In this document: in pieces, positions 1 to 64,000 of the stretch
How the letters are laid out: every line of letters begins with the position of its first letter
How positions within the stretch are numbered: position 1 is the first letter of the stretch
Assembly: GCF_900177405.1 (NCBI RefSeq)
Contig: NZ_LT840185.1
Coordinates: forward strand, 558,001 to 622,000
Source: Allosphingosinicella indica
GTDB lineage: Bacteria; Pseudomonadota; Alphaproteobacteria; Sphingomonadales; Sphingomonadaceae
Reading direction: 5' to 3'
Length of the DNA: 64,000 bases
Position numbers and translations under genes: made by a program
Notes under the pieces: model-generated
Database searches by the model: none
Seen by the model: only the letters and a program-made list of their open reading frames with translations
What the model was told of the DNA's origin: nothing

Positions 1-244
1 TGCCGAATTGGTAGGACATGACGATGCCCGAGACGACACCCATGCCGAAGGCGATGGCGAAGATCTTCAGCCAATATTTGAAGAGATCGAGATAGCGGCT
101 TTCGCCGGTCTTGAGCCACAGCGCCTCGAGCACCGCGAGATAGGAAGCAAGGCCGATCGAGAAAGCGGGGAAGATGAAATGGAACGAGACGGTGAACGCG
201 AACTGGATTCGCGCCAGCAGCAGGGCCAGTTCACTGTCGGCCAC
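1..244 (-). CDS. cydA: Cytochrome bd-type quinol oxidase subunit I, N-terminal part
   Basis: This is the first 81 residues of the quinol-oxidising, haem-carrying subunit of a bd-type terminal oxidase in the inner membrane; the rest lies beyond the left window edge. The reading begins MADSELALLLARIQ and continues with FTVSFHFIFPAFSIG, in which the conserved early His (His19 in E. coli CydA, a haem ligand) is visible. It then shows LAVLEALWLKTG and two hydrophobic helices. The wording around the His resembles the cyanide-insensitive (CioA) branch more than classical CydA, which is an inference from a short stretch. The start is GTG, preceded seven bases upstream by GGGAGGA; an ATG four bases nearer that site is out of frame. 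The 98 bp up to glsA must hold its promoter, which I could not pick out. Confidence 0.85.
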   Translation of the reverse strand, partial: MADSELALLLARIQFAFTVSFHFIFPAFSIGLASYLAVLEALWLKTGESRYLDLFKYWLKIFAIAFGMGVVSGIVMSYQFG

Positions 245-342
245 GTCGCATTCCTCCCTGCCCGCGGCTCCTAGCCGAGCCGCGCGGAGATTTCACCCCC
301 CGAAGGTTGCCGAACGCGCGAGTGGACTTGCACGGCCTGCAA

Positions 343-1284
343 TCAGGCGAACACCGTCCAGCCGGTGCGCTCGACCAGCGCCTCCAACGCGATCGCCCCG
401 GCGAGCGACGTCCCGGCGGCGTTGAGGCCGGGTGACCAGACGCAGACCGACGCCTCGCCCGGCACGATCGCGAGGATCCCGCCGCCGACGCCGCTCTTGC
501 CCGGCAGCCCCACGCGGAAAGCGAAATCGCCAGAATTGTCGTAATGGCCGCAGGTCAGCATCAGCGAATTGATGCGGCGGCTGCGCGACGGGGTGATCGG
601 CGCACGCTCGGTGACGGGATCGCGCCCATCGAAGGCGAGATGCAGCCCGGCGCGGGCAAGCTGGCGGCAGCTCATCGCCGTCGCGCATTGGCGGAAATAG
701 GCGGAGAGCACGTCCTCCACGGGATTGCGGAGATTGCCGAAGGCGGAGAGGAAATACGCAAGGCTGCGGTTGCGCGCGCCGGCCTCGCTCTCCGACGTGG
801 CGACCTCGTCGTCGGTGAGCACGGCGCCATCGTCGCCCGCCGAGCGGAGGTAGTCGAGCAGCGCGGCGACCGCTTCGTCGGGGCTGCCGTCGCCGATCAC
901 CGCATCGGTGACGGCAAGCGCACCCGCGTTGATCAGCGGGTTGCGCGGCTTGCCCTTCTCGACCTCGAGCTGGACGATCGAATTGAACGCCGATCCTGAC
1001 GGCTCGCGCCCCACCCGCTCCCACAGCATCGCCTGGATGCGGTTGAGCGCGAGGGCGAGCATGAACACCTTGGAGATGCTCTGGATCGAAAAGGCCTCGT
1101 CCGCATCGCCCGCGACGATCGCCTCGCCGCTCCGCGTTACGACCGCGATGCCGAATTTCATCGGATCGACGCGGGCGAGCGCGGGGATGTAGGACGCGAC
1201 CTTGCCCTCGCCGCGATGCGCCGCGGCGGCGGCCCATGCCGCCTCCACCGCTGCCTTCAAATCCACATCGCGCTTCAACATCAT
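343..1284 (-). CDS. glsA: Glutaminase
   Basis: Hydrolyses L-glutamine to glutamate and ammonia in the cytoplasm. The 313-residue product matches the usual length of bacterial glutaminases. The serine-lysine catalytic motif S-x-x-K is seen at residues 69-72 (QSISKVF), with the conserved ASYIP tyrosine near residue 32. Later come the family segments GSAFNSI, NPLINAGA, CGHYDNSGDFA and the glycine-rich LPGKSGVGGGI. The open frame extends 25 codons further upstream, but the ATG at 1284 has AGGGGA five bases in front and begins at the conserved region, so it is preferred; an adjacent second ATG is possible. It lies 46 bp downstream of the aspartate kinase-homoserine dehydrogenase gene on the same strand and may be read with it. 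Confidence 0.93.
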   Translation of the reverse strand: MMLKRDVDLKAAVEAAWAAAAAHRGEGKVASYIPALARVDPMKFGIAVVTRSGEAIVAGDADEAFSIQSISKVFMLALALNRIQAMLWERVGREPSGSAFNSIVQLEVEKGKPRNPLINAGALAVTDAVIGDGSPDEAVAALLDYLRSAGDDGAVLTDDEVATSESEAGARNRSLAYFLSAFGNLRNPVEDVLSAYFRQCATAMSCRQLARAGLHLAFDGRDPVTERAPITPSRSRRINSLMLTCGHYDNSGDFAFRVGLPGKSGVGGGILAIVPGEASVCVWSPGLNAAGTSLAGAIALEALVERTGWTVFA

Positions 1285-1330
1285 CGGTCCCCTGGCTCGC
1301 GGGCGATAGCGGCGCAAAATGGCGCGAGGG

Positions 1331-3052
1331 TCAAGCGCTGAGGCGGATCGGCTCTTCACCCAGCGCTTCGATATGGCGGCGGCGGACGTCCATCAGATCG
1401 GCGAACACCGCCGCCGCAGTCGGCCAGCGACCGGCGCCCTGGCCAAAGATCGTGTGGACGCGGCCCGCGCGGTCGGTGAGGCGGAAGCGGTTCTCAGCAC
1501 CGTTCGCGCCGGCAAGCGGATGCGCGAGGGGCAGCGATTCGATCGTGACCCCTGCGGCGAGCGTGCCATTGGGAAGCACGCGGCAACGGCCGACCTGCTT
1601 CAGCACCTCGCCGCGCGCCAACGCCGCTTGCGCCGTCTCGGGCGTGGTCGCGCGGAGCGACTGGCGCGGGATGCGCTCGGGCGCGAGCGCCGCGCCGAAA
1701 CAGGCGCGCGCGAGGATCGCGAGCTTGGCGGCAGCGTCATACCCGTCGACATCTGCCGAGGGATCGGCTTCGGCAAAGCCCAGCGCACGCGCCTCGATCA
1801 GCGCGCGATCGAGCGGCCAGCCCGCGGCGAGACGGCCGAAGAGATGGTTGGCGGTACCGTTCATCACCCCTTCGACCGCGACGAGACCCGGACCGGCGTG
1901 CAGCCGCGCGGCGGCCTCCAGCACGGGAGCACCGCCGCCGACCGCGCCCGAGAAGACGAGCTGGCTGCCGCCCGCCGTGGCCGCAGCGTGAAACGCGTCA
2001 TAATGCGCGGCGACGACCGCCTTGTTTGCGGTGACGACATGCGCGCCGCGGCGGAGCGCACGGGACAGTATGTCCGCGGCGTCGCTGCCGCCGATCAACT
2101 CGATCACCACGTCGGGGTCGCCGGCAAGCGCTTCGTCAAGATCATCGGTGAAACGCGCGGGATCACGACCGTCGAGATGGCGCACCAGTACTTTACCCAA
2201 CGCGAAGCGATCCGAATGACGGTCGATACATTCGGCAACGCCCGCCCCGACCGCGCCATGGCCTAGTAGCGCCACACGAAGCGGAGCCGTAAGCAGCGGC
2301 AGGCGGCGGATGGCCGGGCCGGCGGCGATCACCGTCGCCTCATGCTCGCCGAGCGCGGCGATCTCGATCGCTATGCCCGCCGCCTTCGCCGCCGCGATCG
2401 CCTTGGGCTGAATGAGCCCGGCGCTCGCTTCGGCGGCGGTGTCATAATCGATCGCGCCGTAGCGCTCGGCGCGCGGATTGACCGCGGGATCCTCGGCATA
2501 AACGCCATCGACATCCTTGAGCAGCCGCACCCTTTTCGCGCCCAGGGCCGCCGCGAAGAAGACCGCGGAAAGATCGGTGCCGCCGCGGCCGAGCGTCACC
2601 ACGCCATGTTCGGCATGGCCGGCGATAAAGCCGGGAACGACGATGGCCTCATGATCGGCGAGCTTCGCCGCCACCGCCGCCGCGTCGAGCGCGACAAGGT
2701 TCGAATCGAGCGGCGCGCCTTCGGCGACCAGCGCCATCTCGTGCGGATCGAGCGCGGCGGCGCGGACGCCGATCCGGCCCAGCGCCAGCGCCATCAGTGC
2801 GGCGGACCGCAGCTCGCCGATCCGCGCCAGCCGCGCAACCAGCGCGGGCGCCGCCGCGTCGCCGCCCACCCTTTCCGCCTGGGCGAACAGCGCATCGGTT
2901 TCTCCGGCGATCGCCGAGAGGACGAGCACGACCTTTTCGCCTGCCCGGATGTGGCGATAGGCTTCATCGGCGAGACATCGGTAATCGGCCTCGCTCTCCA
3001 GGACCGAGCTTCCGAACTTCAGGACGCAGACGTCCGCTTCGATGGACTGCAT
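1331..3052 (-). CDS. Aspartate kinase-homoserine dehydrogenase fusion lacking ACT domains
   Basis: A 573-residue bifunctional enzyme for the first and third steps from aspartate to homoserine (precursor of Met and Thr). Residues 1-248 are an amino-acid kinase domain: VLKFGSSV at 10-17, LGRGGTDLSA from 154 and KDVDGVYAEDP at 179-189. Residues 258 to the end are homoserine dehydrogenase: Rossmann motif GHGAVGAG at 264-271, TANKAVVA near 341, then MNGTANHLFGRL and GFAEADPSADVDGYDAAAK. ThrA/MetL-type fusions are about 810-820 residues and carry a regulatory ACT region between the halves; here the kinase runs straight into the Rossmann fold, so allosteric feedback by that route is absent. The ATG at 3052 is chosen over a TTG at 3097, which would lie against the upstream terminator. 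Control is probably by the leader-peptide attenuator in front of it. Confidence 0.9.
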   Translation of the reverse strand: MQSIEADVCVLKFGSSVLESEADYRCLADEAYRHIRAGEKVVLVLSAIAGETDALFAQAERVGGDAAAPALVARLARIGELRSAALMALALGRIGVRAAALDPHEMALVAEGAPLDSNLVALDAAAVAAKLADHEAIVVPGFIAGHAEHGVVTLGRGGTDLSAVFFAAALGAKRVRLLKDVDGVYAEDPAVNPRAERYGAIDYDTAAEASAGLIQPKAIAAAKAAGIAIEIAALGEHEATVIAAGPAIRRLPLLTAPLRVALLGHGAVGAGVAECIDRHSDRFALGKVLVRHLDGRDPARFTDDLDEALAGDPDVVIELIGGSDAADILSRALRRGAHVVTANKAVVAAHYDAFHAAATAGGSQLVFSGAVGGGAPVLEAAARLHAGPGLVAVEGVMNGTANHLFGRLAAGWPLDRALIEARALGFAEADPSADVDGYDAAAKLAILARACFGAALAPERIPRQSLRATTPETAQAALARGEVLKQVGRCRVLPNGTLAAGVTIESLPLAHPLAGANGAENRFRLTDRAGRVHTIFGQGAGRWPTAAAVFADLMDVRRRHIEALGEEPIRLSA

Positions 3053-3097
3053 GGATTTTCGCTTTCGATTGGCGCGGGGTACATCCCGCGCGGGCAA

Positions 3098-3131
3098 TAA
3101 AAAACCCGCTCGCCGGGGTCGGGGAGCGGGT
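3098..3131 (-). terminator. Intrinsic terminator acting as attenuator in front of the AK-HSD gene
   Basis: On the minus strand a perfect 8-bp stem (ACCCGCTC with GAGCGGGT, at 3131-3124 and 3111-3104), extended inside by three more pairs, is followed at once by six T. It lies 35 bp after the stop of the methionine-rich leader ORF and about 46 bp before the AK-HSD start codon, with no other gene ending here, so it can only act within that leader. An alternative pairing is possible between GCGGG at 3184-3180, just after the Met codons, and CCCGC at 3130-3126 in the terminator stem. That would be the antiterminator. Confidence 0.8.
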
Positions 3132-3165
3132 CGGTGGTTCGAGCTGGACCTGTCAGGTCAAAAAA

Positions 3166-3291
3166 TCAGCCGGCACCGCCCCGCATTCGCATGGCGGCCA
3201 TCATCATCATCGCGGCGAAAGGAGCACGGACGCAGGACGCCATGCCGTTACCGGCACCCGCATCCACTGCAATCCGAACCGCCATCGTCAT
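3166..3291 (-). CDS. Methionine-rich leader peptide (attenuator)
   Basis: A 41-codon ORF upstream of the AK-HSD gene. Nine residues are Met, and six of them fall within residues 28-36 (MMMMAAMRM; the four tandem ATG codons are at 3210-3199). An AAGGAGA ribosome site sits eight bases before the ATG. The stop is followed within 35 bp by the intrinsic terminator at 3131-3098. This is the layout of classical amino-acid attenuators (thr, his, trp, ilv leaders): a ribosome pausing on Met codons when charged Met-tRNA is scarce would free the antiterminator and let transcription reach the biosynthetic gene. An in-frame upstream ATG pair at 3339 would give 57 residues but has no good ribosome site. 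The peptide itself probably has no function after translation. The layout is seen; the mechanism is inferred. Confidence 0.75.
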   Translation of the reverse strand: MTMAVRIAVDAGAGNGMASCVRAPFAAMMMMAAMRMRGGAG

Positions 3292-3317
3292 CGCTCGCGA
3301 TCTCCTTCGCGCCGCAC

Positions 3318-3346
3318 TGATGGTGCGGAACGCCATCATCCGTCAA
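3318..3346 (-). promoter_or_regulatory. Candidate promoter for the Met leader transcript
   Basis: On the minus strand TTGACG (3346-3341) is followed after 17 bases by CCATCA (3323-3318). The -35 is good, the -10 poor. A start about seven bases further on would place the leader ATG (3291) roughly 20 nt into the RNA, which favours the 41-codon leader. The -35 overlaps the stop of the NIPSNAP gene. Weak evidence only. Confidence 0.3.
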
Positions 3347-3714
3347 CCGTCTTCACATAAGGTGAACGGCGCGGCGTCGGCTAAAAGCCCGTCTGGCACG
3401 GCGCTATCGCCGGGCAGCAGTGGGCGGAAGAAGAAGCGTTCGTAGCGGACGACGCAGCCGCTTTCGTCGCGGATCCTGTCCGCCTTCACGAACTGCGGAT
3501 CGACGCCGAAGAGGGCGCGATAGGCTTCATAGGCGGCGAAGCTCGGGAAGCTGAACAGCGCGAGCGCGCGATCGCTGGCACCTTCCGACGGCAGGAAATA
3601 TCCGTGATGCGTTCCCCCGTGGCGATCGACGAGATACATCCAGGCGCGCGCGAATTTCTCGAACGCGGCGGTCTTGGCGGGATCGATCCGGTAATCGACG
3701 AAACAGGTGATCAT
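3343..3714 (-). CDS. NIPSNAP-like small protein
   Basis: A 123-residue cytoplasmic protein with the ferredoxin-like (dimeric alpha-beta barrel) look of the NIPSNAP family. It opens MITCFVDYRIDPAKTAAFEKFARAW, where the residues after the first strand match the family helix. It then has THHGYFLPSEG, ALALFSFPSFAAYEAYRA and a C-terminal strand VVRYERFFFRP. No enzymatic role is established for bacterial members. The longer open frame is rejected: the ATG at 3714 has GGAGGAGA eight bases upstream and starts the conserved part. It is divergent from aroA, only 36 bp away, and its stop abuts the Met leader unit. Confidence 0.75.
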   Translation of the reverse strand: MITCFVDYRIDPAKTAAFEKFARAWMYLVDRHGGTHHGYFLPSEGASDRALALFSFPSFAAYEAYRALFGVDPQFVKADRIRDESGCVVRYERFFFRPLLPGDSAVPDGLLADAAPFTLCEDG

Positions 3715-3750
3715 GGCGTCTCTCCTCCCCGCCCCATGCGGCGATCCGCG

Positions 3751-5043
3751 ATGAAAGGAAAGCTGCGTGCCACGCCTTCGCGGGGGCTGAGCGGCCGGAT
3801 CGCAGTGCCGGGCGACAAGTCCATGTCGCACCGCGCGCTGATCCTGGGCGCGATGGCCGAGGGCGAGACGCGGATCGAAGGCTTGCTGGAAAGCGACGAC
3901 GTGCTGGCGACGGCGCGCGCCGTCGAGGCGCTGGGCGCAGACGTGGAGCGGCTTGGCGAGGGACGCTGGCGCGTGACCGGTGGGCCGTGGCGATCGCCGG
4001 ACGCACCGATCGACTGCGGCAATTCGGGCACCGCCGCACGGCTGCTCATGGGCGCCGCCGCAGGGCGTGGCGTCACCGCCACCTTCACCGGCGACGCATC
4101 GCTCCGCGCACGGCCTATGGACCGCGTCGTCGCCCCGTTGGCCGCGATGGGCGCCACGATCGAGGGCGGCGACAGGCTGCCAATCACGGTGCGCGGCGGG
4201 CAGCTGAGGGGAATCGCGTTCGACAATGTCTTCGGATCAGCCCAGGTGAAGTCGGCGATCCTGCTGGCGGGTCTCGGCACGGACGGCGCGGTGTCGGTGC
4301 GCGAGGACCGGCCCAGCCGCGACCATAGCGAAATCATGCTCGGCGCCTTCGGCTGCGCGGTGGAACGCGAGGGTAAGATCATCGCCCTGCCCGCGCACCG
4401 GCAGCTTCGCGCAACGCAGGTCACGGTGCCGTGCGACCCGTCCTCCGCCGCCTTCCCGCTGGTCGCGGCGCTGCTGACGGCAGGCTCCGACCTCACCGTC
4501 ACCGGCACGCTCGCCAATCCGCTGCGCACCGGGCTTTACAAGACAGTGCGCGAAATGGGCGCGGACATCCGTTTCGAAGAAGAGCGAGAGGTCGGCGGCG
4601 AAGCGGTGGCTGATGTCACTGTACGGACGTCCGCGCTGCGGGGCGTCACCGTACCCGCGAACCGAGCGCCCGCAATGATCGACGAATATCCGGTCCTTGC
4701 GGTCGTCGCCGCCTTCGCCGAAGGTCCGACGGTGATGCACGGGCTCGGCGAATTGCGGGTGAAGGAAAGCGACAGGCTGGCGGCGATCGCCGACGGGCTC
4801 GCGGCCTGCGGCGTGCGCGCCGAGGTGGAGGACGACGCGTTGACCGTCCACGGCTGCGGCGGGCCGGCGCGCGCTGCGGACATATTCACGCAAGGCGATC
4901 ACCGCATCGCGATGAGTTTTCTCGTCGCTGGGATCGCGGGGCAGCACGCGGTGACGGTGGACCGCGCCGACATGATCGCGACCAGCTTTCCTGGGTTCGC
5001 CGATCTGATGCGCGGCATCGGCGCGCGGATCGCGACGGCATGA
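3751..5043 (+). CDS. aroA: 3-phosphoshikimate 1-carboxyvinyltransferase (EPSP synthase)
   Basis: Transfers enolpyruvyl from PEP to shikimate-3-phosphate, the sixth shikimate step. The 430 residues show [79 protein letters not shown] and [10 protein letters not shown], so the whole active site is present. GDKS, SAQxK and RDHSE are the pattern used to describe class II enzymes. The N-x-T-R element reads NPLR, and the glyphosate-relevant loop is GNSGT, with the ordinary Gly. Start choice is uncertain: no good ribosome site precedes either ATG 3751 or ATG 3736 (five residues longer); 3751 fits the usual distance to the PGDKS motif. It overlaps aroC by four bases and is first of four coupled aro genes. 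Confidence 0.95.
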
Positions 5044-6119
5044 GCGTCAACAGCTTCGGCCGCCTGCTCCGCGTGACCACCTGGGGGGAGAGTCACGGGC
5101 CGGCGATCGGCGCGGTGGTGGATGGCTGCCCGCCGGGCATCGCGCTGGCCGAAGACGACATCCAGCCGTGGCTCGACAAGAGGCGACCGGGCGCGTCGCG
5201 TTTCACCAGCCAGCGGCGCGAGGCGGACGCGGTGCGCATCCTTTCGGGCACGTTCGAGGGGCGCACGACGGGCACGCCGATTAGCCTGGTCATCGACAAT
5301 AGCGACGCGCGGCCGAAGGATTATGACGCGGTTGCCGCCGCCTACCGGCCGGGCCATGCCGATTATGCCTATGACGCCAAATACGGCCTGCGCGACTGGC
5401 GCGGCGGCGGGCGGAGTTCGGCGCGCGAGACAGCGATGCGGGTGGCGGCGGGGGCGATCGCGCGGCTTATCATCCCCGGCGTCGCGATCCGCGGCTATGT
5501 CGTCGAATTGGGCGGCGATGCTATCGACCGCGCGGCGTTCGACAATGCGGCAATCGACGCCAATCCCTTCTTCTGCCCCGATCCCGCCGCCGCGGCGCGG
5601 TGGGAGGAGCGGATCGATGCGGCGCGCAAGGACGCATCCTCGCTCGGCGCGATCGTCGAATGCGTGGCGACCGGGATGCCGGCCGGCTGGGGCGCGCCGG
5701 TCTATGGAAAGCTCGACGCGGACCTTGCCGGGGCGATGGTTTCGATCAATGCGGCCAAGGGCGTCGAGATCGGCGACGGCTTTACTGCGGCGCGCCTCGG
5801 CGGCGCGGAAAATGCGGATGCGATGCGAAGCGGCAGTGACGGCGCGCCTGCATTTCTCTCCAACCATGCAGGCGGCATCGCGGGCGGCATCGCGACCGGG
5901 CAGCCGGTGGTGGTGCGCGTGGCGTTCAAGCCGACCTCGTCGATCCCCACCCCTCTACCGACCATCGGTCGCGACGGCGGCGAGACCGAAATCGCGACCA
6001 AAGGGCGGCACGATCCCTGTGTCGGCATTCGCGGCGTGCCGGTGGTCGAGGCGATGATGGCGCTGGTACTGGCGGACCATTATCTGCTCGACCGCGCGCA
6101 ATGCGGCGAGCGGACGTGA
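5040..6119 (+). CDS. aroC: Chorismate synthase
   Basis: Last shikimate-pathway step: anti-1,4-elimination of phosphate from EPSP to give chorismate, needing reduced FMN. The 359 residues have the family signatures [10 protein letters not shown] near the start, [14 protein letters not shown], the FMN/phosphate loop [29 protein letters not shown] and [20 protein letters not shown] at the end. Full family length, no damage. The start ATG overlaps the aroA stop (ATGA), so translation is coupled; the stop overlaps the aroB GTG in the same way. Confidence 0.97.
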
Positions 6120-7222
6120 CGACGGTCCGCGTCGCGCTGGAAGCGCGGAGCTATGACGTCCGCATCGCGCCCGGGTTGATCGACGAGGCAGGTGTCTTGC
6201 TATCGCCTTATGCGCGCGACGGGCGACTGGTCGTGGTGAGCGACGAGACTGTGTGGACGGCGCAGGGTCAGCGGCTGACCGCCGGGCTGGAGCGCGGCGG
6301 GATCGCGCCGTTGCCGCTGCTAGTCTCGCCCGGCGAGGTGTCGAAAAGCTGGGCGGTGTTGGAAGATCTGACCAACCGGCTGCTCAGCGAACGGATCGCG
6401 CGCGGAGACCACATCCTCGCGTTCGGCGGCGGGATGGTCGGCGATCTCGCCGGCTTCGCCGCCGCCATCGTCAAGCGCGGCTGCGGGATCGTGCAGATGC
6501 CGACCAGCCTGCTCGCACAGGTCGACAGTTCGGTGGGCGGCAAGACCGGGATCAACGCCGCTGCGGGCAAGAATATGATCGGCGCGTTCCACCAGCCCGC
6601 CGCGGTGCTCATCGACCCGACCTGCCTCGCCACGCTGCCGGAGCGCGAACTGCGCGCGGGCTATGCCGAGCTGGTGAAATACGGGCTGATCGGCGACGCG
6701 GATTTCTTCGCCTGGTGCGAGGCGAACGGCGCGGCGCTGCTGGCGGGCGATCTGGATGCGATTGCGCACGCGATCGCGGTGAGCGTCGCCGCCAAGGCTG
6801 CGATCGTCGCCGAGGACGAGCGCGAGACGCTGGGACGCCGTGCGCTGCTCAACCTCGGCCACAGCTTCGGCCACGCGCTGGAAGCCGAGGCGGGCTATTC
6901 GGAGCGGCTGCTGCACGGCGAGGCGGTGGCGGCGGGCATGGCGCTTGCCTTTCGCCTGTCGGCGGCGCTGGGGCATTGCGGGCGAGCGGATGCGGAGCGG
7001 GTCGCGGCGCATCTCGCCGCAGTGGGCCTGCCGACGACGCTCGACGAAGCAGGAAGCCATGCGAGCGCCGAGGATCTGGCCGCGCTCATGCTGCACGACA
7101 AGAAGGCGAGCGGCGACGCGCTGACACTGGTGCTCGCGCACGGCATCGGCGCGGCCTTTGTCGAGCACGGCGTGGCTCCCGAAGGGGTCGCCCAGTTCCT
7201 GCGGACCGAGGGCGCGGCGTGA
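6116..7222 (+). CDS. aroB: 3-dehydroquinate synthase
   Basis: Cyclises DAHP to 3-dehydroquinate (second shikimate step), using NAD and a divalent metal. The 368 residues carry the NAD loop [13 protein letters not shown], then [44 protein letters not shown], and the metal-binding GHSFGHALE and HGEAVAAGM. The GTG at 6116 overlaps the aroC stop (GTGA) and gives the usual N-terminus ([14 protein letters not shown]). An in-frame ATG at 6101, five codons earlier inside aroC, is the alternative. Third gene of the aro operon; its stop overlaps the aroE start. Confidence 0.95.
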
Positions 7223-8052
7223 CGGCCTGGGCGGAGGTGATCGGCGATCCGGTCGCACATTCACTGTCCCCGCGCATCCACCGCTTCTGGCTCGACCGGC
7301 TGGGCTTGGCGGGCGACTATCGCGCGACGCGGGTTATGGCGGACCGGCTGGCGGCGCATCTGCGCGAGCGGCGCGGCGATCCGCACTGGCGCGGGTGCAA
7401 CGTCACCGTGCCGCACAAGAGCGCGGTGCTGCCGTTGATCGACCGCATCGACCCGGCCGCGGAGCGGATCGGCGCGGTCAATTGCATCGTCGCTGAAGGC
7501 GGCGCGCTGGTTGGCTACAACAGCGATGTCGACGGCATCGGCGCGGCGATCGGCAACCGTGCATTCGCGCGAGCGGTGGTGATCGGCGCTGGGGGCGCGG
7601 CGCGGGCGATGGTGGACGTGCTGGCGCAGCGCGGCACGGCGATCACTCTGCTCGCGCGTGATCCCGGCAAGGCAGAGGCGCTTGCGGCGGCGCGCCCGTT
7701 CGAAGCCGCAGCGGACGCGTTTCGGGGCGCCGACCTCATCGTCAATGCGAGCCCGCTCGGCATGACGCACGCGCCGATACCGGGCGGGCTTATCGCTGCG
7801 CTCGGCGCCGCCCCGGCCGACGCGCTGGTGTTCGACATGGTTTATGCGCCGCGCGAGACGGCACTGCTCGCCGCCGCCAGGGCACGCGGCCTGCCGATCG
7901 CGCAGGGCCTCACCATGCTTATCGGCCAGGCGCGGCGCGCCTTCGCCTTGTTCTACGGGGTGGCGCCGCCCGCCGAGGCGGATGCGGCGCTGCTACAGCG
8001 CCTCGACGATGGTGACATTGGCGATGCCGCCACCCTCGCACATCGTCTGTAA
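7219..8052 (+). CDS. aroE: Shikimate dehydrogenase
   Basis: NADPH-dependent reduction of 3-dehydroshikimate to shikimate. The 277-residue product has the substrate-binding GDPVAHSLSPRIH and CNVTVPHKSAVLP (with the catalytic Lys), NSDVDGIG, a Rossmann loop VIGAGGAARAMV, NASPLGM, VFDMVYAPRET and the C-terminal GLTMLIGQARRAF. It starts at GTG overlapping the aroB stop (GTGA). This completes a tight aroA-aroC-aroB-aroE unit; aroK, aroD/Q and aroF/G are not in the window. The 3' end overlaps the convergent thiolase gene by 60 bp. Confidence 0.95.
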   Translation: MTAWAEVIGDPVAHSLSPRIHRFWLDRLGLAGDYRATRVMADRLAAHLRERRGDPHWRGCNVTVPHKSAVLPLIDRIDPAAERIGAVNCIVAEGGALVGYNSDVDGIGAAIGNRAFARAVVIGAGGAARAMVDVLAQRGTAITLLARDPGKAEALAAARPFEAAADAFRGADLIVNASPLGMTHAPIPGGLIAALGAAPADALVFDMVYAPRETALLAAARARGLPIAQGLTMLIGQARRAFALFYGVAPPAEADAALLQRLDDGDIGDAATLAHRL

Positions 8053-9165
8053 TCCGTAACGGAGGCCGCGCGCGCGGAGCGCGTGGACAAGCGTCGCCAT
8101 CAGCTTGGTGCCCGATGCGCCGAGCGGATGGCCGAGCGCGATCGCACCCCCATTGACGTTGAGCTTGCCAGGATCGCCGCCGATCTCCAGGAGCCAGGCG
8201 AGCGGCACCGGCGCGAATGCTTCGTTCACCTCGTACAAGTCGATATCGCCGATCGACAGGCCCGAGCGCTCCAGCGCCTTTCGCGTCGCGGGGATCGGCT
8301 CCATCAGCATGATGACGGGATCACCCGCGGTGACGGTGAGGTTGACCACGCGCGCGAGCGGGGTGAGGCCGTGCGCCTTCAGCGCACGCTCGTTGACGAC
8401 CAGCACCGCCGACGATCCATCGCAGATCTGGCTGGCGTTGCCGGCGGTGACGACGCCGCCCGGCTCGAGCGTCTTGAGCCCGGCGAGCCCTTCCATCGAT
8501 GCGTCCGCGCGGATGCCCTCGTCGCGGTCGTGGGTGACCGTGCCGTCGGGTGTCTCCACTTCCAGCGCGACGATTTCCTCAGCGAACGCTCCCGCACCGG
8601 CCGCGGCGGCCGCCTTGCGGTGACTTTCCAGCGCGAAGGCGTCGAGCTGTTCGCGGGAGAAGCCGTAGCGATCGGCGATCATCTGCGCGCCGGTGAACTG
8701 GCTGAACATCGCGACGCCGTAGCGATCCTGGATGCGCTTGGAGAATGGCCCGGCGCCCATGCCGGCCTGCGCATGAAGCATGAAGTTGGAGCCCATCGGC
8801 ACGCGCGTCATGCTCTCGACCCCGGCGGCGATGACCATGTCCTGCGTGCCCGACATCACCGCCTGCGCGGCGAACTGGATCGCCTGCTGCGAGCTGCCGC
8901 ATTGCCGATCGATGGTGACGGCGGGCACGCTGTCTGGCAGGCGCGAGGCCATCACCGCGTTGCGGCCGAGCTGAAACGCCTGCTCGCCCGCCTGGCTGAC
9001 GCAGCCTAGGATCACATCGTCGATCGCCGCCGGGTCGATCCCGCTGCGATCGACGACGGCGTTGAGCACCTCGGCGCCGAGATCGGCGGGGTGCCAGCCG
9101 GCCAGCCGCCCGCCGCGACGGCCCCCGGCGGTGCGCACCGCTTCGACGATATAGGCTTCGGGCAC
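7993..9165 (-). CDS. Acetyl-CoA C-acyltransferase (thiolase)
   Basis: A 390-residue thiolase-superfamily enzyme, condensing or cleaving acyl-CoA with acetyl-CoA. It has the nucleophilic Cys89 in DRQCGSSQQAIQ, the AAGVESMTRVPMG segment, NEAFAPVPLAW, the catalytic His in GGAIALGHPLGASG and the second Cys in TMCEGGGIAN. Length and motifs fit the acetyl-CoA acetyltransferase/FadA group; the substrate (short-chain or a degradation intermediate) cannot be told. The next gene on the same strand, 39 bp downstream of its start side, is an MFS transporter, which may hint at a catabolic role, but nothing else in the window supports a pathway. Confidence 0.9.
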   Translation of the reverse strand: MPEAYIVEAVRTAGGRRGGRLAGWHPADLGAEVLNAVVDRSGIDPAAIDDVILGCVSQAGEQAFQLGRNAVMASRLPDSVPAVTIDRQCGSSQQAIQFAAQAVMSGTQDMVIAAGVESMTRVPMGSNFMLHAQAGMGAGPFSKRIQDRYGVAMFSQFTGAQMIADRYGFSREQLDAFALESHRKAAAAAGAGAFAEEIVALEVETPDGTVTHDRDEGIRADASMEGLAGLKTLEPGGVVTAGNASQICDGSSAVLVVNERALKAHGLTPLARVVNLTVTAGDPVIMLMEPIPATRKALERSGLSIGDIDLYEVNEAFAPVPLAWLLEIGGDPGKLNVNGGAIALGHPLGASGTKLMATLVHALRARGLRYGLQTMCEGGGIANVTIVEAL

Positions 9166-9204
9166 CGGCGATCTCCTTGATGGGGCGGCCTGCCTAGCGC
9201 GCGC

Positions 9205-10479
9205 TCAGGCCCGGTGCCAATCCTTCTCCAGCCGCCGCGCCGCGATCAAGTAGAGAACCGCGGCAATGAGGTAGAAGACGAGCGTGTAGAGGATCGAATA
9301 GCGCAGCGATTCCTCGCCGTAGCTCGCCTGCATCCGATCCGACATGAAGCCCAGGAACCAGGTGCCGAAGCCGATGCCGAGCAGGTTGTTGATGAAGAGG
9401 AAGGACGCGGCGGTGGTGGCGCGCATCTCGGGCGGGACGATATGCTGGATCGCCGCATTGACGGGGCCGAGCCACGACAGCGACAGCGCGGTGGGGACGA
9501 GGAACAGGAAGAAGCCCACCCAGATGTTGGGCGCGAACAGGGCGATCGCATAGGCCGGCGCGGCGATGAGGAAGCAGATGGCGGGAACGCGGGCATAGCC
9601 GCGCACGTCGCGGGCGCCGGCGCGATCGCCGAGCCAGCCGCCGAGCCAGACGCCCGCGACGCCGCCGATCAGCGCGACAGAGCCGTAGACGATCGAACGA
9701 TCGACCAGCTCCAGCCCGTAGCTGCGCGACAGGAAGGACGGCAGCCAAAAGGCGATGCCGTAGCCGAGGATCGAACTGCACGCCGATCCGAAGGCGAGCA
9801 GCCAGAAGCTGGGCTTGGACGCGAAGGTGCGCGCCACCGTGCGAAACGCCGGCGCGACCGGCCCGCTGCCGGGCGCGGCGCCCGCGAGGCGATCGAGCCC
9901 GCCGCGCGGCGGCTCCTTGATGCCGAACTTGACGAGCGGGACGAGCAGCACGCCGGCGATGCCTACGATCACGAAGGCCGCGCGCCAATCGACATGCGCG
10001 GCGATGATGCCGCCGAAGAATACGCCGAGCGCCGAGCCGATCGGCACGCCGAACGAGAAGATTGCGAGCGCACGCGCGCGCTGCGCGGGCGGGAAGGTAT
10101 CGGCGATGAGCGCGTAGGACGGCGCGACGCCGCCCGCCTCGCCCACCCCGACGCCCATCCGCGCCAGAAACAATTGCCAGAAATTCTGCGCCAGGCCGCA
10201 GATCGCGGTGAATGCGCTCCAGACGCCGAGGCTGATCGAGATGATCGTCACCCGGCTCTTGCGATCGGCGAGCAAGGCGATGGGTATGCCGAGCCCGGTG
10301 TAGAAGAGCGCGAAGGCGAGACCGCCCATCAGCCCCAACTGGGTGTCGCTGAGGCCCAAGTCAGCCTTGATCGGCTCGGCGAGGATCGAGACAATCTGCC
10401 GGTCGAGGAAATTGAAGATGTAGGCGATGAGCAGGATGACGAGCACGCGCCCGGGCTTGTTGTCCACCGCCGTCGCCAT
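9205..10479 (-). CDS. MFS transporter (spinster-like)
   Basis: A 424-residue inner-membrane transporter with about twelve hydrophobic segments. The N-terminal half has LIAYIFNFLDRQIVSILAEP and the between-helix motif LADRKSR; the second half repeats GGWLGDRAG. The FLDRQI opening and overall wording match the large spinster-like MFS group abundant in sphingomonads. The substrate is unknown. The frame is open 20 codons further, but that stretch runs into a palindromic repeat; ATG at 10479 begins just before the first helix and is preferred, though the ribosome site (GGGGAT) is weak. It lies upstream of and on the same strand as the thiolase gene. Confidence 0.85.
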   Translation of the reverse strand: MATAVDNKPGRVLVILLIAYIFNFLDRQIVSILAEPIKADLGLSDTQLGLMGGLAFALFYTGLGIPIALLADRKSRVTIISISLGVWSAFTAICGLAQNFWQLFLARMGVGVGEAGGVAPSYALIADTFPPAQRARALAIFSFGVPIGSALGVFFGGIIAAHVDWRAAFVIVGIAGVLLVPLVKFGIKEPPRGGLDRLAGAAPGSGPVAPAFRTVARTFASKPSFWLLAFGSACSSILGYGIAFWLPSFLSRSYGLELVDRSIVYGSVALIGGVAGVWLGGWLGDRAGARDVRGYARVPAICFLIAAPAYAIALFAPNIWVGFFLFLVPTALSLSWLGPVNAAIQHIVPPEMRATTAASFLFINNLLGIGFGTWFLGFMSDRMQASYGEESLRYSILYTLVFYLIAAVLYLIAARRLEKDWHRA

Positions 10480-10508
10480 CACGCCATCCCCGTCGCTTTT
10501 TGTTTCCC

Positions 10509-10540
10509 CGTCATTGCGAGGAGCGGAGCGGCGAAGCAAC
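10509..10540. repeat. Short palindromic repeat of the CATTGCGAGGAGCG type
   Basis: The stretch reads CGTCATTGCGAGGAGCGG followed by AGCGGCGAAGCAAC, with TTGC/GCAA ends. I recognise it as a repeat seen between genes in many sphingomonad and other alphaproteobacterial genomes. It lies just upstream of the MFS start codon, in the gap where cysN might be expected after cysD. The remaining 160 bp up to cysD hold no gene I can support. Confidence 0.65.
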
Positions 10541-10700
10541 CATTACCGCATCGGCGGCTCTGGAACGCGCTGCTGGAACATCTGCCTATCCTGCCGGCGG
10601 TGGACGTCATCCCTGGCGTGTTCCGGACGGTGGTCACCGCGGATGTAGCCCCGGCCGCGATCATCACCCGCGACGATGCCGGAGCAGCGCATCTACCCGC

Positions 10701-11600
10701 CTAGAAATAGCCCTCCAGCTTCTTCTTCTCCATGCTCGCAGTCGCATCCTTGTCGATCGCGCGGCCCTGGCGTTCGCTGGTGGTGGCGGCTTCCATCTCG
10801 GCGATGATCGCGTCCAAGGTTTCGGCACGGCTCTCGACCGCGCCAGTGAGCGGGTAGCAGCCCAAGGTGCGGAAGCGGATCCAGCGCTCGGCGGGCGCCT
10901 CGCCGGGCGCAAGGCGGAAACGATCGTCATCGACCATCAGGATGAGGCCGTCGCGCGTCACCGTCGGCCGCGGCGCCGCGAAATAGAGCGGCACGATCTC
11001 GATTCTCTCGCGCGCGATGTAGCGCCAGACGTCGAGCTCGGTCCAGTTGGAGAGCGGGAAGGCGCGGATGCTCTCCCCCTTCGCCTTGCGGGCGTTGTAG
11101 AGATTCCAGAGCTCGGGCCGCTGGTTCTTGGGATCCCAGCGGTGGTGCGCCGAGCGGAGGCTCAGCACGCGTTCCTTGGCGCGGCTCTTCTCCTCGTCGC
11201 GGCGCGCTCCGCCGAATGCAGCATCGAAGCCATGCGCATCGAGCGCTTGCTTCAGCCCCTCCGTTTTCCACATGTCGGTATGGCGGCCGCCGTGATCGAA
11301 CGGGTTGATCCCCGCCGCTTCCGCCTCGGGATTGCGATGGACGATAAGCTCCATCCCAGCCGCCGCCGCCGCGCGCTCACGCAGATCGTACATCGCGCGG
11401 AACTTCCAGGTCGTATCGACATGGAGCAGCGGAAAAGGCGGCGGCGCGGGGGCGAAGGCCTTCACCGCGAGATGCAGCATCGCCGCCGAATCCTTGCCGA
11501 TCGAATAGAGCATCACCGGCCGCTCGGACTCGGCCACCACTTCGCGCAGGATGTGAATGCTCTCGGCTTCGAGCGCGTCGAGATGGGAACGGCTGGTCAT
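10701..11600 (-). CDS. cysD: Sulfate adenylyltransferase small subunit
   Basis: PP-loop subunit of ATP sulfurylase, making APS from sulfate and ATP in assimilatory sulfate reduction. The 299 residues show the PP-loop [14 protein letters not shown] near residue 32, [49 protein letters not shown] and [15 protein letters not shown], all CysD signatures. CysD normally needs the GTPase CysN (often CysNC), usually the next gene; here the gene is followed by about 220 bp with a repeat and then an unrelated transporter. The partner must be elsewhere or lost. The Lrp-type regulator gene is divergent, 120 bp away. Confidence 0.93.
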
Positions 11601-11720
11601 TGCTGCATCCTATAGCGCCTCCACGGCGCCGGTCGATGTCTCGCCGCCCGCGCAAGATATTTGCCGCTTTACACGGGCAACGGCCGCGATAGAGCAAGAT
11701 CGTTCCAACCGGAGCCTGCC

Positions 11721-12185
11721 ATGGACGCCACCGACATCAAAATCCTCCGCATCCTGCAGGAGGATGCCTCGCTCTCGGTCGCCGAGGTCGCGAGCCGGGT
11801 GAACCTGTCGCAGACGCCGTGCTGGCGGCGCATCCAGAAATTGCAGGGCAAGGGCATCATCCGCCGCCAGGTCGCTCTGGTCGATCCGGCGGCGATCGGC
11901 GTCGACATCTCCGTCTTCGTGTCGATCGAGACCGGCGACCACAGCGCCGAATGGCTCGACACCTTCGCCGCGCTAGTCGCCGACATGCCCGAGGTGCTCG
12001 CCGTCCACCGCATGGCGGGCGACGTCGATTACCTGCTCCACGTCGCAGTGCCCGGCATGGCCGATTACGATGCCTTCTACCGCCGCCTCATCGCCGGCGT
12101 GCCGTGCAAGAACGTCACCTCGCGCTTTGCGATGGAGCGCGTGAAGTACACCACCGCCTACCCCATCCCCGACGCGGTGCGCTGA
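11721..12185 (+). CDS. Lrp/AsnC family transcription regulator
   Basis: A 154-residue DNA-binding regulator. Residues 1-60 are the winged helix-turn-helix typical of Lrp/AsnC (DATDIKILRILQEDASLSVAEVA, then SQTPCWRRIQKLQGKGII), and the rest is the RAM/ACT-like ligand and oligomer domain (FVSIETGDH, VHRMAGDVDYLLHVAV, SRFAMERVKYTTAYP). ATG at 11721 has GGAG six bases upstream; the longer frame is unlikely. It is divergent from cysD, so control of cysD or of an amino-acid/sulfur function is a reasonable guess only; such proteins often also control themselves. Confidence 0.88.
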   Translation: MDATDIKILRILQEDASLSVAEVASRVNLSQTPCWRRIQKLQGKGIIRRQVALVDPAAIGVDISVFVSIETGDHSAEWLDTFAALVADMPEVLAVHRMAGDVDYLLHVAVPGMADYDAFYRRLIAGVPCKNVTSRFAMERVKYTTAYPIPDAVR

Positions 12186-12245
12186 CGGCCTTGCTGCGGG
12201 CGCCGGTGCGCGACTAGGTTCCGGCTCCCGAACAGCGAGATCGAC

Positions 12246-12911
12246 ATGGCCCGATACAAGCCCGCCGCCGACGACATCTACGAGACCGAGAACGGCTTCT
12301 ACCTGCTGAGCCATCCGTCGCGGCTCGCCAAGCTGCTCGCGCATTACGAGCTCTACCAGATGATCGCGGGGCTGCCCGGCGCGGTTGTGGAGCTCGGCGT
12401 CTACAAGGGCGCGTCGCTGATGCGTTTCGCGACGTTCCGCGGCGTGCTGGAGAACGATCATGCGCGCGCCATCTACGGCTTCGATGCTTTCGGCGCATTC
12501 CCGCGCGGCGAGGTGGCGGGCGACGCCGACAAGGCGTTCATCGAGCGGTTCGAGGCGGCGGGCGGCGATGGCATCGCTCGCGAGGACCTGGAGGCGCTGA
12601 TCGCCGCCAAGGGCTTCGCCAATATCTCCCTGATCGAAGGCAATGTGTTCGACACTGTGCCCGCCTTCCTGGCCGACAAGCCCGCCGAGAAGATCGCGCT
12701 GATGCACCTCGACATGGACGTCTACGAACCGACCGCCTTCGCGATCGAGCAGATGATCGACCGGATGGTACCGGGCGGGCTGGTGGTGTTCGACGATTAC
12801 GGGATGGTCGAAGGCGCGACGCGCGCGGCCGACGAGATGTGCGAGCGCCATGACCTGGCGATGGAGAAGCTTCACCATTATGCGATCCCTGCTTTCGCGG
12901 TGGCGCGCTGA
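12246..12911 (+). CDS. TylF/MycF-like class I methyltransferase
   Basis: A 221-residue protein resembling the TylF/macrocin O-methyltransferase family: AVVELGVYKGASLMRFA is the SAM-binding first loop, IYGFDAFGAFP the second strand, and MHLDMDVYEPTAFAIEQM with GGLVVFDDYGM the metal/acceptor region. In sphingomonads such genes are usually found outside macrolide clusters and often act on sugars or glycolipids; the acceptor here is unknown. It stands alone between the Lrp-type gene and a convergent exported-protein gene. Confidence 0.7.
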   Translation: MARYKPAADDIYETENGFYLLSHPSRLAKLLAHYELYQMIAGLPGAVVELGVYKGASLMRFATFRGVLENDHARAIYGFDAFGAFPRGEVAGDADKAFIERFEAAGGDGIAREDLEALIAAKGFANISLIEGNVFDTVPAFLADKPAEKIALMHLDMDVYEPTAFAIEQMIDRMVPGGLVVFDDYGMVEGATRAADEMCERHDLAMEKLHHYAIPAFAVAR

Positions 12912-12914
12912 GAC

Positions 12915-13580
12915 TCAGCGGCGGATCGTGATGCCGAGCGTGAGCGCGCGGGGCGACGCGCCGTCGACATAACGGCCGGCGAGCAGATCGACGTCGATCC
13001 AATGCTCGGGGGTCCAGCGGACGCCGGCTTGGAAACCGGCCGGGCCGCGATTGAGCCCGAATACCTCGCCCATGAGGGCAAGCTTGTCGCTCGCCTGCAC
13101 GTCGAGCTGGGCGCCCCAGAAGAACGCGTTGCGATCGCCGGTGCGCGCCCATTGATAGCCGAGATTGGCGTGAGCGCGCACCTTGGGCGAAAACGCGAGC
13201 GTAAGCGGCGTGGTCACGGCAAAACTGTCGAGCCGCCCGCGGTCGAGATCGAAGGTGGCGGTGCCCGATGCGGCGATGCCCAGCCCTTCCGACACCGGCC
13301 TCAGCGCCAGCTTGATGCTGGGCGAGGCGTAAGTCGTGGCACCGGCGCGATCCCAGATGTGCTGGACGGCGCCGTTCAGCTCGACATGCGGATGCGCCTT
13401 CAGCGTGCAGCCGACATCCGAATTGGCGAGGCCACTGCCCGCGCCGTAATGCGTGTACCAATTTTCGAAATGGCAGACGCCGGGCGTTTCGACCTCGGAA
13501 TCGTCGACGACATGCGCGCCGCCCGCAGCGCGTACGGCCTGCGCCGGCGCCATGCACAACACGACCAGCCACAGCCGCAT
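12915..13580 (-). CDS. Exported protein, possible outer-membrane beta-barrel
   Basis: 221 residues with a signal peptide (MRLWLVVLCMAPAQAVRAAG, cleavage near residue 19). The rest is rich in alternating polar and hydrophobic stretches ending in a terminal strand ALTLGITIRR, which looks like a small beta-barrel or porin-type protein. Two Cys sit near the N-terminus of the mature part (VCHFENWYT, VGCTLKAHP) and could form a disulfide. I do not recognise the family; repeated short strands such as HANLGYQW and FQAGVRWTPEHW fit the barrel idea. It is convergent with the methyltransferase gene, three bases apart, and upstream of the katG unit's end. Confidence 0.6.
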   Translation of the reverse strand: MRLWLVVLCMAPAQAVRAAGGAHVVDDSEVETPGVCHFENWYTHYGAGSGLANSDVGCTLKAHPHVELNGAVQHIWDRAGATTYASPSIKLALRPVSEGLGIAASGTATFDLDRGRLDSFAVTTPLTLAFSPKVRAHANLGYQWARTGDRNAFFWGAQLDVQASDKLALMGEVFGLNRGPAGFQAGVRWTPEHWIDVDLLAGRYVDGASPRALTLGITIRR

Positions 13581-13621
13581 AAGCCCCCACCCCCGCCAAC
13601 GGATTTAACTGAAGACGGGCG

Positions 13622-16359
<2,738 letters not shown>

Positions 16360-16457
16360 TCAGAGATAGGGGCAAAACCGATCAAGCGTGGTCGCGGCGG
16401 GTTGGACATCGCGGCCGCCGCTTCCCATCTTGCAAGCCAAGACGAGGAGACACGGAC

Positions 16458-16721
16458 ATGGCCGGCGGATGGGCGCGCGACGGCGCGGTGCAGGACCAGA
16501 TCGACGATACCGTAAGCGACGCGGTGCTCGCGGCGCGGGCGGCCATGCCGGCGGGCGAAGGCAGCGACGAATGCGTCATCTGCGGCGAAGACATCCCGGA
16601 GGCGCGCCGCAAGGCGCTGCCGGGCGTGCGGACCTGCGTTGCCTGCCAATCCGAGCGCGACCGGACGAAGGTGTCGGCCGGCATCAATCGCCGCGGCAGC
16701 AAGGACAGCCAATTACGCTAG
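16458..16721 (+). CDS. Small DksA/TraR-type zinc-finger protein
   Basis: An 87-residue protein with the C4 zinc motif of the DksA/TraR family: ECVICGEDIPEARRKALPGV followed by RTCVACQ. The N-terminal part (DQIDDTVSDAVLAARAAM) is a short helix, much shorter than the DksA coiled coil, so the protein matches the YbiI-like subgroup of the same length rather than DksA itself. Such proteins may act at the RNA polymerase secondary channel, but this is not shown for YbiI. ATG at 16458 has AGGAGA seven bases upstream. It is divergent from katG, with about 175 bp between start codons. Confidence 0.8.
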   Translation: MAGGWARDGAVQDQIDDTVSDAVLAARAAMPAGEGSDECVICGEDIPEARRKALPGVRTCVACQSERDRTKVSAGINRRGSKDSQLR

Positions 16722-16723
16722 TC

Positions 16724-16752
16724 AAAAAAAGCCCCGCGATCGCTCGCGGGGC
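16724..16752 (-). terminator. Terminator shared by convergent genes
   Basis: A perfect 9-bp stem (GCCCCGCGA / TCGCGGGGC, loop TCGC) flanked on the minus strand by seven T (A 16724-16730), and on the plus strand by TTCTTTC. It lies between the zinc-finger gene (+) and the exported Thr-rich gene (-) and can serve both; the minus side is stronger. The same 20-base core recurs at 17379-17400. Confidence 0.85.
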
Positions 16753-16772
16753 TTCTTTCAATAAGCATCGGA

Positions 16773-17195
16773 TCAGCCCTGACGGCCACGCTCGTAGGCC
16801 TGCAGGCAATTGTCGGTGATGGTGCGCGAGCAGGCGGGATAATTGTCCGGCGCGACCGGCGCGCCCGTCGCGTCGAGCAGCGGGCCGCCTTCGGCGCTGC
16901 CGGTGACGCCGTTCCAGCCCGCCGGGACATTCGCGGCATCCGAGATCACGGCGATACCGCGCGCGTCGCGCTCGGGGCTGGCATTGTGCGCCTCGACGGT
17001 GGCGCCCGAGGCGGCCGCCATCGGCGCCGGCGCGGTGGTCGTCGCCGACCAGTCCGCCGTCGTGGTGCTGTCGACCGTGGTGTCGGTCGTCGTCGCTTCC
17101 ATCGGTGTGTTCATGTCGCCGTGGGTGGCATCGTGGGTCTGCGCGATCGCGGCGGTGCCCATCATCAGCGCAATGGCAAAAGCAGCGGTTTTCAT
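16773..17195 (-). CDS. Exported Thr-rich protein of unknown function
   Basis: 140 residues with a clear signal peptide (MKTAAFAIALMMGTAAIAQ, cleavage after AIAQ). A Thr/Ala-rich, probably disordered stretch (about residues 33-60) is followed by a more structured C-terminal part with NVPAGWNGVTGSAEGGPLL and a Cys pair (YPACSRTITDNCLQ) that may form a disulfide. I do not recognise a named domain. GGAGTGATGAG precedes the ATG. It has its own terminator downstream (16724-16752) and stands alone, 230 bp from pnp. Confidence 0.65.
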   Translation of the reverse strand: MKTAAFAIALMMGTAAIAQTHDATHGDMNTPMEATTTDTTVDSTTTADWSATTTAPAPMAAASGATVEAHNASPERDARGIAVISDAANVPAGWNGVTGSAEGGPLLDATGAPVAPDNYPACSRTITDNCLQAYERGRQG

Positions 17196-17373
17196 GACTC
17201 ATCACTCCAAAAAGGTTGGTGCGGCGCCCGGCTTTCCGGGGCCGTAATGTCGCGGCGGGGCCGCGTTCAGTGATGAGATAAACCGCGACCAGCCGCCTTT
17301 GCTCCGCGCCGGGAAGCGGGCATTTGGGGCGCTTCAGGACGAGCCGTGGCGCCAGCGCGGCGGCCTGCAAAAC

Positions 17374-17401
17374 AAAAGGCCCCGCGATCGCTCGCGGGGC
17401 C
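17374..17401 (-). terminator. Terminator of pnp
   Basis: A 10-bp perfect stem (GGCCCCGCGA / TCGCGGGGCC, loop TCGC) starting 24 bp after the pnp stop, followed on the minus strand by four T and GTTTTG. It ends the long rimP-pnp operon. Its 20-base core is identical to that of the terminator at 16731-16752. Confidence 0.8.
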
Positions 17402-17424
17402 CTTCATTTGCCTGAGGCTGAGGA

Positions 17425-19782
17425 TCAGTCGTCGCGCTGCAGGAAGGCCGGCGCGAACTCGGGCTCGGGGCCCTCATCGCGTCCACCTTCGCGGCGCGGG
17501 CCGCGGTCACGGTCGCCGCCGCGATCACCGCGCTCGCCGTCACGGCGCGGGCCGCGATCCCGGTCACCACCACGGCCGCCGCCGTCACGGCGCGGGCCAC
17601 GGCCGCGATCGCCACGGTCACCGCGCGGACCACGATCACCGCCCTCGCGCGGTTCGCGCGGCGGACGGGTGTCGGGCAGTTCCTCGCCGGTTTCCTGATC
17701 GACGACGCGCATCGACAGGCGGACCTTGCCGCGCTGGTCGATCTCGAGCACCTTGACCTTGACCTCCTGGCCTTCGCTCAGGGCGTCCGAGACCTTCTCG
17801 ACGCGCTCGTTCTTGATCTCCGACACGTGGACGAGGCCGTCCTTGCCGCCCATGAAGTTCACGAACGCGCCAAAATCGACGAGGTTGACCACCTTGCCGG
17901 TATAGACCTTGCCGACTTCCGGCTCCTCGACGATGCCGAGGATCCAGTTCTTGGCGGCTTCGATCTGCGACAGATCGGACGAGCTGATCTTGATCAGGCC
18001 CTCGTCGTCGATGTCGACCTTGGCGCCGGTCTCGGCGACGATCTCGCGGATCACCTTGCCGCCGGTGCCGATCACTTCACGGATCTTGGACTTGTCGATC
18101 TGCAGCGTCTCGATACGCGGCGCGTGGGCGGAAAGCTCCTCGCGGGTGTGATCGAGCGCCTTGGCCATCTCGCCCAGGATGTGCGCGCGGCCCTCGTTCG
18201 CCTGCGCGAGGGCGATCTTCATGATCTCCTCGGTAATGCCGGCGATCTTGATGTCCATCTGAAGGCTGGTGATGCCCTCCGACGTGCCGGCGACCTTGAA
18301 GTCCATGTCACCGAGGTGATCCTCGTCGCCCAGGATGTCGCTGATGACGGCGAAGTCCTTGCCTTCGAGGATGAGGCCCATCGCGATGCCCGAGACCGGG
18401 CGCTTCAGCGGCACGCCCGCGTCCATCATGCTGAGCGAGCCGCCGCACACCGTCGCCATCGACGACGAGCCGTTGGACTCGGTGATGTCGGAGAGGACGC
18501 GGATCGTGTAGGGGAACTCGTCCTTCGTCGGCAGCACCGGATGCAGCGCGCGCCAGGCAAGCTTGCCGTGGCCGACTTCGCGGCGGCCCGGCGCGCCGAA
18601 GCGGCCCACTTCACCGACCGAATAGGGCGGGAAGTTATAGTGCAGCATGAAGTGCGAGTAGCTGAGGCCGTCGAGGCCATCGATCATCTGCTCGCTGTCC
18701 TTGGTGCCCAAGGTGGTGGTGCAGATCGCCTGCGTTTCGCCGCGGGTGAACAGCGCCGAACCGTGGGTGCGCGGCAGGAAGCCGACGATCGCCTCGATCG
18801 GGCGGACCGTCTTGGTGTCGCGGCCGTCGATGCGGCGGCCGTCCTTGAGGATCGCGCCGCGGACGACGTCCGCTTCCAGCTTCTTCACCAGCTTCAGCGT
18901 ACCGAGATATTGCGCGGGATCGCTTTCCTTGAGGTCGGCGAGCGCGTCGCGCGCCTTGGTGCGCGCCTCGTTGATCGCGTTCTGGCGGTCCTGCTTGACG
19001 GTGAGCTTGTAGGCGGCGGCCAGATCGTCGCCGATCAGCGACTTGAGCTTGGCCATCGCTTCCGACTTGTCGGCAACCGGCGCGAGCTCCCACGGCTCCT
19101 TCGCCGACTGCTCGGCGAGGCGGATGATCGCGTCGATCACCTTCTGGCTCTCGCGGTGCGCGAACATCACGGCGCCCAGCATCACCTCTTCCGAAAGCTC
19201 CTTGGCTTCGGATTCGACCATCATCACCGCGTCCTGGGTGCCGGCGACGACGAGGTCGAGATCGCCCTCCTTCACCTGCTCCATCGACGGGTTGAGCTGA
19301 TATTCGCCGTCCTTGTAGCCGACGCGCGCGGCGCCGATCGGGCCCATGAAGGGCACGCCCGAGATGGTGAGCGCCGCCGAGGCCGCGATCATCGCGACGA
19401 TATCGGGCTCGCTCTCGCCGTCATAGGACAGCACCTGCGCGATGACGTTGATCTCGTTGTAGAAACCTTCCGGGAACAGCGGGCGGATCGGCCGGTCGAT
19501 GAGACGGCTGGTCAGCGTCTCCTTTTCGGTCGCACCGCGCTCGCGCTTGAAGAAGCCGCCCGGGATGCGTCCGGCTGCCGAGAATTTTTCCTGATAGTGA
19601 ACGGTGAGCGGGAAGAAATCCTGCCCTTCCTTCACGGTGCGCGCGGCCGTCACGGCGCACAGCACGACGGTTTCGCCGTAGGTCGCGATCACTGCGCCGT
19701 CGGCCTGGCGGGCAACGCGGCCCGTTTCGAGCGTCAGCGTCTTGCCGCCCCACTCGATTTCCACTTTCTTCATGTCGAACAT
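17425..19782 (-). CDS. pnp: Polyribonucleotide nucleotidyltransferase (PNPase)
   Basis: Phosphorolytic 3'-5' exoribonuclease of the RNA degradosome. The 785 residues contain two RNase PH-like domains (second one with [16 protein letters not shown], the catalytic Asp segment), a KH domain around 555-615 ([14 protein letters not shown]) and an S1 domain around 622-690 ([13 protein letters not shown]). The C-terminal ~90 residues are a low-complexity Arg-Gly-Asp-rich tail with repeats such as RDRGPRRDG, longer than in E. coli PNPase (711 residues) and likely to bind RNA or partners. It follows rpsO by 150 bp, the classical order; hairpins in that gap may serve the autocontrol known for pnp leaders, which is inference. 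Confidence 0.97.
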
Positions 19783-19904
19783 GTGTTTTCCTTCAACTCC
19801 CGCGGCCGGATGCGGCGGGGGCCTGTGTGCGGGGTCTTTCCCCGCGGTGTCGGGCCCATATGGCCCTTATCGAGGGGCGCCGGATTGCACCCTCCCGATA
19901 TGCG

Positions 19905-19926
19905 AAGCGGCCCCGCAGGGCCGCTT
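19905..19926 (-). terminator. Hairpin between rpsO and pnp
   Basis: A 9-bp perfect stem (AAGCGGCCC / GGGCCGCTT, loop TGCG) six bases after the rpsO stop on the minus strand, without a T run. It is probably a partial terminator or processing site. Further hairpins follow (GGGCC-ATAT-GGCCC at about 19852; GCGGGG-AAAGA-CCCC at about 19830) in the pnp leader. Confidence 0.55.
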
Positions 19927-19931
19927 TCGAC

Positions 19932-20201
19932 TTATTTGCGAAGCCCGAGCTTGCCGATGAGGTCGGTGTAGCGGGCCTGGTCCTTCTTGCGGAGATAATC
20001 CAGCAGCGACCGGCGCTTGTTGACCAGCATCAGCAGGCCGCGGCGCGAATGATTGTCCTTCGCGTGGCCCTTGAAATGCTCGGTGAGGTTGGTGATGCGC
20101 TCGGTGAGGATCGCGACCTGGACCTCGGGCGAACCCGTGTCGTCGGAGCCGCGGCTATGTTCCTTGATCAGCGCTTCCTTGCGCTCTGCGGTAATCGACA
20201 T
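19932..20201 (-). CDS. rpsO: Ribosomal protein S15
   Basis: Primary 16S rRNA-binding protein of the small subunit. Exactly the standard 89 residues, with [15 protein letters not shown], the conserved [47 protein letters not shown] and IGKLGLRK. It sits between truB (17 bp away) and pnp, as in most proteobacteria. Confidence 0.98.
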
Positions 20202-20218
20202 CGTCCATTCCTTTCGAC

Positions 20219-21217
20219 TTAGAGGTTGAACCCGCGCACGACCCGTATCTCCGGGCCGACGGCCTCCGCGAGCGCGACCGGAACGCCGTTCCCGTCGATC
20301 GCCATGAGGAGGCCCGGTGCGTGGGCGGTCCCGATCATCCTTTGCCCCTGGCGGAGCAGCTTTGCCTGATCGGGGGAGACGGTGAGAGCCGGGATGTCGT
20401 CCAGCCCCGCCGTCAGCGGCAAAAGCAATCTTTCAAGGTCGCGCGCCTTAGCGGCTTCGGCCAAATTGTCCAGCGAAATCGCCCCTTCGAGGCCGAACGG
20501 CCCGGCCTTCGTCCGCCGCAGCATCGCGACATGGCCGACGGTGCCGAGCGCCAGCGCGATGTCGCGTGCGAGACTGCGAATATAGGTGCCCTTGGAGACC
20601 CGTGCGGACAGGGTGATTTCCGCAAGCACCTCCCCGGAACGGGGAGGTGGACCGGCCGCAGGCTGGTGGAGGGGGTCCAGAGACCCGCACCGAGCCCCCT
20701 CCACCACGCCGCTGCGCGGCGCGGTCCCCCTCCCCGTCCCGGGGAGGATCGAGAGGGCGTGGATCGTTACGTGACGGCTCGCCAGCTCCACCGTTTCGCC
20801 GGCGCGGGCGCGGTCGTACGCGCGTTTGCCGTCGACTTTGAGCGCGGAATAAGAAGGTGGCACCTGATCGATCGGGCCCGTGAAGCGCTCCAGAACCGCC
20901 TCGATCTCCGCCAGCGTCGGTCGCTGGTCCGAAGTCGCGATCGTCTCGCCTTCGAGGTCGAGCGTGTCGGTCTCGACGCCGAAGGCGATGGTGAAATCAT
21001 AGGCCTTGTCGGCATCGAGCATCCGGCCCGAAAGCTTGGTCGCCTCGCCAAGCGCAACCGGCAGCACGCCGCTCGCCAGCGGATCGAGCGTACCGCCGTG
21101 GCCGACCTTGACCTTGGCATAGCCGCCCTCGCGGAGCGCGCGCTTCACCGCCGAAACCGCCTGCGTCGAGCCAAGGCCGAGCGGCTTGTCGAGGATCAGC
21201 CAGCCGTGGAGCGCCAT
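20219..21217 (-). CDS. truB: tRNA pseudouridine-55 synthase with in-frame repeat insertion
   Basis: Makes pseudouridine 55 in the T loop of tRNAs. The 332 residues include the catalytic Asp45 in [56 protein letters not shown] and a C-terminal PUA-like part. Between the strand [10 protein letters not shown] and [14 protein letters not shown], where relatives have a short loop, residues ~157-197 ([12 protein letters not shown] ... PPPRSGEV) are an extra proline/glycine-rich segment. The DNA for this insert is a palindromic repeat (20629-20747). The frame is kept and the catalytic residues are untouched, so the enzyme is probably active. The start region overlaps the GNAT gene by 22 bp. Confidence 0.95.
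20629..20747. repeat. Palindromic repeat inserted in truB
   Basis: About 119 bp bounded by two 19-bp hairpins of the same kind (CCTCCCCGGAACGGGGAGG at 20629-20647 and CCTCCCCGTCCCGGGGAGG at 20729-20747). Inside are complementary arms TGGTGGAGGGGG and CCCCCTCCACCA. I recognise the pattern as a repeat commonly found between genes in sphingomonads and relatives. Here it lies wholly inside the truB reading frame and is translated. Confidence 0.85.
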
Positions 21218-21741
21218 TCGTCCGCCAGGATCGAGAAGAGCACCGTGTCGCGGACGTGGCCGGTCCAGGTGATCCGGTCGGCGCGGAGCACACCTTCGCG
21301 GACACCGCCGATCTTGGCCATCGCCGCCTGGCTCCGCGCATTGCGGGCATCGACGCGGAACTCGACGCGGCGGATGCCGCAGCCGAAGGCGCGGGCGAGC
21401 ATCATGTCCTTCACCTGCGCATTGACGCCGGTGCCGCGCAGGTGCGGGCGGTAATATGTGCCGCCGATCTCCAGCGCCTTGCGGCCTTCGTCGATGCCGA
21501 GGAAACTCGACATGCCGAGCAACTCATCGCCCGCGAACAACACGAACGTCCGCGTGCGCGGATCATTGACGAACAGGGCGATACTCGCGTCGAAATGATC
21601 GGGATCGAAGGAGATCGAGTAGATCGCCCATATGTCGCGATCCTCGGCGCAGGCGGCCTTCAGCGCGGCGTGATGCGCATCCGAGAACGGCTCGGCGCGG
21701 ACGCCGTCGCCCTGCATCGGCGCTGCCAGGCAGTCGATCAT
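21196..21741 (-). CDS. GNAT family acetyltransferase
   Basis: A 181-residue protein with the GNAT fold of the RimJ/RimL type: [19 protein letters not shown] at the N-terminus, [18 protein letters not shown] (central strands), [21 protein letters not shown] (acetyl-CoA pyrophosphate loop with RGTG) and [23 protein letters not shown], the classical C-terminal helix. The acceptor is unknown; related proteins acetylate protein N-termini or small amines. It is inserted between rbfA (ATGA overlap) and truB (22-bp overlap), so it is co-translated with ribosome/tRNA maturation genes. A ribosome-linked substrate is a guess from context. Confidence 0.85.
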
Positions 21742-22133
21742 TCGCCGTCGAGGTCGCGCGCCACCTGCGGCGATCGCAGCAGCGAGTCGATGTGGCTGCC
21801 CTCGTCGAAGCTCTCGTCGGGCAGGAATTTGAGCTTCGAGGCATATTTGAGGTTCACCCGCCGGGCGACCTCGCGCTGGAGATAGGCGGTGTTGGTGCGC
21901 AGCGCCTTGATCACGACATCCTCGTTCGCGCCGAGCAGCGGCTTCACGAAGACGGTGGCGTGGCGGAGATCCGGCGACATCCGCACCTCCGTTACCGACA
22001 CGCTGTGGCGCGCCAGGACATCGTCATGCACGTCGCCGCGCGTGAGGATGTCGGACAGGGCGTGGCGCACCTGCTCGCCGACGCGCAGCAGGCGGACCGA
22101 TCGGCCTTCCTGGGATTCGTTGTGCCGTGCCAC
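21738..22133 (-). CDS. rbfA: Ribosome-binding factor A
   Basis: Binds the 30S subunit late in 16S rRNA maturation. 131 residues with the KH-like fold signatures [40 protein letters not shown] and [20 protein letters not shown], then [15 protein letters not shown]. Full length. It follows infB by about 48 bp containing a hairpin, and its stop overlaps the GNAT gene start. Confidence 0.95.
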
Positions 22134-22150
22134 GTCTGCTCCGCGCTACG

Positions 22151-22175
22151 CCCTTCCCCGACGCGCGGGGAAGGG
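22151..22175. repeat. Hairpin between infB and rbfA
   Basis: A perfect 9-bp inverted repeat, CCCTTCCCC / GGGGAAGGG with a 7-base loop, in the short infB-rbfA gap. There is no T run on either side, so it is more likely a small palindromic repeat or processing site than a terminator. Confidence 0.55.
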
Positions 22176-22180
22176 TTGGA

Positions 22181-24697
22181 TCACAGCGTCCGTTCGCGTT
22201 CTTCGACCTCGAAGGTTTCGAGGAAGTCGCCCGCCTTGATGTCGGTGAAGTTCTGGGTGAACGTCACGCCGCACTCGAGGCCGGCGCGAACTTCCGCAAC
22301 ATCGTCCTTGAAGCGCCGCAGCGACGCGATCTCGCCGTTGTAGATGATCACGTCCTCGCGGGTGATGCGGGCCTTGAGCGCCTTCTTGATGACGCCTTCG
22401 GTGACGAGCAGACCCGCAGCCTTGCCGTGCTTGCCGGCCGAGAAGACCTCGCGGATTTCGGCGCGGCCGACGACATTCTCCACCATCAGCGGGCCGAGCT
22501 CGCCCGCCATCGCCGCCTTCACCGCATCGGTGAGGTCGTAGATGACGTCGTAATATTGCATCGCGACGCCGTTGCGCTCGGCGATCTCGCGCGCCTTGGC
22601 GTTGGCGCGGACGTTGAAGCCGATGATCGGCGCGCCGCTGGCACCCGCCAGCGTCACGTCGCTCTCGGTAATGCCGCCGACGCCGGCGTGCAGCACGCGC
22701 GCCTTGATGTCGTCGTTCGAGATCTTGTTGACCGCGTTGACGATCGCCTCGACCGAACCCTGCACGTCACCCTTGATGACCAGCGGGAATTCGATAGCCT
22801 GCTTGTCGCGCAGCGCCGAGAACATCGTGTCGAAGCTGGCCGGGGCGGACGTCGTCCGCTTCTTGTCCAGCACGCCCTGGCGATAGGCCGCGACTTCGCG
22901 GGCGCGCGCGTCATTCTCGACCACGGTCAGCACGTCGCCCGCCGAGGGAACGCCCGAAAGGCCGAGCACTTCGACCGGGACCGACGGCCCCGCGACCTTC
23001 ACCTGACGGCCGGTATCGTCGACCATCGCGCGCACTTTGCCCGAGATCGGGCCGGCGACGAACACGTCGCCCACCTTGAGCGTGCCGCGCTGGACGAGCA
23101 ACGTCGCGACCGGGCCGCGGCCCTTGTCGAGCTTGGCTTCAACCACCGCGCCTTCGGCGGCGCGATCGGGATTGGCCTTCAGCTCGAGGATTTCGGCCTG
23201 CAGGTTGATCGCATCGAGAAGCCCGTCGAGATTGGTCTTCTTGAGCGCCGACACCTCGACGTCCTGCACGTCGCCCGACATCGCCTCGACGACGATCTCG
23301 TGCTGAAGCAGCTCCTCGCGCACCTTTTGCGCATTCGCGCCGGGCTTATCGATCTTGTTGATCGCGACGATCATCGGCACGCCGGCCGCCTTGGTATGGT
23401 TGATCGCCTCCACCGTCTGCGGGCGCAGCCCATCGTCCGCCGCGACCACCAGGATCACGATATCGGTGACGTTGGCACCGCGCTGGCGCATCTCGGTGAA
23501 CGCCTCATGGCCCGGCGTATCGAGGAAGGTAATCTTCGACTTGTCCTTCAGGGTCACCTGATAGGCGCCGATATGCTGGGTGATGCCGCCACTCTCGCCC
23601 GACACCACGTTGGCGCCGCGGATCGCGTCGAGCAGCGAGGTCTTGCCGTGATCGACATGGCCCATGATGGTGACGACCGGCGGACGCGGCTTCAGCGTCT
23701 CGGCGGCGTCGACGTCGGTCTCGACCGGAATGTCGATATCGGCGTCCGACACACGGACGATGCGGTGGCCGAACTCCTCGATCAGCAGCTCGGCGGTGTC
23801 CTGGTCGATCGTCTCGGTGATCGTGACGGGCGTGCCCATCTTGAACAGAGATTTGACGAGATCGGCGCCGCGCTCGCCCATGCGCTTGGCGAGCTCCTGG
23901 ACGGTGATCATCTCGGGCACCGCGACGTCGCGGCTCTGCTTGGCGCTCGGCCCGCCCTGCTGATGGGCGCGCTTTTCCTTCTCGCGCGCACGGCGAAGCG
24001 CGGCGAGGCTGCGGGCGCGGCTGTCGTCCTCACCCGAAAGCGCCTTGCTGACGGTGAGCTTGCCAGAATGGCGGCGATCGTCGCGGCCGCGGGCCGGACG
24101 CGCCGGCTCGGGGCGCTTGACCGGGGTGAACTGGCGCGGCTTGGGACGGCGGTCGTCCGCCTCCGCCGGCTGGGCGGCGGCGGCAGGCTGCGGCTCGGCG
24201 ACGGCACGCTCGGCCTCTTCGGCGGCGCGCTTTGCGTCTTCCTCGGCCTGCTTGCGCGCATCCTCCTCGGCACGACGATTCTCTTCGGCGCGGCGCTTCT
24301 CGTCTTCGGTCGCTTCCAGCGCCTGACGGTCCTCGCGGCGGCGCGCTTCTTCGAGCGCCGTCATCCGCGCTTCCTCGGCTTCGCGGAGCAGCTTTTCCTG
24401 CATCTCGCGCCGTGCGGTCGCGTCCATCACCGGCGCTTTGGCGGCCGGCTTGGGCGCAGCGGCGGGGGCAGCCGGTTTCGGCGCAGCGGCGGCGGGCGCC
24501 GGTGCGGGCGCGGCCTCTTCCTTCTGCGGTGCTTCCTCGCCCGGGCGGCCCAGAATGCGGCGCTTCTTCACCTCGACCACCACCGTGTTCGACCGGCCGT
24601 GGCTGAAGCTCTGCTTCACCTTGCCCGTCTCCACGGTGCGCTTGAGGCCCAGCGGCGCGCGCGCGCCGAGCTTCGGCTTGTCAGTCGTCTCGCTCAT
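22181..24697 (-). CDS. infB: Translation initiation factor IF-2
   Basis: GTPase that brings initiator tRNA to the 30S subunit. 838 residues: an N-terminal ~300-residue charged, Ala/Pro/Glu-rich region (with the conserved [21 protein letters not shown] at the very start), then IF2_N ([20 protein letters not shown]), the G domain with [20 protein letters not shown] and NKIDKPGA, and the EF-Tu-like and C-terminal domains ending RERTL. The ATG at 24697, with AAGGA six bases upstream, is used instead of a longer frame reaching 24760. It overlaps the end of the ylxR-like gene by 17 bp. Confidence 0.97.
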
Positions 24698-25487
24698 TCG
24701 AATCCTTCGTTCTATTCTCGCCGCCACCGAAGGCCGCAGTCCGGTCGCCAGGCGGAACATCCGCGCCAGCGCTTAGCCCAGCATCCAGTCCAATGAAAGC
24801 ACGCCAGCGATCCAGCGCGCGGGATGTGCGCGCCGCCGCTGCCGGGTCGACGATGGCGATATGTACCACATTCTGCCGCCCCAGCGCCAATGACAATATG
24901 GCCCTTTGTGCCGGAATTACCAACCCTTGCCGCTCGCCGCCGCCAACGCGCCAGGCCTGATCGAGCTTCGCGTTGCCGTCGGGCCGGGCATCCGCGGCAT
25001 GGTAGAGCGCCGCGACCTGGCCCGATCGCGCCGCCGCCTCGATCTTCTCGCTGCCGGTGAGCAGCGTGCCGGCGCGCGCCTCCAGCCCGAGCCGGTCGAG
25101 CGCCGCCTGCCGCAGCGCATCCTCGACGAGATCGGCGAGATCGTCCGGCACCGTGACTTCGGCCTTGAACGCCCGCGCGAGCGCGCCTTTCAGCTTGCCC
25201 TTGGCCCGCGCGGCTTCCAGCCCGGCGCGATCGACGCCGGTCCAGGCGCCGCGGCCGGGCGCGCACGCGCGCACGTCGGGCGCGACCGTGCCGTCCGGCG
25301 CGAGCGCGAGGCGGATGAGATTGTCGCGCGCGTCATGCGCACCCGTCAGGATGCACTTGCGCTCGGGGACGTGCTTGCCGTCGCGACCCGGCTCGAACCG
25401 GGACGCGGCATCGGCTTCATCCTGGCCCCCGGCTTTCGCCGGGGTTCGCGCCTGACCCGTCAGGCGCTCATTGGGAGGTTTCCGCAA
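24681..25487 (-). CDS. YlxR-like RNA-binding protein (DUF448) with C-terminal L7Ae-like part
   Basis: 268 residues. After an unusual 40-residue N-terminus comes the YlxR signature [43 protein letters not shown] and [12 protein letters not shown]. The C-terminal part ([35 protein letters not shown], then [25 protein letters not shown]) resembles an L7Ae-type RNA-binding fold, a fusion usual in alphaproteobacteria. Only a TTG (25487), inside the nusA stop region, can start this frame before the conserved part. The first ~38 residues are coded by two hairpin repeats (25387-25444), so either the repeat extended the gene or the true start is non-standard. Located between nusA and infB as expected. 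Confidence 0.85.
25387..25444. repeat. Palindromic repeats within the 5' end of the ylxR-like gene
   Basis: Two hairpins: CCCCGGCTTTCGCCGGGG at 25427-25444 and CCCGG-CTCGAA-CCGGG at 25387-25402. The first belongs to the common CCCCGGCGAAAGCCGGGG repeat type, of which a variant also lies at 57525-57545. Both are read through in the ylxR-like frame and account for most of its odd N-terminus. Confidence 0.7.
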
Positions 25488-27093
25488 CTGCGTCCTCCCC
25501 TTCGGCCGCCGCCGGCTCGTCCTCGAACCAGTGGGCGCGCGCCGCCATGATGATCTCGTTCCCCTGCTCGTCGCTGAGGTTGTAATCGGTAAGGATACCG
25601 CCCTTGTCCTCCGGCCGGTTGCTCTCGCGCTGGCGGCGCTGCTCGGGGCGCTTCTTCTGGACCAGCTCGTCGGTCGCGAGATCGGCGAGGTCGTCGAGCG
25701 TCTTGATGCCCGCCTTGCCCAAGGTCACCAGCATCGCCTCGGTGAGATAGGGCATGTCGGCGAGCGCGTCCTCGACGCCGAGACCGCGGCGCTCCTCGCG
25801 CGCCGCTTCCTCGCGGCGCTCCAGCGCTTCCGCGGCGCGGCTCTGCAGCTCGGATGCCAGCTCGTCGTCGAAACCCTCGATTGACGCGATCTCGTCCGCC
25901 TCGACATAGGCGACCTCTTCCAGCGCGCCGAAGCCCTCGGCGACGAGGAGCTGGGCGAGCGTCTCGTCGACGTCGAGCTCGTTCTGGAACATTTCTGACC
26001 GCTCGACGAACTCGCGCTGACGCTTCTCGCTCGCGTCCTGCTCGGTCAGGATGTCGATCGCCTTGCCCGAAAGCTGACTGGCGAGGCGGACGTTCTGGCC
26101 GCGGCGGCCGATCGCAAGGCTGAGCTGATCGTCGGGGACGACCACCTCGATGCGATCGTCCTCCTCGTCGATGACGACGCGGCTGACGCTGGCGGGCTGG
26201 AGTGCGTTGACGACGAAGGTCGCAGTGTCCTCGCTCCACGGGATGATGTCGATCTTCTCGCCCTGCATCTCCTGGACGACCGCCTGGACGCGGCTGCCCT
26301 TCATGCCGACGCAGGCGCCGACCGGATCGATGCCCGAATCGTGGCTGATGACGCCGATCTTGGCACGGCTGCCCGGATCGCGCGCGGCGGCCTTGATCTC
26401 GATGATGCCGTCGTAGATTTCGGGCACTTCCTGTGCGAACAGCTTCTTCATGAAGTCCGGGTGCGCGCGGGACAGGAAGATCTGCGGGCCGCGGTTCTCG
26501 CGGACGACGCGCAGGATGATCGAGCGGGTGCGATCGCCGACGCGGACGACTTCGCGCGGGATCTGCTGATCGCGGCGGATGACGCCCTCGGCGCGGCCGA
26601 GATCGACGACGACATGGCCGAACTCGACGCGCTTAACGACGCCGGTGATGATCTCGCCCGCGCGGTCCTTGAACTCTTCATACTGGCGCTCGCGTTCTGC
26701 ATCGCGAACCTTCTGGAAGATGGTCTGCTTGGCGGCCTGCGCCTGGATGCGGCCGAACTCGATCGGCGGCAACGGATCGACCAGGAAGTCACCGACGACT
26801 GCGCCAGCCTTAAGCTTTTGCGCGTCCTCGACATTGACCTGCTTGTAGAGATCCTCGACTTCCTCGACCACCTCGACGACGCGCCACAGGCGCAGATCGC
26901 CGTTGTTGGGATCAAGCTTGGCACGAATGTCCATTTCCTGCCCGTAGCGGGTACGGGCGGCACGCTGGATCGCATCCTCCATCGCCTCGATCACGATCAT
27001 GCGATCGATCAGCTTCTCCCGCGCGACGGAATCGGCGATCGCAATCAGTTCTGCCTTGTTGGCGGAAACGGCACCGGGCGCTTGGCTGGCCAT
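25468..27093 (-). CDS. nusA: Transcription termination/antitermination factor NusA
   Basis: RNA-polymerase-binding factor for pausing, termination and antitermination. 541 residues: N-terminal RNAP-binding domain (KAELIAIADSVAREKLIDRM), an S1 domain (GEIITGVVKRVEFGHVVVDLG), KH1 and KH2 (GVISHDSGIDPVGACVGMKG; DDQLSLAIGRRGQNVRLASQL) and acidic C-terminal repeats with helix-hairpin-helix-like LLVAEGFGALEEVAYV. Second gene of the operon, three bases after rimP. Its 3' end overlaps the start of the ylxR-like gene. Confidence 0.97.
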   Translation of the reverse strand: MASQAPGAVSANKAELIAIADSVAREKLIDRMIVIEAMEDAIQRAARTRYGQEMDIRAKLDPNNGDLRLWRVVEVVEEVEDLYKQVNVEDAQKLKAGAVVGDFLVDPLPPIEFGRIQAQAAKQTIFQKVRDAERERQYEEFKDRAGEIITGVVKRVEFGHVVVDLGRAEGVIRRDQQIPREVVRVGDRTRSIILRVVRENRGPQIFLSRAHPDFMKKLFAQEVPEIYDGIIEIKAAARDPGSRAKIGVISHDSGIDPVGACVGMKGSRVQAVVQEMQGEKIDIIPWSEDTATFVVNALQPASVSRVVIDEEDDRIEVVVPDDQLSLAIGRRGQNVRLASQLSGKAIDILTEQDASEKRQREFVERSEMFQNELDVDETLAQLLVAEGFGALEEVAYVEADEIASIEGFDDELASELQSRAAEALERREEAAREERRGLGVEDALADMPYLTEAMLVTLGKAGIKTLDDLADLATDELVQKKRPEQRRQRESNRPEDKGGILTDYNLSDEQGNEIIMAARAHWFEDEPAAAEGEDAVAETSQ

Positions 27094-27096
27094 GGC

Positions 27097-27636
27097 TTAA
27101 TCCTGTCCTTCTTCTTCGGTCTGTTCGAATTCGTCCGCACCGTCCGCGGATAGCGGCGCGGTCGCGGCGAGGAGCTTGTCGGTGAACAACAGCTTGGCGG
27201 AATGGAGGCTGGCGATCGGCACCTTGCGTTCGCCGAGGCCATCGACGTCGATCAGCACGTCCTCGCCGGCAAGGCCCTGGAGCATGCCGCTATACTGCTT
27301 GCGGCCCTCCAGCTTCTCGGCAAGGTTGAGCCGCGCCTCGAAACCCTTCCAATCCTCGAAATCCTTTGGCCGGGTCAGCGGCCGGTCGATGCCCGGCGAG
27401 CTGACTTCCAGGCGGTAGGCCTCTTCGATCGGATCAGCTTCGTCGAATATTTCGGACAGCCGCCGCGACAGCGCCTCGCAATCGGCGAGATCGAGCTGGC
27501 GGGTGTCGGGCCGCTCGGCCATCACCTGCAGGGTCGGATCGTCCTTGCCGCCGATCATCATCACGCGCACGAGATCGAAGCCCAGGGCCTTGGCCTCCGG
27601 CTCGATCAATCGGGTCAGCGCGGCAATGTCCGCCAT
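27097..27636 (-). CDS. rimP: Ribosome maturation factor RimP
   Basis: Needed for 30S subunit maturation. 179 residues with LIEPEAKALGFDLVRV, DCEALSRRLSEIFDEADPI, YRLEVSSPGIDRPLTRPKDF (the family signature) and an SH3-like C-terminal half, followed by an acidic tail. First gene of the rimP-nusA-ylxR-infB-rbfA-GNAT-truB-rpsO-pnp series; a good promoter is visible 90-115 bp upstream. No tRNA gene precedes it, unlike E. coli. Confidence 0.95.
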   Translation of the reverse strand: MADIAALTRLIEPEAKALGFDLVRVMMIGGKDDPTLQVMAERPDTRQLDLADCEALSRRLSEIFDEADPIEEAYRLEVSSPGIDRPLTRPKDFEDWKGFEARLNLAEKLEGRKQYSGMLQGLAGEDVLIDVDGLGERKVPIASLHSAKLLFTDKLLAATAPLSADGADEFEQTEEEGQD

Positions 27637-27724
27637 TCGTCCTCACGCAGCTAAAGCGCCTCCGCGCCGGCCCCGGGGTGGGACCAGCCTCAACATTGTT
27701 ACCGATGTCGAGAAAGGCATGGCG

Positions 27725-27753
27725 CATATAGGCGGATGCCGGCCGCGCCGCAA
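27725..27753 (-). promoter_or_regulatory. Probable promoter of the rimP-pnp operon
   Basis: On the minus strand TTGCGG (27753-27748) and TATATG (27730-27725) are separated by exactly 17 bases, close to the housekeeping consensus. Transcription would start near 27718, giving an 80-nt leader before rimP. The site abuts the end of the lipoprotein gene at 27761. Confidence 0.6.
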
Positions 27754-27760
27754 GTCGCGA

Positions 27761-28342
27761 TCAGCTGCCCCAGGGCGGTGGCGGCGGCACCACCGGTTGG
27801 GTCAGATCGAAATCGACGCGGAAGAAGCGGCTGGGGCGCCTCAGCTCGTAGGCGAAGAGCCGTCCGGGCTCGACCTCCATCGCCCAGACGTTGGGCACCG
27901 ATTGCGGCAGCCCCTGCGCGACGAACATGTCCTTCGAGAATTGGTCCGCCGGAAATTCCTGCCGCGAGGCGGTGCCGGGCGCGGCGGTGTCGCCGCCATA
28001 TTGAGTAAGCTTGTCCTCGCTGCCGTCGTCGTGACGATGGTCGTGCTTGAGGCGCAGCCCCGCGCCGGTGCGCGTCACCACCCAGGTGCGCGAGCGATCC
28101 TCGCCGACGTGGAACGGCACGCGGATCACGTCGTCCGAACATTCGCGAACGTGCATGACGAGCGCCTTGCCCGCGAAATCCGCGTCCGCCTCCACCGCCG
28201 GGCTGGCGATGCGACCGGCGAAAGCCTTACCGCACAAGGCGCTCAGCCGATCGAAGAAGGCATCCTGCGGGTTGGCGGGCGTGGATGCGGTGGCGCATCC
28301 GGCGACGCCGAGCGCAGCGGCGAGGAGGATCGTGCGTTTCAT
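27761..28342 (-). CDS. Lipoprotein of unknown function
   Basis: 193 residues starting MKRTILLAAALGVAGCATAS, a lipoprotein signal with lipobox GVAGC (Cys16). The mature part (DAFFDRLSALCGKAFAGRI, LVMHVRECSDDVIRVPFHVGEDRSRTW, GLRLKHDHRHDDGSEDKLTQYGGDT, SRFFRVDFDLTQPV) looks like a small beta-rich domain. I do not recognise a named family. It follows the ICMT-like gene by 32 bp and may be the third member of the type III PKS unit. ATG at 28342 is chosen because the much longer frame upstream is antisense-like and the lipobox follows directly. Confidence 0.75.
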   Translation of the reverse strand: MKRTILLAAALGVAGCATASTPANPQDAFFDRLSALCGKAFAGRIASPAVEADADFAGKALVMHVRECSDDVIRVPFHVGEDRSRTWVVTRTGAGLRLKHDHRHDDGSEDKLTQYGGDTAAPGTASRQEFPADQFSKDMFVAQGLPQSVPNVWAMEVEPGRLFAYELRRPSRFFRVDFDLTQPVVPPPPPWGS

Positions 28343-28374
28343 GCGATGCGAGGCTAGCGGCTGGACGGACGAGA

Positions 28375-28860
28375 TCAACCCGCGCGCAAGGCCTTGTCTT
28401 CGGCGCGCAGACGCAAGGTCAGCGCGAACGCGTTGAGGAAGGTGAAGACCACCGCCACCGTCTCGAGCCCGAAGGCGAGCGGCAGCAGCGCGATTTCCGC
28501 CACGACCACCGCATAATTGGGGTGACGCATGAAGCGATACGGCCCGCCGGTGATGAGCGGTGCGCCGGGCAGGATGATGATCCGCGTCGTCCAACGCGGC
28601 CCCAGCGTTGCGATCACCCACAGCCGCGCGATCTGAAGCAAGGCGAAGAGTGCGATCAGCGGCCACGACACGGGCTGGCCGGGCGCGAGCCACCACAGAA
28701 CGCCGAGCCATCCTGCATGGACCGAGACGATCAGCGGATAATGGCCGGGCGATACCTCATAGGCACCCTGCGCGACGAGCGCCCGCGTGTTGCGCGCGGC
28801 GAGCAGCAATTCGCCCAGGCGCTGGAGCGTGACGAAGGACAGGATCAGGATAGCGGCCAT
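28375..28860 (-). CDS. ICMT-like methyltransferase, partner of type III PKS
   Basis: 161 residues, four to five membrane helices, and the isoprenylcysteine carboxyl methyltransferase-type signature (GPYRFMRHPNYAVVVAEIALLPLAFG, then LRLRAEDKALRAG). A gene of this kind next to a type III polyketide synthase is the arrangement of the Streptomyces srsA-srsB pair, in which the methyltransferase acts on alkylresorcinol-type phenolic lipids. The start lies four bases after the PKS stop, so the two are clearly co-expressed. Substrate assignment is by context only. Confidence 0.8.
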   Translation of the reverse strand: MAAILILSFVTLQRLGELLLAARNTRALVAQGAYEVSPGHYPLIVSVHAGWLGVLWWLAPGQPVSWPLIALFALLQIARLWVIATLGPRWTTRIIILPGAPLITGGPYRFMRHPNYAVVVAEIALLPLAFGLETVAVVFTFLNAFALTLRLRAEDKALRAG

Positions 28861-28864
28861 CGGT

Positions 28865-29917
28865 TCAACCCACCCGCATCGTCAGCCCGCTCGCGGTGAA
28901 GCCGGGGCCGAGCGCGAGGAGCATCGTCTGGCCCGCGAACCCCGCGTCGAGCAGGCGCCGCAGCACGAAAAGAACGGTGGGCGCCGACATGTTGCCGCAG
29001 GTGCGGAGCACCGCGCGTTCGTGGTCGAGCGCGCTTTCGCCCAACGCGAGACTTTCCTCCAGCGCCGCGATCACCTTGGCGCCGCCCGGATGACAGGTGA
29101 AGCGGTCGATTGCGCCGCGCTCCGTCCCGCATCGCTCGAGGAGCGTTGCGACGCCCGCTGCCATATTCTCTTCCACGAACGGCGGGATCGCGCGATCGAA
29201 CACGACGCCCAGCCCCGGATCCTCGACGTCCCAGCCCATGATGCCCAGCGTATCCGGCCATAGCAATTCTGCGCCCGCTCCCACCGAGGCTATGCCGCCT
29301 TCGCCGGGGCGCAGCACCGCGGCAGCAGCGCCGTCGCCGAACAGGGCCGTGGCGACGATATTGGCCTTGCTGAGCTTGTCGAGCCGGATCGCGATCGAGC
29401 ACAGCTCGACGGTGACGAACAGCACCGTCCGCCCCGCCGCCGCCAGCCGCGCGGCGAGCGCGAGGCCGGTGACGCCGCCCGCGCAGCCCAGGCCGAATAC
29501 CGGGACGCGCTCCGCATCGGCGCGGAAGCCCATCGCACCCGCCACCCGCGCTTCGATGCTCGGCGTCGCGATGCCGGTGGTGGAGACGGTGACGAGCGTA
29601 TCGACCTCCGCCGCCGAGACCCCCGCCTCGGCGAGCGCGGCCGTCGCCGCCTCGACATAAAGCGCGTCCGCCGCTTCGACATAGGCCTGGTTGCGAGACG
29701 CCCAGCCATGCTCGCCGACATACCAGTCCACGGGCTGGACGATGTGCCGGGTATCGATCCCGGCATTGTCGAACACGCCGGCGAGCCTATCGAAATGCGC
29801 CGCCCGCCCGCCGAACAGGCGCCGCGCCAGCGCCTTTGCCTCGGCCTGGGGAAGGACGATGTGGGGAACTGCCCTCGCGAGCGAAAGCAGCGCCACCGGG
29901 GAATGCGGCAAAGTCAT
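28865..29917 (-). CDS. Type III polyketide synthase
   Basis: A 350-residue chalcone/stilbene-synthase-like enzyme that extends a CoA starter with malonyl-CoA and cyclises it. The triad is visible: Cys145 (VFGLGCAGGVTGLA), His276 (FTCHPGGAKVI), Asn309 (RTCGNMSAPTVLFVL). Bacterial relatives make alkylresorcinols, alkylpyrones or phloroglucinols; with the ICMT-like partner, a methylated phenolic lipid or pyrone is the best guess. The ATG at 29917 begins just before the conserved core; a TTG 14 codons upstream is less likely. No acyl starter gene or hydroxylase lies nearby. Confidence 0.9.
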   Translation of the reverse strand: MTLPHSPVALLSLARAVPHIVLPQAEAKALARRLFGGRAAHFDRLAGVFDNAGIDTRHIVQPVDWYVGEHGWASRNQAYVEAADALYVEAATAALAEAGVSAAEVDTLVTVSTTGIATPSIEARVAGAMGFRADAERVPVFGLGCAGGVTGLALAARLAAAGRTVLFVTVELCSIAIRLDKLSKANIVATALFGDGAAAAVLRPGEGGIASVGAGAELLWPDTLGIMGWDVEDPGLGVVFDRAIPPFVEENMAAGVATLLERCGTERGAIDRFTCHPGGAKVIAALEESLALGESALDHERAVLRTCGNMSAPTVLFVLRRLLDAGFAGQTMLLALGPGFTASGLTMRVG

Positions 29918-30040
29918 TGGACGGCATCCGGCGGCATGAGGGCAATCACCTTGCGGCAACTCCCCGGGCGCTCAAAGGTTCTTTTTCGTGGAAAGCGCCT
30001 CTAGGGTGCTCGCCAAGACCCATTCGACACGGAGACCCCG

Positions 30041-31213
30041 ATGCGCCTTTTGCCGATTGCCGCCCTTCCCGTCCTCATCGCCGCGTGCAGTGGTGGAGAC
30101 GTCAACGCTACCGGCAATCAGGCAGCGCCCACCGCCCGCACCGCGCAAACGGCAAGCGCCGACGGCAAGCCCTTCCGCACCGAAGTGATCGCGCAGTTCG
30201 CCGAGCCTTGGGCGATGACCTTTATTCCCGGCACCGGCAACGCGCTCATCACCGAGAAAAAGGGCGTGCTGAAGCTTTGGCAGCCTGATGGCGCAGTGAT
30301 CGACGTCGCGGGCGTGCCCAAGGTCGCTTACGGCGGCCAGGGCGGCCTCGGCGACGTCGTTCTCCACCCCGATTTCGCGAGCAACAATCTCGTCTATCTG
30401 AGCTTCGTCGAGGCGGGCGAGGGCAGCACGTCGGGCGCCGCGGTCGGCCGCGGTAAGCTGGTGACCGACGGCAATACCGCGCGGATCGACGGTTTCCAAG
30501 TGATCTGGCGGCAGGCGCCGAAGGTCGAAGGCCAGGGCCATTACGGCCATCGCATGGCCTTTTCGCCCGACGGCCACCTGTTCATCACCAACGGCGACCG
30601 GCAGAAGTTCGATCCCGCGCAGGACGATGCGCAGACGCTCGGCAAGATCGTACGCCTCACCGACAGCGGCGCGGTGCCGGCGGATAATCCCTATGCCTCC
30701 GAAGGCGGGGTAAAGGCGCAGCAATGGACCAAGGGCCATCGCAACCCGCTCGGCCTTGCATTCGACGCGCAGGGCCGCCTCTGGAGCCACGAAATGGGTC
30801 CCGCGCATGGCGACGAACTCAACCTCATCGTCCAGGGCAAGAATTACGGCTATCCGATCGTCTCCAACGGCAATCACTATGACGGCCGCGACATCCCCGA
30901 CCATTCGACCCGGCCCGAGTTCGAGGCGCCCAAGGCCTATTGGGATCCCGCCATCTCGCCGGCGGGCCTGATGATCTATTCGGGCGACATGTTCCCCGCG
31001 TGGAAGGGCTCCGCCTTCATCGGCGGTATGAACAAGCCTGGCCTGGTCCGTGTCGAGCTCAACGGCACCGAAGCGCAGAAAGCCGACGTGTTCGACCTCG
31101 ACGGCCAACGCATCCGCGAGATCGAGCAGGGCCCCGACGGCGCGATCTACATTCTGGAAGACGGCGGCCGCGGATCGAAGGGCCGACTGCTGAAGCTGAC
31201 GCCCGCACAATAG
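30041..31213 (+). CDS. PQQ-dependent aldose sugar dehydrogenase-like lipoprotein
   Basis: 390 residues. A lipoprotein signal (MRLLPIAALPVLIAAC, Cys16) is followed by a spacer and a six-bladed propeller of the soluble glucose/aldose dehydrogenase family (E. coli YliI type): FAEPWAMTFIPG, YGGQGGLGDVVLHPDF, GHYGHRMAFSPDG (with the catalytic-type His), KGHRNPLGLAFD, HEMGPAHGDELN, and SPAGLMIYSG near the end. It would oxidise an aldose in the periplasm, passing electrons through PQQ. No pqq synthesis genes are in the window, so PQQ may be made elsewhere or taken up. It is followed 25 bp later by the SEDS-like gene. Confidence 0.88.
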   Translation: MRLLPIAALPVLIAACSGGDVNATGNQAAPTARTAQTASADGKPFRTEVIAQFAEPWAMTFIPGTGNALITEKKGVLKLWQPDGAVIDVAGVPKVAYGGQGGLGDVVLHPDFASNNLVYLSFVEAGEGSTSGAAVGRGKLVTDGNTARIDGFQVIWRQAPKVEGQGHYGHRMAFSPDGHLFITNGDRQKFDPAQDDAQTLGKIVRLTDSGAVPADNPYASEGGVKAQQWTKGHRNPLGLAFDAQGRLWSHEMGPAHGDELNLIVQGKNYGYPIVSNGNHYDGRDIPDHSTRPEFEAPKAYWDPAISPAGLMIYSGDMFPAWKGSAFIGGMNKPGLVRVELNGTEAQKADVFDLDGQRIREIEQGPDGAIYILEDGGRGSKGRLLKLTPAQ

Positions 31214-31238
31214 TCGAACGGTTGGGGGAGGACGGACG

Positions 31239-32144
31239 ATGTTGATGAGGCGGAACGGAAATCCCAAGGCGATCGGCGTCGGCTGCGCCGTCGCGGCGGT
31301 CGCCTTGGGAATAGTCTACATGGTCGCCGCGGGCGCGCCGGCCCAGATGCTGATCCTCAACGGCGCGTCGGTGGCATTGGGGCTTCTACTGATGGTCGCG
31401 GTCGCCCGGATCGGAGTTCATGCTCGGGGCGACGTCGCCGCGATCGCGATCGGCGGCGCGTTGATCGCCACCGCGCTGTTCGGCGTGACGGCGACGGGCG
31501 TGACCCGCTGGGCGGCGCTCGGGCCCATTCTGCTCCAGCCGAGCCTCCTCCTCCTGCCGATGCTCGTCATCGCATTCGCGCGTGCGCGGGCACCGGCCTC
31601 GACCTTCGGGATCACGCTGGCGGCGCTGGCGCTGGCGCTGCAGCCGGATCGTGCGATGGCGGCCACGCTCGCTGCCGCGATGGGTGCGCTCTTCCTTCTC
31701 GAACGCGATCGCTGGGCCGGTATCGGCCTTGCCGCGGGGCTCTCCGCTTTCGCCGTTACCCTCGCCATCCCGGATTTCTCCCCTGCCGTGCCCTTCGTCG
31801 ACGGCATATTCTATTCCGCCTTCGACGCAGGTCTCGCGGCGGGACTAGCGGTGGCGGGCGGCGCGGCGCTCCTGTTGGTGCCGCCGCTTGTAGGCTTGCG
31901 CAGTCCAAACACGCGCACGGCCAGTGCGGTCGCAGGGGCGACATGGCTCACCGTCATCCTCGCCGCGGCACTCGGCAATTATCCGACGCCGCTGGTCGGA
32001 TATGGCGGGAGCGCGATCATCGGCTATCTGCTGGCGCTGGCCATCCTGCCGCGCACCGTTGCCGAGGGTTCGAAGGTGGACGCTAGCGCGAGCCGAACGC
32101 CCGATGGGAACGTTGGCGCAAGCCTCGCGACGGCGCTCGCCTAG
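31239..32144 (+). CDS. SEDS-like polytopic membrane protein of unknown function
   Basis: 301 residues, about nine hydrophobic segments and almost no soluble domain. Several positions read like the SEDS glycosyltransferases (FtsW/RodA). TRWAALGPILLQPSLLLLP recalls the GARRW...QPSE segment, LALQPDRAMAATL recalls LLQPDLGTA, VPFVDGIFYSAFDAGLAAG recalls the HTDFIFA..EELG loop with its essential Asp, and LVGYGGSAIIGYLLALAIL recalls YGGSS...N. But it is about 80 residues shorter than FtsW/RodA, and the Glu after QPS is Leu. I therefore call it a divergent SEDS relative. It is probably co-transcribed with the sugar dehydrogenase gene. The 3' end overlaps trmB by four bases. Confidence 0.6.
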   Translation: MLMRRNGNPKAIGVGCAVAAVALGIVYMVAAGAPAQMLILNGASVALGLLLMVAVARIGVHARGDVAAIAIGGALIATALFGVTATGVTRWAALGPILLQPSLLLLPMLVIAFARARAPASTFGITLAALALALQPDRAMAATLAAAMGALFLLERDRWAGIGLAAGLSAFAVTLAIPDFSPAVPFVDGIFYSAFDAGLAAGLAVAGGAALLLVPPLVGLRSPNTRTASAVAGATWLTVILAAALGNYPTPLVGYGGSAIIGYLLALAILPRTVAEGSKVDASASRTPDGNVGASLATALA

Positions 32145-32821
32145 ACCCGCCGGTAGCGGAAGTACCAGACTTCGTGGCCCTTGCGGCGGGCCTTGGCTTC
32201 GTAGCGGGTCTCGGGCCAGCCGCCAGGGCGCGTGAGGAAGTCCGAGGCGCTTTCGGCGAGCCATTCGAAGTCGCGGCGCTTGTTCATCACCATCATCGAC
32301 CAGCGGCAATAGACCGGATCGTCGGTGCCGAGCCGGAACTCGCCGCCCGGCTGGAGCTTGGCGGCGATGAGGTCGAGCGGGCCGTTGTTGACCATCCGCC
32401 TTTTGGCATGACGCGCCTTCGGCCAGGGATCGGGGTGGAGCAGATAGACGAAACGGAGCGAAGCATCGGGCAGCCGCTCCAGCACGTCGAGCGCATCGCC
32501 CATGTGGATGCGGACGTTGGGCAGGTGCCGGTCGCGGACGTGGAGCAGCGCGCCGACGACGCCGTTCAGGAACGGCTCGCAGCCGATGAAGCCGTGATCA
32601 GGCAGCAGATCGGCGCGATAGGCGAGATGCTCGCCGCTGCCGAAGCCGATCTCGAAATGGAGCGGGCGCGCATCGCCGAACAGGATCTCGGCATCGACCG
32701 GCCCCTCCTCCGGTACGCTGATCGCGGGCAGCAGCTCTTCGAGCAGCGCGGCCTGCCCCTGGCGCAGCTTGTGCCCCTTGGCGCGGCCGTAGAGACGGCG
32801 GATGGTGGCGGGATCGGTCAT
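32141..32821 (-). CDS. trmB: tRNA (guanine-N7)-methyltransferase
   Basis: Forms m7G46 in tRNA. 226 residues with the class I SAM site (LHFEIGFGSGEHLA), IGCEPFLNGVVGALL, the family signature FVYLLHPDPWPKARHAKRRMVN and the C-terminal RPGGWPETRYEAKARRKGHEVWYFRY. ATG at 32821 is the natural start; the 37 extra codons of the longer frame are not conserved-looking. Upstream, on the same strand, is a SnoaL-like gene 32 bp away. Confidence 0.95.
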   Translation of the reverse strand: MTDPATIRRLYGRAKGHKLRQGQAALLEELLPAISVPEEGPVDAEILFGDARPLHFEIGFGSGEHLAYRADLLPDHGFIGCEPFLNGVVGALLHVRDRHLPNVRIHMGDALDVLERLPDASLRFVYLLHPDPWPKARHAKRRMVNNGPLDLIAAKLQPGGEFRLGTDDPVYCRWSMMVMNKRRDFEWLAESASDFLTRPGGWPETRYEAKARRKGHEVWYFRYRRV

Positions 32822-32853
32822 GGCGGCGCCGATAGCCGACGCGCCCGCCGGCC

Positions 32854-33300
32854 TCAATCGCGGTCGAACCAGGCGCGGTCCGGGATGCGCAGCCCCTCGC
32901 GCTCGTCGTCCCAGATGACGTGCATGATCCACCAGCGCGTGCCGTCGTCGTAGAGATGGATCATGTTCATGCCGCGCTTGAGCAATTTGCCACGCTCCGG
33001 CGCGTCATAAGCCTCGTAGGCGGAAAAGGCCTGCGCGACATTGCCGAAGCGCACGGTGCGGCGCGCGATCTCGACCTCGTAGAAATCCATGCCCGCAAGC
33101 AGCGGCGCGGTATTCTCGCGATAACTGTCGACCGAGAAGGACCAGGCGATCGGCTTGCCATCTTCGTCGAGGCGGGTGCGGACCATGCGCGCATCGGGAT
33201 GCAGCAGCAGCTTCGAGGTTTCCCAATCCTGCCCGCCCGCCGTGCCGGAGATGCTCGCGTAGAAAGCGGCGATGACGTCATCCAGATCGTGCAGGTTCAT
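32854..33300 (-). CDS. SnoaL/NTF2-like protein
   Basis: A 148-residue small protein with the cone-shaped NTF2-like fold pattern: an N-terminal helix (DLDDVIAAFYASI), WETSKLLLHPDARMV, then a series of strands (MDFYEVEIARRTVRFGNVAQAFSAYEAY, MNMIHLYDDGTRWWIMHVIWDDER). Such proteins may be enzymes or binding subunits; no catalytic residues can be assigned. GAGGG lies before the ATG at 33300. It is read towards trmB and is divergent from the hydrolase-kynU pair. Confidence 0.7.
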   Translation of the reverse strand: MNLHDLDDVIAAFYASISGTAGGQDWETSKLLLHPDARMVRTRLDEDGKPIAWSFSVDSYRENTAPLLAGMDFYEVEIARRTVRFGNVAQAFSAYEAYDAPERGKLLKRGMNMIHLYDDGTRWWIMHVIWDDEREGLRIPDRAWFDRD

Positions 33301-33372
33301 GCGTGCCCTCGCTCGTCGTCCTCTTCGCACGTTCGCTAGCGGAGGCTGGCGCGAGCGCCTAAGGGAAATCGC

Positions 33373-34281
33373 ATGATGAAGCCGCTTGCCTTGCTCGCGA
33401 TCGCCGCCCTAACCGGCTGTGCGATGACGACAGACGCCCCGCCCCCGCCCAACCGCGCGTCCGGCCCCGATGGCCTGATGGTCTGGCCGGACCTGCTCGA
33501 GCGGCCGCGGCCCGAGCCGACGCGCAACATTCGCTACGGCGAATCCGCGCTGCAATCGGTCGATCTGTGGTTGCCCGAGGGCAAGGGGCCGCACCCCACC
33601 GTGCTGATGGTGCACGGCGGCTGCTGGACCACCGACATCGCCGACCGGCGGATCATGAACTGGATCGCCGACGATTTGAGGAAGCGCGGCATCGCCGTCT
33701 GGAACATCGATTATCGCGGGGTCGATCGGACGGGAGGCGGTTATCCCGGCACCTTCCTCGACGCCGCGCGCGCCGCCGACGCCTTGCGCGACCATGCCGC
33801 CGAATATGGGCTCGACCTCACCAATCTCGTCGCGACCGGCCATTCGGCGGGAGGCCATCTCGCGCTGTGGCTCGCCGCGCGGCCCCGGCTGCCGGCCAAC
33901 AGTCCGCTCCACACCGCCAATCCTCTCCCTATCCATCATGTCGTCAGCCTCGGCGGACTGCCCGATCTCGAGGAAGCCGCGCGCCCGCCGGGCAGTGGCT
34001 GCGGCACCGAAGTGATCGAGAAGCTCACCGGCGGCCGGTTCGCCGATACGTCGGTGCCACGGCTGAAGCCGCTCGGCGTGCCGCAGGTCTTGGTCAACGG
34101 GCGGCAGGACAAGATCATCCCGCTCGCTTATGCCGAAGGCTATGCCGCGCCGATGCGCGCGGCAGGCGACGATGTCGCAGTGCGCGTGATCGACCGCACC
34201 GGCCATGTCGAGCTGATCGCGCCCGAGAGCGATGCGTGGAAGGCCGCGGTCGCGGAAATCGAGAAGGCGCTCAAACGATGA
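33373..34281 (+). CDS. Alpha/beta hydrolase lipoprotein coupled to kynureninase
   Basis: 302 residues. The N-terminus MMKPLALLAIAALTGCAMTT is a lipoprotein signal (lipobox LTGC, Cys16). It is followed by an alpha/beta hydrolase of the BD-FAE/arylformamidase type: oxyanion VHGGCW, YRGVDRTGG, nucleophile GHSAGGH, late Asp/His in NGRQDKIIP and RTGHVELI. The stop overlaps the kynureninase ATG (ATGA), which suggests N-formylkynurenine hydrolysis before kynureninase. Yet a lipidated, exported enzyme would act outside the cytoplasm, so the role is open. AAGGGA lies six bases before the first of two ATGs. Confidence 0.8.
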   Translation: MMKPLALLAIAALTGCAMTTDAPPPPNRASGPDGLMVWPDLLERPRPEPTRNIRYGESALQSVDLWLPEGKGPHPTVLMVHGGCWTTDIADRRIMNWIADDLRKRGIAVWNIDYRGVDRTGGGYPGTFLDAARAADALRDHAAEYGLDLTNLVATGHSAGGHLALWLAARPRLPANSPLHTANPLPIHHVVSLGGLPDLEEAARPPGSGCGTEVIEKLTGGRFADTSVPRLKPLGVPQVLVNGRQDKIIPLAYAEGYAAPMRAAGDDVAVRVIDRTGHVELIAPESDAWKAAVAEIEKALKR

Positions 34282-35501
34282 CCCGCGACGAAGCCAGGGC
34301 GCTCGACGCCGCCGATCCGCTGCGCGCGATCCGCAATCGTTTCCACCTCCCCGACGGCATCCTCTATCTCGACGGCAATTCGCTCGGCGCACTGCCCAAG
34401 GCGAGCGTCGGCCGGCTCGCCGAAGTCGTCACGCGCGAATGGGGCGAGGCGCTCATCCGGAGCTGGAACGACGCGGACTGGATCGACGCCCCGCAACGCG
34501 TCGGTGCCAAGATCGCCGCGCTGATCGGCGCCAAGCCGCACGAAGTGATCGTGGCGGATTCGACCTCGGTGAACCTGTTCAAGCTGATCGTCGCCGCGGC
34601 GCCGCTGACGCCGGATCGGCCGGTGCTCCTGTCCGAGAAGGGCAATTTCCACACCGATCTCCACATCGCGAGTGGTGCGGTGGAGATGGTGCCGGGGATG
34701 CGGCTGGAGACGGTCGAGCGCGCCGAGGTCGAGGGCGCGATCGGCGAGGACACCAACCTCCTGCTGCTCACCCACACCCATTATAAGAGTGGCGCGAAAT
34801 TCGACATGGCGGCGCTCACCGCGAAGGCCAAGGCGGCCGGCGCGCGGACGATCTGGGACTTGAGCCACAGTGCCGGCGCGGTGCCGCTCGCGCTCAACGC
34901 CGACGGTGCGGAGCTGGCAATCGGCTGCGGCTACAAATATCTGAACGGCGGCCCCGGCGCGCCGGCTTTCCTCTACATCGCCGAGCATCTCCAGGATCGG
35001 CTGATCTCGCCGCTGCGCGGATGGATGGGCCATGCCGAGCCCTTCGCCTTCACCGACGATTATGTCCCCGCCCCCGGCATCGCGCGCTTCCTTGCCGGCA
35101 CACCGCCGGTGCTGAGCCTTGCGGGGCTGGAGGCGGGCGTCGATGCCTTCGAGGGCGTCGATCTCGATGCGCTCTGGGGCAAATCGGCGGCGCTGTTCGA
35201 ACTCTTCGCGGCGCTCGCCGCCGAGCGGTGCCCCGACCTCACCTGCATCTCGCCCGCCGAGCGCAATGCACGCGGCAGCCACATCAGCTTCGCGCATCCC
35301 CATGCGTTCGAGATCTGCCAGGCGCTGATCGCGCGCGGCGTGATCGGCGATTTCCGTGCGCCCGACGTGGTCCGCTTCGGCCTCACCCCGCTGTATCTCG
35401 GCTTCGAGGACGTATGGCGCGCGGTCGATATCATGGCGGAGATCATGGGCCGCGAAACGTGGCGCGAGCCCCGATATGCGGTGCGCGGCAAGGTCACCTG
35501 A
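34278..35501 (+). CDS. kynU: Kynureninase
   Basis: PLP enzyme cleaving kynurenine to anthranilate and alanine. The 407 residues include [59 protein letters not shown] (Asp that holds the pyridine nitrogen), the Schiff-base Lys in [26 protein letters not shown] and [18 protein letters not shown]. Full length. Translationally coupled to the upstream hydrolase. Tryptophan dioxygenase (kynA) is not in the window. Confidence 0.95.
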
Positions 35502-35617
35502 CCGCTCCCTGCGCGCGCATTGCGGAATCGCGTCCGCGCCGATATAGCCGCCGCTTCCGCCCCGTCCGCGCGTTTCATCACGCCGCGCGCGGGGCGCCTG
35601 CCTTTTGGAGACCCGCC

Positions 35618-36397
35618 ATGTCGCGCCGCCGCCAGATCTACGAGGGCAAGGCCAAGATCCTCTACGAGGGTCCGGAGCCCGGCACGCTGATCCAGTATTT
35701 CAAGGACGACGCGACCGCGTTCAACGCGCAAAAGCGCGGCTCGATCGCCGGCAAGGGCGTGCTCAACAACCGCATTTCCGAACATATTTTCACGCTTCTC
35801 GGCCAGATCGGCGTACCGACGCATTTCCTGCGCCGTCTCAACATGCGCGAGCAGCTCATCCGCCAGGTCGAGATCATCCCGATCGAGGTCGTCGTGCGCA
35901 ACGTCGCTGCCGGCACGCTCAGCAAGCGGCTCGGCATCGAGGAAGGGACGCAACTCCCCCGCACGATCATCGAATATTATTACAAGGACGATGCGCTGGG
36001 CGATCCGCTGATCGCCGACGAGCATATCGCCGCCTTCGGCTGGGCGAGCCAGGACGAGATGAACGACATGGCGGACATGGCGATCCGCGTGAACGATTTC
36101 CTATCCGGCCTGTTCGCCGGGATCGGCATCCGGCTGATCGACTTCAAGCTGGAGTTCGGCCGCATCTGGGAAAACGAATATGCCCGCGTGATCCTGGCCG
36201 ACGAGATCAGCCCCGACGGCTGCCGCCTGTGGGACATGGCGACCAACGAGAAGCTCGACAAGGACCGCTTCCGCCGCGATCTCGGCGGCGAGGCCGAAGC
36301 CTATCAGGAAGTCGCGCGCCGCCTCGGCCTGATGCCCGAGGGCGAGGCGAGCAGCGTCCTCGATCTCGACACCCACCGCAAGAAGCGCGGCAAGTAA
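35618..36397 (+). CDS. purC: Phosphoribosylaminoimidazole-succinocarboxamide synthase
   Basis: SAICAR synthetase of de novo purine synthesis: joins CAIR and aspartate using ATP. 259 residues with [73 protein letters not shown] and [17 protein letters not shown] at 35618 has GGAG seven bases upstream. It stands alone, followed by a GC-rich hairpin at 36403. Confidence 0.96.
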
Positions 36398-36402
36398 GCC
36401 TA

Positions 36403-36424
36403 GGCCCGGCAGCCGCGCCGGGCC
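36403..36424 (+). terminator. Hairpin after purC
   Basis: 8-bp perfect stem GGCCCGGC / GCCGGGCC with a 6-base loop, six bases after the purC stop on the plus strand. There is no T run, so it may be only a partial terminator. Confidence 0.45.
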
Positions 36425-36478
36425 GCTGTCGCTGCGACCGGCTCAAAGCCGGCAGCACGCCACTCCCCGATAGAAGCG

Positions 36479-36511
36479 AAAAACCCCGCCGGTCGCGATC
36501 GACCGGCGGGG
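36479..36511 (-). terminator. Terminator of the M23 peptidase gene
   Basis: 12-bp perfect stem (CCCCGCCGGTCG / CGACCGGCGGGG, loop of four) at 36484-36511, about 30 bp beyond the stop of the M23 gene. The minus-strand exit carries five T. A strong intrinsic terminator; it may also stop purC read-through from the other side. Confidence 0.8.
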
Positions 36512-36540
36512 CTCCTCTCCTGCCTTTTCGGCTGTTCGAA

Positions 36541-37527
36541 TTACTTGGAGGCTTCCGGCCCGCCCATCGCGACCTGGGTGTTGCCGGCCGCGGCGCGGCG
36601 CTGGACCGCGAGGAGATAGTCGGTGCCCTGCATGAAGGGGATCGGGTTCACGGCCTTGCCGTCGACGCGCACTTCATAGTGGAGGTGGCTGCCGGTCGAG
36701 CGGCCGGTGGAACCCATGTAGGCGATGAGCTGGCCGCGCTTCACCTTGTCGCCGGCGTTGACCACCGAGCGCGAAAGGTGACCGTAGCGCGTCTGGATGC
36801 CGCGCCCGTGGCTCAGCTCGACGAGATTGCCGTAGCCGCCCGCCCATTCGGAGCGCTGCACATAACCGTCGGCGGTGGCGTAGATCGGGGTGCCCGTGGG
36901 GCCGGCGAGATCGATCCCGGCGTGCATGGCGGCGCGGCCGCGGAAAGGATCGGAACGGACGCCATAGTTGCTGGTGAGGGCGGTGCCGGTAACCGGCTGC
37001 GCGGAGGGAATGGAGATGGTGCCGAGTTCGAGCTGATCGAGGCGCTTCCAGCTCGTAAAGAGTTCCTTGAACTTCGAATCGGTGCCGGCTTTCAGCGGCT
37101 CGACAGCTTCGAAGGGACCACCCTGGCCGGTATATTCACCCTTGGTAAAACGCTTCGGATCGAGGCCGAGCTTGCGGACTTCCTGCGATGTGAGCTGGTA
37201 GCGCTCGCGCACGTCCTGGCGGATCGCGGCGACATTCTGCTCCATCGCCTGGACCTGCTGCTGCATGCGCAGCATCTCGGCCGAGACATTGGTCTTGATC
37301 GGTGCGCGCTCGGCGCCTGGAGCATTCGCCAGCAGCATCTGGCCGGTCGCGAAGGCCGACCACAGCAGCAAAGCCAGCACGGTCAGCACCGCCGCGGCCT
37401 GCACCGACGGCGCGACGCTCACGCGGCGCAACTGCTTGCCGTCGTGAAAGAAAATGTCGCGGTGGCGGAACGGCGACCGGAACTTTCCGGCGGCAGACGC
37501 ATTGGACGTCGGTACTCGATCAATCAT
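36541..37527 (-). CDS. M23-family (LytM-like) peptidase, membrane-anchored
   Basis: 328 residues. An N-terminal cytoplasmic stretch is followed by one transmembrane helix (AAVLTVLALLLWSAFATG), a periplasmic coiled coil (about 85-135, MLRMQQQVQAMEQNVAAIRQDV) and a C-terminal LytM domain with the zinc motifs HAGIDLAGPTGTPIYA (H-x3-D) and GSHLHYEVR (H-x-H). It likely cuts, or helps to activate cutting of, peptidoglycan cross-links. ATG at 37527 is preferred over a frame reaching 37638. Its upstream gap holds a hairpin (GGCCGCAT / ATGCGGCC, 37558-37579). Confidence 0.9.
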   Translation of the reverse strand: MIDRVPTSNASAAGKFRSPFRHRDIFFHDGKQLRRVSVAPSVQAAAVLTVLALLLWSAFATGQMLLANAPGAERAPIKTNVSAEMLRMQQQVQAMEQNVAAIRQDVRERYQLTSQEVRKLGLDPKRFTKGEYTGQGGPFEAVEPLKAGTDSKFKELFTSWKRLDQLELGTISIPSAQPVTGTALTSNYGVRSDPFRGRAAMHAGIDLAGPTGTPIYATADGYVQRSEWAGGYGNLVELSHGRGIQTRYGHLSRSVVNAGDKVKRGQLIAYMGSTGRSTGSHLHYEVRVDGKAVNPIPFMQGTDYLLAVQRRAAAGNTQVAMGGPEASK

Positions 37528-37662
37528 AAAATCCCCGGCGACCGAACAGGTCGGCGTGGCCGCATCGCGAAATGCGGCCGTGAAACCCAAAAATGTGAAC
37601 CTTCCGGTTCGGCGTATATGCGTCGGGAAGTTGCCCACCCCGCGACGGATGAGCTTAGCCTC

Positions 37663-38466
37663 TTAAAGAACACTTTCCTCGGCAAGGCCTGCATAGAAAT
37701 CGCGGGACAAACCGGCTGACGCACGCGCCGAGTCGTTGAACGGTGGTTTAATCGTGCCCCGAAAGTAGGTTCTGATTAACCATTTCCAGCGGCCTGAAGC
37801 CTCGAATCCCGCCGATCCCGCGGCGTCGCGAAACCAGCGCGTGCCGACCCCGACATGCCGGATTTCGTCGCGATAGATGCGCATCAGAATGGCGGCCGAT
37901 CGCATGTCTCCGGCCGCCTCGAACCGCGCCACCGTCGCCGGCGTCACGTCCAGCCCCCGCGCTTCCAGCGCCATCGGGACGACAGCAAGGCGCGCCATCA
38001 CGTCGTGCGCCGTCGCCGCCGCGGCTTCCCACAATCCGTCATGCGCGGGGAGCGCGCCATAATGCGATCCGAGCGCGCGGAGGCGCCGGTCGAGCAGCGC
38101 GAAATGCATCGCTTCATCGGCACCGACCGAAAACCAGTCGGCGGTGAACTCCGGCGGGAAGTCTGCGCCGAACCGGCCGGCGCAATCGAAGGCGAGATCG
38201 ATCGCGGAGAATTCGATATGCGCCAGCGCGTGCAGCATCGCGATCCGCGATCGCTCCGATCCCGCGCGGCCGCGCTTTGGCATATGCGACGGCGCGAGCA
38301 GTTCGGGACGGTCCGGGCGCGCCGGAGCGTCGGGCATCGCCACGCCAAAGTGGTGATCGAGCCGACCGGCCTTGAGCGCGCGCCACGCCTGACGCGCCGC
38401 TTTCACCTTCTCGCGCGGTTCGCCCGCCGTCAGCACCGCGCGGCAGGCCGCCGCGACGTCATTCAT
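37663..38466 (-). CDS. DUF455 ferritin-like protein
   Basis: 267 residues of the COG2833/DUF455 family, predicted ferritin-like four-helix protein: SRIAMLHALAHIEFSAIDLAFD (E and H of a possible di-iron site), ADEAMHFALLDRRLRALGSHYG and IYRDEIRHVGVGTRWF supply further E..H pairs. The function is not established. Its ATG overlaps the stop of the upstream permease by eight bases, so it is expressed with the efflux operon. Confidence 0.85.
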   Translation of the reverse strand: MNDVAAACRAVLTAGEPREKVKAARQAWRALKAGRLDHHFGVAMPDAPARPDRPELLAPSHMPKRGRAGSERSRIAMLHALAHIEFSAIDLAFDCAGRFGADFPPEFTADWFSVGADEAMHFALLDRRLRALGSHYGALPAHDGLWEAAAATAHDVMARLAVVPMALEARGLDVTPATVARFEAAGDMRSAAILMRIYRDEIRHVGVGTRWFRDAAGSAGFEASGRWKWLIRTYFRGTIKPPFNDSARASAGLSRDFYAGLAEESVL

Positions 38467-39667
38467 GGCGGAGCGCGTCGATCGGGTTGAGGGCGGCGGC
38501 GCGGCGGGCCGGGAAATAGCCGAACACCACGCCGATCAGCGCGGAGAAAGCGAAGGCGACGAGGTTGATCTGCGGATCGAACAGGAACGGCACCTGGATG
38601 ATCGGCGCGAGGATGACCGTCGCCAACAAGGCGAGCGCGAGCCCGACGAGCCCGCCGAGCATCGCCAGCACCACCGCTTCCACCAGGAATTGCAGCAGCA
38701 CCTCGCGCGCCACCGCGCCGATGGCGAGGCGGATGCCGATCTCGCGAGTTCGCTCGGTCACCGACACCAGCATGATGTTCATGATCCCGATGCCGCCCAC
38801 CAGCAGGCTGACCGCGGCCACCGCGCCCATCACCGTCGTCAGGATGCGCGTGGTGCCGGACAGCGTGTCCGATATCTGCTGGGTGTCGAAGATGTTGAAA
38901 TTGTCCGGCGTCCCGGGCTGCAGCCCGCGCCGCTCGCGCAGCAGATCGCTGATCGAGGATTGCACCGATCCGGTGTCGTAATTGTCGTCCACCGCGACCA
39001 TGATGTTGCGCACGTCGCGATCGCCGGTGAAGCGCCGCTGCACCGCCTTGATCGGCATGATGACGACATCGTCCTGATCGGCGCCGAAACCGCCCTGCCC
39101 GCGCCGCGACAGCGTGCCGACGACATCGCAGCTCACTTCGCCGACGCGGAACCGCTCGCCGACCGGATCGCTGCCACGGAACAGATTCTGCCGCACGGTA
39201 TCGCCGATGATGCAGACCGCCTTGCCTGATTCCTCGTCGGCTTCGGTGAACAGGCTGCCGCCCGAGAGCGGCCAGTTCTGCGCGACAAAATAATCGCCGG
39301 TGGTGCCGTTGACGGTGGTCGACCAGTTGGCGGCGTTGCGGATCGCGGTGACGGTGGTGCTCGTCTGCGGCGCAACCGCGCGGACCCCCGGCACCTGCTC
39401 GCGGATCGCATCGACATCCTGCATTTTGAAGTCCGGCGGCCGTGGCCCGCCGCCGCCGCGGCCGAACCCCTGGCCGGGGCGGATCTGGAGGATGTTGGCG
39501 CCGAGCCCGGCGATCTGGTCCTGCACCGCCTTGGTCGCGCCGTTGCCGAGCGTCACCATCGTCACCACCGCCGATACGCCGATGACGATGCCGAGGATGG
39601 TGAGGAACGAGCGGAGCAGGTGGCGCCGTATCTCGCGCACCGCCAGGATGATCGTTGTGCCGAGCAT
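38459..39667 (-). CDS. ABC transporter permease, MacB membrane part
   Basis: 402 residues: one N-terminal helix (LRSFLTILGIVIGVSAVV), a ~220-residue periplasmic MacB_PCD domain with a Gly-rich patch (GQGFGRGGGG), and three C-terminal helices of the FtsX type (GAVAAVSLLVGGIGIMNIML followed by VTERTREIGIRLAIGA), ending PARRAAALNPIDALRHE. This is the transmembrane/periplasmic half of a MacB exporter made as a separate polypeptide. The ATG overlaps the ATPase stop (TGATG). Confidence 0.92.
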   Translation of the reverse strand: MLGTTIILAVREIRRHLLRSFLTILGIVIGVSAVVTMVTLGNGATKAVQDQIAGLGANILQIRPGQGFGRGGGGPRPPDFKMQDVDAIREQVPGVRAVAPQTSTTVTAIRNAANWSTTVNGTTGDYFVAQNWPLSGGSLFTEADEESGKAVCIIGDTVRQNLFRGSDPVGERFRVGEVSCDVVGTLSRRGQGGFGADQDDVVIMPIKAVQRRFTGDRDVRNIMVAVDDNYDTGSVQSSISDLLRERRGLQPGTPDNFNIFDTQQISDTLSGTTRILTTVMGAVAAVSLLVGGIGIMNIMLVSVTERTREIGIRLAIGAVAREVLLQFLVEAVVLAMLGGLVGLALALLATVILAPIIQVPFLFDPQINLVAFAFSALIGVVFGYFPARRAAALNPIDALRHE

Positions 39668-40368
39668 CAGCCGCCGCCTCCCCTCTCGAACCGCTCGACG
39701 AGCCCGTCTTTGAAATGGACGATGCTGCGCGCGAAGGCCGCCATCTCGGGCTCGTGCGTCACCATCAGTACGGTAATGCCGGCGTTGCGATTTAGATCGG
39801 TGAGCAGTTCCATGATCTCCACCGAGCGTTCGGAATCGAGATTGCCGGTCGGCTCGTCGGCAAGCAGCACGTCGGGATGGGTGACGATCGCGCGGGCGAT
39901 GGCGACGCGCTGCTGCTGGCCGCCGGAGAGCTCGGCGGGGGTATGGTCCCACCAGTCGGCGAGCCCCACCTTCTCCAGCGCCGCCATGCCGGCCTTGTGT
40001 CGCTCTTCCTTGGTCTCGCCGCGGTAGAGCAAGGGCAGCTCGACATTCTCGAGCGCGCTCGTGCGGGCGAGCAGGTTGAAGCCCTGGAAGACGAAGCCGA
40101 GATATTTGCGGCGCAGCAAGGCGCGCTGATCGCGGTCGAGCGTCTCGACCGGCACGCCGCGGAAGAGATAATTGCCGCCGGTCGGTACGTCGAGACAGCC
40201 GAGGATGTTCATCGCCGTCGACTTGCCCGAGCCAGACGGGCCCATCACCGCCAGAAACTCGCCCTGCGCGACGTCGAGATCGACGCCCTTCAGCGCCTGG
40301 AAAGCGGTCGCGCCGGTGCCGTAGGTCTTGGTGACACCCTTGAGGCGGATGAGCGGATCAGCCGCCAC
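39667..40368 (-). CDS. ABC transporter ATPase, MacB nucleotide-binding part
   Basis: About 233 residues of the LolD/MacB ATPase family: Walker A GPSGSGKST, Q-loop FVFQGFNLL, signature LSGGQQQRVAIARAI, Walker B VLLADEPTGNLD and switch His in MVTHEPE. The gene begins inside the 3' end of the macA-like gene. Several GTG codons (40368, 40374, 40377) fit; I use the one nearest the conserved DPLIRLKGVTKTYG, so the start may be off by a few codons. It powers the adjacent permease. Confidence 0.9.
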   Translation of the reverse strand: MAADPLIRLKGVTKTYGTGATAFQALKGVDLDVAQGEFLAVMGPSGSGKSTAMNILGCLDVPTGGNYLFRGVPVETLDRDQRALLRRKYLGFVFQGFNLLARTSALENVELPLLYRGETKEERHKAGMAALEKVGLADWWDHTPAELSGGQQQRVAIARAIVTHPDVLLADEPTGNLDSERSVEIMELLTDLNRNAGITVLMVTHEPEMAAFARSIVHFKDGLVERFERGGGG

Positions 40369-41812
40369 CGCCACCACCCCGGCCACCGCCACCGCCGCCC
40401 TGACCTCCGCCACTACCACCGCCGCCGCCGCGGCGACCGGAGCGCGCTCCTTCGCTGCGGCTCTGCTGGCCCGCGGCGAGACGGGCGGTGATGACCTGCA
40501 TCCCCGGCCGGAGCCCTTCGCCGCTGACTTCGGTGCGCGCGCCGTCGGTCTCGCCGACGACGACCTGCACCGGCTGCGGCTCGCCGTCCGCGCCGACGAC
40601 ATAGAGGGTCTGGCGGCTGCCGCGGCCGATGGTGACCTCACGCTCGGCGCGATTGCCGCGCCGGCCGCGCTGGGGGACGAGCACGCTGGTGACGCCGCCC
40701 GCCTTCTGGCCGCTGCCCGACTGATCGGGCGAGAAGCGCAGCGCCGCATTCGGCACCGTGATCACGTTGCGCTTTTCGAACGTCACGATGTCCGCCGTCG
40801 CGGTCATGCCGGGACGAAGCTGAAGGTCGGCGTTCGCGACAGTGAGCACCGCCGTATAGGCGATGACGTTGCTGCCTGACGATGTCGAGGACGTGCTGGT
40901 GCCGGTCGAGGTCGTCTGCTGCGTCGCGTTGGCGCCGACATCGACGCGCTGGATCGTCGCCGGGAAGCTGCGGCCCGGAAAGGCATCGACGGTAAAGGTC
41001 GCGCGCTGTCCGTCTTTCACCTGGCCGACATCGGCTTCGTCGACCTTCACTTCGAGCTTCATCCGCGAGAGATCCTCGGCGATGACGAACAGCACCGGCG
41101 CGTTGAGCGAGGCGGCAACGGTCTGCCCCGGATCGACCTGGCGCGAGAGCACGACGCCGTTGACCGGCGAATAGATCGTCGCCTTGGAAAGATTGGTCTC
41201 GGCCGAGGACACCTGCGCGCGGGCCTGCGCGACTGCGGCCTGCGCGGCGTTGACCGATGCGACCGCGCGCTGCGCCTCGGCGCGGCCCGTCTCCAGCTCG
41301 ACCTTCGAAGGCACCTTGCCGCCCGACAGCCGCGATACTTCCTCGAGCCGCGCGAGGTTGGCGCGGGCCTGCACCCGCGTCGCTTCCGCCTGCGCGACTT
41401 GCGCCTGCGCCGAAGCCAAGGCGGCGCGCGCCTGCGTCACGGCATCGAGCAGCCGCGAGGTATCGAGCCGGGCTAGCGGCTGGCCCTTGGTGACGCGATC
41501 ATTGTTGTCGGCAAACACCGCGGTGACGAGACCCGACTGCTCGGAGCCGACCTCGACCTGGTTGGTCGGCGCGATATTGCCGGTGGCGGAGACGGTGACG
41601 GTGAGATCGCCACGCCGCACCGGCGCGGTCGCATAGCCGCCCTCTTCATCGCCGCCGAAGCAGCGCACCAGCAGCAGGACGACCGCGACAAGCAGTACGA
41701 TCGTCCCAGCGATGATCGCGCGGCGCCGCCACGGGCTTTCCTTGGGCGCGCCGAGGAATTCGTCGAGATCGGCTTTTTCGCCCGGCGGCGGTGGGGATGC
41801 GGTGTCGGTCAT
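40358..41812 (-). CDS. MacA-type membrane fusion protein
   Basis: 484 residues: short cytoplasmic N-terminus, one helix (AIIAGTIVLLVAVVLLLV), lipoyl-type half motifs (GNIAPTNQVEVGSEQSG; YSPVNGVVLSRQVDPGQTVA), a long alpha-hairpin (about 115-205, rich in Ala/Gln/Glu) and a beta-barrel domain (LRPGMTATADIVTFEKRNVI). The last ~25 residues are nearly all Gly with Ser/Arg, a low-complexity tail. It links the inner-membrane MacB-like pump to the outer-membrane channel. It overlaps the upstream OMF gene by four bases (ATGA) and the downstream ATPase gene by 11. Confidence 0.92.
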   Translation of the reverse strand: MTDTASPPPPGEKADLDEFLGAPKESPWRRRAIIAGTIVLLVAVVLLLVRCFGGDEEGGYATAPVRRGDLTVTVSATGNIAPTNQVEVGSEQSGLVTAVFADNNDRVTKGQPLARLDTSRLLDAVTQARAALASAQAQVAQAEATRVQARANLARLEEVSRLSGGKVPSKVELETGRAEAQRAVASVNAAQAAVAQARAQVSSAETNLSKATIYSPVNGVVLSRQVDPGQTVAASLNAPVLFVIAEDLSRMKLEVKVDEADVGQVKDGQRATFTVDAFPGRSFPATIQRVDVGANATQQTTSTGTSTSSTSSGSNVIAYTAVLTVANADLQLRPGMTATADIVTFEKRNVITVPNAALRFSPDQSGSGQKAGGVTSVLVPQRGRRGNRAEREVTIGRGSRQTLYVVGADGEPQPVQVVVGETDGARTEVSGEGLRPGMQVITARLAAGQQSRSEGARSGRRGGGGGSGGGQGGGGGGRGGGGGG

Positions 41813-43197
41813 GCGTTGCTACCCTCGGCAAGGGGGTCCCATCCGCCGCCCAGCGCACGATAGAGCTGGACGAGCGCGAACGCGCGATCGGCGCGGGCGT
41901 TGGCCTGCCCGTCGCGCGAGGATAGGAGCGACCGCTCGGCTTCCAGCAGGGTCTGGAAATCGGTGAGGCCGGCGCGATACTGGCTGCGCGCAAGGATCGC
42001 GGTGTTGCTTGCGGCGTCGAAGGCGATCGCGAACTCGCGCTGGCGGCGCTCGGCGGCGGTCAGCGCCTGCAGCGCATTCTCGACATCCTCCAGCCCGGTC
42101 AGCACCGTCTGCCGATAGCTCGCATAGGCGCCGTCGGCGGCGGCCTGCTGGCTGCGGACCTGACTGCGCAGCCTGCCGCCGTCGAAGATCGTCTGGCTGA
42201 GCCCGGCGAACAGGCTGCCCGTGATCGCATCGAACAGCCCGCCGATCGAGAAAGCGCTGGTGCCGATGTTCCCGCCGATGCGGAGCGCTGGGTAGAGCTG
42301 CGCTTCAGCAACGCCGATCCGCGCGGTGGCGGCGGCAAGGCTGCGTTCGGCGCCGCGCACGTCGGGACGCTGGCGGAGCGTGTCGGCCGGAATACCTACC
42401 GCGATGTCGGCGGGACCGGTAGGCACCGGACGGACGGGATCGAGCGACGGGTTGATCGCGCCCGGCGCCTGCCCGGTCAACACCGCGAGCCGATAGGCGG
42501 CGGCGGCATAGCTCGTCTCGATATTGGGGATCGACGCGGCGGTTTGCGCGCGCGCCGCCCGCGCCTGCTCGCTGTCGAGCGACGAGACGAGGCCCGCCTG
42601 CACGCGCCAGCCGGCGATATCCAGATTATCATCGGCGATGGCGAGAGAATCGCGGGCGATCGCGAGGCGCTCCTGCGCGAGGCGCGCGCTGATGTAATTG
42701 TTCGCCGTTTCCGCAACGATCGCGACGCGAACGCCGGCAAGATCGAAGCCAGCGCCTTCCTTGTCGGCGCGCGCGGCCTCGACGCTGCGACGGATGCCGC
42801 CGAACAGATCGGCCTCCCACGCGGCATCGCCGCCGAGCGAGAAATTGGTACTGTCGTTACCCGCGCCGATGCTGCGATTGACGCCCGCGGAAGCGCCGAC
42901 GCTCGGCAGATAGCCGGCGCGCGCCTGGACCAGCGCCTCGCGCGCCTGCCGCAGCCGCGCCGCAGCCGCGGCAAGATCGAGATTGCCCGCGATCGAGCGG
43001 TCGACGAGATCGGTGAGCAGGGGATCGTCGAACCGCTGCCACCAGGTCGCGAGTTGCTGCGGCTCGCCGGGATTGGCGCCCGGGCCGTGATAGGCATCTG
43101 GAACCCCGAGAGCACTGGCCGGCGCCGGCCGATAATCGGGTCCGGACGCACAGGCGCTCAGCACGGCGGTAAGCAACAGGCCGGTGGCGATACGCAT
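41809..43197 (-). CDS. NodT/TolC-family outer-membrane efflux lipoprotein
   Basis: 462 residues. Lipoprotein signal MRIATGLLLTAVLSACASGP (Cys16), then two repeated OEP domains with the usual long helices: WWQRFDDPLLTDLVDRSI, LAAAAARLRQAREALVQARAG, and VRGAERSLAAATARIGVAEAQLYPALRIGG. It forms the trimeric outer-membrane duct for the following MacA/MacB proteins. ATG at 43197 has GGGGG eight bases upstream. First gene of the efflux operon; no regulator is linked. Confidence 0.93.
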   Translation of the reverse strand: MRIATGLLLTAVLSACASGPDYRPAPASALGVPDAYHGPGANPGEPQQLATWWQRFDDPLLTDLVDRSIAGNLDLAAAAARLRQAREALVQARAGYLPSVGASAGVNRSIGAGNDSTNFSLGGDAAWEADLFGGIRRSVEAARADKEGAGFDLAGVRVAIVAETANNYISARLAQERLAIARDSLAIADDNLDIAGWRVQAGLVSSLDSEQARAARAQTAASIPNIETSYAAAAYRLAVLTGQAPGAINPSLDPVRPVPTGPADIAVGIPADTLRQRPDVRGAERSLAAATARIGVAEAQLYPALRIGGNIGTSAFSIGGLFDAITGSLFAGLSQTIFDGGRLRSQVRSQQAAADGAYASYRQTVLTGLEDVENALQALTAAERRQREFAIAFDAASNTAILARSQYRAGLTDFQTLLEAERSLLSSRDGQANARADRAFALVQLYRALGGGWDPLAEGSNA

Positions 43198-43253
43198 ATT
43201 CACGCCCCCGGTTAGCGGTTCATCGCATGAACGCCCGCTGAAACCCGCCAACG

Positions 43254-43721
43254 TCAGGGAAGCTCGCGCGCGGCGGCCAGAACCGCGTCGACATGACCCG
43301 GAACCTTGACCTTGCGCCACACCTTTTTGATCACGCCATCGCGGTCGACGAGGAAGGTAGCGCGTTCGATTCCCATATATTTCCGGCCGTACATCGACTT
43401 TTCGACCCAGGTGCCGAACGCCGCGCACGCGGCGCCGTCGACGTCGGAGGCGAGCGGAACAGAGAGATCATATTTGGCGGTGAACTTCTCGTGAGAGCGA
43501 CGATCGTCCTTGGAAATGCCGAGCAGCCAGGTGTCCGCCTTGCGGAATTCGTCGGCCGATGCCGTGAAGTCCTTGGCCTCGCGCGTGCAGCCCGAGGTGT
43601 CGTCCTTCGGATAGAAGAAGACGACAAGTTTGTGGCCCTTGAAGTCCGCGGGGCTGATCGGCTTGCCCTCCGCGCCTTCCATCGCGACGTCCGGAACCGG
43701 GCTGCCTTCGTCCACCATCAT
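43254..43721 (-). CDS. bcp: Thioredoxin-dependent peroxiredoxin (BCP/PrxQ)
   Basis: 155-residue thiol peroxidase. The peroxidatic Cys45 lies in FFYPKDDTSGCTREAKDF. The resolving Cys five residues on, as in E. coli BCP, is missing; Cys99 (DGAACAAFG) is placed like the resolving Cys of the other PrxQ subgroup. The C-terminal ERATFLVDRDGVIKKVWRKV is typical. The start overlaps the glnE stop (ATGA), so it is translated with glnE. Confidence 0.92.
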   Translation of the reverse strand: MMVDEGSPVPDVAMEGAEGKPISPADFKGHKLVVFFYPKDDTSGCTREAKDFTASADEFRKADTWLLGISKDDRRSHEKFTAKYDLSVPLASDVDGAACAAFGTWVEKSMYGRKYMGIERATFLVDRDGVIKKVWRKVKVPGHVDAVLAAARELP

Positions 43722-46429
43722 TCGTCTCCTGCCGTCTGCGCGACCGATCGCCACAGCGCCGATACGCTCTGCCGTGCCGCGTCGTGCGCCGCAAGCAGCG
43801 CGTCCCAATCCTCAACCCCGCACGCGCGGGCCACCAGCGCGCGCGAGGCTTCCGGCGGCTCGGCGGAGGCGGGGGAGACGAGCCGCATGGTCACCAGCAT
43901 GGCGGTAAGCAGGCGCAGCGCATCGCGGATCCCGGCAGGTACGAACCCGGCATCGGTCAGCACCGGGATCGCGCATTCCAGCCGCGGATCGATGCCGATC
44001 CCCTCGCGCAATTGCAGCGTGTGGATCGCGAATTCGAGATCGACCAGCCCGCCCTCGCCCATCTTGATGTCGAAGGGCCCTGCAGGCGGCTTGTGACGGG
44101 CAACCTCGGCGCGCATCCGCGCCGCGTCGGCGGTGAGCACGGCGGGATCGCGCGGGCTGCACAGCGCCGCATCGACGATCGCCTGCAGCGCCGCCCGGCC
44201 ATCGGCGGAGCCATAGACCGGCCGCGCGCGGGTCAGCGCCATATGCTCAAAAGTCCAGGCGCGTTCGCGCTGATAGGTGGCGAAGCTTTCGAGCGACACT
44301 GCGAGCAGCCCGTCGCCGCCGTGCGGTCGGAGCCGCGTATCAACCTCGTAGAGCGGCCCCGCCGCCGTCGGCACCGACAGCGCGGACGACACGCGCGGCG
44401 CGAGCCGGTTGAAATAATCGGTGGCGCTGAGCGGACGGCGCCCGTCCGAGACCGCCTCATGGCTGCCGGTGAACAGGTAGACCAGATCGAGATCGGACGC
44501 ATGGGTGAGCGCCGCACCGCCGAGCCGGCCGAGGCCGAGCACGAGGAGTTCGCCCCCCGGCACGCGTCCATGCTGCGCGGCGAATTCGGCGATGGCGGCG
44601 TCGGCGAGCACGTTGAGCGCGGCTTCCGCCACGCGCGCATAGCCGTGCGCCACGTCGATCGGTTCGCTGCGCGCCAGCACCACCTGCGCGCCGAGCGCGA
44701 AGCGGCGCTCGTTGACGCGGCGGCGGACGCGATCGAGCACCATCTGATAATCCTCGCCGTCGCGCTCGGGCCGCGAGAAGGCGGCGATCAGCCGGTCGAC
44801 CTCGGGCGGCGGATCGAAGGCGCTGGCATCGATCAGGCCGTCGAGAAGGCCCGGGCGGCGGCCGAGCTGTTCGGCCAGCGTCGGTGCGTGCGCGAGCACG
44901 GTGGCGAGAATCTGGAGCAGCGCGGGCCGCGCCTCCAGCAGGCGGTAGAAATTGACGCCGCCGGGCAGCTTCTCGACGATATCGTCGAAGCGGTTGAGCG
45001 CGCGCGCCGGATCGGGCGATGCGCCGAGCGCCTCGATCAGCGCCGGAAGCAGCGCCTCGAACGCCTCGCGCGCGGCGCCCGCCTGGAGCGAACGCGCCCG
45101 CCCCGAGCGCCAGCTCTCGACCCGCTGCCGCGCAGCCTCGGCCTCGCTGAAGCCGGCGCGCGCAAGGGCTTCTTCCAGCGGCGCGGCATCACGCGGCAGG
45201 CGCGCGTTCTGCTCGTCATCGTCGTCCGCGAGGGCGTCGTAATTGGCGGCGACCTTGGCGACATGCGGCGCGAGCAGATCGACGAGCGCCGGCCCGTCGG
45301 CCAGCCCGTGCAGCCGCGCGACATTGTCGAGCGCTGCGCCTTCGGGCAGGCTGTGCGTCTGGCGATCATCGACCATCTGCAGGCGATGCTCGACCGTCCG
45401 GAACAGTCGATATGCCTCCGACAGCATCGCCGCCTGCGCCTCGCTGATCCGCCCGCCTGCGGCCAAGGCTGCGAGCGCGTCAAGCGTCGCGGGTGCGCGT
45501 AGCGCCGGCTCGCGACCGCCGTGGATGAGCTGATGCGCCTGCGCGAAGAATTCGATCTCGCGGATGCCGCCGCGCCCGCGCTTCAGATCATAGCGCGGGC
45601 CAAGCGCCTGCCCTTGCGCATAATGATCGCGGATCCGCCCGGTGATCGAACGTATCTCTCCGATGGCGCCGAAATCGAGGCTGCGGCGCCACACGAACGG
45701 ATGGATCGCGTCCAGAAAGTAGCGGCCCACCGCAGCATCGCCCGCCACGAAGCGCGCGCGGATGAACGCCGCCCGCTCCCACGGCAGCGCCTGCGATTCA
45801 TAATAAGAGATGGCGGCGTCGACCGGCAGCGCGATCGGCGTCACTTCGGGCGACGGGCGGAGCCGCAGATCGACGCGGAACACATAACCGTCGCTGGTCC
45901 GCGCCTGGAGCTGCTCGACGACCTTCTGGCCGATGCGCAGCGCCGCCTGCTGGTGATCCTCGCGCGGTTTCAGCGGCAGCGTGCGCGGATCGTAGAGGAA
46001 CAGCACGTCGATGTCGGACGAATAATTGAGTTCGCGGCTGCCATGCTTGCCCAGCGCGATGACCGCGAAACCGCGCGGCGCCTCGTCGGGCGTGCGCGCG
46101 AGCATCGCCGCGGTGATCGCCCGCTCGAGCGCGCGATCGGCGAGGTCCGACAAGCCCTCGACCACCGCTTCGAGCGGCAGCGCGCCTGCAAGATCGCCGA
46201 TCGCCAAGACGGTCGCGACCGCGCTTCGCTGCCGCCGCAGCGCGATCCCCACGTCGTCGATGTCGTCACCAGTATTTCCGGCCATGACGAGCGCATCAGC
46301 AAGCCGGCCGGCGGCCAGCATGTGCGCCAGCGCGGGGTCGCTCTCCAGCCGCTGCCGCAGGAAGGGTGCGTGTTGCCGCGCGCGGGCCAGCGCGTCGTTA
46401 AGATTCACGTCACCAAGAGTATCATTCAT
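43718..46429 (-). CDS. glnE: Bifunctional glutamine synthetase adenylyltransferase/deadenylylase
   Basis: 903 residues. It switches glutamine synthetase off and on by adding or removing AMP in response to PII. Two nucleotidyltransferase halves are visible: the N-terminal one with GKHGSRELNYSSDIDVLFLY and the C-terminal one with LGRLGGAALTHASDLDLVYLF. Each has the G-[S/G]...D-x-D pattern, and each is followed by a helical region (IREIEFFAQAHQL; GLVDLEFAIHTLQL). ATG at 46429 is preferred over a TTG 15 codons upstream. The upstream region is shared with the NepR-like gene on the other strand. Confidence 0.95.
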   Translation of the reverse strand: MNDTLGDVNLNDALARARQHAPFLRQRLESDPALAHMLAAGRLADALVMAGNTGDDIDDVGIALRRQRSAVATVLAIGDLAGALPLEAVVEGLSDLADRALERAITAAMLARTPDEAPRGFAVIALGKHGSRELNYSSDIDVLFLYDPRTLPLKPREDHQQAALRIGQKVVEQLQARTSDGYVFRVDLRLRPSPEVTPIALPVDAAISYYESQALPWERAAFIRARFVAGDAAVGRYFLDAIHPFVWRRSLDFGAIGEIRSITGRIRDHYAQGQALGPRYDLKRGRGGIREIEFFAQAHQLIHGGREPALRAPATLDALAALAAGGRISEAQAAMLSEAYRLFRTVEHRLQMVDDRQTHSLPEGAALDNVARLHGLADGPALVDLLAPHVAKVAANYDALADDDDEQNARLPRDAAPLEEALARAGFSEAEAARQRVESWRSGRARSLQAGAAREAFEALLPALIEALGASPDPARALNRFDDIVEKLPGGVNFYRLLEARPALLQILATVLAHAPTLAEQLGRRPGLLDGLIDASAFDPPPEVDRLIAAFSRPERDGEDYQMVLDRVRRRVNERRFALGAQVVLARSEPIDVAHGYARVAEAALNVLADAAIAEFAAQHGRVPGGELLVLGLGRLGGAALTHASDLDLVYLFTGSHEAVSDGRRPLSATDYFNRLAPRVSSALSVPTAAGPLYEVDTRLRPHGGDGLLAVSLESFATYQRERAWTFEHMALTRARPVYGSADGRAALQAIVDAALCSPRDPAVLTADAARMRAEVARHKPPAGPFDIKMGEGGLVDLEFAIHTLQLREGIGIDPRLECAIPVLTDAGFVPAGIRDALRLLTAMLVTMRLVSPASAEPPEASRALVARACGVEDWDALLAAHDAARQSVSALWRSVAQTAGDE

Positions 46430-46470
46430 GCCACAGCCAGAAATTGAACCGTTGTGCAGGCGCAACAATG

Positions 46471-46495
46471 GCAACCTGTGTTAAACATGGACGTT
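46471..46495 (+). promoter_or_regulatory. Candidate EcfG-type promoter of the NepR-like gene
   Basis: GCAAC (46471-46475), 16 bases, CGTT (46492-46495). The consensus for EcfG sigma factors is GGAAC-N16/17-CGTT, so one base differs. Transcription would start near 46502, about 30 nt before the ATG at 46535. Confidence 0.45.
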
Positions 46496-46534
46496 ATTAG
46501 GTCCGTGACTACGATCAACCCGAGAAGAGAAGCC

Positions 46535-46684
46535 ATGATCAACGCTTCCGAAAGACGGTTTGTGAAGGTGGCTCCGCCCACGCTTCACGCCGGCGTCGGG
46601 AATGCGTTGCGTGAAGCTTTCGCGCTGGAGAGCGAGCCGCGTAACCCGCGTTCGTTTGAGGCGCTGCTTGCCAAGCTCGACTGA
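46535..46684 (+). CDS. NepR-like small protein (second anti-sigma candidate)
   Basis: A 49-residue protein starting MINASERRFVKVAPPTLHAG. Its C-terminal 29 residues align without gaps to the conserved core of the NepR coded at 48.8 kb: VGNALREAF...P...FEALLAKLD against VGNALRTVY...P...LDLLGKLG. NepR binds and silences EcfG and is removed by phosphorylated PhyR. This second copy lies convergent to ecfG, 75 bp from its stop, with a strong terminator between them. It may be a second anti-sigma factor, as some sphingomonads are reported to have more than one NepR; binding is not shown. GAGAAGAGAAG precedes the ATG. Confidence 0.65.
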   Translation: MINASERRFVKVAPPTLHAGVGNALREAFALESEPRNPRSFEALLAKLD

Positions 46685-46707
46685 GCGCGACGTAATCCGA
46701 CGTGACA

Positions 46708-46754
46708 AACATTGCGGCGCTCCGGCTTCGGCCGGGCGCCGCAATGTTGTTTTT
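46708..46754 (+). terminator. Terminator between the NepR-like gene and ecfG
   Basis: A 13-bp perfect stem (AACATTGCGGCGC / GCGCCGCAATGTT) enclosing a second 5-bp stem with a TTCG loop, followed by GTTTTT on the plus strand (T run 46750-46754). Strong for the plus-strand gene; the stem can also stop ecfG transcripts from the other side. Confidence 0.85.
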
Positions 46755-46759
46755 GGGTT

Positions 46760-47404
46760 TCAGGCGTCGCGGTCGCGGCTGAGGTCGTCGACCTCGTCCA
46801 TGATCGACTGGAGCGCGCTGACGTCTGATTTCGCCTGCTCGCGGCGCGAGGGCAGCTTGCCCTCGGTGAGAAGATTTTCGAGCGCCACGCGCCCACGCGC
46901 GACGCGGCTCTTGATCGTGCCGACGGCGCAACCGCAGATTTCCGCTGCTTCCTCATAAGCGAAGCCGCCGGCACCGACGAGAATCAGCGCCTCGCGCTGC
47001 GGCTGCGGAAGATGCAGCAACGCGCGCTGCATATCGCCGAGCTCGACGTGACGGTCCTGGCTCGCCGGCGCAGCGAGCAGCTTGGATGCGGTCAGCTCGT
47101 CCCACTCCCCCTTGAAGCGCGCACGGCGCATCTGGCTAAGAAAGAGGTTGCGCAGAATGATGAAGGTCCAAGCGCGCATGTTGGTGCCCGCCTGGAAACG
47201 CTTGCGCGCAGCCCAGGCCTTGAGCAGCGTTTCCTGCACCAGATCGTCGGCGAGATCGCGGCTGCCCGAGAGCGAGCGGCCGAACGCCCGCAGATGGGGT
47301 ATGACCAGCCCGAGCTGCTCCTTGAACTCGTTGTCGGACAGCGGAACGGGCTCTTCGCGCCGTGCGTCCTCCAACGGTTCCTCATTCTCGGCTGACGTCA
47401 TCAT
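46760..47404 (-). CDS. ecfG: General stress sigma factor EcfG
   Basis: 214-residue ECF sigma factor of the alphaproteobacterial general stress type. Region 2 is seen in DLADDLVQETLLKAWAARKRF and NMRAWTFIILRNLFLSQMRR, region 4 in LPQPQREALILVGAGGFAYEEAAEICGCAVGTIKSRVARGR. NepR holds it inactive until PhyR is phosphorylated. It is the third gene of a minus-strand series phyR - 45-aa microprotein - ecfG. A consensus EcfG promoter stands in front of the microprotein gene, so the sigma factor probably feeds its own expression. Two ATGs (47404, 47401) are possible starts. Confidence 0.93.
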   Translation of the reverse strand: MMTSAENEEPLEDARREEPVPLSDNEFKEQLGLVIPHLRAFGRSLSGSRDLADDLVQETLLKAWAARKRFQAGTNMRAWTFIILRNLFLSQMRRARFKGEWDELTASKLLAAPASQDRHVELGDMQRALLHLPQPQREALILVGAGGFAYEEAAEICGCAVGTIKSRVARGRVALENLLTEGKLPSRREQAKSDVSALQSIMDEVDDLSRDRDA

Positions 47405-47484
47405 GCCCCCAAGGCCAACATCCCGCCTTGCCGGAGAAATGGCAAGCCGCGACGGTCATTCTTTTGTTTACGGGAATCTAGGAC

Positions 47485-47622
47485 TTAGCGCCAGACGATC
47501 AAGAGCACCGCAAAGATGATCACGACCAATATGATCGAGATCGGGAGAATCTTGCGCGTCATGTGCGGCGTGGTGCCGGCACGTGCTTCGGTCTTGCTGA
47601 GATGCGGTTCGCCTTCGTCCAT
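47485..47622 (-). CDS. 45-residue single-pass membrane microprotein
   Basis: The ORF starts MDEGEPHLSKTEARAG and ends with one strongly hydrophobic helix (residues 26-43, ILPISIILVVIIFAVLLI) and VWR. The N-terminal half is charged and should face the cytoplasm, just before a Lys/Arg pair (MTRK). It lies between phyR and ecfG. A textbook EcfG promoter (47663-47688) is 40 bp upstream of its ATG, after the phyR stop. The position and promoter argue for a real gene of the stress response. I do not recognise a family. Confidence 0.7.
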   Translation of the reverse strand: MDEGEPHLSKTEARAGTTPHMTRKILPISIILVVIIFAVLLIVWR

Positions 47623-47662
47623 CGGTAATGCGGTCCTCGAAGTTCCGTTCGTTTCGGTTGCC

Positions 47663-47688
47663 AACGCGGCGGAGTCGCGGACGGTTCC
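47663..47688 (-). promoter_or_regulatory. EcfG-type promoter of the microprotein-ecfG unit
   Basis: On the minus strand GGAAC (47688-47684), 17 bases, CGTT (47666-47663): an exact match to the general-stress sigma consensus. Transcription should start near 47656 and cover the microprotein and ecfG. Confidence 0.8.
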
Positions 47689-47704
47689 TTCGAGGACCTC
47701 GCTG

Positions 47705-48505
47705 TCAGCCTGCCGGCACCGTCGCCGTGTCGAAGAACAAAGCCTGCGCGATCGCGGCCTTCACAGTCGACCGCTGGAACGGTTTGGTGATGAGGAAGGT
47801 CGGCTCCGGCCGCTCGCCGGTAAGGAGACGCTCCGGGAAGGCGGTGATGAAGATCACCGGCACCTGGAATTCGGCGAGGATGTCCTTCACCGCATCGATC
47901 CCCGAACTGTCGTCGGCGAGCTGGATGTCGGCGAGCACGAGGCCGGGGCGGCGCGCCAGCGCCTGGCTGACCGCTTCCTCGCGCGTCACCGCGACGCCGA
48001 CCACTTCGTGGCCGAGATCGCGGACGATCGTCTCGATATCCATCGCGATGATCGGCTCATCCTCGATGATCAGCACTTCGGCGTGCGTCTGGCGCTCGAT
48101 CTCCGACAAGGCTTCGGCGACGAGGCTGTCCACCTCATTGGCTTCCGCACCGATCAGATAGCCCGCATCCTCGGGGGTGAATCCTTCCATCGCGGTCAGC
48201 AGCAACGCCTGACGCGACAGCGGCGTGATCCGCGCAAGGCGCGCCTTGGCGATCCCCTCGTGCGTATCATCGACATCGTCGCCGTCGACATTCTCTTCGA
48301 TATTCGCGCTCGACCAGATCGCGTGGAACGTGCGGTAGAGGCCCAAGCGCGGGTCAACATCGCGGGGAAAATCGTCCGGCGCCGCGACGATAGCCTCGAG
48401 CGTCGCGCGGACGAAAGCGTCGCCATGGGCCTGGCTGCCGGTGAGAGCACGGGCATAGCGCCGAAGGAAGGGAAGATGCGGCGCGAGATCCTGACCAAGC
48501 GACAT
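47705..48505 (-). CDS. phyR: Stress response anti-anti-sigma regulator PhyR
   Basis: 266 residues. The N-terminal ~130 residues mimic an ECF sigma factor (LPFLRRYARALTGSQAHGDAFVRATLEA; ITPLSRQALLLTAMEGFTPEDAGYLIG). The C-terminal receiver domain starts VLIIEDEPIIAMDIE, with phospho-acceptor Asp193 (LVLADIQLADDSSG) and Lys in LITKPF. When phosphorylated it binds NepR and frees EcfG. The start at 48505 gives the standard length; AGGAG lies 12 bases upstream. It is divergent from nepR; I found no clear EcfG consensus on its side of the 297-bp gap. Confidence 0.95.
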   Translation of the reverse strand: MSLGQDLAPHLPFLRRYARALTGSQAHGDAFVRATLEAIVAAPDDFPRDVDPRLGLYRTFHAIWSSANIEENVDGDDVDDTHEGIAKARLARITPLSRQALLLTAMEGFTPEDAGYLIGAEANEVDSLVAEALSEIERQTHAEVLIIEDEPIIAMDIETIVRDLGHEVVGVAVTREEAVSQALARRPGLVLADIQLADDSSGIDAVKDILAEFQVPVIFITAFPERLLTGERPEPTFLITKPFQRSTVKAAIAQALFFDTATVPAG

Positions 48506-48644
48506 AAGCGGGAAAACTCCTGGAAATCCGTGTTGCCGGTCTTTTGGAAGCCCGCCCCTCGCTTGGCAACCCCGCGTCCTTTCGGATACGCAACGATGGC
48601 GGACGGAAAGGAAACAGCCCGGCCCGCTCCCCTTCCTGAACATT

Positions 48645-48669
48645 GGAACCAATCAGGGAGTTTTTTGTT
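48645..48669 (+). promoter_or_regulatory. EcfG-type promoter of the nepR operon
   Basis: GGAAC (48645-48649), 16 bases, TGTT (48666-48669): near-consensus. Transcription would start about 48676, leaving a ~125-nt leader before nepR. It lies in the 297-bp phyR-nepR divergent gap (48506-48802), in which I see no further gene. Confidence 0.65.
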
Positions 48670-48802
48670 TCATTGCCCATTCCGGGCTCTTATGTCCGCC
48701 CGGACTCGGATCGTCCGCCCGCGCGATGGGCCGTAGGGGTGGGCAACCCTGGGCGAGTGTTTTGAACGAGAAAAATACCGGCCGAGGGAACGGCCGCGAG
48801 GG

Positions 48803-48991
48803 GTGATAGAGTTGAGCCTTGAGAAGCAAAAGGATGGGCGCGGGGGTCACGGCGCCAAATCCGACAGCGGCAAAAGCAAGAAATCCGGCGGCAAGGCGGA
48901 CGTGGGCAATGCCTTGCGCACCGTTTACCAGCGGACGGTCAACGAGGATATTCCTCCCGAGATGCTCGACCTTCTCGGCAAGCTCGGTTGA
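48803..48991 (+). CDS. nepR: Anti-sigma factor NepR
   Basis: 62 residues. A flexible Lys/Gly/Ser-rich N-terminus is followed by the conserved NepR core VGNALRTVYQRTVNEDIPPE and LDLLGKLG, which forms the two helices that grip EcfG or PhyR. The start is unclear: GTG 48803 directly follows AGGG, while TTG 48812 has AGGGG eight bases upstream and gives 59 residues. It is separated from ecfG here and precedes the PhyP-like gene by 27 bp in the same direction. Confidence 0.9.
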   Translation: MIELSLEKQKDGRGGHGAKSDSGKSKKSGGKADVGNALRTVYQRTVNEDIPPEMLDLLGKLG

Positions 48992-49018
48992 GGTGAGGAT
49001 CGAGCGCAGGACGTCGCC

Positions 49019-50662
49019 ATGACGGCCAGCAAATACCGGCCATCGTTGCTCGACTGGATCGGCGCGCGTTTCGCGCGATTGTCGACCGGGCTCAAAATGC
49101 TTTTCATTCTCGGGATCGGGCTCTGCCCGCTCGGGCTGATCGCCGTGCTCGCCTCCATAGAGAGCGCGCGCGCCAACGACGCGAAGAATATCAGCGAAAT
49201 CCAGACCGCGCTCGAACTGAAAGCGCAACGGCTCGACGCGGCGGTAAGCCGCGCGGTGCTGACGATGCGCGCAGCGGGCGGAGCCTTGCGGGCGGCCGCG
49301 CCCGATCCCGCTTTGTGCGAGCGAACGGTCGAGCGGCTGGCGCGCGCGCAGGGATCGCAGTGGCGCTACGCCCTGTTTTCCGACGACGGAGCCGCGCTAT
49401 GCTCGAGTCCGGGCTTCGCGGCGGCACGGCCCATGGCGATCGGGTTCAATAGCCCGACCTCGACCGCGCGGATCGCCGACGACGGATCCTCGCTCACCCT
49501 GCTGCTCTACGACCAGCGCGGCATCCTGGAAGGCGTGGCCGAGTTCGACCGCGCCAATCTGGAGCGCATCACCCGCTTTCCCAACACCGCCGGCGGCTAT
49601 GATCTGGAGATCGGCGACGGTGCGCGCACGCTGACGCTGCACGACGGCTTCCGCAACACCGCGCTCAAGACCACGATAAACGCGGCGACGCCGGTGATCG
49701 GCGACCGGCTGGAGCTGCGCATCCGCGCCGGCGCGGTGCCGATCACCGCCGCGGAGATCCTCATCATCCTGCTGCCGGTGCTGATGTGGATGGGCGCGGC
49801 GGGCATCGGCTGGTGGATCGTCAACCGCCTGCTGCTGAAACCGCTCGTCCGGATGCAGCGTGCGGTCGCTTCCTATCAGCCGGGTGACCGCCATCTCGAT
49901 TTGCCTTTACTCTCCACACCCGCGCGCGAGATCGGAGAGCTCGGCTTTGCCTTCGATCAGGTGACCCGCACCGTCGCCCGGCACGAAGCGGAGCTGGAAG
50001 CCGCGCTGGAGCGCCAGACCCGGCTGGTCCGCGAAGTGCATCACCGCGTGAAGAACAACCTTCAGGTGGTCGCCTCGCTCATCAACCTGCACGCGCGAGG
50101 GGCGACCTCGGACGAGGTCGCCGCTGCCTATGCCGCGATCCAGCGGCGTGTGGACGCGCTCGCCGTGGTCCACCGCAACCATTATGCCGAGTTCGAGGAC
50201 AATCGCGGCGTCTCGCTTCGCTCGCTGATCTCGGAACTCGCCGCGAACCTCCGCGCCACCGCGCCCGCACAGGCCAGCGCGATGCAGGTGCAGGTCGATG
50301 TGGATTCGATCTACGCGACCCAGGATGTCGCCGTGTCGGTTGCGTTTCTGCTCACGGAAGTGATCGAATTTGCTATGCTTTCGGGCGCGCGCAGCGTGGT
50401 GATCTGTGTCGATCAGGAGCGGGCCGACGTCGCCAAGCTCACCATCGAGTCGGACAGCCTGATATCCGGGGCGGTCAAAGATCCGGCACTCGCCGACCGG
50501 TTCGAGCGGATCGTCACCGGCCTTTCGCGCCAGCTCCGTTCGACCATCGATCGCGATCCGGAGCGCGGTCGTTATGCTCTGCAGGTCGCGATCCTCGACC
50601 GGGCGGAGCGGCCCGGAGAAACCTCCGAGCGCCCCTTCCGGTCGCCGCCGCCTACATCGTGA
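49019..50662 (+). CDS. phyP: PhyP-like sensor protein (HisKA_2 type, degenerate ATPase domain)
   Basis: 547 residues: TM helix 1 (about 25-47), a ~195-residue periplasmic sensor part, TM helix 2 (about 245-268), a HAMP-like linker, then a HisKA_2 dimerisation domain with His342 in EVHHRVKNNLQVVASLI. The following ATP-binding domain is eroded. The N-box, usually E-L-V-x-N-A, reads LLTEVIEFAMLSGA with Phe in place of Asn, and I see no D-x-G-x-G box. PhyP of Sphingomonas Fr1, coded at the phyR locus, is known as a negative regulator of PhyR; this protein fits that role better than a kinase. It is the last gene of the nepR operon and converges on the flavin-fold gene with 11 bp overlap. Confidence 0.8.
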   Translation: MTASKYRPSLLDWIGARFARLSTGLKMLFILGIGLCPLGLIAVLASIESARANDAKNISEIQTALELKAQRLDAAVSRAVLTMRAAGGALRAAAPDPALCERTVERLARAQGSQWRYALFSDDGAALCSSPGFAAARPMAIGFNSPTSTARIADDGSSLTLLLYDQRGILEGVAEFDRANLERITRFPNTAGGYDLEIGDGARTLTLHDGFRNTALKTTINAATPVIGDRLELRIRAGAVPITAAEILIILLPVLMWMGAAGIGWWIVNRLLLKPLVRMQRAVASYQPGDRHLDLPLLSTPAREIGELGFAFDQVTRTVARHEAELEAALERQTRLVREVHHRVKNNLQVVASLINLHARGATSDEVAAAYAAIQRRVDALAVVHRNHYAEFEDNRGVSLRSLISELAANLRATAPAQASAMQVQVDVDSIYATQDVAVSVAFLLTEVIEFAMLSGARSVVICVDQERADVAKLTIESDSLISGAVKDPALADRFERIVTGLSRQLRSTIDRDPERGRYALQVAILDRAERPGETSERPFRSPPPTS

Positions 50663-51137
50663 CGGTTTCGACCTTGCCGCCGTCTGGCGGCGACTGACGC
50701 GCCACGGCGGCGAGCATCTTCACCACATAGAGCAGGCTGGAGCTGTTCGCGTCCCATAGCTTCGCTTCGTCGGGCGTCACCGTGATCAGCGCCGTATCGG
50801 CGCCATCGGGGCCCTCGGGCAGCCAGGCCTCGGCGGACATCGACCATAGCTCGCCCAGCTTCGCGCGGTCCTGGCTGGTCGAGGCGGTGGCGGCGAGCGA
50901 AACATAATCGCTCTTGCCCGGGTCGGAATAAGCGAGGTTGATCCGCGCGGTGCCGCCGATGTCGCCGACCTTGCCGCTGCTCAGCCGGGTGATGAAATAG
51001 ATGCGGTTCTCATCGGGGCGAAGGATCGAGTACATCGGGCGGCTGACGAGCTGGCCCGCTTCCTCCGTGGTCATCATGGCGACCGGCTGCTTCTTGAGCA
51101 GCGCCCATACGTCGTCGGGGTTACCGTGCGCGGTCAT
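50652..51137 (-). CDS. Pyridoxamine 5'-phosphate oxidase-like general stress protein
   Basis: 161 residues of the FMN-binding split-barrel class often labelled general stress protein 26: DDVWALLKKQPVAMMTTEE, LVSRPMYSILRPDENRIYFIT, ARINLAYSDPGKSDYVSL, LGELWSMSAEAWLPEG and LITVTPDEAKLWDA. It may bind a flavin or related cofactor; no reaction is known. GAGGAGA lies seven bases before the ATG at 51137, which overlaps the preceding small gene by 17 bp. Position next to nepR/phyP and a candidate EcfG promoter fit a stress-regulon gene. Confidence 0.85.
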   Translation of the reverse strand: MTAHGNPDDVWALLKKQPVAMMTTEEAGQLVSRPMYSILRPDENRIYFITRLSSGKVGDIGGTARINLAYSDPGKSDYVSLAATASTSQDRAKLGELWSMSAEAWLPEGPDGADTALITVTPDEAKLWDANSSSLLYVVKMLAAVARQSPPDGGKVETVTM

Positions 51138-51321
51138 CTTTATTCTCCTCGGATGGCTGGCTGTGGTGCGAGCGCTGGGGGCGGCCCTTGCTCTGATCCT
51201 GCGCGTGCTTGAGGTCGGCGGCGGTCTGGCCCGCCGCATTCGCGGCGTCGACTACGTCGTGGCGGTCCTCGTGGACGCCATCCACATCGGAATTGGGGCC
51301 GGTTGCTGGCGGTTTGCTCAT
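51121..51321 (-). CDS. Small hydrophilic protein upstream of the stress flavin-fold gene
   Basis: 66 residues, MSKPPATGPNSDVDGVHEDR at the start, then rich in Asp, His, Gln, Lys and Ala without hydrophobic segments. Probably disordered, like many small stress-induced proteins. AAGGA lies nine bases before the ATG, the stop overlaps the next gene by 17 bp, and a candidate EcfG promoter is ~30 bp upstream. No family recognised. Confidence 0.6.
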   Translation of the reverse strand: MSKPPATGPNSDVDGVHEDRHDVVDAANAAGQTAADLKHAQDQSKGRPQRSHHSQPSEENKDDRAR

Positions 51322-51353
51322 GCTATGCGTTCCTTGGTCTCGTGTTCCGGGCC

Positions 51354-51378
51354 AACGGACGGCATGACAAGTCGTTGC
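51354..51378 (-). promoter_or_regulatory. Candidate EcfG-type promoter of the small protein/flavin-fold pair
   Basis: On the minus strand GCAAC (51378-51374), 16 bases, CGTT (51357-51354). One base off consensus in the same way as the site before the NepR-like gene. The start would be near 51346, about 25 nt before the ATG. Confidence 0.5.
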
Positions 51379-51425
51379 ACCGTTCGATCGCGGCACAAAA
51401 ATCGGCAAAAAATTTTCGATGGCGT

Positions 51426-51450
51426 GGAACTACCATCCTGCATGCGGGTT
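51426..51450 (+). promoter_or_regulatory. Candidate EcfG-type promoter of the small RNA
   Basis: GGAAC (51426-51430), 16 bases, GGTT (51447-51450); or 17 bases to GTTC. Perfect -35, -10 one base off. The predicted start (51456-51458) falls just before the first hairpin of the RNA described next. Confidence 0.5.
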
Positions 51451-51456
51451 CTGCTC

Positions 51457-51557
51457 TTCGGATAGTGACCTTTTGCCCCCCCGCTCTCGCTATCCACCAT
51501 GGGCCCGGACTGCGCTAACCTCCCCCCCCCGGTAGCGCCTCCGGGCCCAAATTTTTT
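51457..51557 (+). ncRNA. Candidate general-stress small RNA with two C-rich loops
   Basis: About 100 nt between an EcfG-type promoter and a strong terminator, with no ORF that I can support. Hairpin 1 pairs GGATAG (51460-51465) with CTATCC (51490-51495) around a 24-base loop holding seven C in a row. Hairpin 2 is the terminator (51501-51548), whose 15-base loop holds nine C in a row. C-rich loops are typical of small RNAs that pair with G-rich ribosome-binding sites. In Caulobacter, GsrN is a stress-sigma-dependent small RNA with such a loop that acts on katG mRNA. This could be its counterpart, but I cannot align them here. It lies just upstream of the entericidin-like gene. Confidence 0.5.
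51501..51557 (+). terminator. Strong terminator of the candidate small RNA
   Basis: Outer 9-bp stem GGGCCCGGA / TCCGGGCCC (51501-51509, 51540-51548), inner 6-bp stem GCGCTA / TAGCGC (51512-51517, 51533-51538), C-rich loop, then AAA and six T (51552-51557). No protein gene ends here on the plus strand, so it must serve an untranslated transcript. The left flank has no T run, so it works only on plus. Confidence 0.85.
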
Positions 51558-51605
51558 CTCACCTATGCAGTCCGTCGCGCAATGGCCCCCAGTCATAACG
51601 CCGCT

Positions 51606-51630
51606 GGAACCAATTCGCGGCTCGGACTTT
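51606..51630 (+). promoter_or_regulatory. Possible EcfG-type promoter of the entericidin-like gene
   Basis: GGAAC (51606-51610), 16 bases, CTTT (51627-51630). Perfect -35, -10 one base off. The start near 51637 would give a ~50-nt leader before the ATG at 51690. Confidence 0.4.
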
Positions 51631-51689
51631 TATTCCGCACCTTCGCGCGCATGCGGTTTGATGGCGCGAAACGGCTTAGGAGACTCATC

Positions 51690-51821
51690 ATGGTTCGCAA
51701 GTTCATCGCCATCGTCGCGCTCACCGGCAGTCTGGCGCTTGCCGCCTGCAACACCGTCGAGGGCGCGGGCCGCGACGTCCAGTCGGCCGGCCAGGCCATC
51801 GAGGATGCCGGCGACCGTTAA
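51690..51821 (+). CDS. Entericidin-like small lipoprotein
   Basis: 43 residues. Signal and lipobox (SLALAAC, Cys20), then NTVEGAGRDVQSAGQAIEDA, which is the entericidin A/B pattern. Such lipoproteins are small, abundant, and in alphaproteobacteria commonly belong to the general stress regulon. AGGAG lies eight bases before the ATG. Own terminator 22 bp downstream. In E. coli entericidins have an antidote/toxin role; whether this holds here is unknown. Confidence 0.85.
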   Translation: MVRKFIAIVALTGSLALAACNTVEGAGRDVQSAGQAIEDAGDR

Positions 51822-51843
51822 GGCGCTTTCTCGGATGTTACGG

Positions 51844-51869
51844 AAGGGCGCCTTCGGGCGCCCTTTTTT
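51844..51869 (+). terminator. Terminator of the entericidin-like gene
   Basis: 9-bp perfect stem AAGGGCGCC / GGCGCCCTT with a TTCG loop, followed by a six-T run: a classical intrinsic terminator. It stands between convergent genes; the phospholipase D-like stop is only four bases beyond. Confidence 0.92.
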
Positions 51870-51872
51870 CGT

Positions 51873-53603
51873 TCAGACGAGATCGTCGGGGATGAAGAAA
51901 TAGGGCCGCGCGAAGCGGCGTGCCCGGCCGATCTGATAGGGTACGACGAAGCCGGCGCGGTCCTCCGGCTCGGCCTTGGCATTGGCCCTCGCCACCGTGC
52001 GCCATTCCGCCAGATCGGCGGGTACTTCGCCGTCGAAAAGCTGGCCCCAGAGATCGCGGCGGAACCGGGTGATCGCATCGCCGCGCTCGGCCCAGATCAC
52101 GCCGAGCTCGGTATCCCAATCGAAGCTGCGGCCGTTGATGTTCGCCGACGACATGAGGCACGCGGCATCGTCCGCGATCAGCAGCTTGCTGTGGATGTGG
52201 ATCACCCCCGCGCCGAACGCGGTGCCCCTGCTCTTCTTGAACTTGGCATCCGCGCCGTCCGCTTCTTCCTGCTTGGCGAGGGTGAAGAGGCCGACGCGAT
52301 CGCGCCCACCGGTCTTGAGCAGCCGCTCCAGCGCGCGCGCCTGGAGATATTCGCCATGCCGGTGGGCGGGGTTATCACCCTGGCCTTCGAAAGCGATCTC
52401 CTCCGGCGCATTGGCGATCAGGATGATGACCTCCAGGCCCGGGTTTTCCTCCAGCGCCTGCTCGATCCAGCGACCCGCCTCTTTCGACCGGAAGAATTGC
52501 GCCTCGATATAGAGCCGTTCGCGGGCCGCCCCGATGATCGCACGATGAGCGGCCTTGAGTTCACGGACCACGGCCTTGGGACCCAGCGCGAACAGCGTGG
52601 GCGACTTTCGCGAGACGGTGCGCACAAGCTGTACGGTCGCATCGCCCTCGCCCTCCCGCGCTTCGGCGGTCTCGGCCTTGTCCAGCGGATCGAGCATCAA
52701 TTCGCGACCGCAACCGTCCGTCCACTCGGCGACGGTCGCGCGATAGCGCGGCATCTCGCGGTTCCATAAAGTCGCGAAATGCCGCGCCGCATCGCCGGCC
52801 ACCGCGCCGGTGATCAGCGCCGACATGTCGTGCCAATTCTGGTTGGCGCGCTGCCGATGCCTCTGATCGTCCCAGCGGCGCTCGTTGAGATCGAGCCCGC
52901 CGACCACCACCTGCCGGCCGTCCACCACCACGAACTTCTGGTGATAGCTCGCCGGCCACAGCCGCGGCGGCGGCGATCGCCGCCAGCCTTCGGGCTTGCC
53001 GTCCGCCCAGCGCACCGAACGCCACAGCCCCGGCCGCGTGTCGAGGCCGCCGTCGTCGAGATCGGTACGGCCGATCAGCCCGTCGATCACCTTTCGCAGC
53101 CGCCGCCCGAGCGGGATGCGCAGCGCCTGGCGGATCGCCCAGCCCATCTCGCCCTCATGCTGGACGACGAGGAGCTGCAGGCGATCGCGCTGGCTCTCCT
53201 CCAGGGTCTCGATGATTTCGCGAATGCGCCGGTAGGTCGACCAGCTCCCGGCGTGGAGATAATCGGCGAGCACGGGCTCGAAGTCGGCGAGGAGGATGCG
53301 GAAGCGGATTCCTTCGCGCGCCTTGTGCGCGATGAGATCGCCCCAATCGCTGAGTCCGAGTGCTTTGGCCGCGTCCGAACGCAGCTTGGTACCGGGATCG
53401 AAGATGCGGAAGCCCATCCAGACGGTGGCTTCGGCGCCGAGCACCAGCCGCTCCAGCCGCGGATACATTTCCGCCGCCTCGATCAGCGGTTCCACCGTGC
53501 AATGGTCGCGCGGCGGCGCGGGGCAGAGCCAGCCGGCCCCGTCGTCCGCCGCGCACATGCTGGAGTCCCGGTCGATGAAGGGCGGGACGGTGGGCATGGT
53601 CAT
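51873..53603 (-). CDS. Phospholipase D-like protein
   Basis: 576 residues with two HKD motifs: YHQKFVVVDGRQVVVGGLDL and HIHSKLLIADDAACLMSSANINGRS, the hallmark of the PLD superfamily (phosphatidyl transfer or hydrolysis by a His intermediate). No signal peptide is visible, so it is probably cytoplasmic or membrane-associated. The substrate is not known; cardiolipin-synthase-like or phospholipase activity is possible. ATG 53603 overlaps the tatC stop; ATG 53597, with AGGGA six bases before it, is equally good. Confidence 0.9.
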   Translation of the reverse strand: MTMPTVPPFIDRDSSMCAADDGAGWLCPAPPRDHCTVEPLIEAAEMYPRLERLVLGAEATVWMGFRIFDPGTKLRSDAAKALGLSDWGDLIAHKAREGIRFRILLADFEPVLADYLHAGSWSTYRRIREIIETLEESQRDRLQLLVVQHEGEMGWAIRQALRIPLGRRLRKVIDGLIGRTDLDDGGLDTRPGLWRSVRWADGKPEGWRRSPPPRLWPASYHQKFVVVDGRQVVVGGLDLNERRWDDQRHRQRANQNWHDMSALITGAVAGDAARHFATLWNREMPRYRATVAEWTDGCGRELMLDPLDKAETAEAREGEGDATVQLVRTVSRKSPTLFALGPKAVVRELKAAHRAIIGAARERLYIEAQFFRSKEAGRWIEQALEENPGLEVIILIANAPEEIAFEGQGDNPAHRHGEYLQARALERLLKTGGRDRVGLFTLAKQEEADGADAKFKKSRGTAFGAGVIHIHSKLLIADDAACLMSSANINGRSFDWDTELGVIWAERGDAITRFRRDLWGQLFDGEVPADLAEWRTVARANAKAEPEDRAGFVVPYQIGRARRFARPYFFIPDDLV

Positions 53604-54409
53604 CCCTGCTCTGAATGCAACTCGATCGCCTTTTCAGCCTCCGCCTCCCGCGCGCGGCGGCGCTCGGTGAACCAGATGGCGATCAGCGACATTTCGTAGA
53701 GGAAGATCAGCGGCACCGCGAGCATGAACTGCGACAGCACGTCGGGCGGCGTTGCGACGGCGGCGATGATGAAGGCGACGAGGATCGCATAGCGCCGCCC
53801 TTTGACCAGCTGCGTCCGCGTCACCAGCCCGGCGCGCTCGAGCAGCATCAGCAGCACCGGCAGCAGGAAGGCGATGCCGAACGCCAGGATGAAGTGCATC
53901 ACGAGGCTGAGATAATCGCCGACCGCGGGCAGCGCTTCCTGCTGGATACCGCCGAGATTGCCCTGGAAGCCGAGGAAGAAGCGGAACGCCGTCGGCATGA
54001 CGACATAATAGGCCAGCGCGCCGCCGCCGATGAACAGAAGCGGCGTCGCGATCAGGAACGGCAGGAATGCGCGCTTTTCCTTCGCATAGAGCCCAGGCGC
54101 GATGAATGCCCAGATCTGGTTGGCGATGATCGGGAAGGCGAGGAAGAAGGCCGCGAAGAATGCGACGCGCACCTCGGTGAAGAACGCCTCGTAGAGCTTG
54201 GTGTAGACGAGCTTGCCCTTGCCCGGCCCGAAGGCGTCAACGAGTGGCTGCGCCAGGAAGGCAAAGATGTGATCGGCGAAATAAAAGCAGACGCCGAACG
54301 CCACCGCCAGCGCCAGAAAGGCGCGGATCAGCCGTTTGCGCAATTCCACCAGATGCTCGAGCAGCGGCGCCTTGCTGTCGTCGATATCGCGCATGTCAGC
54401 GTTCACCAT
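53600..54409 (-). CDS. tatC: Twin-arginine translocase subunit TatC
   Basis: Six-helix receptor for twin-arginine signal peptides. 269 residues with the N-terminal PLLEHLVELRKRLIRAF, the loop LYEAFFTEVRVAFFAAFFLAFP, YAKEKRAFLPFL, FGIAFLLPVLLMLLERAG and ATPPDVLSQFMLAVPL. It overlaps tatB by 14 bp. A likely Tat substrate, the ferritin-like lipoprotein at 60.9 kb, is in this same window. Confidence 0.97.
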   Translation of the reverse strand: MVNADMRDIDDSKAPLLEHLVELRKRLIRAFLALAVAFGVCFYFADHIFAFLAQPLVDAFGPGKGKLVYTKLYEAFFTEVRVAFFAAFFLAFPIIANQIWAFIAPGLYAKEKRAFLPFLIATPLLFIGGGALAYYVVMPTAFRFFLGFQGNLGGIQQEALPAVGDYLSLVMHFILAFGIAFLLPVLLMLLERAGLVTRTQLVKGRRYAILVAFIIAAVATPPDVLSQFMLAVPLIFLYEMSLIAIWFTERRRAREAEAEKAIELHSEQG

Positions 54410-54776
54410 CGTCGCTGCGCGGCGGCGGCATCTCGCCTTCGGGCAGCGGCAATTCGGGCTGGGCGGCGGAGGCTGCGGGCGCTTCGGCGCCGTCGGGCGG
54501 CGGCGCGGCGGCGGCGCTTTCCTCGGTCACCGGCGGAAGCTGCGGGTGCTCGCGCATGATCCGCTCATTCTCCGCCTTCCACTTCTTTTCCATCTCCTCC
54601 AGCTCGGCCTCGCGGATCATCGTATCGATGCCGGAACGAAAGTGACGCGCCATGCCCTTGGCGCGACCGACCCACTGGCCCACCGTGCGCATTGCGCGCG
54701 GCAAATCCTTGGGGCCGATCACCACGAGGGCGACGACGGCGATGATCAGAAGCTCCGTCGGAGCGATGTCGAACAT
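54396..54776 (-). CDS. tatB: Twin-arginine translocase subunit TatB
   Basis: 126 residues: MFDIAPTELLIIAVVALVVIGPKDLP is the short TM helix and hinge with the conserved Glu8, followed by an amphipathic helix (AMRTVGQWVGRAKGMARHFRSG), a charged coil and a Pro/Ala-rich tail. It forms the receptor complex with TatC. Located between tatA and tatC. Confidence 0.96.
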   Translation of the reverse strand: MFDIAPTELLIIAVVALVVIGPKDLPRAMRTVGQWVGRAKGMARHFRSGIDTMIREAELEEMEKKWKAENERIMREHPQLPPVTEESAAAAPPPDGAEAPAASAAQPELPLPEGEMPPPRSDDGER

Positions 54777-54804
54777 TCAAGGCGCCTCGCGGGCGAAAAG
54801 CGGT

Positions 54805-55071
54805 TTAGGGCTCCCGGCGGTCCACCGGCGGGTCGGCGGGACGGGCGACCGGCGGATCGAGCGGCGCGCCGTCGACGCGGCCGACATCGCTGCTGCCGCC
54901 TTCCAGCCGCCGCGGCGGCACCACCGGCTCGTCGTCGTCGCTCATGCCCTTCTTGAAGCTTTTGAGGCCCTTCGCGACGTCGCCCATCATGTCGGAGAAG
55001 CGGCCCTTGCCGAACAGCAGCAGCACGATGATGCCGACGATGAGCCAATGCCAGAGGCTGAAACCACCCAT
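54805..55071 (-). CDS. tatA: Twin-arginine translocase subunit TatA
   Basis: 88 residues: TM helix [22 protein letters not shown], amphipathic helix with [16 protein letters not shown] (FGKG..S motif and conserved Phe), then a Pro/Asp-rich tail. It builds the translocation pore. First of tatA-tatB-tatC, 32 bp after scpB. Confidence 0.96.
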
Positions 55072-55103
55072 TATGAAGAATCTCCAACGCTGTGAGGGAC
55101 TAC

Positions 55104-55694
55104 CTAGTCCTCATCGCCTTCGGTTTCCAGTTCCCGTTCGCCGATCCACTGTTCCATCGCGGTGTCGATCGGGTCGAGAAGGCCCGCCGCCTTCAGATCG
55201 TCGATGCCCGGCAGGTCGCGGCGGCTCTTGAGCCCGAAATGTGACAGGAAGCCGATCGTCGTCGCGAAGGTGAGAGGCCGCCCCGGCACTTCACGCCGCC
55301 CCGCGGGCCGCACCCAGCCCGCCTCCATCAGCACGTCGAGCGTCCCGCGCGAAATCTGGACGCCGCGGATCGCCTCGATCTCGGCGCGCGTAACCGGCTC
55401 GTGATAGGCGATGATCGCCAGCGTCTCGAGCGCGGCGCGGGAGAGCTTGCGCTGATCCTCGCGCTCGCGGCGGAGGAAATGCGCCAGATCACCCGCCGTC
55501 TGGAAATGCCAGCGCCCGCCGCGCTCGACCAGTTCGATCCCCCGCCCGGAATAGTCCTCGGCAAGCCTCGCGAGAGCGCCGCGCACGTCGATGCCGCCGC
55601 CGACGTGCGCTAAAATATCGTCCGGGGAGAGCGACTGCTCGGCCGCGAACAAGACCGCCTCTACCGCACGCAGCGGATCGTCGGGATCGATCAT
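55104..55694 (-). CDS. scpB: Segregation and condensation protein B
   Basis: 196 residues of the ScpB winged-helix family, non-SMC subunit of the bacterial condensin: [49 protein letters not shown] (signature), [15 protein letters not shown]. The ATG at 55694 overlaps the scpA stop (ATGA). Confidence 0.95.
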
Positions 55695-56440
55695 GCCGCC
55701 CGCACCATCAGCGGCGCGAACGCGGCCTTCTGTGCGAGCTCGACCCGCCCCTGCCGCGCCAGCTCCAGCGCGGCGACGAAGCTGGAGGCGAGCGCGGAGC
55801 GGCGGAATTCGCCATCGCCCGTCTCGGGCAGAAAGTCGGCGATCGCGGTCCATTCGAGGCTGGTGCCGATCATCCGCTCGACGCGGAGCAGCGCCTCCTC
55901 AAGCGTCATCACCGGCCGGCGGCCGACGACGTGGATCACCGGCTCGGTCCGCGCCCGCACCGAGCCGTAAGCGGCTATGAGATCGTAGAGATCGGCCTCC
56001 CAGGCCGCCTTGCGGACGACGCGCAGCCCTTCGGTCGATCCCCGCAGGAAGACGTCGCGGCCGATCCGGTCCCCCGCCATCAGCCGCGCCCCCGCCTCGC
56101 GCATCGCGTCGAGCCGCTGGAGGCGGAGCTGGAGCCGCAGCGCCAGTTCCTCCGGGCTCGGGTCGGCTTCGGGATCCTTGGGCAGCAGCAGGCAGGATTT
56201 GAGATAGGCAAGCCATGCCGCCATCACGAGATAATCGGCGGCGATCTCGAGCTTCAGCTTCTTCGCGTCGGCGATGAAGTCCAGATATTGCTCGACCAGC
56301 GCGAGGATCGAGATCTTGGCGAGATCGACCTTCTGCGCGCGCGCCAGGTTGAGCAGAAGATCGAGCGGCCCTTCCCAGCCGTCGACATCGACGGTCAGCG
56401 TCTCGGCCGGCGCGCGCAGCGGGGATTCGAAGGCGTCCAC
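55691..56440 (-). CDS. scpA: Segregation and condensation protein A
   Basis: 249-residue kleisin subunit of Smc-ScpAB: GWEGPLDLLLNLARAQKVDLAKISI (N-terminal SMC-binding segment), EIAADYLVMAAWLAYLKSCLLLP and the C-terminal winged helix (LEWTAIADFLP, VAALELARQGRVELAQ). It starts at GTG. About 40 bp after nagZ. Confidence 0.95.
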   Translation of the reverse strand: MDAFESPLRAPAETLTVDVDGWEGPLDLLLNLARAQKVDLAKISILALVEQYLDFIADAKKLKLEIAADYLVMAAWLAYLKSCLLLPKDPEADPSPEELALRLQLRLQRLDAMREAGARLMAGDRIGRDVFLRGSTEGLRVVRKAAWEADLYDLIAAYGSVRARTEPVIHVVGRRPVMTLEEALLRVERMIGTSLEWTAIADFLPETGDGEFRRSALASSFVAALELARQGRVELAQKAAFAPLMVRAA

Positions 56441-56482
56441 GGCGCGAAGACTAAGCGGGCGGCGGTGCGAAGGAAAGCGCGC

Positions 56483-57490
56483 TCAGGCGTAAGCGAGCAG
56501 CGCGTCGCGCTTCTCGATCAGCGCCGCGAAATTCTGGCTCGGCGCGGCCTGCGGCAGCCGCGCGAGCGCGCGGTCGAGCCGGGCGGTTGCGATGTCGCTT
56601 ATCGGGCCGATACTGCCCGCGATATCGACCATCTCGTCCATCCGCGCCCAGCAATCGAGCACCACGTCGACGCCCGCGGCGATCGATCCCGCCGCCTTCT
56701 CGCCCGCGGTGCCGCTCAGCGCCTTCATGTCGATATCGTCGGTCATCAGCAGCCCGTCGAAGCCGATCCGGCCGCGGATGATGTCCGCGATCACGACCGG
56801 CGACAGCGTCGCGGGCCGCTCCCGGTCCCACGCCTCGAAGATGATGTGCGAGGTCATGCCCATCGGCGCGCTGGCAAGCTTGCGGAACGGCGCGAGATCA
56901 TCCTCAAGCTCGGCATCGGACGCGGTGACGGCAGGCAGGTGATAGTGGGTGTCGACGATCGCGCGGCCGTGCCCCGGCATATGCTTGACGACGCCGATCA
57001 CCCCGCCCGCCTCGAGCCCGTCTAGCACTGCCCGCCCCAGCGCAGCGACGCGCAGCGGATCGCGGCCCAGCGCGCGCGACGCGACCGCTGGGGTGGTCTC
57101 CGGCCGGGCGATGTCGAGCAACGGCAGGCAGTTCACCGTGACGCCCACCTCGCTCAGCATCAGCCCCAGCGCCTCGGCATTTACCCGTGCCGCTTCGATC
57201 GCCGAGATCGGCGCGGTCTCGTAGAGCGCATCGAACGCCGGACCGGCGGGAAAGGCGGGCCATTCGGGCGGCTTCATCCGCGCCACCGGGCCGCCTTCCT
57301 GGTCGATCAGGATCGCCAGTGCGTCGCGGCCCTGCAGCGCTTTAAGGTCGTCGGTCAGCGCACGCATCTGATCGCGCAATACGCAGTTGCGCGCGAAGAG
57401 GATGTAGCCCGCAGGGTCGGCGTCCTTGAAGAAGGCGCGCTCGTCGGGGGTAAGCTCGGGGCCGCTGAGGCCGAAAATCGCGGGCAGCAT
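56483..57490 (-). CDS. nagZ: Beta-N-acetylglucosaminidase NagZ (GH3)
   Basis: 335 residues. Removes GlcNAc from anhydro-muropeptides in cell-wall recycling. Family signatures: LIDQEGGPVARMKP, NCLPLLDIARP, VIGVVKHMPGHGRAIVDTHYHLP (the flexible loop with the acid/base His) and LLMTDDIDMKAL (the nucleophile Asp). No signal peptide, as expected for a cytoplasmic enzyme. It lies between the SPOR protein gene and scpA. Confidence 0.95.
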   Translation of the reverse strand: MLPAIFGLSGPELTPDERAFFKDADPAGYILFARNCVLRDQMRALTDDLKALQGRDALAILIDQEGGPVARMKPPEWPAFPAGPAFDALYETAPISAIEAARVNAEALGLMLSEVGVTVNCLPLLDIARPETTPAVASRALGRDPLRVAALGRAVLDGLEAGGVIGVVKHMPGHGRAIVDTHYHLPAVTASDAELEDDLAPFRKLASAPMGMTSHIIFEAWDRERPATLSPVVIADIIRGRIGFDGLLMTDDIDMKALSGTAGEKAAGSIAAGVDVVLDCWARMDEMVDIAGSIGPISDIATARLDRALARLPQAAPSQNFAALIEKRDALLAYA

Positions 57491-57524
57491 CGCCGCGCTT
57501 TAGCAGGATCGCTGGCGGTTGCGA

Positions 57525-57545
57525 CCCCGGCGAAACGCGCCGGGG
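57525..57545. repeat. Hairpin repeat between nagZ and the SPOR gene
   Basis: CCCCGGCG-AAACG-CGCCGGGG, an 8-bp perfect stem. It is a variant of the CCCCGGCGAAAGCCGGGG repeat found in the ylxR-like gene. No T run. Confidence 0.55.
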
Positions 57546-57558
57546 CCGCAGCCTCGCC

Positions 57559-58260
57559 TCAATTCACCTGAACGCACTGCTCGCCGGCGACGCGGAGACG
57601 GCCGCAGATGCCCGCGGCGTCGGGGCCGCTGGCGCGGAGCCGGTACAACGTCTTGCCGTTGGTCGTCACCGGGGTGACGCTCTGGCTGAGCGGTGCGAGA
57701 TATTTGAACCGCGCCGCCATCGCCTTCCACGCGCTGTTCGCCGCCGCCTGGCTGGAGAAAGCGCCGAGCTGGATGGCGCCGCCGCCGGCGGCGGGCGCAG
57801 CCGGAGCGGGCGCGGCCGCCTTGGGCTGCGGCGCTTCCGCCTTCGGAGCTGGCGTCGGCGCGGCGGCCTTCGGCGCTTCCGGAGCCGGAGTGGCCTTGGC
57901 GACCGGCGCTTCGGGCAGCGCATTGACGTCGATATTGCCGAGCGGATCGGCGCCTTCGCTTGCGGCGAACGCAGTGTCGCCCTTGCCGTCGACCTTCATC
58001 CCGCCCGGATCGCTTGGTGGCACCTTGTAGTCGCCTTCCGGCGCGGCGATCAGCGTGCCGTCGCCGTCCGCCGTCGCGTCACGATTGTTCATCCAGAACA
58101 GACCGCCGACGATGAGGCCGATTGCGACCAGCCCGATCACCACGAAGGCGATCATCTTGCCCGCCGACGGACCTTCGGGCTCGTCCTCCTCGACTGCTTC
58201 CAGCCAGGGCAGGCGATCTTCCTCGGGAAGCGTCCCGTCGTCCGCGCGCACGTCGCTCAT
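57559..58260 (-). CDS. SPOR-domain membrane protein
   Basis: 233 residues: cytoplasmic N-terminus, one TM helix (MIAFVVIGLVAIGLIVGGLFW), a long Ala/Pro-rich periplasmic linker, and a C-terminal SPOR domain (GGAIQLGAFSSQAAANSAWKAM, GKTLYRLRASGPDAAGICGRL), which binds denuded peptidoglycan, often at the division site. The ATG follows the argS stop as TGATG; a GTG one codon earlier is possible. Position between argS and nagZ is conserved in sphingomonads. Confidence 0.9.
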   Translation of the reverse strand: MSDVRADDGTLPEEDRLPWLEAVEEDEPEGPSAGKMIAFVVIGLVAIGLIVGGLFWMNNRDATADGDGTLIAAPEGDYKVPPSDPGGMKVDGKGDTAFAASEGADPLGNIDVNALPEAPVAKATPAPEAPKAAAPTPAPKAEAPQPKAAAPAPAAPAAGGGAIQLGAFSSQAAANSAWKAMAARFKYLAPLSQSVTPVTTNGKTLYRLRASGPDAAGICGRLRVAGEQCVQVN

Positions 58261-59990
58261 CACTGCATCTCCTCCGCCGCGGCCACCCCCATGATGCCGA
58301 GGCCGTTGCGGACAATCTGCCCTATCGCGGAGGCCAGTTCCAGACGCGCGCGTGTCAATTCGGGATTCTGTGCCACGAGGAAACGCTTTGCCGGATCATC
58401 ATTACCCTTGTTCCACTGCGCATGGAGCGTGGCGGCAAGGTCGAACAGGTAGAAAGCGATGCGGTGCGGCTCGCGCGCCTGCGCCGCGCCTTCCACCACG
58501 CGCGGGAATTGCGCGCCGAGCTTGACCAGCGCGGTCTCGTCCGCGTCGAGCAGCGAAAGATCGGCCGGCGCATCGAGGTCGATCCCCTCCGCCGCCGCCT
58601 TGCGGAGCAGCGAGCGGATCCGCGCATGGGCATATTGCACGTAGAAGACCGGATTGTCCTTCGACGCCTCGACCACCTTGGCGAAGTCGAAATCCATCTG
58701 CGCATCGGCCTTGCGGGTGAGCATCGTGAAGCGCACGACATCCTTGCCGACCTCGCTGACGACATCGGCGAGCGTTACGAAATTGCCCGAGCGCTTGGAC
58801 ATCTTTACCGGCTCGCCGGCGCGGAGCAGGCGGACCATCTGGACGAGCTTCACGTCGAAGGGCGTCTTGCCTTCGGTCAGCGCCGCGACCGCCGCCTTGA
58901 TCCGCTTCACCGTCCCCGCATGGTCGGCGCCCCAGATGTCGATGAGCTGGTCCGCCGATTGCGCCTTCTGGAAATGATAGGCGAGATCGGCGCCGAAATA
59001 GGTCCAGCTCCCGTCGGACTTCTTGATCGGCCGGTCCTGATCGTCACCGAACTGCGTCGCGCGGAACAGCGGCAGCTCGACCGGCTCCCAGTCCTCCGGC
59101 GTTTCGCCCTTCGGCGCTTCCAGCATCCCGTCATAGACGAGATCCCGCGCACGCAGCCACGCTTCGGCCGCCTCGGGCTTGCCCGCCGCCTGCAACTCGG
59201 CCTCCGAGGAGAAGAGATCGTGATGGATGCCGAGCAGCGCGAGATCGGCGCGGATCATGTCCATCATCGCCGCCACCGCCGCCTTGCGGAACGGCACCTG
59301 CCACTCGCTCTCCGGCTTGCCGACGAAGGCGTCGCCATGCTCGGCGGCGAGCTTCTCGCCGACCGGGATCAGATATTCGCCGGGGTAGAGCCCCTCCGGG
59401 ATCGCGCCGACATCCTCGCCAAGCGCCTCGCGGTAGCGCAGGTGCGCCGAGCGGGCGAGCACGTCGACCTGCCCGCCGGCGTCGTTGACATAATATTCGC
59501 GCGTCACCGCATAGCCGGCATGTTCGAGCAGGCTGGCGAGCGCATCGCCGACGACGGCGCCGCGGCAATGGCCCATGTGCATCGGCCCGGTCGGGTTGGC
59601 AGAGACATATTCGACGTTGACGCGGACCCCCTCACCCATCGCCGAGCGGCCATAATCCGCGCCCTTCGCCAGTATCTCAGCCAGCTCGCTATGCCAGACG
59701 GCGGGCGTCAGCCGCAGGTTGATGAAGCCGGGGCCGGCGATCTCCACCGCCTCCACCTCGTCGAGCGCCTCCAGTCGCGGCGCGATCAGCGCGGCGAGCG
59801 CGCGGGGATTGGTGCCCGCGCGCTTGGCCAGCACCATCGCCGCATTGGTCGCGAGATCGCCGTGCGACACATCGCGCGGCGGCTCGACCGCGACGCCGCC
59901 TCGCTCGATCCCAGCCGGCAGATCGCCCGAAGCGATGAGGGCGTCGAGGATGGCGTCGATATGCGCTGCGAAACGTGCGTAGAGAGTCAC
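58260..59990 (-). CDS. argS: Arginyl-tRNA synthetase
   Basis: 576-residue class Ia synthetase: N-terminal additional domain, HIGH motif in [26 protein letters not shown], and KMSKS motif as [13 protein letters not shown], then the helical anticodon domain. The start is GTG 59990 ([14 protein letters not shown]), since the upstream 69 codons look non-coding. It is followed directly by the SPOR gene. Confidence 0.96.
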
Positions 59991-60063
59991 GGGGCTGGAA
60001 ATCCATCTGTCCGGGAAATGCGGGCGCCTTAGCGAAACCCGCGCGGCATTTGAAGCGGCGCGG

Positions 60064-60711
60064 CTAGTCGTGCGCCGATCGCCGGATGTCACGATTGTGG
60101 TGAACGAAAGTGCCGGGCTCCGATGCATCCGCGATTGCCGCCATCGCCGCAGCCACGTCCAAGGCATCGATCGCGGCATATCGGTCCAGCGGGCCACGGA
60201 GGACCAGGTTCACCAGCGGGCTGAGCGCGATGCCGATCCGCTCGCCCGCCCGCCGGTCACCGCCGCGTGGCCCGCGGAGCAAGCCCGGCCGGAAGATGTC
60301 GAGCCGCTCGAACCCGAGCGCGCCGAGCCGAGCCTCCATCTCGCCCTTAGTACGGAGGTAGAAATTGCGCGATGCCGCGTCCGCTCCGATCGAGGAGACG
60401 GCGATCATCTGTCGCGCGCCACCTTTCCGCGCCGCTTCCGCGAACGCCGCCACCATATCGAGATCGACCGCGCGAAACGCTGCCTCGCTTCCCGCCTTGC
60501 GCATCGTCGTACCCAGCGCCGAAACCGCAATGTCGGGCGCGAGCGATGTCGAAAGCGTCGGCCATTCTTCCGGATCGGCGACATGGACGGTGCCCGGCCC
60601 GCCGCCGCTTCGCTGAAGACAGTGCAGCTCGGCCTCGCCCGCCGTTCGCGCCGCGAATTGCCGGCCGATCAGCCCGGTCGATCCGATCATCACGATCCGC
60701 CGCTTCGCCAT
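60064..60711 (-). CDS. Atypical SDR / NAD(P)-binding protein
   Basis: 215 residues with a Rossmann motif at the N-terminus ([15 protein letters not shown]), [15 protein letters not shown] and an SDR-type Y-x3-K ([19 protein letters not shown]), then [13 protein letters not shown]. This matches the HTATIP2-like group of atypical short-chain dehydrogenases. The substrate is unknown. ATG at 60711 is preferred. It is upstream of argS on the same strand. Confidence 0.8.
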
Positions 60712-60897
60712 CCGCCCACGTCCCTCTGCGCTCCGCCGCAACAAGGTTGACGCGCGACCAAAGGCGAAGCAAGGCGCGAAATCAGGCCGAAGGATCGGGC
60801 TGGCCAGGCGGAAAGCGCGGCAGCGGGGGACGTTACCGAGCGCATCGACCAGGCCGGATCACGCGCCGGAAACAGGTCCAGTCATCAGGGAGTGTTT

Positions 60898-61917
60898 ATG
60901 TCTGAGGAAAATTCGGTGATCGAGCCGGTCGAGGAAGCAACCGTGCAGCATGAGGATCGCCGCCGGTTCCTGCGCGGCGCGAGCGGCCTTGCCATCGCGA
61001 TGACCGGCGCGGCGCTCGCCACCGCCTGCGGCGGCGGCAACGGCAGCCCGAGCCCCTCGCCCACCCCGACGCCGACCCCGACCCCCACCGGATCGCCGAC
61101 GCCGACGCCCTCGCCGACCCCGGCCTTCACCGATACCGATCTGATCAACTTCCTGCTCAACATCTCCTATCTGCAGGGCCAGTATTTCGCGTTCGCGACC
61201 ACCGGCGCCAGCCTGTCTTCGGACATCCTGACCGGCACGGGCACCGCCGGCGCGGCCACCGGTGGCCCGGCGGTGAGCTTCGCCGACGCCAATATCTCCC
61301 AGTTCGCGCGCGAGATCGCGGCCGAGCTTCGCGCGCAGATCGTGTTTCAGCGCGCCTTCGTCGGCACCGCCAACGCTATCGCGCAGCCGAAGCTCGACCT
61401 GTCGGCCGACGCCGCGGGCGCCTTCTCGAAGCTGGCGCAGAGCGCGGGCATCGTCGCTGCGGGCGCGTCGTTCAATCCTTATGCGAACGACGACAATTTC
61501 CTGCTCGGCGCGTTCGTCCTGCTCGACGTGTCGGTGACGGCGTTCAAGGCGATCACCCCGCTCATCTCCAGCAAGACGCTGCTGGAATCGGTGGTCGGCC
61601 TCATCGCCATCCAGTCGTATCACGCCGCGATGATCCGCTCGCTCATTTACTTGAAGGGCGCGACGCTGCGCGGTCAGTCGGACGATCTGTCGGATGCGCG
61701 CGACGCGCTCGACGGCGCCCCTGACCGCGATCAGGGCGTGACCGGCGATGCGAACACGGCCAACGTGTCGCCCGCCGACGTCAACGGCCTCGCCTACAGC
61801 CGCACCACGGGCCAGGCGCTCAGCATCTATTATCTGAGCGCGACGACGATCAACAAGGGCGGCTTCTTCCCCGACGGCCCTAACGGGAAGATCTTTACCA
61901 GCAACAACGCCACCTGA
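60898..61917 (+). CDS. Tat-exported ferritin-like protein
   Basis: 339 residues. The N-terminus has a twin-arginine signal (DRRRFLRGASGLAI) ending in a lipobox-like LATACGGG, then a Pro-Thr-Ser repeat linker (PTPTPTPTPTGSPTPTPSPTP) and a mostly helical domain of the Ferritin_2 type (DLINFLLNISYLQGQYFAFAT, ELRAQIVFQRAF, LIAIQSYHAAMIRSLIY). It is likely moved by TatABC and anchored as a lipoprotein. A metal site is not obvious. AGGGAG lies five bases before the ATG at 60898. It is divergent from the NAD(P)-binding gene. Confidence 0.85.
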   Translation: MSEENSVIEPVEEATVQHEDRRRFLRGASGLAIAMTGAALATACGGGNGSPSPSPTPTPTPTPTGSPTPTPSPTPAFTDTDLINFLLNISYLQGQYFAFATTGASLSSDILTGTGTAGAATGGPAVSFADANISQFAREIAAELRAQIVFQRAFVGTANAIAQPKLDLSADAAGAFSKLAQSAGIVAAGASFNPYANDDNFLLGAFVLLDVSVTAFKAITPLISSKTLLESVVGLIAIQSYHAAMIRSLIYLKGATLRGQSDDLSDARDALDGAPDRDQGVTGDANTANVSPADVNGLAYSRTTGQALSIYYLSATTINKGGFFPDGPNGKIFTSNNAT

Positions 61918-61939
61918 TCGGTGCGCGCTGCCCGGGGCG

Positions 61940-63106
61940 TCAGAACGCCTCGGGCAGCTCCGCCGGACCGACCAGCGCGCGGTGGCGCGCGATCGCATAG
62001 CGGTCGGTCATGCCGGCGATGAAATCGCCGATGGCGCGCAGTCGCGCGGTCTTTCCATCCTCCAGCGGCCGCCATTCGGCGGGCAGCAGGCCGGGATCGG
62101 CGCGATAGGCGTCGAACAGGCGCGCCAACACCGCCTGCGCCTCGTCCGCCACTGCCTGCACCGCCGGCGCGCCATACATATTCGCATAGAGGAAGCGCTT
62201 CAGTTCGCTCTCGCGCGCGGCCATGTCGGGTGAGAATCCGACGAGCGCCCGACCCGCAGCGCGTACGTCGTCGATGTCGCGGATGCCCGCCTCGGCGATG
62301 CGCCGCTTCGTCTCGGCGATCAGATCGTTGACCATCAGCCCGATCTGATCCCGCACCAGCTCGCCGATGAGGCGTTCGACCGGCAGGCCAGGGAAGCGTT
62401 GCAGCACACCGTTCCAGCATCGCGCGGCCAGCGGCACCGCCAACAATCCGTCGAGCGTGAACAGGCCCGCGCGTAGGCCGTCATCCACGTCGTGATTGTC
62501 ATAGGCGATATCGTCCGCGATCGCGGCGACTTGCGCTTCCAGGCTCGGCCAACTCGCCAGATCGAGCGGAAATTCGGCGTCGGCCTCCGCCAGCGCCCAA
62601 GGCGGATTGACCACCGGGCCATTGTGCTTGGCGAGCCCCTCCAGCGTCTCCCAGCTCAGGTTCAATCCGGCGTGGCGCGGATAAGGCGTCTCCAGCCGGG
62701 TGAGCACGCGCAAGGTATGCGCATTGTGATCGAACCCGCCTGCCTCCGCCATCGCCGCCTGTAGCGCGTCCTCGCCGGCATGGCCGAAGGGCGGATGGCC
62801 GATATCGTGCGCCAGGCATAGCGCCTCGGTCAGATCCTCGTTGAGCCCCAACGCCCGCGCAACGGTGCGGCCGATCTGCGCGACCTCGAGGCTGTGGGTG
62901 AGGCGGACGCGGAAATGATCGCCGTCGGGCGCGACGAAGACCTGCGTCTTGTGGCGGAGGCGCCGGAAGGGCACCGAATGGATGATGCGGTCGCGGTCGC
63001 GCTGGAAGGCGTCGCGCGGCCCGCGCGTTTCCGATGCCGCGCCGCCCCCGTGCAGCCGCCCGCGCGATCGGACGGGATCGGCGGCATAAGGGGCTCTGGC
63101 GGTCAC
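61940..63106 (-). CDS. Deoxyguanosinetriphosphate triphosphohydrolase-like protein
   Basis: 388-residue HD-domain dNTPase-like protein: RDRIIHSVPFRRLRHKTQVF, RLTHSLEVAQIGR, LCLAHDIGHPPFGHAGE (H..HD metal site), and the late Asp in ADDIAYDNHDVDDGL. Type 2 dGTPase-like family. Starts with GTG overlapping the stop of the upstream SPOR gene (GTGA). Confidence 0.9.
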   Translation of the reverse strand: MTARAPYAADPVRSRGRLHGGGAASETRGPRDAFQRDRDRIIHSVPFRRLRHKTQVFVAPDGDHFRVRLTHSLEVAQIGRTVARALGLNEDLTEALCLAHDIGHPPFGHAGEDALQAAMAEAGGFDHNAHTLRVLTRLETPYPRHAGLNLSWETLEGLAKHNGPVVNPPWALAEADAEFPLDLASWPSLEAQVAAIADDIAYDNHDVDDGLRAGLFTLDGLLAVPLAARCWNGVLQRFPGLPVERLIGELVRDQIGLMVNDLIAETKRRIAEAGIRDIDDVRAAGRALVGFSPDMAARESELKRFLYANMYGAPAVQAVADEAQAVLARLFDAYRADPGLLPAEWRPLEDGKTARLRAIGDFIAGMTDRYAIARHRALVGPAELPEAF

Positions 63107-64000
63107 TTGGCGGGCAGCTTCTCGATCTCCTGCCCCGCGGGGCTCGTCCAGCTAAACCCCGAGAGTTTCTCCTTGGCAAGCGCGTTGACGAAGGTCTGCG
63201 CCTCGCCCTCGCTCTTGAACGGTCCGACCAGCAGCCGGTTGGTGGCGCGCAGCGGCGTCGTCCACGCACTCTTGCCCTTGAACAATGCGGGCGCCTGATC
63301 GCGCAGTTTGGAATAGGCTGCGGGCAGATCGCGCTTGTTGGCGCCACCCGCCACCTGCACCCAAATGCGGCTCGGCTCCTTGGGCGCGGCCGGCTTCTTG
63401 GGCTCGGGTTTCTTCGCCTCGGCCGCCGGCTTGGTCTCCGCGGGCTTCTTCACCTCGGCAGCCTTGACCGGCTCCGGCTTGGGCTTTTCCGCGGCGGGTG
63501 GCGGAGCAGGTCTCGCCGGTTCCGGAGCGGGCACCAGTTCCGGCTCGCCGCCGAGCCCCGCGACTAGCGATGCGATGCTCGCGAAGCCCGGTGCGGCCTC
63601 GACGGTAGGCGCAGGCGCTTGCGCACTGGTCGCAGGCGTATCGACCGCGACCGCAGAGGGGATCAAGTTCGTCGTCGCCACAGAAGGCGGACCCATCGGC
63701 GGCTGCGAGACCGGAGCCGGTGTCGCGGAGAGCGATGATGACGGGGCGGGCGTGGTGCTCTGCGTTATGTTCGGCGCAGTCGTTGTCGAAGGCGTAGGCA
63801 CCGCCGTGGATGTCGAGGTCGTCGGCGTCGGCGCCGCGGTGGAGACCGATGCAGGCGGACCGAGCGCCGGCCGCGGCGCGGTATCGGTCGTCGCCCAGCG
63901 GCGGACCGGCGCCGTCGGCGCTGGCGAGGGCTGGGTTACAGGAGGCGTTACCGCGCTGTTCGCGGCATATTGGCGCGCGGGAGGTGCTTCCTCCGGCTCG
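63103..64000 (-). CDS. SPOR-domain protein, 5' end beyond the window
   Basis: The last 298 codons are seen; the frame remains open to the right edge. A Pro/Ala/Thr-rich linker fills residues up to the C-terminal SPOR domain (RIWVQVAGGANKRDLPAAYSKL, NRLLVGPFKSEGEAQTFVNAL). Before it lie Lys/Pro/Glu-rich stretches (EKPKPEPVKAAEVKKP). The missing N-terminal part probably contains a TPR or a signal. Its stop overlaps the dGTPase-like gene. Confidence 0.8.
   Translation of the reverse strand, partial: EPEEAPPARQYAANSAVTPPVTQPSPAPTAPVRRWATTDTAPRPALGPPASVSTAAPTPTTSTSTAVPTPSTTTAPNITQSTTPAPSSSLSATPAPVSQPPMGPPSVATTNLIPSAVAVDTPATSAQAPAPTVEAAPGFASIASLVAGLGGEPELVPAPEPARPAPPPAAEKPKPEPVKAAEVKKPAETKPAAEAKKPEPKKPAAPKEPSRIWVQVAGGANKRDLPAAYSKLRDQAPALFKGKSAWTTPLRATNRLLVGPFKSEGEAQTFVNALAKEKLSGFSWTSPAGQEIEKLPAK

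Follow-up and report, generated by a model that had tools for sequence, protein, structure and literature searches.

Whether transcription of a gene can be attenuated in response to methionine is the question raised by the locus described here. Methionine genes are usually under the control of SAM riboswitches, repressors or T-boxes and methionine is, to our knowledge, the odd one out among the amino-acid attenuators. AUG also starts proteins, so a shortage of methionine affects the initiation of a leader as well as its elongation. In the window (the whole 64,000-nucleotide stretch of Allosphingosinicella indica DNA that was analysed), a Met-rich open reading frame (ORF) and an intrinsic terminator precede the gene for a fused aspartate kinase-homoserine dehydrogenase (AK-HSD). 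The features concerned are as follows.

343 to 1284, minus strand: glutaminase gene, start codon uncertain, in the place that thrB occupies in relatives (ORF list, gene-order comparison)
1331 to 3052, minus strand: fused AK-HSD gene, 573 amino acids, ATG at 3052 (Pfam)
3103 to 3132, minus strand: intrinsic terminator hairpin, 3132-3124 pairing with 3111-3103, T6 at 3104-3099 (sequence, folding)
3126 to 3135, minus strand: antiterminator 3' arm ACCGACCCGC, common to the terminator 5' arm (folding, conservation)
3166 to 3291, minus strand: leader ORF of 41 codons, TGA at 3168-3166 (sequence)
3175 to 3184, minus strand: antiterminator 5' arm GCGGGGCGGT, within the final leader codons (folding, conservation)
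3184 to 3192, minus strand: Met codons 34 (3192-3190) and 36 (3186-3184), separated by Arg 35 (sequence)
3199 to 3210, minus strand: Met codons 28-31 in tandem, where the ribosome is proposed to stall (sequence)
3302 to 3307, minus strand: Shine-Dalgarno sequence AAGGAG of the leader ORF (sequence)
3341 to 3346, minus strand: putative -35-like element TTGACG (sequence)
3343 to 3714, minus strand: NIPSNAP-type gene, upstream of the leader and co-directional (domain match)

The AK-HSD contains the Pfam domains AA_kinase, NAD_binding_3 and Homoserine_dh, with no ACT domain among its Pfam matches, and is the sole Homoserine_dh match in the complete genome from which the window comes (G000). The first-pass annotation had described a 41-codon leader ORF with a ribosome site, carrying six Met codons in nine, four of them in tandem. 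Both were confirmed: the ORF, predicted to be translated, encodes MTMAVRIAVDAGAGNGMASCVRAPFAAMMMMAAMRMRGGAG (3291-3166) behind AAGGAG at 3307-3302, and the Met codons lie at 3210-3199, 3192-3190 and 3186-3184, the run of four being codons -14 to -11 counted from the stop. The stretch 3307-3289, including the Shine-Dalgarno sequence, has just 8-12 of 19 positions identical in relatives. A 57-codon version of the frame, starting at 3339, is possible; that start would fall within the putative promoter. TTGAC[GC] is found 240-100 nucleotides ahead of the end of the leader stop in 40 of the 53 leaders tabulated below, and a weak -10 for the window leader, CATCAG, can be read by eye near 3322-3317. 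A promoter scan of the window returned nothing at its threshold.

An intrinsic terminator separates the leader from the gene. The segment 3133-3095 folds with -21.6 kcal/mol (z -6.19), matched by 0 of 200 shuffles, and the ATG of AK-HSD (3052) lies 46 nucleotides beyond the end of the T-run, just as annotated earlier (a perfect terminator with six T, 46 before the start codon). That the hairpin is the plain terminator of the NIPSNAP-type gene, with a Met-rich ORF beside it by chance, is hardly credible: this gene (3714-3343) is co-directional and ends about 210 nucleotides upstream of the hairpin, but TTGACG stands directly upstream of the leader, and ORF, pairing and hairpin follow in constant order across 53 leaders of Sphingomonadales and Maricaulaceae. 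Chance origin of the arrangement as a whole was ruled out by the terminator z-score, by conservation and by ATGATGATGATG, which occurs once in the window, either strand, against an expectation of 0.00 (100 shuffles). A riboswitch at the leader was also rejected, there being no Rfam match in the window at gathering score. In an E-value search of 3000-3420, ten sub-gathering matches were returned, with no SAM/SAH or amino-acid leader family among them; the best was RF02883 (Burkholderia sRNA; 22.2 bits against 40, E 0.0057).

A pairing of GCGGG with CCCGC, noted in the first-pass annotation, is present and is longer than claimed, since GCGGGGCGGT (3184-3175) and ACCGACCCGC (3135-3126) form 9 of 10 pairs with one mismatch. 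Folding with a stalled ribosome, suggested there as a check, was carried out with the ribosome edge assumed to lie 14 nucleotides from the first base of the A-site codon, and its outcome depended on RNA length. When the RNA ends inside the terminator 3' arm (...GGCGAGC), the fold with a ribosome at the stop has -12.4 kcal/mol, while with the A site at codon -9 the antiterminator forms at -33.9 kcal/mol (-33.8 at -10 and -11); in RNA of this length the antiterminator is exclusive with the terminator, a ribosome at the stop blocks it and one at the control codons frees it. The full-length leader, by contrast, prefers the terminator wherever the ribosome is placed among the 22 positions listed (0.99-1.00), stalling at none of them moving the fold off it. 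Any switch in the window must therefore rest on the order of folding, and a kinetic model would be needed to describe it. Among the six leaders for which full-length folding was listed, that of G006 switches completely (0.00 from codon -12 upstream) and that of L080, the second Met leader described below, gives mixed values: 0.81 with the ribosome at the stop, 0.34 one codon earlier and 0.40-0.45 at -13 to -18. Compared with shuffles the antiterminator duplex is modest (z -1.9 in the window, -1.1 in L080, median -1.1 over 53 leaders); it is below -1.5 in 21 of the 53 and above 0 in three. Three or more bases of CCCGC take part in the duplex in 52 of the 53 leaders, and four or more in 41.

The ancestry of the device is indicated by the relatives. 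A homologous leader ORF and terminator stand ahead of the orthologous AK-HSD in all 13 AK-HSD-bearing genomes of the genus (26 searched). A contig scan returned 80 loci, 45 of which have a short ORF rich in Thr, Ile or Met (at least 7 of 12 residues) followed by a terminator, a count that includes L071 (broken frame) and L105 (Phycisphaerales contig). The other leader-bearing loci belong to Sphingomonadales (Sphingosinicella, Sphingomonas), Maricaulaceae (Maricaulis, Oceanicaulis, Glycocaulis and others) and alphaproteobacterial metagenome-assembled genomes (MAGs). In L071 (S. rhizophila) the leader frame overruns the usual stop and AK-HSD is in several frames, and this locus was excluded from the codon and duplex counts. 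L014 failed the terminator pattern, L073 showed neither leader nor terminator in the scan, and L105 (leader and terminator present), L124, L149, L150 and L151 were not tabulated. The 53 tabulated leaders include those of the searched genomes. Control runs are of the Thr/Ile type in 51 of them, for example TTIITITTTRKRGGSG (L034) and TTTITTITTTLTRGRGGTG (L045), which is the thrL pattern. Behind these leaders the gene order is AK-HSD-thrB-thrC, frequently with ilvD further on; thrB is downstream of 50 of the 51 (L049 being at a contig end) and of neither Met leader.

The Met run had been expected to be kept in orthologues. What they keep is the device, with Thr/Ile codons, a result that counts against a conserved Met device; the window leader is therefore to be regarded as a thr-operon attenuator with changed codons and not as a free-standing Met device. 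That it is a thr-type attenuator by descent is, in our judgement, almost certain. Like E. coli thrL, it comprises an ORF with a control-codon run before an AK-HSD gene, an intrinsic terminator and an alternative pairing. The E. coli leader has Thr and Ile codons, as do the leaders of the relatives, whereas the window leader has Met codons and none for Thr or Ile (0 of 12), its AK-HSD lacks an ACT match, and neither thrB nor thrC lies downstream to be controlled. The Rfam Thr_leader model, RF00506, gave no match in the window; in the available part of PMC2659441 it is listed for Shewanella thrA.

The codons from -19 to -8 of the window leader include no Thr or Ile, five Met and five Ala (of 12). 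Among the 240 control codons of 20 thrBC-linked Sphingomonadales leaders, 151 encode Thr or Ile and 37 encode Met, which occurs at least once in 17 of the 20; at this Thr/Ile frequency the absence of Thr/Ile from the window has p 6.8e-6. Such an absence is seen only in the window among the 53 leaders, and four or more consecutive Met only in the window and L080. At codons -14 to -11, where the window reads MMMM, the 51 Thr/Ile leaders have 204 residues (T 122, I 46, M 26, others 10), so that Met accounts for 26 of the 36 that are neither Thr nor Ile. Once identical leaders are collapsed, T 117, I 44, M 25 and others 10 (of 196) are left. These counts take related leaders as separate, and the last 24 residues differ in 51 of the 53. 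Met thus already looks like a third control codon in the relatives, which are not independent of one another, and this fits because threonine, isoleucine and methionine all derive from homoserine. Met is the amino acid that best fits the control codons of the window leader.

The best explanation of the locus, and one we consider likely, is that a ribosome-mediated attenuator has shifted from Thr/Ile to Met, with a response to methionine predicted from the control codons. The ancestor would have been a thrL-type Thr/Ile leader of an AK-HSD-thrB-thrC operon. With ample charged elongator tRNA-Met, the ribosome would clear the four Met codons and arrive at the stop, where it would mask GCGGGGCGGT; ACCCGCTC would then be free to pair with GAGCGGGT, and the terminator so formed would halt RNA polymerase at T6. 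When methionine is scarce, a ribosome stalled on codons 28-31 would leave GCGGGGCGGT exposed to pair with ACCGACCCGC before the terminator 3' arm is completed, and antitermination would allow AK-HSD to be transcribed and homoserine to be produced. We infer the Met-dependent stalling, its effect on termination and the part of gene losses in driving the codon change; the attenuator architecture itself, as claimed at the outset, is well supported by the arrangement of the parts, the mutually exclusive pairings and the conservation of the structural segments.

Two points tell against a Met-specific reading. Limitation for methionine should slow the initiation of the leader too, and five Ala codons stand beside the five Met codons of the window, while three Thr codons are kept in L080. 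The leader might on these grounds sense something broader, either a general slowing of translation through Met and Ala codons or fMet and initiation capacity. In the window, codons -19 to -8 do include as many Ala as Met, and AUG couples leader initiation and elongation to one amino acid; the window Ala codons, however, flank the Met run and do not fill positions -14 to -11, and L080 has six Met against two Ala of 12. We consider broader sensing improbable and retain methionine as the likely signal.

The second Met leader, L080, comes from Sphingomonadales bacterium MAG12 (genome G459), a MAG of unstated completeness. It ends in STMTAMMMMMTAMAGGSG before the stop, with 6 Met, 2 Ala and 3 Thr among the 12 control codons, and heads the gene order AK-HSD-metX-metB, in which metX (NF006449, 381 bits, cut-off 296) and metB (TIGR02080, 555 bits, cut-off 505) replace thrBC. 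Compared with the window, 6 of 10 positions of its antiterminator 5' arm are identical, 15 of 15 of the shared segment, 13 of 13 of the terminator 3' arm and T-run, and 3 of 30 of the spacer.

AK-HSD trees were constructed from 43 proteins and from 28 picked from the 43; L071 was removed before the 43-protein tree, its gene being retained in one piece as G460_L157. The window AK-HSD clusters with L034, G001, L041, L035 and L036 (support 100/98; 99/98), and that of L080 belongs to the branch sister to this one (98/98; 99/99), in which it joins L038/L039 without reaching full support (92/95; 87/89). Forcing the window and L080 into one clade made the tree 28 log-likelihood units worse, with a p-AU of 0.033, which is not far below 0.05 and belongs to a test posed after the tree was known. 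As the two sequences are separate in the tree, the change to Met probably arose twice. The end branches are long in both Met lineages, and no close relative of the window carrying a Met leader was found among those examined.

These observations bear on the possibility that the leader is vestigial, its Thr/Ile codons having decayed after the loss of thrBC (by ACC to GCC, ACG or ATC to ATG, and ATG-repeat slippage) to leave a device that senses nothing useful. Met and Ala codons are one step from Thr and Ile codons, Met makes up the same part of the non-Thr/Ile control codons in the window as in the Thr/Ile leaders (5 of 12 and 37 of 89), and the long end branches of both Met lineages would agree with decay. 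The structural parts argue otherwise. In L041, L034, L035, L036 and G001 the antiterminator 5' arm has 10, 10, 10, 9 and 9 of 10 positions identical to the window, and in each of them the shared segment (15/15) and the terminator 3' arm with its T-run (13/13) are fully identical, while the spacer from the stop to the hairpin has 4-10 of 30; with arms constant and spacer variable, decay is unlikely in the window. It can also be argued that an unregulated terminator ahead of the sole homoserine dehydrogenase gene should vanish. The prevalence of Met among the non-Thr/Ile residues at the critical codons of Thr/Ile leaders and the occurrence of a Met run in two branches, one of them heading metX-metB, further disfavour loss of function, which we regard as unlikely, though somewhat less so than broader sensing.

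Re-targeting to methionine is also consistent with the content of the two genomes. For thrB, neither G000 nor G459 has a match above the weak one shown by 25 of the 26 genus genomes; the TIGR00938 kinase has no match in 13 genomes including both, and the thrB-adjacent (operon-type) thrC is missing from both. A second threonine-synthase-like gene persists in G000 (TIGR00260, 156 bits, cut-off 167; named threonine synthase by NCBIfam, NF006050, 608 bits, cut-off 303), and the threonine branch may therefore not be entirely lost there; G459 has a TIGR00260 match with a score similar to that of the G000 gene. In G000 the metX-metB pair (L131) comes immediately after a phenylalanine hydroxylase gene, with metX just below its curated cut-off (293 of 296 bits) and metB at 399 of 505 (TIGR02080).

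Of the 18 AK-HSD-bearing relatives whose metX was matched and examined, 17 have a SAM riboswitch ahead of metX (or hsd-metX); none was found there in either of the two Met-leader genomes. RF01725 was found in G001, G003, G004, G005, G006, G009, G013, G014, G015, G020, G024 and G461, and RF00162 in G460, G462, G463, G472 and G518; G460, with its broken leader, is within the 17, and the metX of G519, G512 and G469 are outside the 18. The one miss is G021, which has no RF01725 and whose metX match is just 83 codons long. G461 has its metX match split in two, and in G003 and G024 the match contains a TGA. At the metX-metB genes of G000 (L131) and G459 no SAM riboswitch was found even with E up to 5, the RF00162 search in these genomes covering the metX surroundings and the leader. 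The link between Met codons and absence of RF01725 is loose, as G460, G462 and G463 also lack RF01725 but have RF00162. Methionine as the sensed amino acid thus stands in part: the second Met run before AK-HSD-metX-metB, the missing thrB and SAM riboswitch, and Met as the near-only alternative at the critical codons speak for it, while the ancestral signal appears to have been Thr/Ile.

Both RF01725 (SAM-I/IV) and RF00162 (S-box) sense SAM. Before metX in the relatives they provide RNA-level control of the methionine branch, as the window leader would; they differ in that they were not found at metX of the two Met-leader genomes, and that the window leader would sense charged tRNA-Met. If the attenuator works, the double role of AUG is no bar to sensing methionine, and a tRNA-charging sensor stands in place of the SAM sensor of the relatives. 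It would also be a natural regulator that changed its signal through codon replacement alone, its RNA switch kept, alongside the loss of neighbouring pathway genes, an idea made testable by the existence of two lineages. Going further, the homoserine-branch leaders of Sphingomonadales might be three-way sensors, with Thr, Ile and Met mixed and the codons tracking whichever products the operon still feeds; without thrB and the metX SAM riboswitch they would become Met sensors that read charged tRNA-Met and not SAM, at least twice. We put the chances of this wider scheme at about even.

The earlier statement that no described Met-leader attenuator of this kind was known to its author needs qualification. 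A methionine-dependent leader peptide, metL, has been proposed before metNIQ in Streptomyces lividans, although, as far as the available part of the report goes, it concerns a transport operon, lacks tandem Met codons and is said by its authors to have no typical Rho-independent terminator (PMC8079986). For methionine biosynthesis the statement holds in so far as no attenuator was found in the open literature searched, most subscription papers being outside it; nor did that literature give an account of a leader peptide that switched amino acid with its RNA switch retained. In the literature available in part, leader peptides are named for Trp, Leu, Ile/Val, Thr, His, Phe, Ala and Cys. Met operons of Actinobacteria showed no conserved structure, according to the accessible text of PMC1262725, and exchange of sensing systems, for example T-box and leader peptide, is described in that of PMC2965389. 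The alphaproteobacterial SEP5 of S. meliloti, in the part of PMC10117765 available, is a Thr-rich short ORF before an aspartate-related gene, suggested to be a leader peptide, but has Thr and Lys codons and precedes an aspartate dehydrogenase gene.

At E <= 1e-110 the window AK-HSD is matched in 6 of 397 genomes sampled from the family. Among 392 relatives of G459, 11 have a match to the L080 protein at E <= 1e-100. In the plasmid collection 200 records match, every one with less than 60% identity.

A second fused aspartate kinase-homoserine dehydrogenase (AK-HSD), about 40% identical, is encoded by the first gene before the methionine-branch genes metX-metB and has a SAM-I/IV riboswitch upstream. 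This arrangement of riboswitch, second AK-HSD gene and metX-metB is found in five genomes of the genus (loci L016, L017, L031, L032 and L033). In the genome of the window organism, a gene named threonine synthase from NF006050 (608 bits) is retained (L132, 1985-3214, reverse strand), and no homoserine kinase was found in this same genome.

At the Sphingomonas rhizophila locus (L071, 3750-5690), the leader is Met-rich (STMGMFMTMMTTT), with a frame that continues beyond the usual stop, and the AK-HSD gene at this locus is spread over several frames. The AK-HSD gene at L014, from a genome (G084) of another family in the same order, is preceded by a leader (...SIMTIIITTTMTTTTELGANGA) and a terminator of different stem sequence.

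Upstream of the Steroidobacter-type AK-HSD genes there is a conserved RNA with a terminator at its end (L081, 3809-3881), and its motif was also recognised by eye at L087 and L103. The match to RF00521 (SAM_alpha) in L081 scored 27.9 bits (E 0.0002), below the gathering score of 36. On a Phycisphaerales MAG contig (L105, 574-720), a terminator and a short ORF containing TTTTTTII lie upstream of an AK-HSD gene, and this is perhaps a thrL-like leader outside the Pseudomonadota.
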